NCBI RefSeq assembly: GCF_018860705.1
Contig: NZ_JAHKQA010000009.1
Coordinates: forward strand, 1-38,721
DNA from: Citreicella sp. C3M06
GTDB taxonomy: Bacteria; Pseudomonadota; Alphaproteobacteria; Rhodobacterales; Rhodobacteraceae
Reading direction: 5' to 3'
Length of the DNA stretch: 38,721 nucleotides
Positions 1-38,721 of the stretch are shown here, piece by piece. Positions within the stretch are counted from its first letter, which is position 1. The number at the start of each line of letters is the position of its first letter. Position numbers and translations under genes: made by a program. The notes beneath the pieces were generated by a model. The model saw nothing but the letters and a program-made list of their open reading frames with translations. It did no database searches and was not told the origin of the DNA.

Positions 1-366
1 GGCTCTGTTGCACAAAGCCGCTGATGGCCAAGCGGCCCCTTCCCCCGGACACACTTATCCTACAGCCTCGGTCACGGGTATGCCGAGTGCGGTGAGGCCG
101 TTCATGACGGCGACACGGATCTGTAGCTCGGCGACTTGGCGGTCAGGTTCTCGCGCCATGAGGCGTTGGCCCAACAGCTTCATGCAGTTCATTTTGGTCT
201 CAGCGCGACTTCGGCGATGGTAGCCTCTCCACTTCCGCCAAATCCTTCGTCCCAGGCGTTTCGATGCGCGGAGGGCTTCGTTGCGGGCAATCGCGCCTGC
301 GCTGTCGGGCTTCCAGAACTTGGCGTTCTTGCGGGGCGGGATGACGGCATGGGCGCCCCGGTTGGC

Positions 367-403
367 CCCTCTCGTGCATGTAAACATGCACTGCCGGGCA
401 GTG
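367..403. repeat. 37-bp palindromic insert, copy 1 (in IS transposase)
   Basis: On the plus strand it begins CCCTCTCG (367-374), has a 16-base palindrome TGCATGTAAACATGCA (375-390) and ends CTGCCGGGCAGTG (391-403). It separates codons DAI and ANRGAHA of the transposase; deleting exactly 37 bases rejoins them in frame. Its orientation relative to the transposase is opposite to copies 2-4. Confidence 0.9.
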
Positions 404-610
404 GATGGCATCGTGGCATTTGCGCATATCGTAGGCGCCGTCCGCGGTGACACTGCCTATCTCCTGATCGGGCGGGATCTGGCCCAAGAGTTCCGGCAGA
501 ATGGGCGCATCGCCGATGTCACTGCTGGTGAATTCGACGGCGCGGATTTCCAGCGTTTTTTCGTCGATCCCGAGGTGAACCTTGCGCCAGATACGGCGTT
601 TCGGGCCACC

Positions 611-647
611 CATTGCCCGCCAGCACATGCTTGCATGTGTGAGAGGG
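611..647. repeat. 37-bp palindromic insert, copy 2 (in IS transposase)
   Basis: Read on the minus strand it begins CCCTCTCA, has the palindrome CACATGCAAGCATGTG (624-639) and ends CTGGCGGGCAATG. It aligns without gaps to copy 1 in length and end sequences, while the central palindrome differs but stays self-complementary. It interrupts the transposase between ARKH and GGPKRRIW; removing 37 bases restores the frame. Confidence 0.9.
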
Positions 648-701
648 ATGCTTGCGCGCATTCCATTCTCCTTCACCCTCGACCTTGATCCCGGTGCTGT
701 C

Positions 702-742
702 CACTGCCCGGCAGGGCATTTCGAAGAAATGTCCCGAGAGGG
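702..742. repeat. 41-bp palindromic insert, copy 3 (in IS transposase)
   Basis: Read on the minus strand it begins CCCTCTCGGG, continues with the hairpin ACATTTC-TTC-GAAATG, and ends CCCTGCCGGGCAGTG. It lies between transposase codons ALHLLN and DSTGIKVEG; excision of 41 bases restores the frame. It is nearly the same as copy 4 in a different IS at the other end of the window, differing in the hairpin tip and the last bases. Confidence 0.9.
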
Positions 743-898
743 GTTCAGCAGGTGCAGTGCGCCTTGCGATCCTCGATATGGGATGTTCACGGCGAGGGTT
801 TTCTGGCGGCGTGAAAGCGTGCTGAAATCCGGCACCGACCAGTCCAGCCCGCTCAACTGCAGAAGGCTTTCGACGAAGCCTGTCGTTTGCCGGGTCGT

Positions 899-935
899 CA
901 TTGTCGCTCGGACCAATGGCGCGAACAATGACGAC
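899..935. repeat. 37-bp palindromic insert, divergent copy (in IS transposase)
   Basis: This insert has the same 37-base length and also breaks the frame, between FGM and TTRQTTGF, but its sequence differs from copies 1-4. Only the CATTG end resembles copy 2. Its arms GGTCGTCATTGT and ACAATGACGACC are perfect 12-base complements and extend into the flanking transposase codons. The exact ends are ambiguous because CAT is repeated. It may be a second family or a strongly diverged member. Confidence 0.72.
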
Positions 936-1413
936 CATGCCGAAAAGCACTTTCATCGTTAGGCAGGTCTGGATCGCGGCGTCGCTATAGATGGGCTGCC
1001 GACCGCGCTTGCCAGTCGGTTTGGCCTCCCACGTCAACTCGGGGTCGAACCAGACCCTCAGCGAGCCCCGGCGCTTGAGCGCTTCGTTGTAGGCCCGCCA
1101 GTTCTTGATCTTGTAGGTCGGGGGTGTCGGTCTGCTCATCCCCTCCAGTTATCGCACTGGATTCGCAAGCTAAATCCCTCACAGGCTTTGTGCAACAGAG
1201 CCCCGCCGCACCGCGCTGCGCCGCATGGCGGGCGTGTAGATGACAGGGGCAGTAGCCAACAGATAGACCGTATATCGGACGCCCGCACCGCCCATAGCCA
1301 CGGTTCGCGTTGAGGAAAGTTTCATTGGCAAAGAAGGCAGCATTAGTGAACCTCATTAATGCTAAACCATTGATATCCATGTGATGCTAAGGAAGACTTG
1401 AGTGACAATTCAC

Positions 1414-1441
1414 AAAAAAGACGCCTTCGGGCGTCTTTTTT
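1414..1441 (+). terminator. Rho-independent terminator upstream of rpmC
   Basis: GACGCC-TTCG-GGCGTC (1420-1435) is a perfect 6-bp stem with a UUCG tetraloop, preceded by six A and followed by six T (1436-1441). It can act on both strands. It would end a plus-strand transcript arriving from upstream and so separates the rpmC operon from it. Confidence 0.85.
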
Positions 1442-1480
1442 GTTGGGGCTTCGGGCGTCGCGTCCGCATCGCAAAGATCC

Positions 1481-1509
1481 TTGCCAAGCTGACGTAACGC
1501 GCCTATAGA
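1481..1509 (+). promoter_or_regulatory. Candidate sigma-70 promoter for the rpmC-rpmD operon
   Basis: TTGCCA (1481-1486), a 17-base spacer and TATAGA (1504-1509). It lies just after the terminator and 86 bases before the rpmC start. The -10 resembles that of the candidate rplO promoter (TATAGG). Confidence 0.65.
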
Positions 1510-1595
1510 GCGCCTTCATCCACCTCCACCGGGAATCAGGGTGACCCGCGTAACGACGGGGCTCTCCGGTGATGTTGTAACAAAGGAGCGACCAT

Positions 1596-1802
1596 ATGGA
1601 CGCGAAAGAGCTCAGCTCGAAGACCCCGGATCAGCTCCGGGATCAGCTTCTGGCGCTGAAGAAGGAGGCCTTCAACCTCCGCTTCCAGAAAGCCACCGGA
1701 CAGATCGAAAACTCTGCACGCATCCGTCAGGTGCGTCGCGATGTGGCACGCGTGAACACCGTGCTGAACCAGAAAGCCGCTGCCGCGGCTTCGGCGGAAT
1801 AA
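1596..1802 (+). CDS. rpmC: Large-subunit ribosomal protein uL29 (L29)
   Basis: Ribosomal protein L29, 68 aa, which binds 23S rRNA near the exit tunnel. The sequence has the L29 helical-hairpin pattern, with the typical [18 protein letters not shown] stretch and a [15 protein letters not shown] stretch, plus an alanine-rich tail. The ATG at 1596 is chosen because AAAGGAG lies 8 bases before it and the length fits the family. It is the first gene after a terminator and a promoter and probably heads this operon segment; rpsQ follows after 11 bases. Confidence 0.98.
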
Positions 1803-1813
1803 GGAGCAGACCC

Positions 1814-2140
1814 ATGCCCAAGCGTATCCTGCAAGGCACCGTGACCTCCACCGCCAACGCTCAGACCGTGACGGTTCAGGTGGTTCGCCGCTTCAAGCAC
1901 CCCGTGCTGCAGAAGACCATCAAGAAATCCAAGAAATACCGCGCCCATGACGAGGCAGGGTTGTTCACGGTCGGCCAGCAGGTCTCGATCCGCGAATGCG
2001 CGCCGAAGTCGAAGACCAAGCGCTGGGAAGTGATGACCGCCGACATGCTCGAAGAGCACAACGCGGCCCGCGCCGAGAACGCCAAGATCCAGCAAGAGTT
2101 GGATGCGCAGCGTCACGCGGAAAAGGAAGCCGCTCACTAA
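1814..2140 (+). CDS. rpsQ: Small-subunit ribosomal protein uS17 (S17) with C-terminal extension
   Basis: S17 is an OB-fold protein binding 16S rRNA in the 30S body. Residues 1-74 match the family ([10 protein letters not shown] at the start, [11 protein letters not shown] near 40, [13 protein letters not shown] near 65). The protein runs to 108 aa, whereas S17 is usually about 76-85 aa. The extra C-terminal part (from [12 protein letters not shown] to EKEAAH) is charged and alanine-rich and looks helical. The start follows AAGGAG. The frame is open further upstream to 1541, but that part overlaps rpmC and is not translated. Confidence 0.97.
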
Positions 2141-2150
2141 GAGCGCAGAC

Positions 2151-2171
2151 GGGCAGAGGTGACCTCTGCCC
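2151..2171. repeat. Perfect hairpin between rpsQ and rplN
   Basis: GGGCAGAGGT-G-ACCTCTGCCC is a perfect inverted repeat in the 87-base rpsQ-rplN spacer. A second weaker hairpin (CAGGGGACGAGTCCCTG) lies near 2192-2208. No T tract follows, so an RNA-processing or stabilising role is likelier than termination. Confidence 0.6.
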
Positions 2172-2227
2172 GTACGACTTTAGCGAAACCCCAGGGGACG
2201 AGTCCCTGAAGGTCGGGAGAAACTGAC

Positions 2228-2596
2228 ATGATCCAGATGCAGACCAATCTGGATGTCGCTGACAATTCCGGAGCCCGGAAAGTTCAGTGCATCAAGGTCC
2301 TCGGCGGCTCGCATCGCCGCTATGCATCGGTCGGCGATATCATCGTCGTCTCGGTGAAAGAGGCCATTCCGCGCGGCCGCGTGAAGAAAGGTGACGTCCG
2401 CAAGGCCGTCGTCGTGCGCACCGCCAAGGAAGTCCGTCGTGAAGACGGCACCGCCATCCGCTTCGACCGCAACGCGGCCGTGATCTTGAACAACGCGGGC
2501 GAGCCGGTCGGCACCCGTATCTTCGGGCCGGTCGTGCGTGAACTGCGTGCGAAGAACTTCATGAAGATCATCTCGCTTGCTCCGGAGGTGCTCTGA
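2228..2596 (+). CDS. rplN: Large-subunit ribosomal protein uL14 (L14)
   Basis: L14, 122 aa, the normal bacterial length. It forms part of the 50S interface and contacts L19 and the 30S subunit. The start [19 protein letters not shown] and the end [11 protein letters not shown] are highly characteristic, with the central [17 protein letters not shown] region present. GGGAGA precedes the ATG. Its stop overlaps the rplX start (TGATG at 2594-2598), so translation of the two is probably coupled. Confidence 0.99.
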
Positions 2597-2907
2597 TGGC
2601 TGCGAAACTCCGCAAAGGTGACAAGGTCGTCGTTCTGTCCGGCAAGGACAAGGGCCAGACCGGTACCATCGAAAGCCTCTCCCCGAAGGCCGGCAAGGCC
2701 GTCGTGGGTGGCCTGAACATGGCTATTCGTCACACCCGCCAGAGCCAGACGTCGCAGGGCGGCCGTCTTCCGGTGGCAAAGCCCATCGACCTGTCGAACC
2801 TGGCAATCGTCGATGCAAACGGCAAAGCGACCCGCGTTGGCTTCCGCATGGAAGGCGACAAGAAGGTCCGTTTCGCCAAGACCACGGGGGACGTGATCGA
2901 TGCTTGA
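2596..2907 (+). CDS. rplX: Large-subunit ribosomal protein uL24 (L24)
   Basis: L24, 103 aa, an assembly-initiating 50S protein. The KOW motif is at the N-terminus ([20 protein letters not shown]), followed by the family stretches [14 protein letters not shown] and [11 protein letters not shown]. It overlaps rplN by one base at the start and rplE by 8 bases at the end, a tightly coupled arrangement normal for the spc operon. Confidence 0.99.
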
Positions 2908-3460
2908 TACCGCGACCTATACACCGCGCCTCAAGGACATGTTCCGCGAGACCATCAAGCCGGCGCTCATGGAAGAGTTCGGCTACAAGAACGCAATGCA
3001 GGTGCCGCGTCTGGACAAGATCGTCCTGAACATCGGCTGCGGCGCCGAGGCGGTTCGTGATTCCAAGAAGGCGAAATCGGCTCAGGAAGACCTGACCCGG
3101 ATCGCTGGCCAGCAGGCTCTGACCACCAAGGCAAAGAAGTCCATCGCTGGCTTCCGCGTCCGTGAAGAGATGCCGCTGGGTGCCAAGGTGACCCTGCGCG
3201 GTGACCGGATGTACGACTTCCTTGACCGTCTGATCGGTATCGCGATGCCCCGCATCCGCGACTTCCGTGGCGTGAAGCCGTCGTTTGACGGTCGTGGCAA
3301 CTTTGCCATGGGCATCAAGGAACACATCGTGTTCCCCGAGATCGAGTTCGACAAGGTCGACGAAGTCTGGGGCATGGACATCATCATCACCACCACCGCC
3401 GCAACCGACGCGGAAGCCAAGGCGCTGTTGAAGCATTTCAACATGCCCTTCAACGCCTGA
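2900..3460 (+). CDS. rplE: Large-subunit ribosomal protein uL5 (L5)
   Basis: L5, 186 aa, which binds 5S rRNA in the 50S central protuberance and contacts P-site tRNA. Visible landmarks are [18 protein letters not shown]-like [32 protein letters not shown] and a C-terminal [19 protein letters not shown] stretch. The start overlaps the end of rplX by 8 bases; rpsN follows after 14 bases with GGAGCGAGAG before its ATG. Confidence 0.99.
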
Positions 3461-3474
3461 GGAGCGAGAGACAC

Positions 3475-3780
3475 ATGGCCAAGAAATCCATGATCGAACG
3501 CGAGAAGAAGCGCCAGGCGCTGGTGGAAAAATATGCCGCCAAGCGTGCCGCTCTCAAAGTGATCGCGACTGACGAAACCAAGCCTATGGAAGAGCGCTTC
3601 AAGGCCCGCCTCGCACTTGCGAAGCTGCCGCGCAACTCTTCGGCAACCCGCCTGCACAACCGTTGCCAGCTGACTGGCCGTCCGCACGCCTATTATCGCA
3701 AGCTCAAGGTCTCCCGGATCATGCTGCGCGAGCTGGGCTCGAACGGTCAGCTGCCCGGCGTCGTGAAGTCCAGCTGGTAA
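3475..3780 (+). CDS. rpsN: Small-subunit ribosomal protein uS14 (S14), zinc-free long form
   Basis: S14, 101 aa, a 30S head protein. The C-terminal half carries the conserved [20 protein letters not shown] and [14 protein letters not shown] stretches. It has only one cysteine and lacks the paired CxxC motifs of the short zinc-binding form, so it is the long zinc-independent type usual in proteobacteria. GGAG lies before the ATG. Confidence 0.99.
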
Positions 3781-3793
3781 GGAGGGTACTTAA

Positions 3794-4186
3794 ATGAACG
3801 ATCCTATCGGCGATATGCTCACCCGTATCCGCAACTCCCAGATGCGCGGCAAGTCGACTGTGTCGACCCCCGCATCCAAGCTGCGCGGCTGGGTTCTCGA
3901 CGTGCTGGCAGACGAAGGCTACATCCGTGGCTACGAAGCTGGCACCGACTCGAACGGTCACCCGACCCTCGAGATCAGCCTGAAGTACTTTGATGGCACC
4001 CCCGTCATTCGCGAACTGGCACGGGTCTCCACCCCTGGCCGCCGCGTCTACATGGGTGTCAAGGATATCCCGTCGGTCCGTCAGGGCCTCGGTGTGTCAA
4101 TTGTCAGCACGCCCAAAGGCGTGATGTCGGACGCAAACGCCCGCGCTGCCAATGTTGGTGGCGAGGTGCTCTGCACGGTATTCTAA
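3794..4186 (+). CDS. rpsH: Small-subunit ribosomal protein uS8 (S8)
   Basis: S8, 130 aa, an early 16S rRNA-binding protein; in E. coli it is also the translational repressor of the spc operon. The start [16 protein letters not shown] and the end [20 protein letters not shown] are typical. AAGGAGG precedes the ATG. I did not identify an S8-binding repressor site at rplE, so autoregulation here is only inferred from E. coli. Confidence 0.99.
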
Positions 4187-4196
4187 GGAGGGACAC

Positions 4197-4730
4197 ATGT
4201 CTCGTATTGGGAAAAAGCCGGTCGAGCTGCCCTCGGGTGTTTCCGCATCCGTCAGCGGCCAGACCATCGAAGTGAAGGGGCCGAAAGGCACCCAGACCTT
4301 CCTTGCAACCGACGATGTCACCATCACGGTTGAAAACGACGCCATCTCGGTCACGCCGCGTGGCAACTCCAAGCGCGCGCGCCAGCAGTGGGGCATGTCC
4401 CGCACTGTGGTCGCGAACATGGTGCACGGTGTTCAGAACACCTTCAAGAAAGAGCTCGAGATCGTCGGCGTGGGTTACCGCGCGGCGCTTGCGGGCAAGG
4501 TCCTGAAGCTGAACCTTGGCTACAGCCACGATGTGAACTTCGACATTCCCGAAGGCATCACCGTGACTCTGCCGAAGCCGACGGAAGTGGTCATCGAAGG
4601 TCACGACCTTCAGCAGGTTGGTCAGGTTGCCGCGAACATTCGCGACTGGCGCCGGCCGGAGCCCTATAAGGGGAAGGGCATTCGCTACAAAGGCGAGTAC
4701 ATCTTCTCCAAAGAAGGCAAGAAGAAGTAA
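4197..4730 (+). CDS. rplF: Large-subunit ribosomal protein uL6 (L6)
   Basis: L6, 177 aa, a two-domain 50S protein near the sarcin-ricin loop. It starts [15 protein letters not shown] and ends with the signature [17 protein letters not shown] and [14 protein letters not shown]. The frame is open further upstream, but the ATG at 4197 follows AAGGAGGG by 6 bases and gives the family start; the upstream ATG at 4152 lies within rpsH and is rejected. Confidence 0.99.
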
Positions 4731-4741
4731 GGACGCAGAAC

Positions 4742-5101
4742 ATGGCACTCAGCAAACGGGAACTGTTCCTCAAGCGCCGCCTGCGCGTCCGGAACAAGCT
4801 TCGCAAGGTGAACGCCGGCCGCGTGCGGCTGTCGGTCCACCGCTCGAACAAGAACATCAGCGTGCAGCTGATCGACGACGTGAACGGCGTGACGCTCGCC
4901 GCGGCCTCCTCGATGGAGAAGGACCTCGGTGTCGTCGGCAAGGGCAACGTGGAGGCCGCCACCAAGGTGGGCGCCGCGCTGGCCGAGCGCGCCAAGGCAG
5001 CTGGTGTGAGCGAAGCTTACTTCGACCGCGGCGGCTTCCTTTTCCACGGCCGCGTCAAGGCACTTGCCGACGCAGCCCGCGAAGGTGGTTTGAAGATCTG
5101 A
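4742..5101 (+). CDS. rplR: Large-subunit ribosomal protein uL18 (L18)
   Basis: L18, 119 aa, a 5S rRNA-binding protein of the central protuberance. It shows [20 protein letters not shown], the [12 protein letters not shown] stretch and the closing [20 protein letters not shown] with a C-terminal GGLKI. It lies 11 bases after rplF with AAGGA before the ATG. A 187-base gap with two hairpins follows before rpsE, unusually wide for this operon. Confidence 0.99.
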
Positions 5102-5106
5102 TCGCT

Positions 5107-5160
5107 CTGGCGCCCCGCGCCAGACGATCAACCTGCGGGGCGGCTGCTGTCGCCCCGTTT
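5107..5160 (+). promoter_or_regulatory. Two GC hairpins in the rplR-rpsE gap, possible attenuator
   Basis: CTGGCG-CCCCG-CGCCAG (5107-5123) is followed by CGGGGCG (5136-5142) pairing with CGCCCCG (5151-5157), then TTT. The second hairpin is terminator-like but has a short T stretch, so it might reduce rather than stop read-through into rpsE. The rest of the gap (5161-5288) shows nothing I recognise. Confidence 0.45.
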
Positions 5161-5288
5161 CCTGTAGGCGGGCCTTGGCGCGCCTCGATGATCCGGGAGA
5201 CGCCGTGTTTGTGACATGGCGCACTCACCTGGATTGACCCAAGATCCGGTGCGCTCGCGCGTGCCGACCCTGAACAAAGGAATGCCTC

Positions 5289-5861
5289 ATGGCAGAACGT
5301 GATAACCGCCGGGAAGGCCGTGGTCGCCGCGACCGCGAAGACGCCACCCCGGAATTCGCAGACCGTCTCGTCGCGATCAACCGCGTCTCGAAGACCGTGA
5401 AGGGCGGCAAGCGCTTTGGCTTCGCAGCACTCGTGGTTGTCGGTGACCAGAAGGGCCGCGTCGGCTTCGGCAAAGGCAAGGCGAAAGAGGTCCCCGAGGC
5501 CATCCGCAAGGCCACCGAGCAGGCGAAGCGCAAGATGATCCGCGTGCCGCTGCGCGAAGGTCGCACGCTGCACCACGACATCGAAGGCCGCCATGGCGCT
5601 GGCCGCGTCGTGATGCGGACCGCCCCGCAAGGTACCGGTATCATCGCCGGTGGTCCGATGCGTGCCGTTTTCGAAATGCTCGGCGTGCACGATGTTGTCG
5701 CCAAGTCGATCGGCTCGCAGAACCCTTACAACATGATCCGCGCCACGCTCGACGCGCTCACGAAGAACAACTCGCCCCGCAACGTCGCGCAGCGTCGTGG
5801 CAAGAAGGTCGCAGACATTCTTCCGAAGCGCGAAGACGCGCACGTGACCGAGGAGGCCTGA
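5289..5861 (+). CDS. rpsE: Small-subunit ribosomal protein uS5 (S5)
   Basis: S5, 190 aa, which helps decoding fidelity and mRNA entry. The double-stranded-RNA-binding domain is visible ([20 protein letters not shown]), then [19 protein letters not shown] and the C-terminal domain with [16 protein letters not shown] and [15 protein letters not shown]. The N-terminal 20 residues are strongly charged, with repeated R, E and D. AAAGGAATGCCTC precedes the ATG. rpmD follows after 4 bases. Confidence 0.99.
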
Positions 5862-5865
5862 ACTC

Positions 5866-6054
5866 ATGGCTAAGACCATCGTCGTCAAGCAGATCGGCTC
5901 GCCGATCCGTCGCCCTCAGGTTCAGCGCAAGACCCTCATCGGTCTGGGCCTGAACAAGATGCACAAGACCCGCGAACTCGAGGACACCCCCTCGGTGCGC
6001 GGCATGGTTGCGGCAATCCCGCACCTGGTCGAGATCATCGAAGAGCGCGGCTGA
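5866..6054 (+). CDS. rpmD: Large-subunit ribosomal protein uL30 (L30)
   Basis: L30, 62 aa, the usual length for the short bacterial form. It contains [20 protein letters not shown] and [20 protein letters not shown]. In the canonical spc operon rplO comes next on the same strand. Here the gene is followed by a terminator, and the next gene is the oppositely oriented aapP; rplO is found on the minus strand at 22771. This is one edge of the proposed inversion. Confidence 0.99.
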
Positions 6055-6076
6055 AGCCAGTTCTCTATGTGAAACG

Positions 6077-6106
6077 AAACGCCCCGGAGCTTGCTCCGGG
6101 GCGTTT
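6077..6106. terminator. Terminator after rpmD
   Basis: AAACGCCCCGGAGC (6077-6090), loop TT and GCTCCGGGGCGTTT (6093-6106) form a perfect 14-base inverted repeat ending in T on the plus strand. It closes the rpmC-rpmD transcript and is symmetrical enough to work on the minus strand too. Confidence 0.85.
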
Positions 6107-6201
6107 TGCGTTTCCGCATGGGCCGGTGGTTTCGGGCTGTGCGGCAAGGGGCAGCCGCTGGACGCCGCACAAGCCTATTCCGAGGGTGATCGGCGGCACA
6201 G

Positions 6202-6232
6202 AAAAAGGCCCGCTCCTGCGAGCGGGCCTTTT
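6202..6232. terminator. Terminator after aapP
   Basis: AAAAAGGCCCGCTC (6202-6215), loop CTGC and GAGCGGGCCTTTT (6220-6232) form a near-perfect hairpin with A and T tracts on either side. It serves the minus-strand aap operon. The inversion edge should lie between this and the preceding terminator. Confidence 0.88.
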
Positions 6233-6250
6233 GGGGTCGTGGCAGGGGGC

Positions 6251-7039
6251 TCAGTGCCCGAGGATCTGGCTCAGGAACAGCTTGGTGCGTTCGTGCTGCG
6301 GGTTGTTGAAGAACTCCTTAGGCTCGTTCTGTTCGACGATCTGGCCCGCGTCCATAAAGATCACCCGGTTCGCCACCGCCTGCGCAAAGCCCATCTCGTG
6401 GGTCACGCAGAGCATGGTCATGCCTTCTTCGGCAAGGCTGACCATGGTGTCGAGCACCTCCTTGATCATCTCGGGATCGAGCGCCGATGTCGGCTCGTCA
6501 AACAGCATGATGCGCGGCCTCATGCACAGCGAGCGCGCGATGGCCACCCGCTGCTGCTGACCACCGGACAGCTGGCCGGGGTACTTATGCGCCTGCTCGG
6601 GGATCTTCACCTTCTCAAGGAAGTGCATGGCCGTAGCCTCGGCTTCCTTCTTGGGGATCTTGCGCACCCAGATCGGCGCAAGCGTGCAGTTTTCAAGAAT
6701 GGTGAGATGCGGGAACAGGTTGAAATGCTGGAACACCATCCCGACTTCGGAGCGGATCTTGTCGATGTTCTTGAGGTCCGACCCCAGTTCGGTGCCATCG
6801 ACGATGATCTTGCCCGCCTGATGTTCCTCGAGCCGGTTGATGCAGCGGATCATCGTCGATTTGCCCGACCCGGACGGGCCGGCGATGACGATCCGCTCAC
6901 CGCGATGCACCGTCAGGTCGATGTCGCGCAGCACGTGGAAACTGCCGTACCACTTGTTCATCTTGGTGATCTGGATGGCGATCTCGTCCGAAACCTGCAT
7001 CTGGCTGCGGTCGATGTTTTCGGTCGCGTTTGGTTGCAT
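6251..7039 (-). CDS. aapP: General L-amino-acid ABC transporter, ATP-binding subunit
   Basis: ATPase of a polar amino-acid importer of the Aap/Bzt type, 262 aa, cytoplasmic and membrane-associated. Walker [10 protein letters not shown] is at residues 54-62, the signature [15 protein letters not shown] in the middle, Walker [13 protein letters not shown] after it and the switch His in CVTHEMGFA. It is the last gene of aapJ-aapQ-aapM-aapP, 12 bases after aapM, and is followed by a terminator. The order and subunit set match the AapJQMP/BztABCD family, which carries a broad range of L-amino acids; specificity here is inferred from homology only. Confidence 0.96.
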
Positions 7040-7051
7040 GATCAGGTGTCC

Positions 7052-8371
7052 TTAGCGGTGCTCACGACGGAGCGTTTTCTCGAGGAAGAGCGAATAGCGG
7101 CCCATGCTGAAGCAGAAGATGAAGAAGCACAGACCGATGAAGACGAAGAGTTCCCAGTAGATGCCGTTCCAGTCGGTGCTGGCGCGGATCGTATTGGAAA
7201 GCCCGATCGGGTCGAGAAGACCAATGAAGACGACCAGCGTGGTGTCCTTGAACAGACCGATGAAGGTGTTCACGATGCCCGGAATGGAAATCTTGAGCGC
7301 CTGCGGCAGCACCACGAGACGCATGGATTTCCAGTAATCCAGCCCCAGCGCGTCGGCGGCCTCGTATTGCCCCTTGGCCAGCGCGGCCAGACCGCCGCGG
7401 ACCACCTCGGCAATATAGGCCGAGCTGAACAGGGTCACCATGATGATCACCCGCAGCATGAGATCGAAGTTCGTCCCCGGCGGCAGGAAGTAGTTCAGCA
7501 GCAGGGAGGCGGTGAACAGCCAGACGATCAGCGGCACGCCGCGGATCACCTCGATGAAGATCACCGAGACCTTGTTGATCAGAAACAGATCCGATTGCCG
7601 CCCCAGCGCCAGCACGATGCCCAGCGGCAGCGACAGCACGATGCCCGAGATGCCGATGATCAGCGCCAGCATAAAGCCACCCATCTCGCGCGATGCGACC
7701 GGGTTGAGCCCGATGGGCAGCACGGTCGACAGCGCTTGTGCCAGCGGCCCTGCGATCACCAGCCAGTAGATCAGCGGCAGGACGATGGCGAGAATCACCG
7801 CCGCCAGTGTTCCGATCCTTGGTCCGGAATAATGGATCGCCGCCCAGCCGAGCACAAAGCCGAGCGCGATACAGATCGGCCCCCAGATCGTGCCGCCCCA
7901 GATCAGCCAGAACATCACGAAGGGCGCGGCCAGCGTCAGCCACAGCAGCTTGCGCGGCAGCGAGGAGAACAGGATCGGCGCGATGGCGGCGAGAAACAGC
8001 ACGAAGGCCAGCACCGGGCGCCAATAGCCTTCGGGCGGGTAAAAGCCGAACAGCAGCTGTTGCCAGCGCTCGGAGATCACCGCCCAGCAGGCCACGGATC
8101 CGTCGGCACCGTACAGCTCATCGCGAATGGCGCGGCACTCGGTCAGGCTCGCGGCGTCCCAGATGCCGAAGACAGCCCAGGGCAGCACATGGCTGAGCAC
8201 CGTCCAGATGACCCAAAGCGACACCAGCGTGAGAAACACGTTGAGCGGAGTCGACAGCATGTTGCCGTGGATCCATTTGTAGACGCCGGTTTCCGACAGC
8301 GGCGGTTCGCGCTGTTCCGTCATCGACTCGCGAACATAGGCGACGGTCTGTGCATGTGTGTCAGACATCAT
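7052..8371 (-). CDS. aapM: General L-amino-acid ABC transporter, permease subunit AapM/BztC
   Basis: Inner-membrane permease, 439 aa, with an N-terminal extension typical of the AapM/BztC subunit (several hydrophobic helices before the transport domain). The permease domain in the C-terminal half has the EAA-type loop AEVVRGGLAALAKGQYEAADALG, which contacts the ATPase. It partners with AapQ. The two start codons ATG ATG at 8371 and 8368 are equivalent. It lies 25 bases after aapQ and 12 before aapP. Confidence 0.95.
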   Translation of the reverse strand: MMSDTHAQTVAYVRESMTEQREPPLSETGVYKWIHGNMLSTPLNVFLTLVSLWVIWTVLSHVLPWAVFGIWDAASLTECRAIRDELYGADGSVACWAVISERWQQLLFGFYPPEGYWRPVLAFVLFLAAIAPILFSSLPRKLLWLTLAAPFVMFWLIWGGTIWGPICIALGFVLGWAAIHYSGPRIGTLAAVILAIVLPLIYWLVIAGPLAQALSTVLPIGLNPVASREMGGFMLALIIGISGIVLSLPLGIVLALGRQSDLFLINKVSVIFIEVIRGVPLIVWLFTASLLLNYFLPPGTNFDLMLRVIIMVTLFSSAYIAEVVRGGLAALAKGQYEAADALGLDYWKSMRLVVLPQALKISIPGIVNTFIGLFKDTTLVVFIGLLDPIGLSNTIRASTDWNGIYWELFVFIGLCFFIFCFSMGRYSLFLEKTLRREHR

Positions 8372-8396
8372 TGCGCTCCTTTGTAGCGATCATGAC

Positions 8397-9629
8397 TCAA
8401 CGCTCCTTCAGCTTGACGGAGTTGTTGTAGACGTTCATCACCCCGGAAATGGCGAGGCTGAGCACGAGATAGAACAGGCCCAGCAGCAGCATACCTTCCA
8501 GCTCGCGTCCGGTCTGGTTGATGGTGATGCCGCCAAGGGTCGAGCGCGCGTCCATGTAGCCGACAGCGATGGCAAGCGAGCTGTTCTTGGTCAGGTTCAG
8601 GAACTGCGAGATCAGCGGCGGGATGATCACCCGCAGCGCCTGCGGCAACACCACCAGCTTCATCGTGGTGCCGGGGCGCAGGCCAAGCGCATAGGCGGCC
8701 TCGGACTGGCCCGCCGAGATGGCAAGGATGCCACCGCGCACGATCTCTGCGATGAAGGCGCCGGTATAGAGCGACAGCGCCAGCCACAGCGCGATCAGCG
8801 AGCCGCGCAGGTGCACGCCGCCGCCGAAGTTGAAGCCCTGCAGCGATGGCAGATCAAGGAAAGCCCCCATCAGCACGAGCAGCAGGGCGATCGGCAGCAC
8901 AAGGATGGCCAGTGTCAGATACCATGTGGTCGGGCGATCGCCGGTGGCCTCTTGCCGGACGCTGGCCCAATGGGCGATGCGCTTGACGACAAAGATCGAC
9001 ACGGCCAGCACGATCAGCACCAGCAGCCAGTTGTAAAAGTTGTTTTCAAACAACGGCGCGGCAAAGTGGATCGCCGGAATATAGACGCCCCGGTTGGTGA
9101 TCGCCACCGCGTCAAACAGCATCGAGGACGAGGGGGTCTCGCCGCGGAAGGCCGACGGGGCAGGGGTGCCCTCGGTCATCAGCGCAAAGATCAGCACGAT
9201 CCACAGCAGCAGCGGCACGTTGCGGAAGCCTTCGACGTAAACCGCCATGAGCCGCGACACCAGCCAGTTGTTCGACAGGCGCAGCACGCCTGCGGTGACG
9301 CCCAGCACAGTGGCCAGCGCGCAGCCCAGAAAGGCCACCAGCAGCGTGTTGAGAATGCCGACCAGCGCGGCGCGGCCGTGGGTGCTCTGGCTGTCGTATT
9401 CGACCAGGCGCTGGTTGATGTCGTAGCCGGAGGGCTGCGTCAGGAACCCGAAATCGAAATCCTTGCCGAGCGCGTGCAGGTTGGTGATGGTGTTCACCAC
9501 CAGCCACGAGAACGTCAGCATCAGCAGGATCATCGCCACCATCTGGATCGTCAGAGATCGGTAGCGGGTATCGTAGATCAGTTGAGACAGCCGGAAGCCC
9601 TGCCCCGGCGGGTCGGTCATTGTCGTCAT
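8397..9629 (-). CDS. aapQ: General L-amino-acid ABC transporter, permease subunit AapQ/BztB
   Basis: Inner-membrane permease, 410 aa, longer than ordinary amino-acid permeases because of the N-terminal helices common to AapQ/BztB. The family opening with LIYDTRYRSLTIQM is present, and the EAA-type loop AEIVRGGILAISAGQSEAAYALG lies near the C-terminus. It pairs with AapM to form the channel. A 264-base gap separates it from aapJ and contains a strong hairpin that may lower expression relative to the binding protein. Confidence 0.95.
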   Translation of the reverse strand: MTTMTDPPGQGFRLSQLIYDTRYRSLTIQMVAMILLMLTFSWLVVNTITNLHALGKDFDFGFLTQPSGYDINQRLVEYDSQSTHGRAALVGILNTLLVAFLGCALATVLGVTAGVLRLSNNWLVSRLMAVYVEGFRNVPLLLWIVLIFALMTEGTPAPSAFRGETPSSSMLFDAVAITNRGVYIPAIHFAAPLFENNFYNWLLVLIVLAVSIFVVKRIAHWASVRQEATGDRPTTWYLTLAILVLPIALLLVLMGAFLDLPSLQGFNFGGGVHLRGSLIALWLALSLYTGAFIAEIVRGGILAISAGQSEAAYALGLRPGTTMKLVVLPQALRVIIPPLISQFLNLTKNSSLAIAVGYMDARSTLGGITINQTGRELEGMLLLGLFYLVLSLAISGVMNVYNNSVKLKER

Positions 9630-9850
9630 TATCGTCTCCCCGGAGGGTTTCCATTTGGTCCTTGGCCCGCGCCGGTTGATCCGACGTCGTGCCCCTCTTG
9701 TGGCGGAAACCCCTGCGAGCCATTTGGCTCTGGTTCAGTCAAAGGCCCTTGTGGGCCCGTTTTTTCCTTTTGCGAGGTCTGCGCCCCGGTCTTTTCGGAT
9801 GTGCAGGGCGCTGCGCCCGTCACGCTTCGGGGCGGGACCCCAATGTAGTT

Positions 9851-9877
9851 GGGGCGCGAGGTTGACCCCCGCGCCCC
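9851..9877 (-). terminator. Intercistronic hairpin after aapJ
   Basis: GGGGCGCG (9851-9858) and CGCGCCCC (9870-9877) pair with an 11-base loop, 17 bases after the aapJ stop on the minus strand. There is no proper T tract. Such hairpins downstream of binding-protein genes commonly stabilise their mRNA and reduce read-through. The rest of the aapJ-aapQ gap shows no gene. Confidence 0.55.
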
Positions 9878-9893
9878 ATATCTCAGGTTCCGA

Positions 9894-10913
9894 TCAGCGG
9901 AACGGCGGGCTGTACATCAGGCCACCTTCGGTCCACTGCGCGTTCAGGCCGCGCGACAGGCCGATCGGGGTCTTTTCGCCGATGGTCTTCTCGAAGATCT
10001 CGCCGTAGTTGCCGTTGGCCATGATGGCCTTCTTGGCGAAATCGGCGTCGAGGCCCAGCATCGCGCCCAGCTCGCCTTCGGTGCCCAGCAGGCGGTTGAT
10101 CTCGGGGTTGTCGCCCGGCGAGCTCGCCAGCTCTTCGATGTTGGCCGAGGTCACGCCATATTCTTCCGCCGCGACCAGCGCGTTGAAGGACCAGCGCACA
10201 ACGTCGCCCCATTCGCTGTCGCCATGGCGAACCAGCGGGCCGAGCGGCTCTTTCGAGATGATCTCGGGCAGGATGATGTGATCGCTCGGGGCTTCGAACG
10301 AGGCGCGGGTGGCGGCAAGGCCCGATGCGTCGGTGGTGTAGACGTCGCAGGCGCTGGCAAGATACTGCTGCTGCGCTTCGGCGTTGGTTTCGATCGGCAC
10401 CGGCTCATAGCTGATGTTGTTGACGCGGAAGAAGTCAGCAAGGTTCAGCTCGGTCGTGGTGCCGGTCTGAATGCAGACGGTTGCGCCATCAAGCTCTTTG
10501 GCCGAAGACACGCCAAGCGCCTTGGGAACCATGAAGCCCTGACCGTCGTAGTAATTCACGCCGGTGAATTCGAACTTCAGGTCGACATCGCGCGAAAAGG
10601 TCCACGTGGTGTTGCGCGCCAGAATGTCGATCTCGCCCGAGGCGAGGGCGGTGAAGCGGGTCTGACCGGTGGTCGGCACGAAATTGACGGCCATCGGATC
10701 ACCAAGGACCGCAGCGGCCACGGCACGGCAGACGGCGACGTCAAAGCCCTGCCAGACGCCATTCGCGTCGGGGGCCGAGAAGCCGGTCAGGCCAGTGGAC
10801 ACGCCGCAGTTCAGAGTGCCACGCGCCTTGACGTCGTCGAGCGTCGCGGCACCGGCGGCGCCGGCCGCCAGACCGGCGACGGTGAGCGCGCCAAGGAGTA
10901 CGGTGTTCTTCAT
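9894..10913 (-). CDS. aapJ: General L-amino-acid ABC transporter, periplasmic binding protein
   Basis: Periplasmic solute-binding protein, 339 aa. It has a signal peptide (MKNTVLLGALTVAGLAAG, cleavage likely after AGAAGA), then the mature start ATLDDVKARGTLNCGVS and the family stretches GFDVAVCRAVAAAVLG, SGEIDILARNTTWT and NYYDGQGFM. It delivers amino acids to AapQ/AapM. First gene of the aap operon; the 198-base upstream region holds a GC hairpin (10933-10951) close to the ribosome-binding site, and I found no convincing promoter. Confidence 0.97.
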   Translation of the reverse strand: MKNTVLLGALTVAGLAAGAAGAATLDDVKARGTLNCGVSTGLTGFSAPDANGVWQGFDVAVCRAVAAAVLGDPMAVNFVPTTGQTRFTALASGEIDILARNTTWTFSRDVDLKFEFTGVNYYDGQGFMVPKALGVSSAKELDGATVCIQTGTTTELNLADFFRVNNISYEPVPIETNAEAQQQYLASACDVYTTDASGLAATRASFEAPSDHIILPEIISKEPLGPLVRHGDSEWGDVVRWSFNALVAAEEYGVTSANIEELASSPGDNPEINRLLGTEGELGAMLGLDADFAKKAIMANGNYGEIFEKTIGEKTPIGLSRGLNAQWTEGGLMYSPPFR

Positions 10914-10932
10914 ATCAACCTCTTCCTGTTGC

Positions 10933-10951
10933 CCGGCCCTTCGTGGGCCGG
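10933..10951. repeat. Hairpin in the aapJ leader
   Basis: CCGGCCC (10933-10939), loop TTCGT and GGGCCGG (10945-10951). It lies 19 bases before the aapJ ATG, close to AGGAAGAGG, so it could affect translation initiation. No T tract follows on the minus strand. Confidence 0.4.
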
Positions 10952-11111
10952 TTTCGTGGGCTCTGAGAGAACCCGAATGACCGTGGGATAAATGCTCCCC
11001 CTAGGTGCGCCGAGTGTGTTCGGATTTTCAATGGCAGGTCAACCCGCTGCGCCGTGAAAATCGCGCTACTCTGCTGAGGAATTGAGCAACACTGCGTGTC
11101 CCGCAAGAGCT

Positions 11112-11825
11112 TTAGTCAGCCTTGCACAACCCAAAGAAGTGATGGGCATGCAGAAAGGCCGCCTGCTTGTGCAACGCCATCTCTTGCGCTTCTTCGTCGA
11201 CGCCCCAGGTCTCTTCCTGCCAGCTTTCGTCGAGTCGCGACAACGCCCACAAATGAAGGGGATCATGGGCCGGATCGGTGGCTGCGAGGCCAAGGATCAG
11301 CGAGCCGGAAATGGCCACCAGATCGTGGAAGGCCGCAAGTTCGAAATCGGACAGGGCGTGAACCTGCGCCGCCAGTTTTTTGAGCGATTCTGCGTCTTGC
11401 GGGGCGTGCATGATGCCGGGTCGCGGCTGTAGCCGGGCATCGAAGCGCGCCTCTGCCCAATCCAGCAGCGGATCCCAAAGCTCGGCCTGCCGCTGAACCA
11501 GCGCCTCCGGCTCGTTGGCACGATAGCACAGCAGGTCGCTGTCGCCATATTCGGCCAGCATGTCTGCCACGGCGGCCTTTTGCGGGGCGACCTTTTCGAT
11601 GGCGCTGTTGGCGGTGCGGGTAAAGGGCATGCTCTGTGGGTCGATCTTTTCGCCCTGCGCCTGCCATTCGGCGGCAATCGCCTCGGCCAGCGCGCGGGTC
11701 GGCACCAGCAGCGGGCGCTTGCCCGGCGTCATCACCCGGCGATCGTCAAGCGCGATGCCGTGGCCTTCGGGGGTCTGGCTGGTGGTGGCCTGCTTGTAAA
11801 ACCGGCGGGGGGCCCATTCGCTCAT
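11112..11825 (-). CDS. ATP12-family F1-ATPase assembly chaperone
   Basis: Protein of 237 aa belonging to the ATP12 family, chaperones that bind the F1 alpha subunit during ATP synthase assembly; alphaproteobacteria share it with mitochondria. The N-terminus RRFYKQATT and GIALDDRRVMTPGKRPL, then PFTRTANSAIEKV, the DLLCYRA stretch and LHLWALSRLDE are family hallmarks. Its ATG overlaps the stop of the HAD gene by 4 bases (11822-11825), so the two are translationally coupled. Role is inferred from the family. Confidence 0.93.
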   Translation of the reverse strand: MSEWAPRRFYKQATTSQTPEGHGIALDDRRVMTPGKRPLLVPTRALAEAIAAEWQAQGEKIDPQSMPFTRTANSAIEKVAPQKAAVADMLAEYGDSDLLCYRANEPEALVQRQAELWDPLLDWAEARFDARLQPRPGIMHAPQDAESLKKLAAQVHALSDFELAAFHDLVAISGSLILGLAATDPAHDPLHLWALSRLDESWQEETWGVDEEAQEMALHKQAAFLHAHHFFGLCKAD

Positions 11826-12502
11826 GCGGTAAACTCCGTGTCGGCCGCGAGCAGCCCGGGCAGCGCGCGGATGTCGTCAAGGATGGTCTGCGCGGCGCTC
11901 AGCCGGGCAGGCGGGTGATAGCCCCAGCTGACGCCGATGCCGCGGATGCCGGCGGCCTGCGCCATCTCCATGTCAAAGGATGTGTCGCCCAGCATCACCG
12001 CATCCGCTGCGCCGACTCCGGCGTCGCGCAGGGCGGCATGCAACATGGCGGGATGCGGCTTACTGGGGTGGTCGTCGGCGCATTGCTGGGTGATGAACAG
12101 ATGCCGCATGTCGTGGCCATCTAGCAGTTTGTCCAGCCCGCGCCGGGACTTGCCGGTGGCGATGCCCAAAAGCAGATGCGGAATGGCGTGCAGCTCCTCG
12201 AGCACCTCGCGCACATGCGGATACAGCGGCGAGCTTTGCGCCGTCCCCTTGGCAATGCGCAGACCTCTGTAGCTGGCCTTGTAGGCCTCGACCATCTGAT
12301 CGCGGGCAGCGGCGGGGACGCCGGGCACCAACGTCTCGACGGCGAGCGGCAGCGACAGCCCGACGATCGACAGGATTTCTTCGCGGCTGGGGGCGGCGAT
12401 GCCGATCTCTTCGAAGGCAACCCGCATCGAGGCGAGGATATCCGCCTGACTGTCGACGAGCGTGCCGTCGACATCAAAAATCACCAGTTTCAGAGCGTTC
12501 AT
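11822..12502 (-). CDS. HAD-superfamily hydrolase, phosphoglycolate-phosphatase-like
   Basis: 226 aa. HAD motif I is VIFDVDGTLVDSQ at the N-terminus with its two aspartates, motif II is represented by GIATGKSRRGLDKLL and the C-terminal metal site by AVMLGDTSFDMEMAQAAG. The cap domain lies between motifs I and II. The start at 12502 is chosen because it gives the family N-terminus and overlaps the rluC stop by 4 bases; the frame is open further upstream. The substrate cannot be read from sequence. Confidence 0.93.
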   Translation of the reverse strand: MNALKLVIFDVDGTLVDSQADILASMRVAFEEIGIAAPSREEILSIVGLSLPLAVETLVPGVPAAARDQMVEAYKASYRGLRIAKGTAQSSPLYPHVREVLEELHAIPHLLLGIATGKSRRGLDKLLDGHDMRHLFITQQCADDHPSKPHPAMLHAALRDAGVGAADAVMLGDTSFDMEMAQAAGIRGIGVSWGYHPPARLSAAQTILDDIRALPGLLAADTEFTA

Positions 12503-13545
12503 TGCAGGCTTTCGAACGGGTCCGCGTCGGCGAGATCTTCGGTCCAGCCGAAGGTGTCCCAAGTGTGTTTCATGTGATCGGGCAGGGGGGCCGTGACGGT
12601 GATCTTCTTCTTGGTCACCGGGTGCTCGAAGCTCATCGAGCGGGCGTGCAGGTGCAGCTTCTTGGAGATCACACCGCCAAGCTGCGCGCCCCAGCCATCG
12701 CCCATGTTTTCCTGCCCCGAGCCGCCGTATTTGCCATCGCCGATGATCGGATGTCCGATCTCGGCCATATGCGCGCGCAGCTGGTGGGTCCGCCCGGTGA
12801 GCGGCTCAAGCGCGACCCAGCTGGCGCGCCCGGCCACCCGGTAAAGTGTCGCGTACAGCGTGTGCGCCCGCTTGGCGCCATCGGTATGCGCCATGTCGCG
12901 CGGATGCACGCAGACCATCTTTTCTGCCTCGCCGCCCTTGCCATGACCCTTGGCCTTTACGAGCCCATAGCGGATCTCGCCGAGATAAGGCGTCGGCACG
13001 CCGCCGACGACAGCCCAGTAGATCTTGCGGGTCTGCCGGTGGCGCATCGCGGCGGTCAGCGCGGCGGCCATCTCACGCGTGCGGGCCAGCAGCAGGACTC
13101 CCGAGGTGTCCTTGTCCAGCCGGTGCACGAGCCGCGGCTTTTCATCCATGCCAAAGCAAAGCGCCTCGGTCATGCCGTCGACATGGCGTAGCTGACCGCT
13201 CCCGCCCTGAGTTGGCAGGCCGGCAGGCTTGTTGAGCGCGATGATGTGATCATCCTTCCACAGAACGCAGGACTGGATCAGCTTGACGTCTTCGTCGCTG
13301 ACACCGGAGCGCGGCTTGGGTGCGGGCTTTTCCGACGGTTCGGGAAGTGGCGGAATGCGCACCTGCTGGCCAACCGACAGCCGGGTCGACGCCTTGCAGC
13401 GCGCCCCATCCACCCGGAGCTCCCCTTTGCGGCACATTTTTTCGATCGGGCCCTGGCCCAGATGCGGGAAATGGCGTTTGAGCCAGCGGTCAAGACGCTG
13501 CTCTCCATCCCCCGGTCCTACGGTGACGGTCTGTACGCGGCTCAT
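12499..13545 (-). CDS. rluC: RluA-family rRNA pseudouridine synthase (RluC-like)
   Basis: 348 aa. An N-terminal S4 RNA-binding domain (residues about 14-65, with RLDRWLKRHFP and GELRVDGARCKASTRL) precedes the RluA catalytic domain. The catalytic Asp is D144 in the signature HRLDKDTSG; the family motifs LNKPAGLPTQGG, GRTHQLRAHMA and GHPIIGDGKYG are present. RluC-like enzymes modify 23S rRNA uridines; which sites are hit here is not determined. It overlaps crcB and the HAD gene by 4 bases each. Confidence 0.95.
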   Translation of the reverse strand: MSRVQTVTVGPGDGEQRLDRWLKRHFPHLGQGPIEKMCRKGELRVDGARCKASTRLSVGQQVRIPPLPEPSEKPAPKPRSGVSDEDVKLIQSCVLWKDDHIIALNKPAGLPTQGGSGQLRHVDGMTEALCFGMDEKPRLVHRLDKDTSGVLLLARTREMAAALTAAMRHRQTRKIYWAVVGGVPTPYLGEIRYGLVKAKGHGKGGEAEKMVCVHPRDMAHTDGAKRAHTLYATLYRVAGRASWVALEPLTGRTHQLRAHMAEIGHPIIGDGKYGGSGQENMGDGWGAQLGGVISKKLHLHARSMSFEHPVTKKKITVTAPLPDHMKHTWDTFGWTEDLADADPFESLQ

Positions 13546-13919
13546 GCGAAGAAACTCCTTGCGACGAGAAGCCCGGCGAAAAGCGCCAGGATCGAGACCA
13601 CGACGGACACCGCGACATAGCCAAACGCGGTGACCATGTCACCTCGCTCGTATAGTGTCGCGAAGTCGAGCGAGAAGCTCGAGAAAGTGGTGAACCCGCC
13701 GAGAAAACCGACCGTCAGAAGCGGCTGGAAACGGGTGGCGGACAGGTTGGCGAGTAGGGTGATCACGACGCCCATCAGGAACGAGCCAAGGATGTTCACG
13801 GTCAACGTGCCCCATGGAAACGATTTGCCAAGCAGCGCGGTCATCGCGACGCCGGTGAGATAGCGCGCAGATGCGCCAATCGCGCCGCCAACGGCGACCT
13901 GGAGAAGGGTCAGGATCAT
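13542..13919 (-). CDS. crcB: Fluoride ion channel CrcB/Fluc
   Basis: 125 aa, four hydrophobic helices, a dual-topology fluoride exporter working as a dimer. Family marks are GGAIGASARYLTG near the start, WGTLTVNILGSFLMG in helix 2 and GGFTTFSSFSLD in helix 3 with the pore-lining phenylalanines. The ATG at 13919 gives the family start; the longer open frame upstream runs into a repeat region and is rejected. It overlaps rluC by 4 bases. No fluoride riboswitch is visible upstream. Confidence 0.95.
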   Translation of the reverse strand: MILTLLQVAVGGAIGASARYLTGVAMTALLGKSFPWGTLTVNILGSFLMGVVITLLANLSATRFQPLLTVGFLGGFTTFSSFSLDFATLYERGDMVTAFGYVAVSVVVSILALFAGLLVARSFFA

Positions 13920-13992
13920 CCACGCGGAATGTCGCGGGCGCGCCTTGTTGTCAAGCGCCGAGGGGGGCGCTGCCCCCCGTCTCCTAGCGGAG

Positions 13993-14074
13993 CCTCCCCC
14001 CGGGATATTTATAGCCAGAAGAAACCGGGGCGCGGCGCGTTGACTTCTTCTGGCCTTAAATATCCCCGCCGGAG
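13993..14074. repeat. Inverted pair of a GGGATATTT-type intergenic repeat
   Basis: One arm (13993-14023: CCTCC then GGGATATTTATAGCCAGAAG) is the imperfect reverse complement of the other (14043-14074: CTTCTTCTGGCCTTAAATAT then CCCCGCCGGAGG), with about 20 bases between. I have seen sequences of this type between genes in Rhodobacteraceae genomes, so it is probably a member of a dispersed family. It fills the rarA-crcB gap and may serve as a terminator for rarA. Confidence 0.7.
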
Positions 14075-14111
14075 GCATCCGGCATCGCGGGCGGGCGCGA
14101 TGCCGGTATCT

Positions 14112-15419
14112 TCAGGTGTTCTTGTCGCGTCGCAGGCGCGCGAAATACTCGACGCGTTTCTTTAGGTCTCGCTCAAATCCGCGTTCGACCGGCGCGTAAA
14201 AGTCCGTTCGGCCCATGGTTTCGGGGAAATAATCCTGACCAGAGAAGCCGTCCTCGGCGTCGTGGTCGTAGTCGTAGCCCTTGCCATATCCGATGTCCTT
14301 CATCAGCCGGGTCGGTGCGTTCAGGATGTGTTTTGGTGGCATCAGCGAGCCGGTCTTTTTCGCCGCCGCGCGGGCGGCTTTGTAGGCGACGTAGGCCGCA
14401 TTGGATTTTGGCGCGAGCGCGAGGTAAATGACTGCGTTGGCCAGCGCCAGTTCTCCCTCGGGCGAACCGATGCGCTCGAAGGTTTGCCAGCTGTCTATGC
14501 AGACGGCCTGTGCCTGCGGATCGGCGAGGCCGATGTCTTCGACGGCCATACGCGTCAGGCGGCGGGCAAGGAAGCGCGGGTCTTCGCCGGCGTCAAGCAT
14601 CCGGGCAAACCAATAAAGCGCCGCGTCCGGGTCAGAGCCGCGCACCGATTTATGCAACGCCGATATCAGGTTGTAATGCCCATCGCCGCCCTTGTCGTAT
14701 TGCGCCGCGCGGCGCATCAGGCGTTGGGTCAGCTGCTCGGTGGTGAGCGGGGCGCCGGTCTTCCATGCCATCACCTGCTCGGCAAGGTTCAGCAGGGCCC
14801 GCCCGTCGCCGTCGGCCATTTCGATCAGCGCCTCGCGGGCTGCGCCATCCAGCGGCAGGGCGCGGCCAAGCTCGGTTTCCGCCCGCTGCGCCAGTTGTTC
14901 GAGATCCTTCGGCGCCAGCCGTTCGAGCACCAGCACCTGTGCGCGGCTCAAGAGCGCTGCGTTCAGCTCGAAACTGGGGTTCTCGGTGGTGGCGCCGACC
15001 AGAAGGATCGTGCCATCTTCCATGTGGGGCAGGAAGCCGTCTTGCTGGGCCTTGTTGAAACGGTGGATTTCGTCGACGAACAGCAGCGTGCCCTGACCGT
15101 TGGCGCGGCGGTGGCGGGCGGCGTCGAACACTTTGCGCAGGTCCGGCACTCCGGTGAAAATCGCGCTGATCTGCACGAAATGCAGGTCTGTCGCATCCGC
15201 CAGCAGGCGCGCGATGGTGGTTTTGCCAACCCCCGGCGGCCCCCACAGCACAATGCTGCCCAGAGAGCCCGAGTCCAGCATCACGCCCAGCGGTGACTCT
15301 TCGCCGAGCACCTGTGCTTGGCCGATGACCTCGGACAAGGCCTTTGGCCGCAGCCTGTCGGCCAGCGGGCGCGGGGCGCTGGAGGGGGGCTCGGGGGCGT
15401 CGCCGAATAGATCTGCCAC
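14112..15419 (-). CDS. rarA: Replication-associated recombination protein RarA/MgsA (AAA+ ATPase)
   Basis: 435 aa, a clamp-loader-like AAA+ ATPase acting at stalled replication forks. The N-terminus [16 protein letters not shown] is typical; Walker [10 protein letters not shown] is at residues 60-68, Walker [16 protein letters not shown] follows, then sensor 1 [12 protein letters not shown]. The C-terminal part has the tetramerisation-domain stretch [25 protein letters not shown] (split here: [15 protein letters not shown] is the core). It starts 3 bases after the protease gene stop, probably one transcript. Confidence 0.96.
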
Positions 15420-15422
15420 GGG

Positions 15423-16790
15423 TCAGGCCCGGAAGCGCAGCGAGACGCGCGACGTCCCACGCTTGAGGATGATCGTCACGTTCGGCGCCGCCTTGCGCAG
15501 CAGCGGCCCCACATCGGAGGGGGCGGTCACCGCGCCGTTGCCGATCGCCAGCAGCATATCTCCGGTCCGCAGGCCGATCCGGGTGCCATAGGGGCCGGGG
15601 TCGGTGACGATGACACCGTCTTCGGTGAAGCTCATGCCCAGCTCGGTTTCGACCGCCGGGTTGATACGCGACAGGCTCAGGCCCGGCAGCACGTCGCGCG
15701 CGCCCAGCGTGACCGCTGCGCGGGCGGGGGTTTCTGGAGCGGCGATCATCTCGACCTGCGCGCTGCGTTCCGTGCCGCCGGACAGGTAATCCACATCCGC
15801 CACATGCCCGATGCCACGCACCGACATACGGAACAGCATTTCCGGCGGCGTGTTCACCGGCAACCCATCCACCTTCAGGATCACGTCTCCGGCCTTGAGC
15901 CCGGCCTTGGCGAAGGGGCTGGCCGGGTGCACCGCCGAGATCAGCACGCCGGTCGGCAGCCCCATCCCGAGGCTTTCCGAAATGTCCGAGGTCACCGGCT
16001 GGCTGCTGATTCCGGCCCATGGGCGCAGGAAGCGGTCGCTCCCGGCGCGGGCCTGATCGACGAATTGCTGCACCAGCGCCGCCGGAATCGCAAAGCCGAC
16101 GCCGTTGGACCCGCCCGAGCGGGTCATGATCGAGGTGTTGACCCCGATCAGCCGGCCCGCCGTGTCGATCAGCGCCCCGCCTGAATTGCCGGGATTGATA
16201 GGGGCATCGGTCTGGATGAAATAGCCACGCGCATTGCCAGTCGCGACGCCCGAGCGCGCCAGCCCAGACACGATCCCCGAGGACACCGTCTGCCCGACGC
16301 CGAAAGGGTTGCCGATGGCAAGCACCAGCTCTCCGACCTCGACCGTGTCACTGTCGCGCAGGGGCAGGTAGGGCATGTCCTGCGCGCCGTCCAGTTGCAG
16401 GATGGCAAGGTCTGAATCCTCATCGGCCAGCAACAAGTTTGCGCCGTATTCCGCACCATTGTTCAGCACCACGCGGATATCGGTCGCCTGACCGACCACG
16501 TGATAATTCGACACCACGATGCCATCTGCCGACAGGATCACGCCGGAGCCAAGCGAGTTCTGCACCTGTGGGCGCGCGCCGAAGTCGCGGAAGATATTGC
16601 CGAACAGCGGGTCTCCGGCAAAGGGGCTGCGCGATTGCACCAGCCGGCTGGCGTAAATGTTCACCACCGCCGGGGCCGCCTGCTTTACCAGCGGCGCGAA
16701 GCTCAGCGAGATCTGCGCCTGACTCTGCGGCACGTCGGCCAGCGCGGGAAAAGACAGACAGAGAGCTAGGGCAATGGCGATGCGCAGCAT
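15423..16790 (-). CDS. DegP/DegQ-type periplasmic serine protease
   Basis: 455 aa, trypsin-like HtrA family protease/chaperone. Signal peptide MLRIAIALALCLSFPALA, so periplasmic. The catalytic triad is H97 (VVSNYHVVG), D127 (DSDLAIL) and S203 (INPGNSGGAL). Two PDZ domains follow: the first around residues 255-340 (SPFAKAGLKAGDVILKVDG), the second near the C-terminus (GTRIGLRTGDMLLAIGNG). The start at 16790 follows AGGACCG and gives the signal peptide; the frame is open further upstream but would lose it. Divergent from the host-attachment-family gene. Confidence 0.95.
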   Translation of the reverse strand: MLRIAIALALCLSFPALADVPQSQAQISLSFAPLVKQAAPAVVNIYASRLVQSRSPFAGDPLFGNIFRDFGARPQVQNSLGSGVILSADGIVVSNYHVVGQATDIRVVLNNGAEYGANLLLADEDSDLAILQLDGAQDMPYLPLRDSDTVEVGELVLAIGNPFGVGQTVSSGIVSGLARSGVATGNARGYFIQTDAPINPGNSGGALIDTAGRLIGVNTSIMTRSGGSNGVGFAIPAALVQQFVDQARAGSDRFLRPWAGISSQPVTSDISESLGMGLPTGVLISAVHPASPFAKAGLKAGDVILKVDGLPVNTPPEMLFRMSVRGIGHVADVDYLSGGTERSAQVEMIAAPETPARAAVTLGARDVLPGLSLSRINPAVETELGMSFTEDGVIVTDPGPYGTRIGLRTGDMLLAIGNGAVTAPSDVGPLLRKAAPNVTIILKRGTSRVSLRFRA

Positions 16791-16905
16791 GGGCGGTCCT
16801 TTGGCTTGTGCCTTGGTATGCCCCCGGCGGATCGGCAGATCAAGCCGGTGGAACAGGGCGCGCACGCAGGCGTTATCCTTATGAAACAAGCTAAAGGAGC
16901 CCGCG

Positions 16906-17361
16906 ATGACCGAGCTGAAACAAGACACATGGGTCGTGGTGACGGACAGCGAAAAGGTGCTGTTCCTGCGCAATCTGACTGACCATGCCGATCCCAATCT
17001 CGACGTCATGGAGAAGGACGAGCAGGAAAACCCATCAGATCGCGAGCAGGGCGCCAATCGTCCCGGACGGATGGGCGACGGCGGGCCGGGCCAGAAATCG
17101 GCCTTGGACGATACAGACTGGCACGAGCTGCAAAAGGAACGCTTTGCCGCAGATCTTGCCGAACGGCTTTACGCCGAGGCGCACAAGGGCGCATTCCAAA
17201 GACTGGTGCTGGTGGCCTCGCCCGCGGTTCTGGGCGATCTGCGCGCCGCCCTGCACAAGGAAGTGACAGACCGAATCGTTGCCGAGGTGCCCAAGACCCT
17301 GACCAATCACCCGATCCGAGAGATCGAGGCGCTGGTGAAGAAAGAGCTCGAGAGCGCCTGA
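16906..17361 (+). CDS. Host-attachment-family protein (baeRF-like)
   Basis: 151 aa, soluble. It begins with TWVVVTDSEKVLFLRN and has a middle part with FAADLAERLYAEAHKG, FQRLVLVASPAVLGDLRAAL and a C-terminal AEVPKTLTNHPIREIEALV. This pattern matches the family named after an Agrobacterium host-attachment protein, structurally related to release-factor eRF1-like folds; its biochemical role is not known to me. AAAGGAG precedes the ATG. It is transcribed alone, between two minus-strand genes, with a terminator after it. Confidence 0.9.
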   Translation: MTELKQDTWVVVTDSEKVLFLRNLTDHADPNLDVMEKDEQENPSDREQGANRPGRMGDGGPGQKSALDDTDWHELQKERFAADLAERLYAEAHKGAFQRLVLVASPAVLGDLRAALHKEVTDRIVAEVPKTLTNHPIREIEALVKKELESA

Positions 17362-17383
17362 CCCCTGCCCGAGACATGAAAAA

Positions 17384-17411
17384 GGGCGCTGCGGGGAAAC
17401 TCGCAGCGCCC
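17384..17411. terminator. Terminator after rplQ (and host-attachment gene)
   Basis: GGGCGCTGCG (17384-17393) and CGCAGCGCCC (17402-17411) form a 10-bp stem with an 8-base loop. On the minus strand it is followed by five T (17379-17383), a good terminator for rplQ. The convergent host-attachment gene can use the same hairpin but has no clear T run. Confidence 0.87.
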
Positions 17412-17440
17412 TCTCTCGTCTATCGCTTGCGCGATGTGCC

Positions 17441-17863
17441 TTATTCGGCGTCTGCTGCTTCGAGAGCGGCAAGGCGGGCCTTGTCGGCCGAGCCTTTTGC
17501 ATCGACGTCGCGGTCGATCAGTTCGATGATCGCCATCGGCGCCATGTCACCGTAACGGAAGCCGGCCTTCAGAACACGGCAGTAACCGCCCGAACGCTCG
17601 GCGTAGCGCGGCCCGAGGATTTCGAACAGCTTTGCGACGTGGATGTCCTGCTTCAGCTGGGCGGCAGCCTGACGACGGGCGTGCAGATCGCCGCGCTTGC
17701 CAAGGGTGATCAGCTTGTCGATGATCGCCTTGAGTTCCTTGGCCTTGGGCAGAGTGGTCTTGATCTGCTCGTGCTCGATCAGCGAGCCGGCCATGTTCGC
17801 CCACAGCGCCTTGCGGTGCTCGTGGGTGCGGTTCAGGCGGCGGTAACCTTTTGCGTGACGCAT
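17441..17863 (-). CDS. rplQ: Large-subunit ribosomal protein bL17 (L17)
   Basis: L17, 140 aa, near the exit tunnel of the 50S subunit. It starts [20 protein letters not shown] with the following [20 protein letters not shown], and has the C-terminal stretch [20 protein letters not shown], then [17 protein letters not shown] and an alanine/glutamate-rich tail. Last gene of the alpha operon, downstream of rpoA as expected, but on the minus strand with the whole inverted block. Confidence 0.99.
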
Positions 17864-18025
17864 TGTCGTGTCTCCTAAAGATGCCCTCTACGGGCGGTTT
17901 TGCTTTGTCAGGCGGCCCATGCGGTGCGGGTCGCTCTCCTTGGGGTTGTTACACCCGGGGTTCCCCGAGGGGATGGACCGGCGAGGCGCCCTCTCCGACG
18001 CGCCGCCGATCCGTCGCTAAGGCTC

Positions 18026-19042
18026 TTAGAACTGGTCTTCGAGCTTCTTGGCGAGATCTTCGATATTTTCTGGCGGCCAATCCTCGACATCCATACCGAG
18101 GTGCAGGCCCATGGCCGACAGCACTTCTTTGATCTCGTTGAGCGACTTGCGGCCGAAGTTCGGGGTGCGGAGCATCTCGGCTTCGGTCTTCTGGATCAGA
18201 TCGCCGATGTAGACGATGTTGTCGTTCTTGAGGCAGTTGGCCGAACGCACGGACAGTTCCAGCTCGTCCACCTTCTTGAGCAGAAGGGGGTTGAACTCGA
18301 GACCGTCGTCGTCGTCCTGACGGCTGGCCGCTTCGGGTTCGTCGAAGTTGACGAAGATCGACAGCTGGTCCTGCAGGATGCGGGCCGCGTAGGCGATGGC
18401 GTCGTCAGGCGTGACGGAGCCGTCGGTCTCGACCTTCATGGTCAGCTTGTCATAGTCCAGAACCTGACCTTCGCGAGTCGGTTGCACCTCGTAAGAGACG
18501 CGCTTGACCGGCGAATAGATGGCGTCGATCGGGATCAGGCCGATGGGCGCATCTTCGGGCTTGTTCTTGTCGGCAGAGACATAGCCTTTGCCGGTGTTGA
18601 CGGTCAGCTCGACGAACAGGTCGGCGCCGTCGTCGAGGTGGCAGATCACGTGGTCCTTGTTGAGGACCTCGATGCCATTGCTTTCGGCGATGTCACCGGC
18701 GGTGACGACACCCGGACCCTTGGCGTTGATGGTCACGCGCTTGGGGCCTTCGACTTCCATGCGCAGCGACACGCCCTTGAGGTTCAGCACCACGTCGGTG
18801 ACGTCTTCACGCACACCGGCCACGGAGGAAAACTCGTGCAGCACGTTGTCGATCTGAACGCTGGTGATGGCCGCGCCCTGAAGGCTCGACAGCAGCACGC
18901 GACGCAGCGCGTTGCCCAGCGTCAGGCCGAAGCCGCGTTCCAGCGGTTCTGCGACCACTGTTGCCACCCGCGAAGGGTCGGCGCCAGGGCGAACCTCCAG
19001 CTGGGTCGGCTTGATAAGTTCAGCCCAGTTCTTGTGGATCAT
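18026..19042 (-). CDS. rpoA: RNA polymerase alpha subunit
   Basis: 338 aa. The N-terminal dimerisation domain shows [20 protein letters not shown] and the rest of the assembly interface; the C-terminal domain (about residues 255-325) contains [20 protein letters not shown] and [16 protein letters not shown], which bind UP elements and activators. The start at 19042 ([13 protein letters not shown]) is the family start and follows GGAGGGACGC; the frame is open upstream. The spacers on both sides are 162 bases (to rplQ) and 115 bases (to rpsK). Confidence 0.99.
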
Positions 19043-19110
19043 GCGTCCCTCCATTCCTGTCCGTGCCCCATGTCCTAAAGGCAAAGACGCCCGAGGTTGA
19101 AATGACGACA

Positions 19111-19140
19111 GCAGGGCCCCGCTGAAAAGCAGGGCCCCGC
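19111..19140. repeat. 12-bp direct repeat / hairpin between rpsK and rpoA
   Basis: GCAGGGCCCCGC occurs at 19111-19122 and again at 19129-19140. Because each holds the palindrome GGGCCC, the two can also pair as a 9-bp hairpin (with one G-T) around the central TTTTCA on the minus strand. It lies in the spacer 17 bases after rpsK; an mRNA-processing or partial-termination role is possible. Confidence 0.5.
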
Positions 19141-19157
19141 CATGTAGATAAGTCCGA

Positions 19158-19550
19158 TCAGACGCGACGGCGCTTCGGCGGACGGCAGCCGTTGTGTGCA
19201 ATCGGCGTCACATCACGGATCGAGGTGATGTTGAAACCTGCGGCAGCCAGTGCGCGCAGTGCCGATTCACGGCCCGAGCCGGGGCCTTGGACTTCGACTT
19301 CAAGCGTTTTCACGCCATGTTCCTGTGCCTTCTTGCCAGCGTCTTCTGCGGCGAGCTGAGCGGCATAGGGGGTCGATTTCCGCGAACCTTTGAAGCCCAT
19401 GGTGCCAGCAGACGACCATGCGATCGCGTTGCCCTGCACATCCGAGATCAGGATCTTGGTGTTGTTGAACGAAGAGTTCACATGCGCCACGCCTGCGGCG
19501 ATGTTCTTGGAGACCTTCTTCTTGCCTCCGCGACGAGTATCACGTGCCAT
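19158..19550 (-). CDS. rpsK: Small-subunit ribosomal protein uS11 (S11)
   Basis: S11, 130 aa, 30S platform protein. It has [20 protein letters not shown], the [20 protein letters not shown] stretch, [15 protein letters not shown] and the C-terminal signature [18 protein letters not shown]. Placed 15 bases after rpsM as in the alpha operon; rpsD, which follows in E. coli, is absent as is usual in alphaproteobacteria. Confidence 0.99.
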
Positions 19551-19565
19551 TGATGCAGCCCTCCC

Positions 19566-19940
19566 TTACTTCTTCTTGCCGGCGATGGCCTTTGCGGGGC
19601 CTTTGCGCGTACGAGCGTTGGTGTGGGTCCGCTGACCGCGAACCGGAAGGTTGCGACGATGACGCAGGCCACGGTAGCAGCCAAGGTCCATCAGGCGCTT
19701 GATGTTCATCTGCGTTTCGCGACGCAGGTCACCTTCGACGGTGAAGTTCGCGTCGATGTGCTCGCGGATGGCGAGAACTTCGGCGTCGGACAGCTGGTTG
19801 ACGCGACGGGTCGCGTCGATGCCCACGGCTTCGCAGATCGCTTTCGCCGAGGTGTGACCGATACCGGTGATGTAGGTGAGGGCGATGGGCACCCGCTTTG
19901 CAGTCGGGATGTTGACGCCGGCAATACGTGCCAAGTCCAT
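19566..19940 (-). CDS. rpsM: Small-subunit ribosomal protein uS13 (S13)
   Basis: S13, 124 aa, 30S head protein contacting tRNA and the 50S subunit. It reads [20 protein letters not shown], then [20 protein letters not shown] and the C-terminal [20 protein letters not shown]. Most S13 proteins start MARIAG; here MDL precedes it. The start at 19940 follows GAAAAGGAAT. A terminator after adk and a 300-base spacer suggest that rpsM-rpsK-rpoA-rplQ has its own promoter. Confidence 0.98.
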
Positions 19941-20190
19941 ATTCCTTTTCGTTGCGGTTCCGTAGTTCCAGAACCTTTTTTCACAACATGAGCCCGAAGC
20001 GCGCACGCCCGGGCTTTCCGCTGCTTGAGGTGATCTGCGGACGGGAAAACCCGGCCACCAGAAAACGAGTCTCTATCAGAGATGGGGGTGGGTATGAGGA
20101 TTCGGACGAAGCGTCAAGTCCCTTTTCCAGCGCCGGAGCGCCGAGGCAGGTTTTTCCCGTTCAAGCCGCGTTTTGCGGGCAGAGGCGCAA
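19941..20190 (-). promoter_or_regulatory. Spacer before rpsM with a candidate promoter
   Basis: No gene is seen in the 300 bases between adk and rpsM. On the minus strand TTGACG (20112-20117) is followed after 17 bases by TACCCA (20089-20094), a good -35 with a weak -10, which would leave a leader of about 140 bases. The terminator after adk makes a promoter necessary unless read-through suffices. Confidence 0.4.
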
Positions 20191-20196
20191 ACGCAA

Positions 20197-20232
20197 AAGG
20201 GCGGCCACAGGGGCCGCCCTTCGGGTTTTACA
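20197..20232 (-). terminator. Terminator after adk
   Basis: On the minus strand AAGGGCGGCC pairs with GGCCGCCCTT across a short CCTGT-type loop and is followed by TTTTGCG. It lies 8 bases beyond the adk stop and separates secY-adk from rpsM. Confidence 0.85.
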
Positions 20233-20240
20233 GCATGGAA

Positions 20241-20819
20241 TTATGCGTCCATGCAGCTGGCGAGCGCGGCCTTGACCTCTTCCATCGGGCCCATGCCGTC
20301 GATCCGCTCATAGACGCCCTTGGCATAGTAATAACCGATCAGCGGCGAGGTGGTCTTGTAATAGGCCATCAGGCGCACGCGCAGGGCGTCTTCGGTATCG
20401 TCGGCGCGAGGCGTCTGGCCAGCGGCCTTTGCCTGCTCGGCACGCCCGACGATGCGCGAGACCAGCGCCTCGTCATCGACGCGCAGCTCGATCACCTTGT
20501 CCACAGCCTGACCCATTTCCTCGAGCAGCTCACCAAGCGCATCGGCCTGTTTCAGCGTGCGCGGAAAGCCGTCGAAGATGAAGCCCGACGCCTTGCTGGT
20601 CGAGACCTTCTCGCGGATCAGGCCGATGACGATCTCGTCGGTGACCAGCTGGCCACTGTCCATGATCGCGGCGACCTTCTTGCCCATTTCGCTGCCGCTG
20701 GCCTTCGCCTCGCGCAGCATGTCGCCGGTCGAGAGCTGGACCATGCCGCGTTCGCTGACCAGAAACCCGGCCTGTGTGCCTTTGCCCGCTCCCGGCGGTC
20801 CAAGAAGAATGATGTTCAT
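20241..20819 (-). CDS. adk: Adenylate kinase, short form
   Basis: 192 aa, ATP + AMP to 2 ADP, cytoplasmic. P-loop [10 protein letters not shown] at residues 7-16, AMP-binding [10 protein letters not shown] and [16 protein letters not shown], and the arginines of [22 protein letters not shown]. The LID region is short and has no zinc-type cysteines, explaining 192 rather than about 215 aa. Its start overlaps the secY stop by 4 bases; adk after secY is the usual order. Confidence 0.98.
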
Positions 20820-22183
20820 CGCCGTGCAGGCCCTCTCCGCTTCGTCTTTGTCTTACCCTTGCCGCGCAGCTGCGACTTCTGAATAAGACCTTCGTATTGA
20901 TGCGCCAGCAGGTGCGATTGAACCTGTTGGATCGTGTCCATGGTCACCGACACGACGATCAGCACCGAGGTTCCGCCAAAATAGAACGGGATGGCGAACT
21001 GCGCGCGCAGGAATTCCGGGAAGAGACAGACCAGCGCAAGATAGCCCGAACCCAGCACCAGCACGCGGTTGACCACGTATTCAAGATGCTCGGCGGTGCG
21101 CTTGCCCGGACGGATGCCCGGAATGAAGCCGTTCTGGTTCTTGAGGTTGTCGGCCACATCGTCGGGTTTGAACGACACGTTGAACGTATAGAAATAGGCG
21201 AAGAAGATGATCATCGCCGCAAAGAACAGCAGGTACAGCGGCTGGCCGGGGCCAAAATAGGCAAGGATCGTGGACATGATCGGCGACGTGGTGCCCGAGT
21301 GGCTGAAGGTCGCGATGGTGGTCGGCAGCAGCAGCAGCGAGCTGGCAAAGATCGCCGGAATGACGCCAGCCGGGTTGACCTTGACCGGCAGGTGCGAGCT
21401 TTGCGCCTCGGTCATCTTCATGCCGACCTGGCGGCGCGGATACTGGATGGTGATCTTGCGCAGCGCCCGTTCCATGAACACCACGAACATGATCACCACG
21501 ACGACCATCACGATCGCGCCAAGGATCACCGCCGGCGACACCGCACCCGAGCGACCCGAAGAGAAGAACTGCGCCAGTGCGGCGGGGATCTCGGCCACGA
21601 TGCCGACGAAGATGATCAGCGAAATGCCGTTGCCGATGCCGCGGGCGGTGATCTGTTCGCCCAGCCACATCAGGAACATGGTGCCGCCAACCAGCGTGAT
21701 CACCACAGCCGCGCGGAAATACCAGCCCGGATCATGGGCAAGGTCGCCCGCCTCGAGCGACACCGCAAGGCCATAGGCCTGGAACAGCGCCAGAAACACC
21801 GTGCCGTAGCGGGTGTACTGGTTCATCTTCTTGCGGCCCTGTTCGCCCTCTTTCTTCATCTGTTCCAGCGCGGGAACCATAGCCCCCAGCAGCTGCACGA
21901 TGATCGAGGCCGAAATATAGGGCATGATGCCAAGGGCAAAGATGCCCATCCGCCCCAGCGCGCCGCCGGTGAACATGGACACCATGCCGCCGATGCCCTG
22001 TCCTGCCTGTTCCATGAACTGGCGCAGGGCCGCGCCGTCGATGCCGGGAACGGGGATATACGTCCCCAACCGGTAGACGACCAGCAGGCCAAGCGTGAAG
22101 AAGATGCGATTGCGAAGGTCTGTCGCCTTGCCGAGTGCCGCCCAGCTCGTGTTGGCGGCCATTTGTTCCACAGCGGATGCCAT
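20816..22183 (-). CDS. secY: Preprotein translocase channel subunit SecY
   Basis: 455 aa, ten transmembrane helices, the protein-conducting channel of the SecYEG complex. Recognisable parts are [20 protein letters not shown] at helix 1, the plug region [32 protein letters not shown] and the C-terminal loop [20 protein letters not shown] and [14 protein letters not shown]. It overlaps adk by 4 bases and lies 123 bases after rplO, with a strong hairpin between. Confidence 0.98.
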
Positions 22184-22204
22184 GCGGGTCCTCTATTCAA
22201 GAGA

Positions 22205-22241
22205 AACGCCGCCGGAAGCGCTTTCCGGCTCCGGCGGCGTT
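22205..22241 (-). terminator. 12-bp hairpin between rplO and secY
   Basis: AACGCCGCCGGA (22205-22216) and TCCGGCGGCGTT (22230-22241) are perfect complements with a 13-base loop. On the minus strand TTTCTCTT follows, so it looks like a partial terminator that would set SecY below ribosomal-protein levels. Complete termination is unlikely because secY has no obvious promoter of its own in the remaining gap. Confidence 0.6.
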
Positions 22242-22306
22242 CGTGGAAAACGTGGGGTTCTGTGTAAGCGGCACTCGCACCGCTCACAACCCGCTTAATT
22301 GACCGC

Positions 22307-22771
22307 TTACTCGGCAGCCACCGCAACCTTGAGCGCACCACCTGCCTTTTCGACAGCCTCGACAGCGGCTTTCGACGCGCCGGTGGCCTCGATGGTGAGG
22401 GCCGAGGTGATCTCGCCCTTGGCAAGAACGCGGATGCCGTCGAGCTTGCGGCGCACGAGGCCCGAAGACACGAGGGTCTCTTCGGTGATGGCGCCTGCTT
22501 CAAGCTTGCCGGCGTCGACGAATTTCTGGATCAGGCCGAGGTTCACAACGGCATAGGCCTTGCGGTTCGGCTTGTTGAAGCCGCGCTTGGGCAGACGCTG
22601 GTACAGCGGCATCTGGCCGCCTTCGTAGCCGTTGATAGCCACGCCCGAACGGGATTTCTGACCCTTGATACCACGGCCACCCATTTTGCCCTTGCCGGAG
22701 CCGGGGCCACGACCAATGCGTTTCTTGGTCTTGGTTGCGCCGGGATTGTCGCGCAGTTCGTTGAGTTTCAT
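22307..22771 (-). CDS. rplO: Large-subunit ribosomal protein uL15 (L15)
   Basis: L15, 154 aa, late 50S assembly protein. The start [20 protein letters not shown] is followed by the glycine-rich [20 protein letters not shown] and [15 protein letters not shown]; the C-terminal half has the L15/L18e-type fold. The ATG at 22771 is the family start. In the canonical operon it follows rpmD directly; here it lies on the opposite strand, about 16.7 kb away, behind the ubiK terminator and with its own candidate promoter. Confidence 0.98.
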
Positions 22772-22865
22772 ATCGCTTCTCCATTGCCGGACATGGCCCC
22801 CGAAGCGATTGGGCCAGACTCGGCGTGACGTGTTTCGTGAATCGGTGGCGCAATGCCACCGGGGG

Positions 22866-22894
22866 CCTATAGCGCCCGATGTGCCGTCTTGCAA
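22866..22894 (-). promoter_or_regulatory. Candidate promoter for rplO
   Basis: On the minus strand TTGCAA (22889-22894), a 17-base spacer and TATAGG (22866-22871). The -35 box begins two bases after the T tract of the ubiK terminator, so transcription seems to restart here. The leader of about 90 bases contains the hairpin CGGTGGC/GCCACCG (22843-22861) near the expected start point and a GGCCC/GGGCC pair (22795-22815). Confidence 0.6.
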
Positions 22895-22895
22895 G

Positions 22896-22920
22896 AAAAA
22901 CGGGGGCGATGGATCGCCCC
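22896..22920 (-). terminator. Terminator after ubiK
   Basis: GGGGCGAT-GG-ATCGCCCC (22903-22920) is a perfect 8-bp stem; on the minus strand it is followed by CG and five T (22896-22900). It lies 12 bases after the ubiK stop. Confidence 0.85.
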
Positions 22921-22931
22921 GCGCGGCGGGC

Positions 22932-23177
22932 TTATTGCGCGCCTTTTTCCAGCGCGTCGAGACGGGCCTTGAGCGTCTCGTTTTCTTCGCGGGCCTTCTG
23001 CGCCATGGCGCGCACCGCGTCGAATTCCTCGCGGGTCACAAAATCGCGATCGGCCAGCCAGCGGTCGATCATTGATTTCATCGCGGTTTCCGCCTCGCTG
23101 CGGGCGCCCTGCGCCACGCCCATCGCGTTGGTCATAAGCTGGGAAATGTCGTCGAACACCTTGCTGCGCGTCTGCAT
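22932..23177 (-). CDS. ubiK: UbiK-family accessory factor (ubiquinone biosynthesis)
   Basis: 81 aa. The YqiC/UbiK (BMFP-domain) family pattern is clear: an amphipathic N-terminal half with [20 protein letters not shown] and [20 protein letters not shown], then a coiled coil (residues about 47-78, [20 protein letters not shown]). In E. coli UbiK supports aerobic ubiquinone synthesis as partner of UbiJ; the same role here is inferred. GGAGGCTTCC precedes the ATG. Divergent from lgt, sharing a 96-base spacer. Confidence 0.92.
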
Positions 23178-23273
23178 GGAAGCCTCCTGATACGCTGTTC
23201 TGATCTATATGGTATGGATGGGGCGTCGGCTCAAGGTTGACTTCCCCCACGCGGGCATATCAACCATGCGTTC

Positions 23274-24161
23274 ATGATCGCCGCCATTCCCTTTCCGCCG
23301 CTCTCGCCCGAGCTTTTCTCGATCTCGATCGGAAGCTTTGAATTTGCCCTGCGCTGGTATGCGCTTGCCTATATCGCTGGCATCCTGCTGGGCTGGAGAC
23401 TGGCGAGCGCGGCGGTAAAGCGCGCCGCGCTGTGGCGGAATGACGCGCCGCCGATGAGCGCCGAAGAGGTCGAGCAATTCGTGACATGGGTGATCCTCGG
23501 GATCATCCTTGGCGGGCGGCTGGGCTTTGTGCTGTTCTATCAGCCCGCCTATTACCTGACGCACCCGGTCGAGATCCTGATGGTCTGGCAGGGCGGCATG
23601 TCGTTCCACGGCGGGCTGCTGGGGGTGATCCTTGCGGTGCTGCTGTTCTGCCGCAGCATCGGCGCGCCGCTGGTGCCGGTCGCCGACATGATGGCGCTGG
23701 CGGTGCCGCCGGGGCTGTTGCTGGGGCGCCTCGCCAATTTCGTCAATGCCGAGCTGTGGGGCCGCCCGACCGATCTGCCATGGGGGGTGATCTTTCCCGG
23801 CGCGGCGGCGCAGGATTGCGGGCAGGCGTTTGGCGAATTCTGCGCCCGGCACCCCTCGCAGCTTTACGAGGCCGGGCTTGAAGGGCTGATCCTTGGCGGT
23901 CTGCTGATCTGGCTGGCCTTCGCGCGCGGCGCGCTGAAACGGCCCGGGTTGGTCGCTGGGCTGTTCTTCATCGGCTACGGTCTGGCGCGTTTTGCGGTGG
24001 AACTTGTTCGCCAGCCCGATGCGCAGTTCGTCTCGGAGGGTAATCCGCTGGGGCTGGCGTGGCATGTCGGCGGCTACGGGCTGACCATGGGGCAAATCCT
24101 GTCACTGCCGATGCTGGTCGTTGGCCTGAGCTTTCTGCTGATGGCACGGCGGCGCGCATGA
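23274..24161 (+). CDS. lgt: Prolipoprotein diacylglyceryl transferase
   Basis: 295 aa, inner-membrane enzyme attaching diacylglycerol to the lipobox cysteine of prolipoproteins. The essential motif [10 protein letters not shown] is at residues 108-117 with His112; the Lgt signature [17 protein letters not shown] follows around 151-167, then [13 protein letters not shown]. About seven hydrophobic helices. An upstream ATG at 23265 runs into a stop after three codons, so 23274 is the start. It overlaps the methyltransferase gene by 4 bases. Confidence 0.98.
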
Positions 24162-25234
24162 CGGCGCTGGCAGAGATCCTGCACCGGCGCATCGCGGCCG
24201 AAGGGCCGATGAGCATCGCCGAGTACATGACCCTTTGCCTGCTGCACCCGGTGCATGGCTATTACACCACCCGCGATCCGCTGGGCGCGGACGGCGATTT
24301 CACCACCGCCCCCGAGATCTCGCAGATGTTCGGCGAGCTGATTGGCCTGTCGTTGGCGCAATCGTGGATCGATCAGGGGCGGCCTGACTTTGTGCTGGCC
24401 GAGCTGGGGCCGGGGCGCGGCACGCTGATGAACGATGCGACGCGGGCGATGGGCGCGGTGCCGGGGATGCTCGAGGCGGCGCAGATCTACCTCGTCGAAG
24501 CCTCGCCCACGCTGCGCGCCCGTCAGGCCGAGGTGCTGGGCGGGATGTCGCCAATCTGGGTCGACAGCCTTGCCGATCTGCCCGAGGCTCCGCTGTGGCT
24601 GGTGGCGAATGAATTTTTTGATGCGCTGCCGATCCGCCAGTTCCTGCGCGCGGGCGAGGGCTGGGCCGAGCGCGTCGTCGGCCAGTCGGACGGGCATCTG
24701 GCCTTTGGCCTGACCGAGCCTGCGCCGGTGGCCGCGCTGGCGCATCTGGTGCCGAGCACCCCAGAGGGCACGCTGATCGAAACCTGCAGCCCGGCGCAGG
24801 GCGTTGCGGCAGAACTGGGCCGCCGCATCGCGCAGCATGGCGGCGCGGCGCTGATCATCGACTATGGTGACAACGGCAGCGCGGGCAACACGTTTCAGGC
24901 AGTGCGCGCGCATGAAAAGGTCTCGGCGCTGGCGCAGCCGGGGCAGGCCGATCTGACCGCCCATGTCGATTTCTGCGCGCTGGCGCAGGCCGCGCCCTGT
25001 GCCCATACCGCGCTGGTGCCGCAAGGGGTGTTCCTTGAAACGCTGGGCATTACGCAGCGGGCGCGAAGGCTGGCGCAGGGGCTTGCCGGGCCTGCGCTTG
25101 AGGCGCATATCGCCGCACATCGCCGGTTGACGCATCCCAGTGAAATGGGTTCGCTGTTCAAGGTGCTGGGATTCGTTCCCGAAGGGGCTCCGGTGCCGCC
25201 GGGGTTGCTTGCCGCCGATCTTCGCGAGAGATGA
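24158..25234 (+). CDS. Class I SAM-dependent methyltransferase, MidA/NDUFAF7 family
   Basis: 358 aa. The family opening ([20 protein letters not shown], then [20 protein letters not shown]) and the SAM-binding loop [18 protein letters not shown] are visible, followed by [20 protein letters not shown]7/MidA proteins dimethylate an arginine of complex I subunit NDUFS2 in eukaryotes; in bacteria the substrate is less sure. Start at 24158 is taken from the 4-base overlap with lgt. The gene order lgt, methyltransferase, pgeF suggests one transcript. Confidence 0.94.
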
Positions 25235-25235
25235 C

Positions 25236-25991
25236 ATGACACTGGAAATCATCACGTCCGACAGCCTGGCCCCGTTTCGCCACGGCTTCTTCACCCGCAA
25301 GGGCGGAGCGTCGTCGGGCGTGTTCTCGGGGCTCAACTGCGGCAATGGCTCGTCGGACCAATCCGAGATCGTCGCCATCAACCGAAGCCGCGTCGCCGAT
25401 GCGATGCAGGTGCCGCTGACGCATCTGGTCAACCTGCACCAGACCCATTCCGCCGAGGTGGTCACCGTCAGTGGCCCGCTTGACAGGCAGGTGCCCGAGG
25501 CCGACGGGCTGGTCAGCGCAACGCCGGGCGTGGCGCTTGGCGTGCTGACCGCCGATTGTCAGCCGGTGCTGTTCGCAGATGCGGCGGCCGGGGTGGTCGG
25601 CGCGGCACATGCGGGCTGGAAAGGCGCGCTTGGCGGCGTGCTCGAGGCCACCGTCGACGCCATGCTGGCGCTTGGTGCCACGCGGCAGGGCATCCGCGCG
25701 GTGATCGGCCCGGCGATCAGCCAGCGCGCCTACGAGGTCGGCCCGGAGTTCTTTGAACAGTTTCTCGCCGAAGATCCGTCCTATGCGCGGTTCTTTGCGG
25801 CGGGGCTGGGCGATCGGATGCTGTTCGATCTTCCGGGCTTTGGGCTGTACCGGCTGCGCGATGCCGGCATTGCGGCGGAATGGACACGTCATTGCACCTA
25901 TTCCGATCCGGCGCGGTTCTTCTCCTATCGCCGGTCCTGCCACGACAAGGAAGCCGATTATGGGCGGCTGATGTCGGTCATCCGGCTGTAG
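25236..25991 (+). CDS. pgeF: Peptidoglycan editing factor PgeF (multicopper-like, laccase-domain)
   Basis: 251 aa. Metal-site motifs of the YfiH/PgeF family are present: LVNLHQTHSAEVVTV, ADGLVSATPGVALGVLTADC and AAHAGWKGALGGVLEATVDAM, with the conserved His and Cys residues. In E. coli the protein removes wrongly incorporated serine from peptidoglycan precursors; related proteins were called polyphenol oxidases or purine nucleoside enzymes, so function is only inferred. It starts one base after the methyltransferase stop region (ATGACATG). Confidence 0.94.
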   Translation: MTLEIITSDSLAPFRHGFFTRKGGASSGVFSGLNCGNGSSDQSEIVAINRSRVADAMQVPLTHLVNLHQTHSAEVVTVSGPLDRQVPEADGLVSATPGVALGVLTADCQPVLFADAAAGVVGAAHAGWKGALGGVLEATVDAMLALGATRQGIRAVIGPAISQRAYEVGPEFFEQFLAEDPSYARFFAAGLGDRMLFDLPGFGLYRLRDAGIAAEWTRHCTYSDPARFFSYRRSCHDKEADYGRLMSVIRL

Positions 25992-26079
25992 GCGGAAACA
26001 AATCGCCGGATTCCGCTGAATTGTCGCGGCTTCGTCAGGAATTCGCCCCATTTTTCGAACAATGTGAACCAGACAGCCC

Positions 26080-26092
26080 CGGGCGTCGCCCG
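26080..26092. repeat. Small GC palindrome upstream of the 53-aa ORF
   Basis: CGGGCG-T-CGCCCG, perfect 6-base arms, ends 20 bases before the ATG at 26113. It could be a leader hairpin or a protein site; nothing else supports either. Confidence 0.35.
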
Positions 26093-26112
26093 ACAAGCAA
26101 GGATGCGTTCAC

Positions 26113-26274
26113 ATGACCGACCCCGCCAAAGCCAGAAAACCCAGTCGCTTTGTGGCCTCTGCCTTCGTCACCGCGACGACCTCTGGTATCCGGTTGCCCT
26201 CGGCACGTCAGGCCCGCCATGCCAAGGCCGCGCTGCGCGGCAAACCCGCCGCCGCGCCGCGCAAGAGCGCCTGA
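26113..26274 (+). CDS. Hypothetical basic 53-aa protein
   Basis: Short ORF starting ATG at 26113 with AAGGA 10 bases before it. The protein (start MTDPAKARKPSRFVASAF, end KPAAAPRKSA) is rich in Lys, Arg and Ala, has no acidic residue after residue 3 and no hydrophobic segment long enough for a membrane helix. This composition fits a nucleic-acid-binding or ribosome-associated small protein, but I recognise no family. It stands alone between pgeF and the Hint-domain gene. Confidence 0.55.
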   Translation: MTDPAKARKPSRFVASAFVTATTSGIRLPSARQARHAKAALRGKPAAAPRKSA

Positions 26275-26360
26275 GAGCGCGCTGTCCCTTGCCCGCGATT
26301 CGCCGGGCATCGACAAAATGTGGCCGGATCGTCCGGAAAAATCCGACAATCGAGTTTGAC

Positions 26361-26399
26361 GAACCGGATTGATTGCCTGAAATCGATCAGATCCGGTTC
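26361..26399. repeat. Long inverted repeat upstream of the Hint gene
   Basis: GAACCGGAT (26361-26369) and ATCCGGTTC (26391-26399) are perfect 9-base arms, and TGAT/ATCA inside extends the pairing by 4 bp with one bulged G. It sits immediately before a perfect TTGACA (26404-26409). It may be an operator or a terminator of the 53-aa ORF (GATTTTG follows). Confidence 0.6.
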
Positions 26400-26403
26400 G
26401 ATT

Positions 26404-26432
26404 TTGACAGGGCCTGCGCATTGCGGCCTTAT
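26404..26432 (+). promoter_or_regulatory. Candidate promoter for the Hint gene
   Basis: TTGACA (26404-26409), 17 bases, then CCTTAT (26427-26432). The -35 is perfect, the -10 poor. It lies 84 bases before the ATG at 26517. Confidence 0.4.
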
Positions 26433-26516
26433 CGTGTACAACGTAATCGCGAATGTCCTTCTGTCGTTGTTGGTGGGGGCCAGCTTCGGATGTGACCGAC
26501 CTGTATGAGGTGTCAC

Positions 26517-27299
26517 ATGTCCAGTCTCCATCCTTTGAACCGGCCCCGGGGCAATGTGGTTTCACGGCGCGCGACCGTTTCCCTGCGGGATGAGCAGCCT
26601 CGGCGCGCCTCCACTCTCATGCGCAAGTATGAGGCCACCGCGCTGCTGCCCGATCTGTCCATCGTTCATAAAGCGCATGTCGCCCCGGCACTGGCGCTGT
26701 TCGAAGACGCAACCACCGCCTTTGCCCGTGGCACGCTGCTGCCGACCGTGCGCGGCCCTGTCGCCATCGAAGACCTGCTGCCCGGCGATTACCTTCAGAC
26801 CAGCGAAGGCACGCAGCCGGTGCTGTGGATCGGTTCGACCACCTATGTGCCGGGAATCGACGACGACGTGTCGACGCTGGCCCGGCTGGCCCGGATCACC
26901 GCTGATGCCTTCGGCCCCAGCCGCCCGATGAGCGACGTGCTGGTCGGCCCCGCCGCGCGGATGGTGCTGCGCCGCGACCGGCTGCGCGCCCTGATCGGGC
27001 AGGACAGGGTGCTGGTGCCGGTGTTGGAATTCGCCGATGGCGAGCGTATCGTGCAGATCACCCCGGCAGGAGCGGTGCAGATGTATCACCTGATGGTGCC
27101 GCGACACGGCACGCTGCGGGTCGGCGGCATCGAGATGGAAAGCTACCACCCCGGCAAAGCCATCGCCAAGCCGCTGCCCGACGCGCTGCGCGGGCTGTTT
27201 CTGGGCATGTTCCCCAACATCGGCGTGATGCAGGACTTCGGCGATCTGAGCATGACCCGCACGACACGCGCCGCGATCGACGCGCTGATCGCGTCGTGA
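26517..27299 (+). CDS. Stand-alone Hint-domain protein
   Basis: 260 aa. From about residue 60 it matches the Hint (hedgehog/intein-like) domain common in Rhodobacteraceae: FARGTLLPTVRGPVAIEDLL then PGDYLQTSEGTQPVLWIGST, LVGPAARMVLRRDRLRALIG and YHLMVPRHGTLRVGGIEMES. The position where inteins have the nucleophilic Cys/Ser reads AFARGT, so classical self-splicing chemistry seems absent. No signal peptide is seen. ATG at 26505 is also in frame; 26517 is preferred because AGGTG precedes it. Function unknown. Confidence 0.87.
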   Translation: MSSLHPLNRPRGNVVSRRATVSLRDEQPRRASTLMRKYEATALLPDLSIVHKAHVAPALALFEDATTAFARGTLLPTVRGPVAIEDLLPGDYLQTSEGTQPVLWIGSTTYVPGIDDDVSTLARLARITADAFGPSRPMSDVLVGPAARMVLRRDRLRALIGQDRVLVPVLEFADGERIVQITPAGAVQMYHLMVPRHGTLRVGGIEMESYHPGKAIAKPLPDALRGLFLGMFPNIGVMQDFGDLSMTRTTRAAIDALIAS

Positions 27300-27800
27300 T
27301 CAGGCGGAGCGGCTGAGCCGTTCCTCGAGCACATCAAAAGGCACGCCCGGCTCGTCCTTGGCGCCGCGGATCACCAGCGACGTCTTGACCGATCCGACGT
27401 TGTCGGCGGTCAGCAGCTGGCCGGTCAGGAAGGACTGGAAGGTCGACAGGTCAGGCGCCACGCATTTGAGGATGAAATCCACCTCGCCGTTCAGCATGTG
27501 GCATTCGCGCACCAGCGGCCAGGCGCGGCAGCGGTCTTCGAATACGCGCAGATCGGCTTCGGCCTGACTTTGCAGCCCGACGCTGACAAACACCTGCACC
27601 TCGAAACCCAGCTCGCGGGGGTCGACATCGGCGTGGTAGCCGCGGATGAACCCCTGTTCCTCAAGGGTGCGGACCCGGCGCAGACAGGGCGGCGCACTGA
27701 TTCCGACGCGCTTGGCCAGCTCGACGTTGGTCATGCGGCCGTCCGCCTGAAGTTCGGCCAGAATCTTGCGGTCGATCGGATCGAGCCGGTTGCCGGGCAT
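27300..27800 (-). CDS. Lrp/AsnC-family transcriptional regulator
   Basis: 166 aa. N-terminal winged helix-turn-helix (residues about 5-60: [40 protein letters not shown]), then the RAM effector domain ([15 protein letters not shown]). Such proteins bind DNA as dimers to octamers and respond to amino acids. It is divergent from trxB with a 201-base spacer, so it may control itself and trxB. Its stop is directly next to the Hint gene stop (convergent, no gap). Confidence 0.95.
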
Positions 27801-27860
27801 GGCGAGTCCTTTTGGTATTTCGCGATTGTTATAGCATCGCCGGCCGGCGGCGCAATAAAG

Positions 27861-27876
27861 TTTCGCTCTGACGAAA
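27861..27876. promoter_or_regulatory. Small inverted repeat in the lrp-trxB spacer
   Basis: TTTCG-CTCTGA-CGAAA, 5-base arms, lies in the divergent spacer about 60 bases from lrp. It could be an operator for the Lrp-type protein but does not match the known Lrp consensus well. Confidence 0.3.
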
Positions 27877-28001
27877 GATTGTTAACGATATGTCGCGCGC
27901 AGACGAGCTTTTCCGCCCGGGGTTTGCGCGCGCCGTTCGCATCTTTATATGCAGTGCGACTGATAAAGATTCCAGACCGAAACCTGCTGCGAGGCTCCTC
28001 C

Positions 28002-29006
28002 ATGTCCGACACACGCCACACCAAGGCCCTGATCATCGGCTCCGGCCCGGCGGGCTATACCGCTGGCATCTATGCCGCGCGCGCCATGCTCTCGCCGATT
28101 CTGGTGCAGGGGCTAGAGCCCGGTGGCCAGCTGACCACCACGACCGAGGTCGAGAACTGGCCCGGTCACACCGAAGTTCAGGGCCCCGAACTGATGGTCA
28201 CCATGGAAGCTCACGCCAAGGCGATGGGCACCGAGATCATCTCGGACATCATCACCTCGCTTGACTGTTCGGTGCGCCCCTTCGTGGCCAAGGGCGACAG
28301 CGGCGCGACCTATACCGCCGACGCGGTGATCCTTGCCACCGGCGCGCGGGCGAAATGGCTGGGGCTGGCGTCGGAAGAGGCCTACAAAGGCTTTGGCGTG
28401 TCGGCCTGCGCGACCTGCGATGGCTTCTTTTATCGCGGTCAGGAAATCGTGGTGGTCGGCGGCGGCAATACCGCTGTCGAAGAGGCGCTGTTCCTGACCA
28501 ATTTCGCCAGCAAGGTGACGCTGATCCACCGCCGCGACGAGCTGCGCGCCGAGAAAATCCTTCAGGATCGCCTGTTCAAGCACCCAAAGATCAAGACGCT
28601 TTGGCATCACCAGCTCGAAGAGGTCGTGGGCGAGGACAACCCCAAGGGCGTCACCGCGGTGCGTGCCATAGATGTGCGCAGCGGCGAGATCGCCGAGATT
28701 CCCTGCAAGGGCGTGTTCATCGCCATCGGCCATGCGCCTGCGAGCGAGCTGGTGAAGGATCAGCTGGAAACCCATATGGGCGGCTATGTGAAGGTCCGGC
28801 CCGGAAGCACCGAAACCTCGGTTCCCGGGGTGTTCGCCGCGGGCGATCTGACCGACCACGTCTATCGTCAGGCAGTCACCTCGGCAGGCATGGGCTGCAT
28901 GGCGGCGCTCGATGCGGAACGCTGGCTGGCCGAGCAGGGGCTGGATTCGGGCAAGGACGAATCCGAGCCTCTGGGCTACGGCGCCCCCGTTGACGCAACG
29001 CATTGA
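28002..29006 (+). CDS. trxB: Thioredoxin-disulfide reductase
   Basis: 334 aa flavoprotein passing electrons from NADPH to thioredoxin. FAD-binding [16 protein letters not shown] at residues 13-28, [15 protein letters not shown], the redox-active CATC at 136-139, the NADPH motif [13 protein letters not shown] and the closing [19 protein letters not shown]. Start at 28002 follows GAGGC and gives the family N-terminus; the frame is open far upstream across lrp, which is a shadow. It supplies reduced thioredoxin, used among others by sulfate assimilation, whose enzyme sat-cysC follows. Confidence 0.98.
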
Positions 29007-29028
29007 TCCCGGTCTTCTGGAGTTTTCC

Positions 29029-29085
29029 TGCGAAAATTCTAGGAGACTTTCGCACCGCCGAAGATTATTCATCTAAATAATCTTC
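29029..29085. repeat. Two AT-rich inverted repeats after trxB
   Basis: TGCGAAA (29029-29035) with TTTCGCA (29048-29054), followed by GAAGATTATT (29060-29069) with AATAATCTTC (29076-29085). Both have perfect arms. The local AT content stands out. They may form the trxB 3' end or belong to the sat control region; there is no T tract after either. Confidence 0.55.
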
Positions 29086-29144
29086 AAGACCCGGTCCAGA
29101 TGGCGAGAGTTTGCTGCATATCCGGGACCATCGTTCCATTCTTG

Positions 29145-29174
29145 CGCAAGCGGGTTGAAATCAACCTGCTTGCG
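29145..29174. promoter_or_regulatory. 30-base palindrome upstream of sat-cysC, candidate operator
   Basis: CGCAAGCGGGTTGA and TCAACCTGCTTGCG pair around a central AA, 13 matches and one G-T in 14 positions. The overlapping CTTGCGCAAG (29141-29150) is itself a perfect palindrome, so CTTGCG half-sites occur three times in 34 bases. It ends 65 bases before the sat start. A dimeric or tetrameric regulator site is likely; the regulator is unknown. Confidence 0.55.
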
Positions 29175-29239
29175 TGGCTAAAGCCAATTTATACCGTCCG
29201 CGGCACCGCATTTCGACTTCCTTGACGAGAGATCTGTTC

Positions 29240-30958
29240 ATGACCATGTCCGCCAATCTGGCTCCGATCCCCGAGCTATACGTTTCCTATGATAGCGCCC
29301 AGAAACTGAAGGTCGAGGCGGCGGAGCTCGTCTCTCTCGATCTGACCCCGCGCCAGATCTGCGATCTCGAGCTGCTGATGAACGGCGGCTTCTACCCACT
29401 CAAGGGGTTCCTGTCCGAAGCGGATTACGACGGTGTCGTCGAGAACATGCGCTTGGCAGACGGCACGCTCTGGCCGATGCCGATCACGCTGGACGTGTCG
29501 GAGAAATTCGCCGACAGCATCGAGATCGATCAGGACATCGCGCTGCGCGATCAGGAAGGCGTGATCCTTGGCACCATGACCGTCACCGACAAGTGGGTGC
29601 CGAACAAGGCGCGCGAGGCCGAAAAGGTCTTTGGCGCCGATGATGACGCGCATCCGGCGGTCAACTACCTGCACAACACCGCGGGCAAGGTCTACCTTGG
29701 CGGCCCGATCACCGGCATCCAGCAGCCGGTGCATTACGATTTCCGCGCCCGTCGTGACACGCCCAACGAACTGCGCGCCTATTTCCGCAAGCTCGGCTGG
29801 CGCAAGGTTGTCGCCTTCCAGACCCGCAACCCGCTGCACCGCGCCCATCAGGAGCTGACCTTCCGCGCCGCGCGTGAATCCGAAGCCAACCTGCTGATCC
29901 ACCCGGTTGTCGGCATGACCAAGCCCGGCGATGTCGATCACTTCACCCGCGTGCGCTGCTACGAGGCGGTGCTCGACAAATACCCGGCCTCGACCACCGC
30001 GATGTCGCTGCTGCCGCTTGCCATGCGCATGGCCGGCCCGCGCGAGGCGGTCTGGCACGGCCTGATCCGCAAGAACCACGGCGTGACCCATTTCATCGTC
30101 GGCCGCGACCATGCCGGCCCCGGCAAGAACAGCCAGGGCGAAGACTTCTACGGCCCCTATGACGCGCAAGAGCTGTTCAAGGAGCACGAGGCCGAGATGG
30201 GCATCGAAATGGTGCCGTTCAAACACATGGTCTATGTGCAGGAACGCGCCCAGTACGAACCCAATGACGAGATCGCCGACAAGGAAAACGTCACGATCCT
30301 GAACATTTCGGGCACCGAACTGCGTCGCCGCCTGCAAGAGGGTCTCGAGATCCCCGAATGGTTCTCGTTCCCCGAGGTGGTCAAGGAACTGCGCCGCACC
30401 AAGCCGCCGCGCTCCAAGCAGGGCTTCACCGTGTTCTTCACCGGGTTCTCGGGGTCGGGCAAATCGACCATCGCCAACGCGCTGATGACCAAGCTGATGG
30501 AAATGGGTGGGCGTCCGGTGACGCTGCTCGATGGCGACATCGTGCGTAAGAACCTGTCGTCGGAGCTGGGCTTTTCCAAAGAGCACCGTGACCTGAACAT
30601 CCGCCGCATCGGCTATGTCGCGTCGGAAATCACCAAGAACGGCGGCATCGCGATCTGTGCGCCGATCGCGCCCTATGCGGCGACCCGCCGCGCGGTGCGC
30701 GAGGATGTCGAACAGTTCGGCGCCTTCATCGAAATCCACGTTGCCACCAGCATCGAGGAATGCGAGCGCCGGGACCGCAAGGGCCTGTATAAGCTGGCGC
30801 GTGAGGGCAAGATCAAGGAATTCACCGGGATCTCCGATCCCTATGACGTGCCGCAAAACCCCGAATTGTCGGTCGAGACCGAGAATGTCGATGTCGACAA
30901 CTGCGCGCATCAGGTGATCCTGAAGCTGGAAAGCATGGGTCTGATCGCCGCGCATTAA
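29240..30958 (+). CDS. sat: Bifunctional ATP sulfurylase / APS kinase
   Basis: 572 aa. Residues about 1-390 are ATP sulfurylase: QTRNPLHRAHQE with HxxH at 200-203 and GRDHAGPG at 288-295. Residues 395-572 are APS kinase: P-loop GFSGSGKST at 402-410, then LLDGDIVRKNLSSELGFSKE and ATRRAVREDVEQFG, with the family DPYD. Together they turn sulfate and ATP into APS and PAPS. Here the sulfurylase precedes the kinase, the Sat-CysC fusion order. ATG at 29240 or 29246 are both possible. The gene stands alone with a terminator after it. Confidence 0.96.
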   Translation: MTMSANLAPIPELYVSYDSAQKLKVEAAELVSLDLTPRQICDLELLMNGGFYPLKGFLSEADYDGVVENMRLADGTLWPMPITLDVSEKFADSIEIDQDIALRDQEGVILGTMTVTDKWVPNKAREAEKVFGADDDAHPAVNYLHNTAGKVYLGGPITGIQQPVHYDFRARRDTPNELRAYFRKLGWRKVVAFQTRNPLHRAHQELTFRAARESEANLLIHPVVGMTKPGDVDHFTRVRCYEAVLDKYPASTTAMSLLPLAMRMAGPREAVWHGLIRKNHGVTHFIVGRDHAGPGKNSQGEDFYGPYDAQELFKEHEAEMGIEMVPFKHMVYVQERAQYEPNDEIADKENVTILNISGTELRRRLQEGLEIPEWFSFPEVVKELRRTKPPRSKQGFTVFFTGFSGSGKSTIANALMTKLMEMGGRPVTLLDGDIVRKNLSSELGFSKEHRDLNIRRIGYVASEITKNGGIAICAPIAPYAATRRAVREDVEQFGAFIEIHVATSIEECERRDRKGLYKLAREGKIKEFTGISDPYDVPQNPELSVETENVDVDNCAHQVILKLESMGLIAAH

Positions 30959-30981
30959 GCGGTGCAGATCTCTGGCAACCG

Positions 30982-31017
30982 AAAGGCCCCGCGCAGCGTT
31001 CTGCGCGGGGCCTTTTT
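30982..31017. terminator. Terminator after sat-cysC
   Basis: AAAGGCCCCGCGCAG (30982-30996), loop CGTT and CTGCGCGGGGCCTTT (31001-31015) are perfect 15-base complements; five T run to 31017. Confidence 0.93.
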
Positions 31018-31052
31018 GCATTGGCCTGCCGTTCAGGGGTAACCGCGCTATT

Positions 31053-31087
31053 TTGCCAAAATTTCATGCAATGAGTTAACCATTTAA
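31053..31087 (+). promoter_or_regulatory. Candidate promoter with CtrA-like half-site
   Basis: TTGCCA (31053-31058), 17 bases, then TTAACC (31076-31081). The -10 position coincides with TTAACCAT (31076-31083), the CtrA half-site known from alphaproteobacteria, followed directly by TTAA (31084-31087). It lies 48 bases before the TTG start of the surface-protein gene. Confidence 0.4.
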
Positions 31088-31134
31088 TCATTCCATGCGT
31101 GCGATCGTCTGACAGCATTTCATGGAGCGGCCAC

Positions 31135-31815
31135 TTGCAAAAATTCGGAACACTCGCCACTTGCGTCGGTCTTGCGATCGCCACGGTGTCCTCGGCCCAG
31201 GCCGCCACCGTGATCGCCGATGGCAACGGCACCGCGAATAGCGCTGATTGCACTTTTGGCTGCGTCACCCGCTATCAGCAGATGTACAGCTCTGCGCTGT
31301 TTTCCGGCGTGAATGACATCACGTCGCTAAGCTTTTTCGTCGCGGATAATTCCCCGACCAGTGCATTCGCCAACAGCATCTACCAGTTGAGCCTGTCCAC
31401 GGCGGCTACCTCGCTAGGCAGTATGAGCAGCACCTTTGCCTCGAACGCCGGCAGCGATGCGACAATCTTCGATGTGATCACGCTGAATGGCAGTCTCGCC
31501 GGGGGCAGTGCCATCACCTTCAACGGCAGCTTTGCCTATGATGCGTCTCTGGGCGATCTTCTGGTCGACATTCAGCACCTGTCGGGGCCGCGCCTGTCGA
31601 CAAATCTGAGCTACAACCAAGGGGGCGACACCGACGGCGAGTACATGCGGCTTTACAGCTTTGGTGGGACCACGTCGGGTTACAGTCCGGCGGCCTATGG
31701 CAACCTGACCAGCTTCGAGGTGTCGCCGGTCTCGCCAGTGCCGTTGCCGGCCGGTGTCTGGATGCTTGGCCTTGGGCTGGCCGGGCTTGGTGCGCTGCGC
31801 CGCAAGGCTGCCTGA
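31135..31815 (+). CDS. VPLPA-CTERM surface/secreted protein
   Basis: 226 aa if started at TTG 31135, which has GGAG 7 bases before it and gives a clean signal peptide (MQKFGTLATCVGLAIATVSS, AQA cleavage). A GTG at 31099 in the same frame is the alternative and would place 12 charged or polar residues first. The body is rich in Ser, Thr, Gly and Asn. The C-terminus PVPLPAGVWMLGLGLAGLG then ALRRKAA is a VPLPA-CTERM sorting signal, recognised and cut by an exosortase of the XrtD type, which is not in this window. Probably an extracellular-matrix or surface protein; exact role unknown. Confidence 0.88.
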   Translation: MQKFGTLATCVGLAIATVSSAQAATVIADGNGTANSADCTFGCVTRYQQMYSSALFSGVNDITSLSFFVADNSPTSAFANSIYQLSLSTAATSLGSMSSTFASNAGSDATIFDVITLNGSLAGGSAITFNGSFAYDASLGDLLVDIQHLSGPRLSTNLSYNQGGDTDGEYMRLYSFGGTTSGYSPAAYGNLTSFEVSPVSPVPLPAGVWMLGLGLAGLGALRRKAA

Positions 31816-32740
31816 TCCGGCAGGGGCAGCTTAAACCTCGTGCGAAAGGAATTGCGCGCGGGGTATATCCCGGCCGAGGCGCCGGGCGCTGCTGATCGGC
31901 AGCGTCGTGCCAGCCTGTCTGGCGCAAGATGATGCCTTTCCTGGCCGTCGTCACCAGAAGCCGGTTACCGATCCGGCGTGGTTCGTGTCGGCAACGGTGC
32001 CTGTCAGCGCTTTGCAGTCTTCGCGCCGTTGTAGATAGCTGAAATCCCGATGAAATCCGCCGCGAAGGCCGAGTGCGGCGCGCTGTACATCTCGAGTGGG
32101 GCACCAAGCTGGGCGATGCGTTCAGGCGGGGCCAGCTCCTCTATCTGGGAGGCGAGGATGATGGTGGTGCTAGTGTCGCTGCGGCGACGCTTGATCTCCA
32201 GCTACATCTCTTCGCACAGCGTGGCATCAAGCGCCGACAACTTTACGCAGCGAGGCGCAGGTGCCCCAACATCGCGTTGGAAACGTTGCCGCGTCTGTGC
32301 CGCCGCTCCTGTGCGGCAGGATCGCTGCGGCTGTGGGAAAAACCGCCTTGGCGGTGCAGACGCGTCCTCGCAGGCCAGATGTCCTGAGACGTAAAACCAG
32401 AAGTCCTGCCGCAAGGCATAGCTCGGCCCTAAGTCATCTGCTGGGCAAGCATAGGCTAGGCCTAACCACTGCTGCTGTTTTTGATATTTTACGCCGCAGT
32501 GCGGCGGTGCTTGTCTGATCCGGCAGGGCGCCTCGATCGTCTTGCCGCCTTTCCCGCAAGGCCCGGCAACCGGGCGGCGCGGGGTCTTCTTTGACACGCT
32601 GACGGATCTGGTTTTGTGCAGCTCTGCGTAACAGCGTGTCGGGGTCCATGAGGGTGGCAAGGGCAGACCGATCCGCGCTCGCTTGTGTGCGGCGAATTCA
32701 AGACCGGCCCTGATCCGATCCAGCATGGAGTGATGCCTTT
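31816..32740. other. 925-base region of degraded genes
   Basis: No intact gene is seen. An ABC-transporter ATPase relic occupies about 32004-32330 on the minus strand. Around 32650-32730 on the minus strand the stretch LDRIRAGLEFAAHKRARIG resembles the helix after the catalytic domain of serine recombinases, but its continuation is broken. Several open frames of 70-190 codons overlap here on both strands; none has a recognisable start, ribosome-binding site or family, so they are left out. Confidence 0.6.
32004..32330 (-). pseudogene. Relic of a PotA/UgpC-type ABC transporter ATPase
   Basis: On the minus strand the frame reads LSALDATLCEEM, stop, LEIKRRRSDTSTTII, then RIAQLGAPLEMYSAPHSAF and AADFIG. 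This matches the D-loop to C-terminal part of polyamine/sugar-type ABC ATPases (compare PLSALDAxLREEM, RIxQxGxPxEIYxxP, FVAxFIG). The piece around the H-loop (THDQEEAL) is missing and there is an in-frame stop after CEEM. The upstream limit is uncertain. It probably belonged to the same lost transporter as the permease relic at 34398-34745. Confidence 0.72.
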
Positions 32741-32968
32741 ATGACGACTGTCGCCGCCTCGCGTCGTGCCATCTATCGGGGCGGTGTGGCCGCCGCCAAC
32801 TGCCCGCCGGCCAATAACGCCTATGAATTCATCTCTGCCGAGCGTGCACAGCTGCTACCGCCCGTCCCCGCGACCATCAAGGGCCTGACCCCGATGGACG
32901 GCGACGACCGGGGCGACAATCATGATCCGCTCGTCGGGCGTTTCAACCAATGGCTGTTGACGGGTTAA
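32741..32968 (+). CDS. Hypothetical 75-aa protein upstream of the LLM gene
   Basis: Starts ATG at 32741 with GGAG 10 bases before it. Sequence runs from MTTVAASRRAIYRGGVAA to LVGRFNQWLLTG, with a proline-rich middle (QLLPPVPATIKGL) and an acidic patch (DGDDRGDNHD). No signal peptide, membrane helix or family recognised. Its spacing of 84 bases to the LLM gene and same direction suggest it belongs to that cluster. Confidence 0.5.
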   Translation: MTTVAASRRAIYRGGVAAANCPPANNAYEFISAERAQLLPPVPATIKGLTPMDGDDRGDNHDPLVGRFNQWLLTG

Positions 32969-33052
32969 GGCCCGCAGCCCTGCGGGCGCGGCGATGATCT
33001 CTTTCGCCGCGCCCGGTCCCCTGTGTCCTTTATGTCCTTGAAAGAGCAGAAG

Positions 33053-34405
33053 ATGACCAAGAAACAGCTCGCCATCGCAACCCTGATCGAAGCCTACGGC
33101 CAGCACGCCGCTGCCTGGCTGACCGACGAGGCCGACCCCGGTTCGCCCACCGATATCGAATATTTCAAGACCATCGCGCAGATCTGCGAGCGTGGGAAAT
33201 TCGATTTCTACTTCATCGCCGATACGCCGGCCTGCCGCACTGGCGACATCGAGACTTGGGCGCGCTCGCCGATGTACATGAACCAGCTCGAGCCGATCAC
33301 CCTGCTGACGGCGCTTGCCGGGGCCACGTCGAAGATCGGGCTGGCCGCCACCGCCTCGACCAGCTTTTACGAGCCTTACAATCTTGCCCGGCTTTTTGCC
33401 TCGCTCGATCATATCTCGGGTGGGCGCGCAGGCTGGAACGTCGTGACCTCGGCCAATGATTTCGCTGCCCGCAACTTTGGCGCAGACCGCCTGCCGCCGC
33501 ACGCCAAGCGTTATGCCAAGGCCAAGGAATTCTACGAGGTGGTCACCGCGCTCTGGGACACATGGGAAGACGATGCCTTTATCTATGACAAGGAAAAGCA
33601 GCTCAATTTCGATCCGGCCAAGATGCATCTGGTCGATCACGAGGGGGAATTCTTCAGGGTCAACGGTGCGCTGAACATCGCGCGCCCGCCGCAGGGCTAC
33701 CCGGTGATCCTTGAGGCGGGCGGGTCCGAGGCGGGCAAGGAATTCGCCGCGCAGACCGCCGAGGCGGTGTTCGGCGTGGCCACCAATATCGACGAGGCCA
33801 TCGCCTTTTACGCCGATCAGAAATCGCGGATGCCGAAATATGGCCGCAACCCAGATCACCTCAAGGTCATGGCCGGGGCGACCATCGTGGTGGGCGAAAG
33901 CGCCGAAGAGGCCAAGGCCCGGTTCGACAAATGGCAGGCGCTGATCCACCCGGATGTCGGCCTGCTGCGCATCAAGCAGGACATCGAAACCGACCTGTCG
34001 GACCTGCCGCTTGACGAGCCGGTGCCGGTTGATCGCATCCCGGCGGAGTCGAATTATCACCGCTCGTATTTCGACGAAGTGGCGGGGATGATCCGCCGTG
34101 GCCTGACTCTGCGCGAGATCTGCCAGCAATACACCCGCGCCAAGGTCACGCTGTTCGGCTCGCCCGAGGAAATCGCCGACCTGATGCAGGAATGGCTCGA
34201 CCGCGAGGCCTGCGACGGTTTCATGATCACCTTCCCGGTGATCCCCTCGACCCTCACCGATTTCGTCGAAAAGGTTGTGCCGATCCTGCAACAGCGCGGC
34301 ATCTTCCGCGAGGAATACACCGGCAGCACCTTGCGCGAGCATCTGGGCCTGCCGCGCCCTGAAAACCGTCATGTCATGGCGCAGAAGGCGGCGGTGAATG
34401 GCTGA
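33053..34405 (+). CDS. LLM-class FMN-dependent monooxygenase (NtaA/SnaA/DszA type)
   Basis: 450 aa, a flavin monooxygenase using FMNH2 supplied by a separate reductase. Family features: FDFYFIADT near residue 50, EPITLLTALAGATSKIGLAA then TASTSFYEPYNLARLFASLD, HISGGRAGWNVVTSAN, and PVILEAGGSEAGKEFA. This is the NtaA/SnaA/DszA branch, whose members cleave C-N or C-S bonds in aromatic or chelator compounds; the substrate here is unknown. Start at 33053 (MTKKQLAIATL) chosen over GTG 33023 and ATG 33032 for family fit. A flavin reductase gene lies 1.1 kb downstream and is a likely partner. Confidence 0.93.
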   Translation: MTKKQLAIATLIEAYGQHAAAWLTDEADPGSPTDIEYFKTIAQICERGKFDFYFIADTPACRTGDIETWARSPMYMNQLEPITLLTALAGATSKIGLAATASTSFYEPYNLARLFASLDHISGGRAGWNVVTSANDFAARNFGADRLPPHAKRYAKAKEFYEVVTALWDTWEDDAFIYDKEKQLNFDPAKMHLVDHEGEFFRVNGALNIARPPQGYPVILEAGGSEAGKEFAAQTAEAVFGVATNIDEAIAFYADQKSRMPKYGRNPDHLKVMAGATIVVGESAEEAKARFDKWQALIHPDVGLLRIKQDIETDLSDLPLDEPVPVDRIPAESNYHRSYFDEVAGMIRRGLTLREICQQYTRAKVTLFGSPEEIADLMQEWLDREACDGFMITFPVIPSTLTDFVEKVVPILQQRGIFREEYTGSTLREHLGLPRPENRHVMAQKAAVNG

Positions 34406-34745
34406 TCTTGCGGCCTCGGCCATGGCGGTGCCACGGGCGCGGCTGCCGCTGAACCCGGTGTGCTGCGCCGCGCCGGGGAGGCTGCTGGTGCTGCGGAGCC
34501 GGGCGCTGATCCGGTCCGGGCGCAGCGGAGCCCTGCAAGGCGTCGTTGCCCTATTGCTGGGCGGCGGGCTGAAAACAACGCTTCCCAGACGGATGTGGGA
34601 CAGCATAAACCTGCAAACAAACCCGATACTCGCCGCGGCCTCTGTTGTCGTGCTGCTGATCGTGCTGATCTTTTTTGGCGCGATGGAGCTGGCGCAGATC
34701 CGTCGCGGCGGCAAGAATGGATACATCAGATGGACGCACGCGTAG
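34398..34745 (+). pseudogene. Internally deleted ABC permease relic
   Basis: Open frame of 115 codons beginning ATG at 34398, overlapping the LLM stop by 8 bases and the aldolase start by 16. The C-terminal part LKTTLPRRMWDSINLQTNPI then LAAASVVVLLIVLIFFGAME is like the last two helices of PotC-type permeases (compare TLPVRMWxSI). The N-terminal 20 residues could be the cytosolic start of the same permease; the stretch between is low-complexity Arg, Leu and Ala and unlike any permease. An internal deletion joining start and end is the simplest reading. It may still be translated and couple LLM to aldolase translation. Confidence 0.6.
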
Positions 34746-35467
34746 ACATCATCGACGAGACACAGGCCCGGATCGACCTTGCCGCCGCCCTGCGCATGAC
34801 CGCGCGGGCCGGGATGAATGAAGCCGTCGCCAACCATTATTCCATCGCGCTCAGCGCCGACGGGATGCGTTTCCTGATCAACCCCAAGTGGATGCACTGG
34901 GGCCGGGTCAAGGCGTCTGATATGGTGCTGGTCGATCTCAACGACGGCACGGTGCATGACAACGTCGACACCACGGCGATGAAGATCCATGGACAGGTGC
35001 ACAAGCTCTGCCCCGCCGCCCGTGTCGTCATGCATCTGCATCCGATCATGACCACGGCGCTGGCTTCAATCGACCCGCCGGGGATGCCGGCCATCGACCA
35101 GAACTCGGCGCGCTATCACAATCGTCTGGCGGTCGATCTGGGCTATGGCGGCATGGCCAATTCCGATGCTGAAGGTGCACGGCTGGCGGGTCTGATGGGC
35201 AACAAGTCGCGGCTGCTGATGGGCAATCACGGCGTGATGATCACCGCCCCCACCATGGGCGAGGCATGGGACGACATCTACACCTTCGATCGCGCCGCGC
35301 AGACCGTCATTGCGGCGATGTCCACCGGCCGCCCGCTGCTGACGCTGTCCGAGGCCGACGCCGAACAGACCGCGCAGGACTGGGAGATGATCGGCGACTT
35401 CTGCATCGCGCATTTCGAAGAGATGAAGCTTATTCTTGATGCGGAATGCCCGGATTACAAGGATTGA
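34730..35467 (+). CDS. Class II aldolase/adducin-family protein
   Basis: 245 aa, zinc-dependent aldolase fold. N-terminal DLAAALRMTARAGMNEAVAN, the metal-binding HLH in RVVMHLHPIMTTA, and the third His in MGNHGVMITAPTM. Members are L-fuculose-phosphate-type aldolases, decarboxylases or keto-acid enzymes, so the reaction is open. The frame is open upstream over the permease relic; the ATG at 34730 gives the family start. Next gene after 87 bases is the flavin reductase. Confidence 0.9.
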   Translation: MDARVDIIDETQARIDLAAALRMTARAGMNEAVANHYSIALSADGMRFLINPKWMHWGRVKASDMVLVDLNDGTVHDNVDTTAMKIHGQVHKLCPAARVVMHLHPIMTTALASIDPPGMPAIDQNSARYHNRLAVDLGYGGMANSDAEGARLAGLMGNKSRLLMGNHGVMITAPTMGEAWDDIYTFDRAAQTVIAAMSTGRPLLTLSEADAEQTAQDWEMIGDFCIAHFEEMKLILDAECPDYKD

Positions 35468-35554
35468 TGTCTGATGGCAGGGCATGTTCGCGTGCCCTGC
35501 CGCCAACCGCGCTATATGGCATGGGGACAGCTCCTCTCGCCGAAAGAAAGACCC

Positions 35555-36073
35555 ATGACAAAGACCGCCCCGACCCAGATTTCCGACCCCGTTGCCCTGA
35601 CGCAAACGATGTTTCGCGATGGCATGGCCCGCCTTGCCGGCGCGGTGAATATCGTGACAACCGATGGCCCGGCGGGGAAGGCGGGGCTGACCGCCTCGGC
35701 GGTGTGTTCGGTCACCGATACGCCGCCGACGCTGCTGGTCTGCGTCAACCGCTCGTCCTCGGCAGCGCCGTCGTTTCTGGCCAATGACGCGATCTGCGTG
35801 AACACGCTCGGCCCGGAGCATCAGGAGCTGGCGATGATCTTCGGCGGCAAGAAGCCGATGGCGGATCGGTTTGCTTCGGCCGAGTTCGGCACCGGCGCAA
35901 GCGGTGCCCCGGTGCTGAGGGATGCGGTGGTCAGCTTTGATTGCAAGGTGTCGCAGCGCGCCGTCGTCGGCACGCATGAGGTGATTTTCTGCGAGGTGAT
36001 CGAAGTCACCCAATCCGAGGGTGGCTCTGCGCTGGCCTATTTCGCGCGCAAGTTCCACGAGCTCGACGGCTGA
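35555..36073 (+). CDS. Flavin reductase (DIM6/NTAB, RutF-like)
   Basis: 172 aa. FMN-binding split-barrel reductase: RDGMARLAGAVNIVTTDGPA, GLTASAVCSVTDTPPTLLVC, NRSSSAAPSF and FCEVIEV. It provides reduced FMN to a partner monooxygenase, most likely the LLM enzyme in the same cluster. Start at 35555 gives the family N-terminus and follows GAAAG. A 163-base gap with a candidate promoter separates it from the next gene. Confidence 0.94.
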   Translation: MTKTAPTQISDPVALTQTMFRDGMARLAGAVNIVTTDGPAGKAGLTASAVCSVTDTPPTLLVCVNRSSSAAPSFLANDAICVNTLGPEHQELAMIFGGKKPMADRFASAEFGTGASGAPVLRDAVVSFDCKVSQRAVVGTHEVIFCEVIEVTQSEGGSALAYFARKFHELDG

Positions 36074-36140
36074 GCCTGCGACCGGTCCGAAGCGGGCCGG
36101 GTGGGGGCGTCGGTGGTTTTTGCCCGGGGCGCGGCTTTGG

Positions 36141-36168
36141 TTCAACCTATGCAGTGCTGCAATACATA
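36141..36168 (+). promoter_or_regulatory. Candidate promoter/operator before the FAD monooxygenase
   Basis: TTCAAC (36141-36146), 16 bases, then TACATA (36163-36168) in an AT-rich stretch unusual for this window. TGCAG-TG-CTGCA (36150-36161) lies between the boxes and could bind a regulator. It suggests that the last two genes form their own transcript. Confidence 0.4.
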
Positions 36169-36236
36169 TTAATTTTCCAAAAGTAACGATCCGGGTATGA
36201 CAGGGCCATGCGCCACCGCAGGAAGGACCACGAGAC

Positions 36237-37526
36237 ATGCCGCAGACCATAGATACCATAGATACCATCGTCGTCGGAGCCGGGCAGGCGGGCGTTGCCA
36301 TGTCCGAACATCTGGGCCGCGCGGGGATTTCGCATCTGGTGCTGGAACGCGCCCGCATCGCCGAGCGCTGGCGCTCCGAGCGCTGGGATTCGCTGGTGGC
36401 GAACGGCCCGGCCTGGCACGACCGCTTTCCGGGGCTGGAATTTCCCGGCGGGCCGGATGATTTTGTCCCCAAGGATGCCGTCGCCGATTACTTCGTCGAT
36501 TACGCCCGCAAGATCGACGCGCCGGTGCGCTGCGGGGTCGAGGTCAAGCGGGTCTCGAAACTGCCCTCGCAGCGTGGCTTTCTCGTGGAAACCTCGCATG
36601 GCGATTACGAGGCACTGAACGTGGTGGCCGCCACCGGCCCGTTTCAAAAGCCGGTGATCCCGGCGGTGATCGACGACGCAGCGCCGGTGATGCAGATGCA
36701 CTCGTCGGGCTACAAGAACCCCGCGCAGCTGCCCGAGGGCGCGGTGCTGGTGGTTGGCGCCGGCTCGTCTGGCGTGCAGATCGCCGACGAGCTGAACCGC
36801 GCCGGGCGCAAGGTGTTCCTGTCGGTGGGGCCGCATGATCGGCCGCCGCGGGCCTACCGAGGGCGGGATTTCGTCTGGTGGCTCGGGGTGCTCGGGCTGT
36901 GGGATCTGGCGACCCCGCCTGCGGGTGCCGAGCATGTGACCATCGCCGTCAGCGGAGCGCGCGGCGGCGAGACCATCGATTTTCGCCGCCTCGCTAGCGA
37001 AGGCATCACCCTGCTGGGCCGCACCGAAGGCTATGCCTCGGGCAAGGTCAGCTTCCTTGGCAATATCGCGCAGATGGTCAAGGGCGGAGACGACAACTAC
37101 CTTGCGCTGCTCGACGCCGCCGACGCCTATGTGGCGCGCAACGGGCTCGACCTGCCCGAAGAGCCCGAGGCGCGGGTGATCCGCCCCGATCCCGAGTGCA
37201 TGACCCACCCGATCACCGAGCTCGACCTTGCCGCCGAGGGCATCGGCACGATCCTCTGGGCCACCGGCTTCGTGCAGGATTATAGCTGGATCGAAGCGCC
37301 GACCTTTGACGCGCAGGGCCGCCCGATCCACCGGCGCGGCGTGTCCGAAGAGCCGGGGATCTACTTCCTTGGCCTGCCGTGGCAATCGCGGCGCGGCTCG
37401 TCCTTCATCTGGGGTGTCTGGCACGACGCCAAACACGTGGCCGACCAGATCGCCATCCGGCACGCCTATTTCACCTATCATGACGACGCCAACGCGCAGG
37501 CGGCCCCCGCCGCGGCGCAAGGCTAA
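36237..37526 (+). CDS. FAD/NAD(P)-dependent flavoprotein monooxygenase
   Basis: 429 aa, two dinucleotide-binding motifs: FAD site IVVGAGQAGVAMSEHL at residues 11-26 and NADPH site VLVVGAGSSGVQIADEL near 167-183. Between them lies a GPFQKP stretch with HSSGYKNP, like the BVMO/FMO or CzcO-type monooxygenases. The C-terminal WATGFVQDYSWIEAP is the usual ATGF motif. The N-terminus contains a 9-base tandem repeat (residues IDTIDT). It oxygenates an unknown small molecule, presumably in the same pathway as the LLM enzyme. RidA follows 15 bases later. Confidence 0.92.
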   Translation: MPQTIDTIDTIVVGAGQAGVAMSEHLGRAGISHLVLERARIAERWRSERWDSLVANGPAWHDRFPGLEFPGGPDDFVPKDAVADYFVDYARKIDAPVRCGVEVKRVSKLPSQRGFLVETSHGDYEALNVVAATGPFQKPVIPAVIDDAAPVMQMHSSGYKNPAQLPEGAVLVVGAGSSGVQIADELNRAGRKVFLSVGPHDRPPRAYRGRDFVWWLGVLGLWDLATPPAGAEHVTIAVSGARGGETIDFRRLASEGITLLGRTEGYASGKVSFLGNIAQMVKGGDDNYLALLDAADAYVARNGLDLPEEPEARVIRPDPECMTHPITELDLAAEGIGTILWATGFVQDYSWIEAPTFDAQGRPIHRRGVSEEPGIYFLGLPWQSRRGSSFIWGVWHDAKHVADQIAIRHAYFTYHDDANAQAAPAAAQG

Positions 37527-37541
37527 ACAGGAGACCACCCC

Positions 37542-37958
37542 GTGGCACATACGCGGATCCGCACGTTCAACACCAAGGAAACCTACCCCGAGCAGAACCT
37601 CGACAACGACCTGTGTCAGGCCGTGGTCACGCAGGGAGGCAAGACGGTGTATCTGCGCGGGCAATGCCCGCAGAACCTTGACGATGCCAAGAACATCGAA
37701 AGCCATGATCCGGTCGAACAGACCCACAAGGTCATGCAGAACATCAAGCAGCTCATCGAAGAGGCGGGCGGCGAGATGGAGCATCTGGTCAAGGTCGTCG
37801 TCTACATCACCGACGTGCGCCACCGCGAGGCGGTCTACCGGACCATGGGCGAATACATCAAGGGCGTGTATCCGGTGTCGACCGGCCTCGTGGTCAGCGC
37901 GCTAGCCCGCCCCGACTGGCTGGTCGAGATCGACGGCACGGCGGTGATCCCGGACTGA
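37542..37958 (+). CDS. RidA/YjgF/UK114-family protein
   Basis: 138 aa. RidA proteins hydrolyse reactive enamines/imines to keto acids, or act as pathway-specific deaminases such as RutC. Family features are MEHLVKVVVYITDVRHREAV and the C-terminal TGLVVSALARPDWLVEIDGT with the conserved Arg. GTG is the start, with AGGAG 8 bases before it. It is longer than typical RidA (about 128 aa) and belongs to the subgroup found with oxidative catabolic genes. Confidence 0.93.
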   Translation: MAHTRIRTFNTKETYPEQNLDNDLCQAVVTQGGKTVYLRGQCPQNLDDAKNIESHDPVEQTHKVMQNIKQLIEEAGGEMEHLVKVVVYITDVRHREAVYRTMGEYIKGVYPVSTGLVVSALARPDWLVEIDGTAVIPD

Positions 37959-37968
37959 CCCGCACGAC

Positions 37969-37996
37969 AGGCGTCCGCCTCGACGGGCGGGCGTCT
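37969..37996 (+). terminator. Hairpin after the RidA gene
   Basis: AGGCGTCCGCC (37969-37979) pairs with GGCGGGCGTCT (37986-37996), 11 bp with two G-T pairs and a 6-base loop, 10 bases after the stop. There is no T tract, so it is a weak or rho-assisted terminator candidate. The rest up to 38222 holds no gene I can recognise. Confidence 0.45.
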
Positions 37997-38222
37997 GCGG
38001 GTGATCGATGGTGATCATTCGAAGCTGCGGGCGCATGGCCCTGCCATGTCTGCTTTGAGCCGGTGCCGTTGAAAACGCACTGGCGATCTGCTCTTCGGGA
38101 TGATGATTCTAGGGATATAGGGGGCTGCAATCCTGGCGCCCAAATGATCGGGCTTTTCGGCCAATCAACACCGCAGGGGTACTCACCTCAGCGAGCTTGG
38201 CCAATTTCCTTTCGGTCAGGAT

Positions 38223-38721
38223 TCATCCCCAAAAGATGAAGAGAGTCGCGAGCGCGATGGTGGAAAGGAAGACCTTGCGGCAACGGTCGTAGCGGGTGGC
38301 CACACGCCTCCAGTCCTTGAGCCTGCTGAACATGATTTCGATGCGTCGCTTGTCCCTTGCCCGGCAGGGCATTGCAAAGCAATGTCCCGAGAGGGGTACT
38401 TGACCGGTGTCTTGCGTTTCTTCCGGCCAGGGATACAGGCGCGTATCCCCTTGTCCTGCAACGCTTCTCTGAGCCGGTCAGAGTCGTAGCCACGATCCCA
38501 AAGCAGCCATTTGACGTTTGGTAGGCCGCTGAGCAATGCGCGCGCGCCGATGTCATCGCTGACCTGTCCGACGGTGCTGAACAAGTCGATCGCTCGTCCC
38601 TGACTGTCGCAGATGGCGTGCAGTTGCTATTCATGCCGCCTTTGGTTCGACCAATCAGACGGCCGAGGCCAGCCTGGCCATCATCGGGGCGAAGACGCCT
38701 TTCCCGCTCCAACCTTTCCAC
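38223..38721 (-). pseudogene. IS5-family (IS427-like) transposase, frameshifted and cut by window end
   Basis: Minus-strand DDE transposase, C-terminal two thirds visible. A one-base loss after GGMNS (near 38629) and a 41-base palindromic insert (38355-38395) break the frame. With both corrected it reads GGMNSKLHAICDSQGRAIDL, then VGQVSDDIGARALLSGLPNV, KWLLWDRGYDSDRLREAL, KTPVKYDKRRIEIMFSRLKD and ATRYDRCRKVFLSTIALA. Candidate catalytic residues are the Asp in WDRGYD and the Glu in RRIEIMF. The IS ends are not identified in the window. It belongs to a different IS5 subgroup from the element at 1-1202. Confidence 0.9.
38355..38395. repeat. 41-bp palindromic insert, copy 4 (in second IS)
   Basis: Read on the minus strand: CCCTCTCGGG, then the hairpin ACATTGC-TTT-GCAATG, then CCCTGCCGGGCAAGG. 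It differs from copy 3 at only a few positions although it sits in another IS subgroup. Removing 41 bases joins TPVKY to DKRRIEIMF in frame. A slightly different boundary is possible, because known relatives have a few more residues at this point. Confidence 0.87.

Follow-up and report, generated by a model that had tools for sequence, protein, structure and literature searches.

Short hairpin insertions of the CCCTCTC family in transposase genes of Rhodobacterales

A stretch of 38,721 nucleotides from Citreicella sp. C3M06 (hereafter the window) contains an insertion sequence (IS) whose transposase gene is broken by four short hairpin inserts. Three of them belong to what we call the CCCTCTC family. 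Our analysis revealed that this is a real and abundant family of micro-palindromes of the REP kind in marine relatives of Roseobacter, remarkable for its residence mostly in transposase genes, its readable target, its companion kinds and the ISs that multiply despite it. Its members are precise insertions, mostly of 37-43 bp, with fixed ends, a variable but compensated hairpin, an asymmetric target and no target duplication. Different hairpins are found at one and the same nucleotide, near-identical ISs are polymorphic for them, and they reside mostly in transposase genes. We propose, with a probability of about 0.64, that the family consists of non-autonomous, REP-like mobile hairpins, probably transposed as single strands. 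An earlier note had described palindromic micro-inserts in this gene. Its observation is confirmed, and its interpretation is partly supported.

An IS5-family element with four hairpin inserts

The features of the window are collected in Table 1. The window IS measures 1202 bp, compared with 1049-1129 bp in five aligned relatives. Piece 404-952 of its transposase gene is matched by the Pfam domains DDE_Tnp_1_5 and DDE_Tnp_1. The earlier note had placed three inserts at 367-403, 611-647 and 702-742, and their coordinates, their ends and their occurrence in both orientations are all borne out. It had also treated the insert at 899-935 as a fourth member of the family. This grouping stands for the first three, but the fourth has other ends and is another kind of hairpin. 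On comparison with the intact ISSpo9 frame, each insert does shift the reading frame, and removal of the four blocks does leave a 310-codon transposase with no further frameshift and no stop. At the far end of the window, the sequence of the element at 38355-38395 recurs on three other contigs of the source genome (C50, C100 and C79), with right flanks that are 79-85% alike.

Table 1. Features of the window, with positions counted from its first base
Feature	Position	Strand	Remark
IS5-family insertion sequence, ISSpo9-like	1..1202	-	terminal inverted repeats 1-27 and 1176-1202; arms 89% complementary
Transposase gene broken by four hairpin inserts	58..1139	-	alignable with the ISSpo9 transposase over its full 310 codons
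CCCTCTC-element, 37 bp (CCCTCTC-GTGCATG TAAA CATGCAC-TGCCGGGCAGTG)	367..403	+	site empty in 5/5 aligned relatives
Target motif GATGG adjoining right end of 367-403 element	404..408	+	consensus of 228 sites
CCCTCTC-element, 37 bp, reverse orientation to 367-403	611..647	-	site empty in 5/5 aligned relatives
Target motif, GGTGG on element strand, adjoining right end of 611-647 element	606..610	-	
CCCTCTC-element, 41 bp, hairpin with bulged base	702..742	-	site occupied in 10/23 aligned IS copies
Target motif, GACAG on element strand, adjoining right end of 702-742 element	697..701	-	
37-bp hairpin insert of a second, unrelated kind (kind E, core CTCGRACCRRTGGCG)	899..935	not assigned	
Second, different IS, start only, cut by contig end, with CCCTCTC-element	38200..38721	-	boundary approximate
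CCCTCTC-element, 41 bp, right end CAAGG in place of CARTG	38355..38395	-	inside second IS

A blastn comparison of the window IS with annotated plasmids matched 365 records, 111 of which cover at least 80% of the IS. The alignment analysed here comprises the window copy and five relatives, namely ISSpo9 of Ruegeria pomeroyi and copies from Thioclava, Rhodovulum, Leisingera and Sagittula. ISSpo9 and the Thioclava copy are intact and about 1050 bp long. The window copy is longer than these two by blocks of 37, 41, 37 and 37 bases. Aligned with the two intact relatives, the junctions of the four blocks are clean, and no target duplication is found at the empty sites. The inserts might have been native sequence, as the earlier note had considered, or else decay debris or an assembly artefact. 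The clean, unoccupied sites in named intact relatives, together with ends and a target common to many genomes, refute these explanations, to which we give practically no probability.

Occupied sites were compared among homologous ISs. In the Leisingera and Sagittula copies, a 41-bp insert with different hairpin arms occupies the exact nucleotide of the window insert at 702-742, whereas the two inserts of the Rhodovulum copy are of other kinds. Across 23 aligned ISSpo9-like copies there are 50 internal inserts of at least 25 bases, 39 of the CCCTCTC family and 11 of other kinds. At reference base 360 of this IS, ten copies contain an element, and nine distinct cores are represented among the ten. 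Among 115 same-site pairs with a mean flank identity of at least 65%, which are not independent of one another, 47 have cores less than 80% alike, some of them with flanks more than 80% identical. Both patterns occur: some pairs with flanks about 70-80% identical have identical cores, and others with flanks 80-91% identical have different ones. From this overlap, distinct insertions at one nucleotide seem to be common in homologous ISs, and single same-site pairs may reflect compensated evolution in place. Presence of an insert also varies between IS copies of about 99% identity, with the site empty in L250 and L252 and filled in L249 and L256.

A different arrangement is found in L057 (element E26) compared with L069 (E50 and E52). 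Here a single IS copy combines the left flank of an element with the right flank of the following one, as would result from recombination between the two elements with loss of the intervening DNA.

Ends, hairpin, target and spread of the family

The elements share the layout CCCTCTC, variable compensated hairpin, TGCCGGGCARTG. The ends CCCTCTC and TGCCGGGCARYG (in one case TGGCGGGCAATG) are present in 164 elements, which were chosen by those ends. These elements, each with a unique context, yielded 124 distinct cores, which were folded arm against arm. Stem pairs are 90.5% Watson-Crick over the 124 cores. When arms were swapped between elements of equal length (200 trials, with length classes of fewer than three cores omitted from this control only), the mean was 67.2% and the maximum 71.0%. 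The compensating hairpin of the earlier note is therefore borne out by covariation in the stem. This covariation is stronger evidence for the hairpin than energy folds of single DNA copies, which are modest, with z values between -1.1 and -2.3 for the four members of the family in the window and -1.0 for the insert at 899-935.

The best fold contains one bulged base in 71 of the 124 cores. The bulge is at the fourth position in 63 of these, and the base is A in 56 of the 71. On the CCCTCTC...TGCCGGGCARTG strand, A.C non-pairs outnumber G.T by 52 to 17, and by 27 to 1 at the closing pair. An excess of A.C on this strand equals G.T (or G.U) wobble on the other. We infer that the folding strand is CAYTGCCCGGCAG-hairpin-YGAGAGGG, where the bulge would be mostly a T on the 3' arm.

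No Rfam match was found at the elements in the first 1400 bases of the window and in eight loci, and the sub-threshold matches lie elsewhere or beside them. No relative of greater length with the same ends was seen. Of 247 right ends, seven are without a recognisable left end. Most of these seven look like copies with a worn left end, and an autonomous element is visible beside none of them.

The target was read from 228 deduplicated sites. Elements at contig edges without 150 or 70 bases of flank were excluded before the counts made in this study, as were duplicates sharing 12 bases of either flank. Successive positions of the right flank are G in 78%, A in 73%, T in 62% or C in 27%, G in 62% and G in 46% of the sites. 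The left flank is C in 77% at position -1, with little preference further out. The target is C/GAYGG, with the slash marking the insertion point, and is strongly asymmetric. On the folded strand, CCRTC is located immediately 5' of the element.

Lengths at these sites span 30 to 45 bp, with 107 elements at 41, 35 at 37 and 26 at 43. Only 29 of the 228 are divisible by three. Rickettsia palindromic elements are also palindromic, alphaproteobacterial and located inside genes. They are read through in frame and are found in ordinary genes. The CCCTCTC elements could likewise be protein-coding palindromes kept in frame, and they do lie as palindromes inside coding sequence. However, their lengths are mostly not multiples of three, the window inserts shift the frame, and the identified host genes are mostly transposases. 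This reading is refuted for the family as a whole and has next to no probability.

In the source genome (5.01 Mb, 106 contigs), the pattern CCCTCTC-N8-34-GGGCARTG matches 34 times and the reversed pattern 0 times, which excludes chance. One of the 34 matches, at C51:62519, is without the TGCCGGGCA core and is itself taken as chance, and five weak matches were set aside by eye. The family is present in 76 of 292 Rhodobacterales genomes, which represent 46 of 112 genera; the control gave a single hit. The 76 holders contain between 1 and 84 copies, with 84 in G075, 52 in G162, 32 in G285, 29 in the source genome and 26 in G181. A scan over 84,980 species genomes found at least 117 stretches with the family. 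Among the matches listed, nearly all are from genera that belong, in part presumably, to Rhodobacterales, or are titled Rhodobacteraceae. The exceptions among them include Vreelandella neptunia, two Labrenzia, Cohaesibacter, a Robiginitomaculum MAG and a Planctomicrobium MAG; the match in the last of these has no hairpin. Read errors are not a credible source of inserts that recur in so many genomes and stretches. The earlier note had called the element mobile or actively dispersed. This is supported by the clean empty sites, the target motif, the range of copies per genome and the polymorphic IS copies of about 99% identity.

Other hairpin kinds accompany the family, and their patterns were counted in 1.34 Mb of loci and in the same sequence reversed. 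Kind B (AGGAGGATCA...CCCGAC, 43 bp) has 5 matches vs 0 and kind C (GGGACCGTGGC...AAGCCC, 43 bp) has 3 vs 0, both with few examples. Kind E (TCGCC...CTCGRACCRRTGGCG...GGCTCA, about 40 bp) has 20 vs 0, and its pattern is present in 38 of the 292 Rhodobacterales genomes with no control hit. A hairpin similar to the insert at 899-935 is located in Thioclava indica (L140), apparently at the same IS site. Kind B is found at L191:1001-1043, near position 1140 in L347 and L348, and in L113 and L168, in the same IS5 transposase genes. In L347, L348 and L113 it seemingly occupies one common site. Kind C is found at L242:1670, L168:6323 and L237:1569. Two 61-bp palindromic inserts in transposase genes (L167 and L146) were labelled kind D. 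They were not retained as a counted family, since their pattern is too loose (127 matches vs 99 in reversed sequence).

Host genes and multiplication of insert-bearing ISs

Both flanks of 227 distinct sites (700 bases each) were translated in pieces and compared with 16 Pfam-identified seed pieces. The seeds were taken from the element flanks themselves. Fifteen contain a transposase or integrase-core Pfam domain (rve, DDE_Tnp_1, IS66, Transposase_mut, Y2_Tnp, IS110 or Y1_Tnp), and one (L092) contains only helix-turn-helix domains. Direct seed matches were found at 144/227 sites and at 5/40 control positions from the same loci, which are IS-rich. After one propagation step, transposase sequence is located beside 173/227 sites vs 8/40 controls (Fisher test), and on both sides of 102/227 sites vs 0/40 controls. 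Further propagation steps label 190/227 sites, but propagated labels may drift and the one-step count is preferred. A Pfam scan of 27 of the 37 leftover sites identified eight transposases (IS110 and DDE_Tnp_1/DDE_Tnp_1_6 types) and none at the other 19, which brings the sites with transposase to 198/227. The host transposases span at least seven Pfam kinds.

Among the flanks annotated, a subset of all flanks, no clear interruption of an ordinary host gene was found. One RelE and one TraG-type domain are present in 131 flank pieces (25 of 33 families tallied), and in L039 the element adjoins alanine racemase. Orientation to the coding strand is mixed, with 54 and 42 of the 96 sites that have coding-like flanks on both sides.

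Three genomes, G162, G181 and G285, were selected for multi-copy insert-bearing ISs. G162 contains eight full-length IS5-type copies. All have one common insert, and four have a second insert whose site is clean and empty in copies about 99% identical outside it. G181 contains eight copies of a 1305-bp IS3-type IS in differing surroundings, with two inserts in each, and a 78% relative of this IS is likewise interrupted. G285 contains seven full-length IS copies, 99-100% alike, with five inserts each (four of the CCCTCTC family and one of kind C), and two partial copies. No insert-free full-length copy is found among the 23 in these genomes, which comprise 4-8 contigs each. The multiplication of such ISs implies either a helper transposase acting in trans, or inserts that leave the gene unsilenced.

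Helpers were sought in G181 and G162 by DNA similarity only. In G285, 18 matches were obtained when the first 101 residues served as a protein query, and the IS and its fragments account for 13 of these. Open frames among the matches reach at most 199 aa, compared with 310 codons. Of the remaining five matches, two contain a 43-bp insert of kind B. In G097, three copies have inserts. Related ISs at 70-77% identity are numerous there, shorter and consistent with no inserts, and they could be helpers.

Two further arrangements were observed in these genomes. In G162, two insert-bearing IS copies (L287 and L289, C1:4795250-4797093) are in direct tandem with a common junction. In G181, three of the eight near-identical copies (L271-L273) share nine substitutions in 43 bases at unit positions 1073-1115, a cluster that suggests gene conversion.

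If the gene is not silenced, the inserts would be silent in expression. They would be skipped in translation, as the byp elements of yeast mitochondria are, or cut from the RNA as micro-introns, and the transposase would still be made. Mitochondrial byp elements and the T4 gene 60 bypass are short hairpin inserts that break the frame of a gene. Unlike these, the CCCTCTC elements are found in both orientations to the gene. The insert-bearing state of all full-length multi-copy ISs (8/8 in G181, 8/8 in G162 and 7/7 in G285) and the short open frames in G285 are consistent with silent inserts. On the other hand, the three genomes were picked as multi-copy, and G097 has possible helpers.

Decay of the host genes bears on the same question. 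Thirty ISSpo9-like copies were checked against the intact frame. Sampling was not random, since the copies were found via the element or, for the plasmid ones, via their likeness to the window IS. The set includes the two intact references and 27 copies with at least one insert of at least 30 bases. Apart from its four inserts the window copy is free of lesions, and six of the 27 (window, L148, L191, L192, L213 and L214) are without another frameshift or stop, as silent inserts would allow. However, the other 21 contain further frameshifts or stops. In a comparison aimed at purifying selection after insertion, codon position 3 accounts for 26/52 differences between copies more than 95% alike, above one third (p = 0.009), but for only 133/351 between copies less than 95% alike; both counts are noisy, with frames guessed from openness and GC3. 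The mixed orientation and the small share of lengths divisible by three also argue against silent inserts. Such inserts should moreover reach ordinary host genes, where no clear case was found. We consider this reading quite unlikely.

Mobilisation and relation to known palindromic elements

The earlier note had suggested a RAYT-like or other transposase as a companion to look for. No Y1_Tnp (PF01797) match was found in the source genome, nor in G162 (52 copies) or G285 (32 copies). At 14 Y1 loci elsewhere, which represent 13 distinct places, no Y1 gene is flanked by elements. In the sole Y1 locus with an element (L264:532-1007 in G075), the element is located at the end of an IS200-type Y1 gene and looks like an insertion. 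A RAYT or Y1 transposase as a linked mobiliser is therefore not supported.

The elements could also be ordinary REPs that are moved by a RAYT-type Y1 transposase of some Rhodobacterales and reach the others inside horizontally moving ISs. The family is indeed present in 15/30 genomes with a Y1_Tnp match vs 61/262 without (Fisher p = 0.003, 292 genomes), although IS load may confound this correlation. The richest genome, G075 (84 copies), has ten Y1 matches, and the chemistry-like features of fold and target fit. However, the source genome, G162 and G285 are rich in copies without a Y1 match, and in G162 insertions vary between copies of about 99% identity. Only one of the 13 distinct Y1 places contains an element, located at the gene end as an insertion, and the family has no GTAG or CGTC tag. 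We regard this origin as unlikely.

The reading that we prefer is of non-autonomous, REP-like mobile hairpins. As judged from its anatomy, an element would move as a folded single strand. The strand 5'-CCRTC/CAYTGCCCGGCAG-hairpin-YGAGAGGG/G-3', with slashes at the junctions, would sit 3' of a short target. IS608 provides a precedent, in which a folded strand with a bulged T is inserted 3' of a short fixed target without target duplication. A hairpin whose 3' arm contains a bulged T, together with the absence of duplication, is what IS200/IS605-type (HUH) chemistry would give. The mobilising enzyme would act in trans. Transposase genes would be where insertions survive, and the ISs would then copy the inserts around.

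Several observations stand against these mobile hairpins. The C at -1 makes the target less one-sided than the IS200/IS605 comparison expects, which lowers our confidence slightly. Simple neutrality does not explain the scarcity of copies outside ISs. Neither a Y1_Tnp match in the source genome, G162 and G285 nor an autonomous relative with the same ends is seen. ISs with one to five inserts multiply, an outcome unexpected of inserts that inactivate the transposase, barring an overlooked helper.

The family resembles several known systems in part. It shares with IS200/IS605 elements (Y1 HUH) and their derivatives the lack of target duplication, the short fixed target and the hairpin with a bulged T. 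It differs from IS200/IS605 in the added second-side preference, and from these and PATEs in the absence of a Y1 match in the source genome, of separate left and right end hairpins, and in its small overall size. Like MITEs, the elements are small, non-autonomous and dispersed. Unlike MITEs, they lack target duplication; terminal inverted repeats in common with a known DDE element were not seen, nor was a parent IS with these ends.

The closest likeness is to REPs and REPINs. As described in PMC3733652, these are heterogeneous palindromes of 20-40 bp with an unpaired conserved motif beside the stem, and several families occur together. The earlier note had called the elements far smaller than REPs; this is wrong by the REP lengths given there. 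Their size is ordinary, and placement inside transposase genes is the unusual feature. The CCCTCTC family differs from REPs and REPINs in its end motifs, CAYTGCCCGGCAG and GAGAGGG, in its readable target motif and in the missing Y1 match of the source genome. The same paper distinguishes GTAG-tagged and CGTC-tagged REPs. GTAG-tagged REPs are mostly extragenic, whereas 173/227 CCCTCTC sites are beside transposase sequence. The selected elements, with ends CCCTCTC and TGCCGGGCARYG, have no GTAG at the hairpin foot, and no Y1 gene is flanked by them as in GTAG-tagged REPs with a RAYT. CGTC-tagged REPs prevail in alphaproteobacteria, apparently without a dedicated transposase (PMC3733652), and in both respects the CCCTCTC family is similar. 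They are defined there by a CGTC (TGTC/CCTC) tag, a stem of 8-9 bp and mostly a CCA tail, whereas the CCCTCTC family has neither this tag nor the CCA tail. The main text of PMC3733652 contains no mention of Rhodobacter, Roseobacter, Paracoccus or the string CCCTCTC. No published description of the family was found in the open-licence literature, which is weak evidence of absence, and the family is apparently undescribed.

Bacterial palindromic repeats are known mostly from intergenic DNA, and there is no settled account of how the majority spread. The present set offers more than 200 insertions in well-aligned genes, many with natural empty sites. It gives direct access to the choice of target, the strand and the compensation, and a comparison of near-identical genomes provides a route to the missing enzyme. 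In practical terms, CCCTCTC inserts split transposase genes in annotations. The multiplication of ISs with up to five inserts poses a choice between a helper in trans and tolerated inserts. On a bolder view, which we hold to be distinctly improbable, Rhodobacterales would possess a set of mobile hairpins, the CCCTCTC family and at least three other kinds, that are specialists of transposase genes and are neutral there, with the product made across the hairpins. If true, these would be bacterial micro-introns or bypass elements riding on ISs, and an IS with five of them would still multiply.
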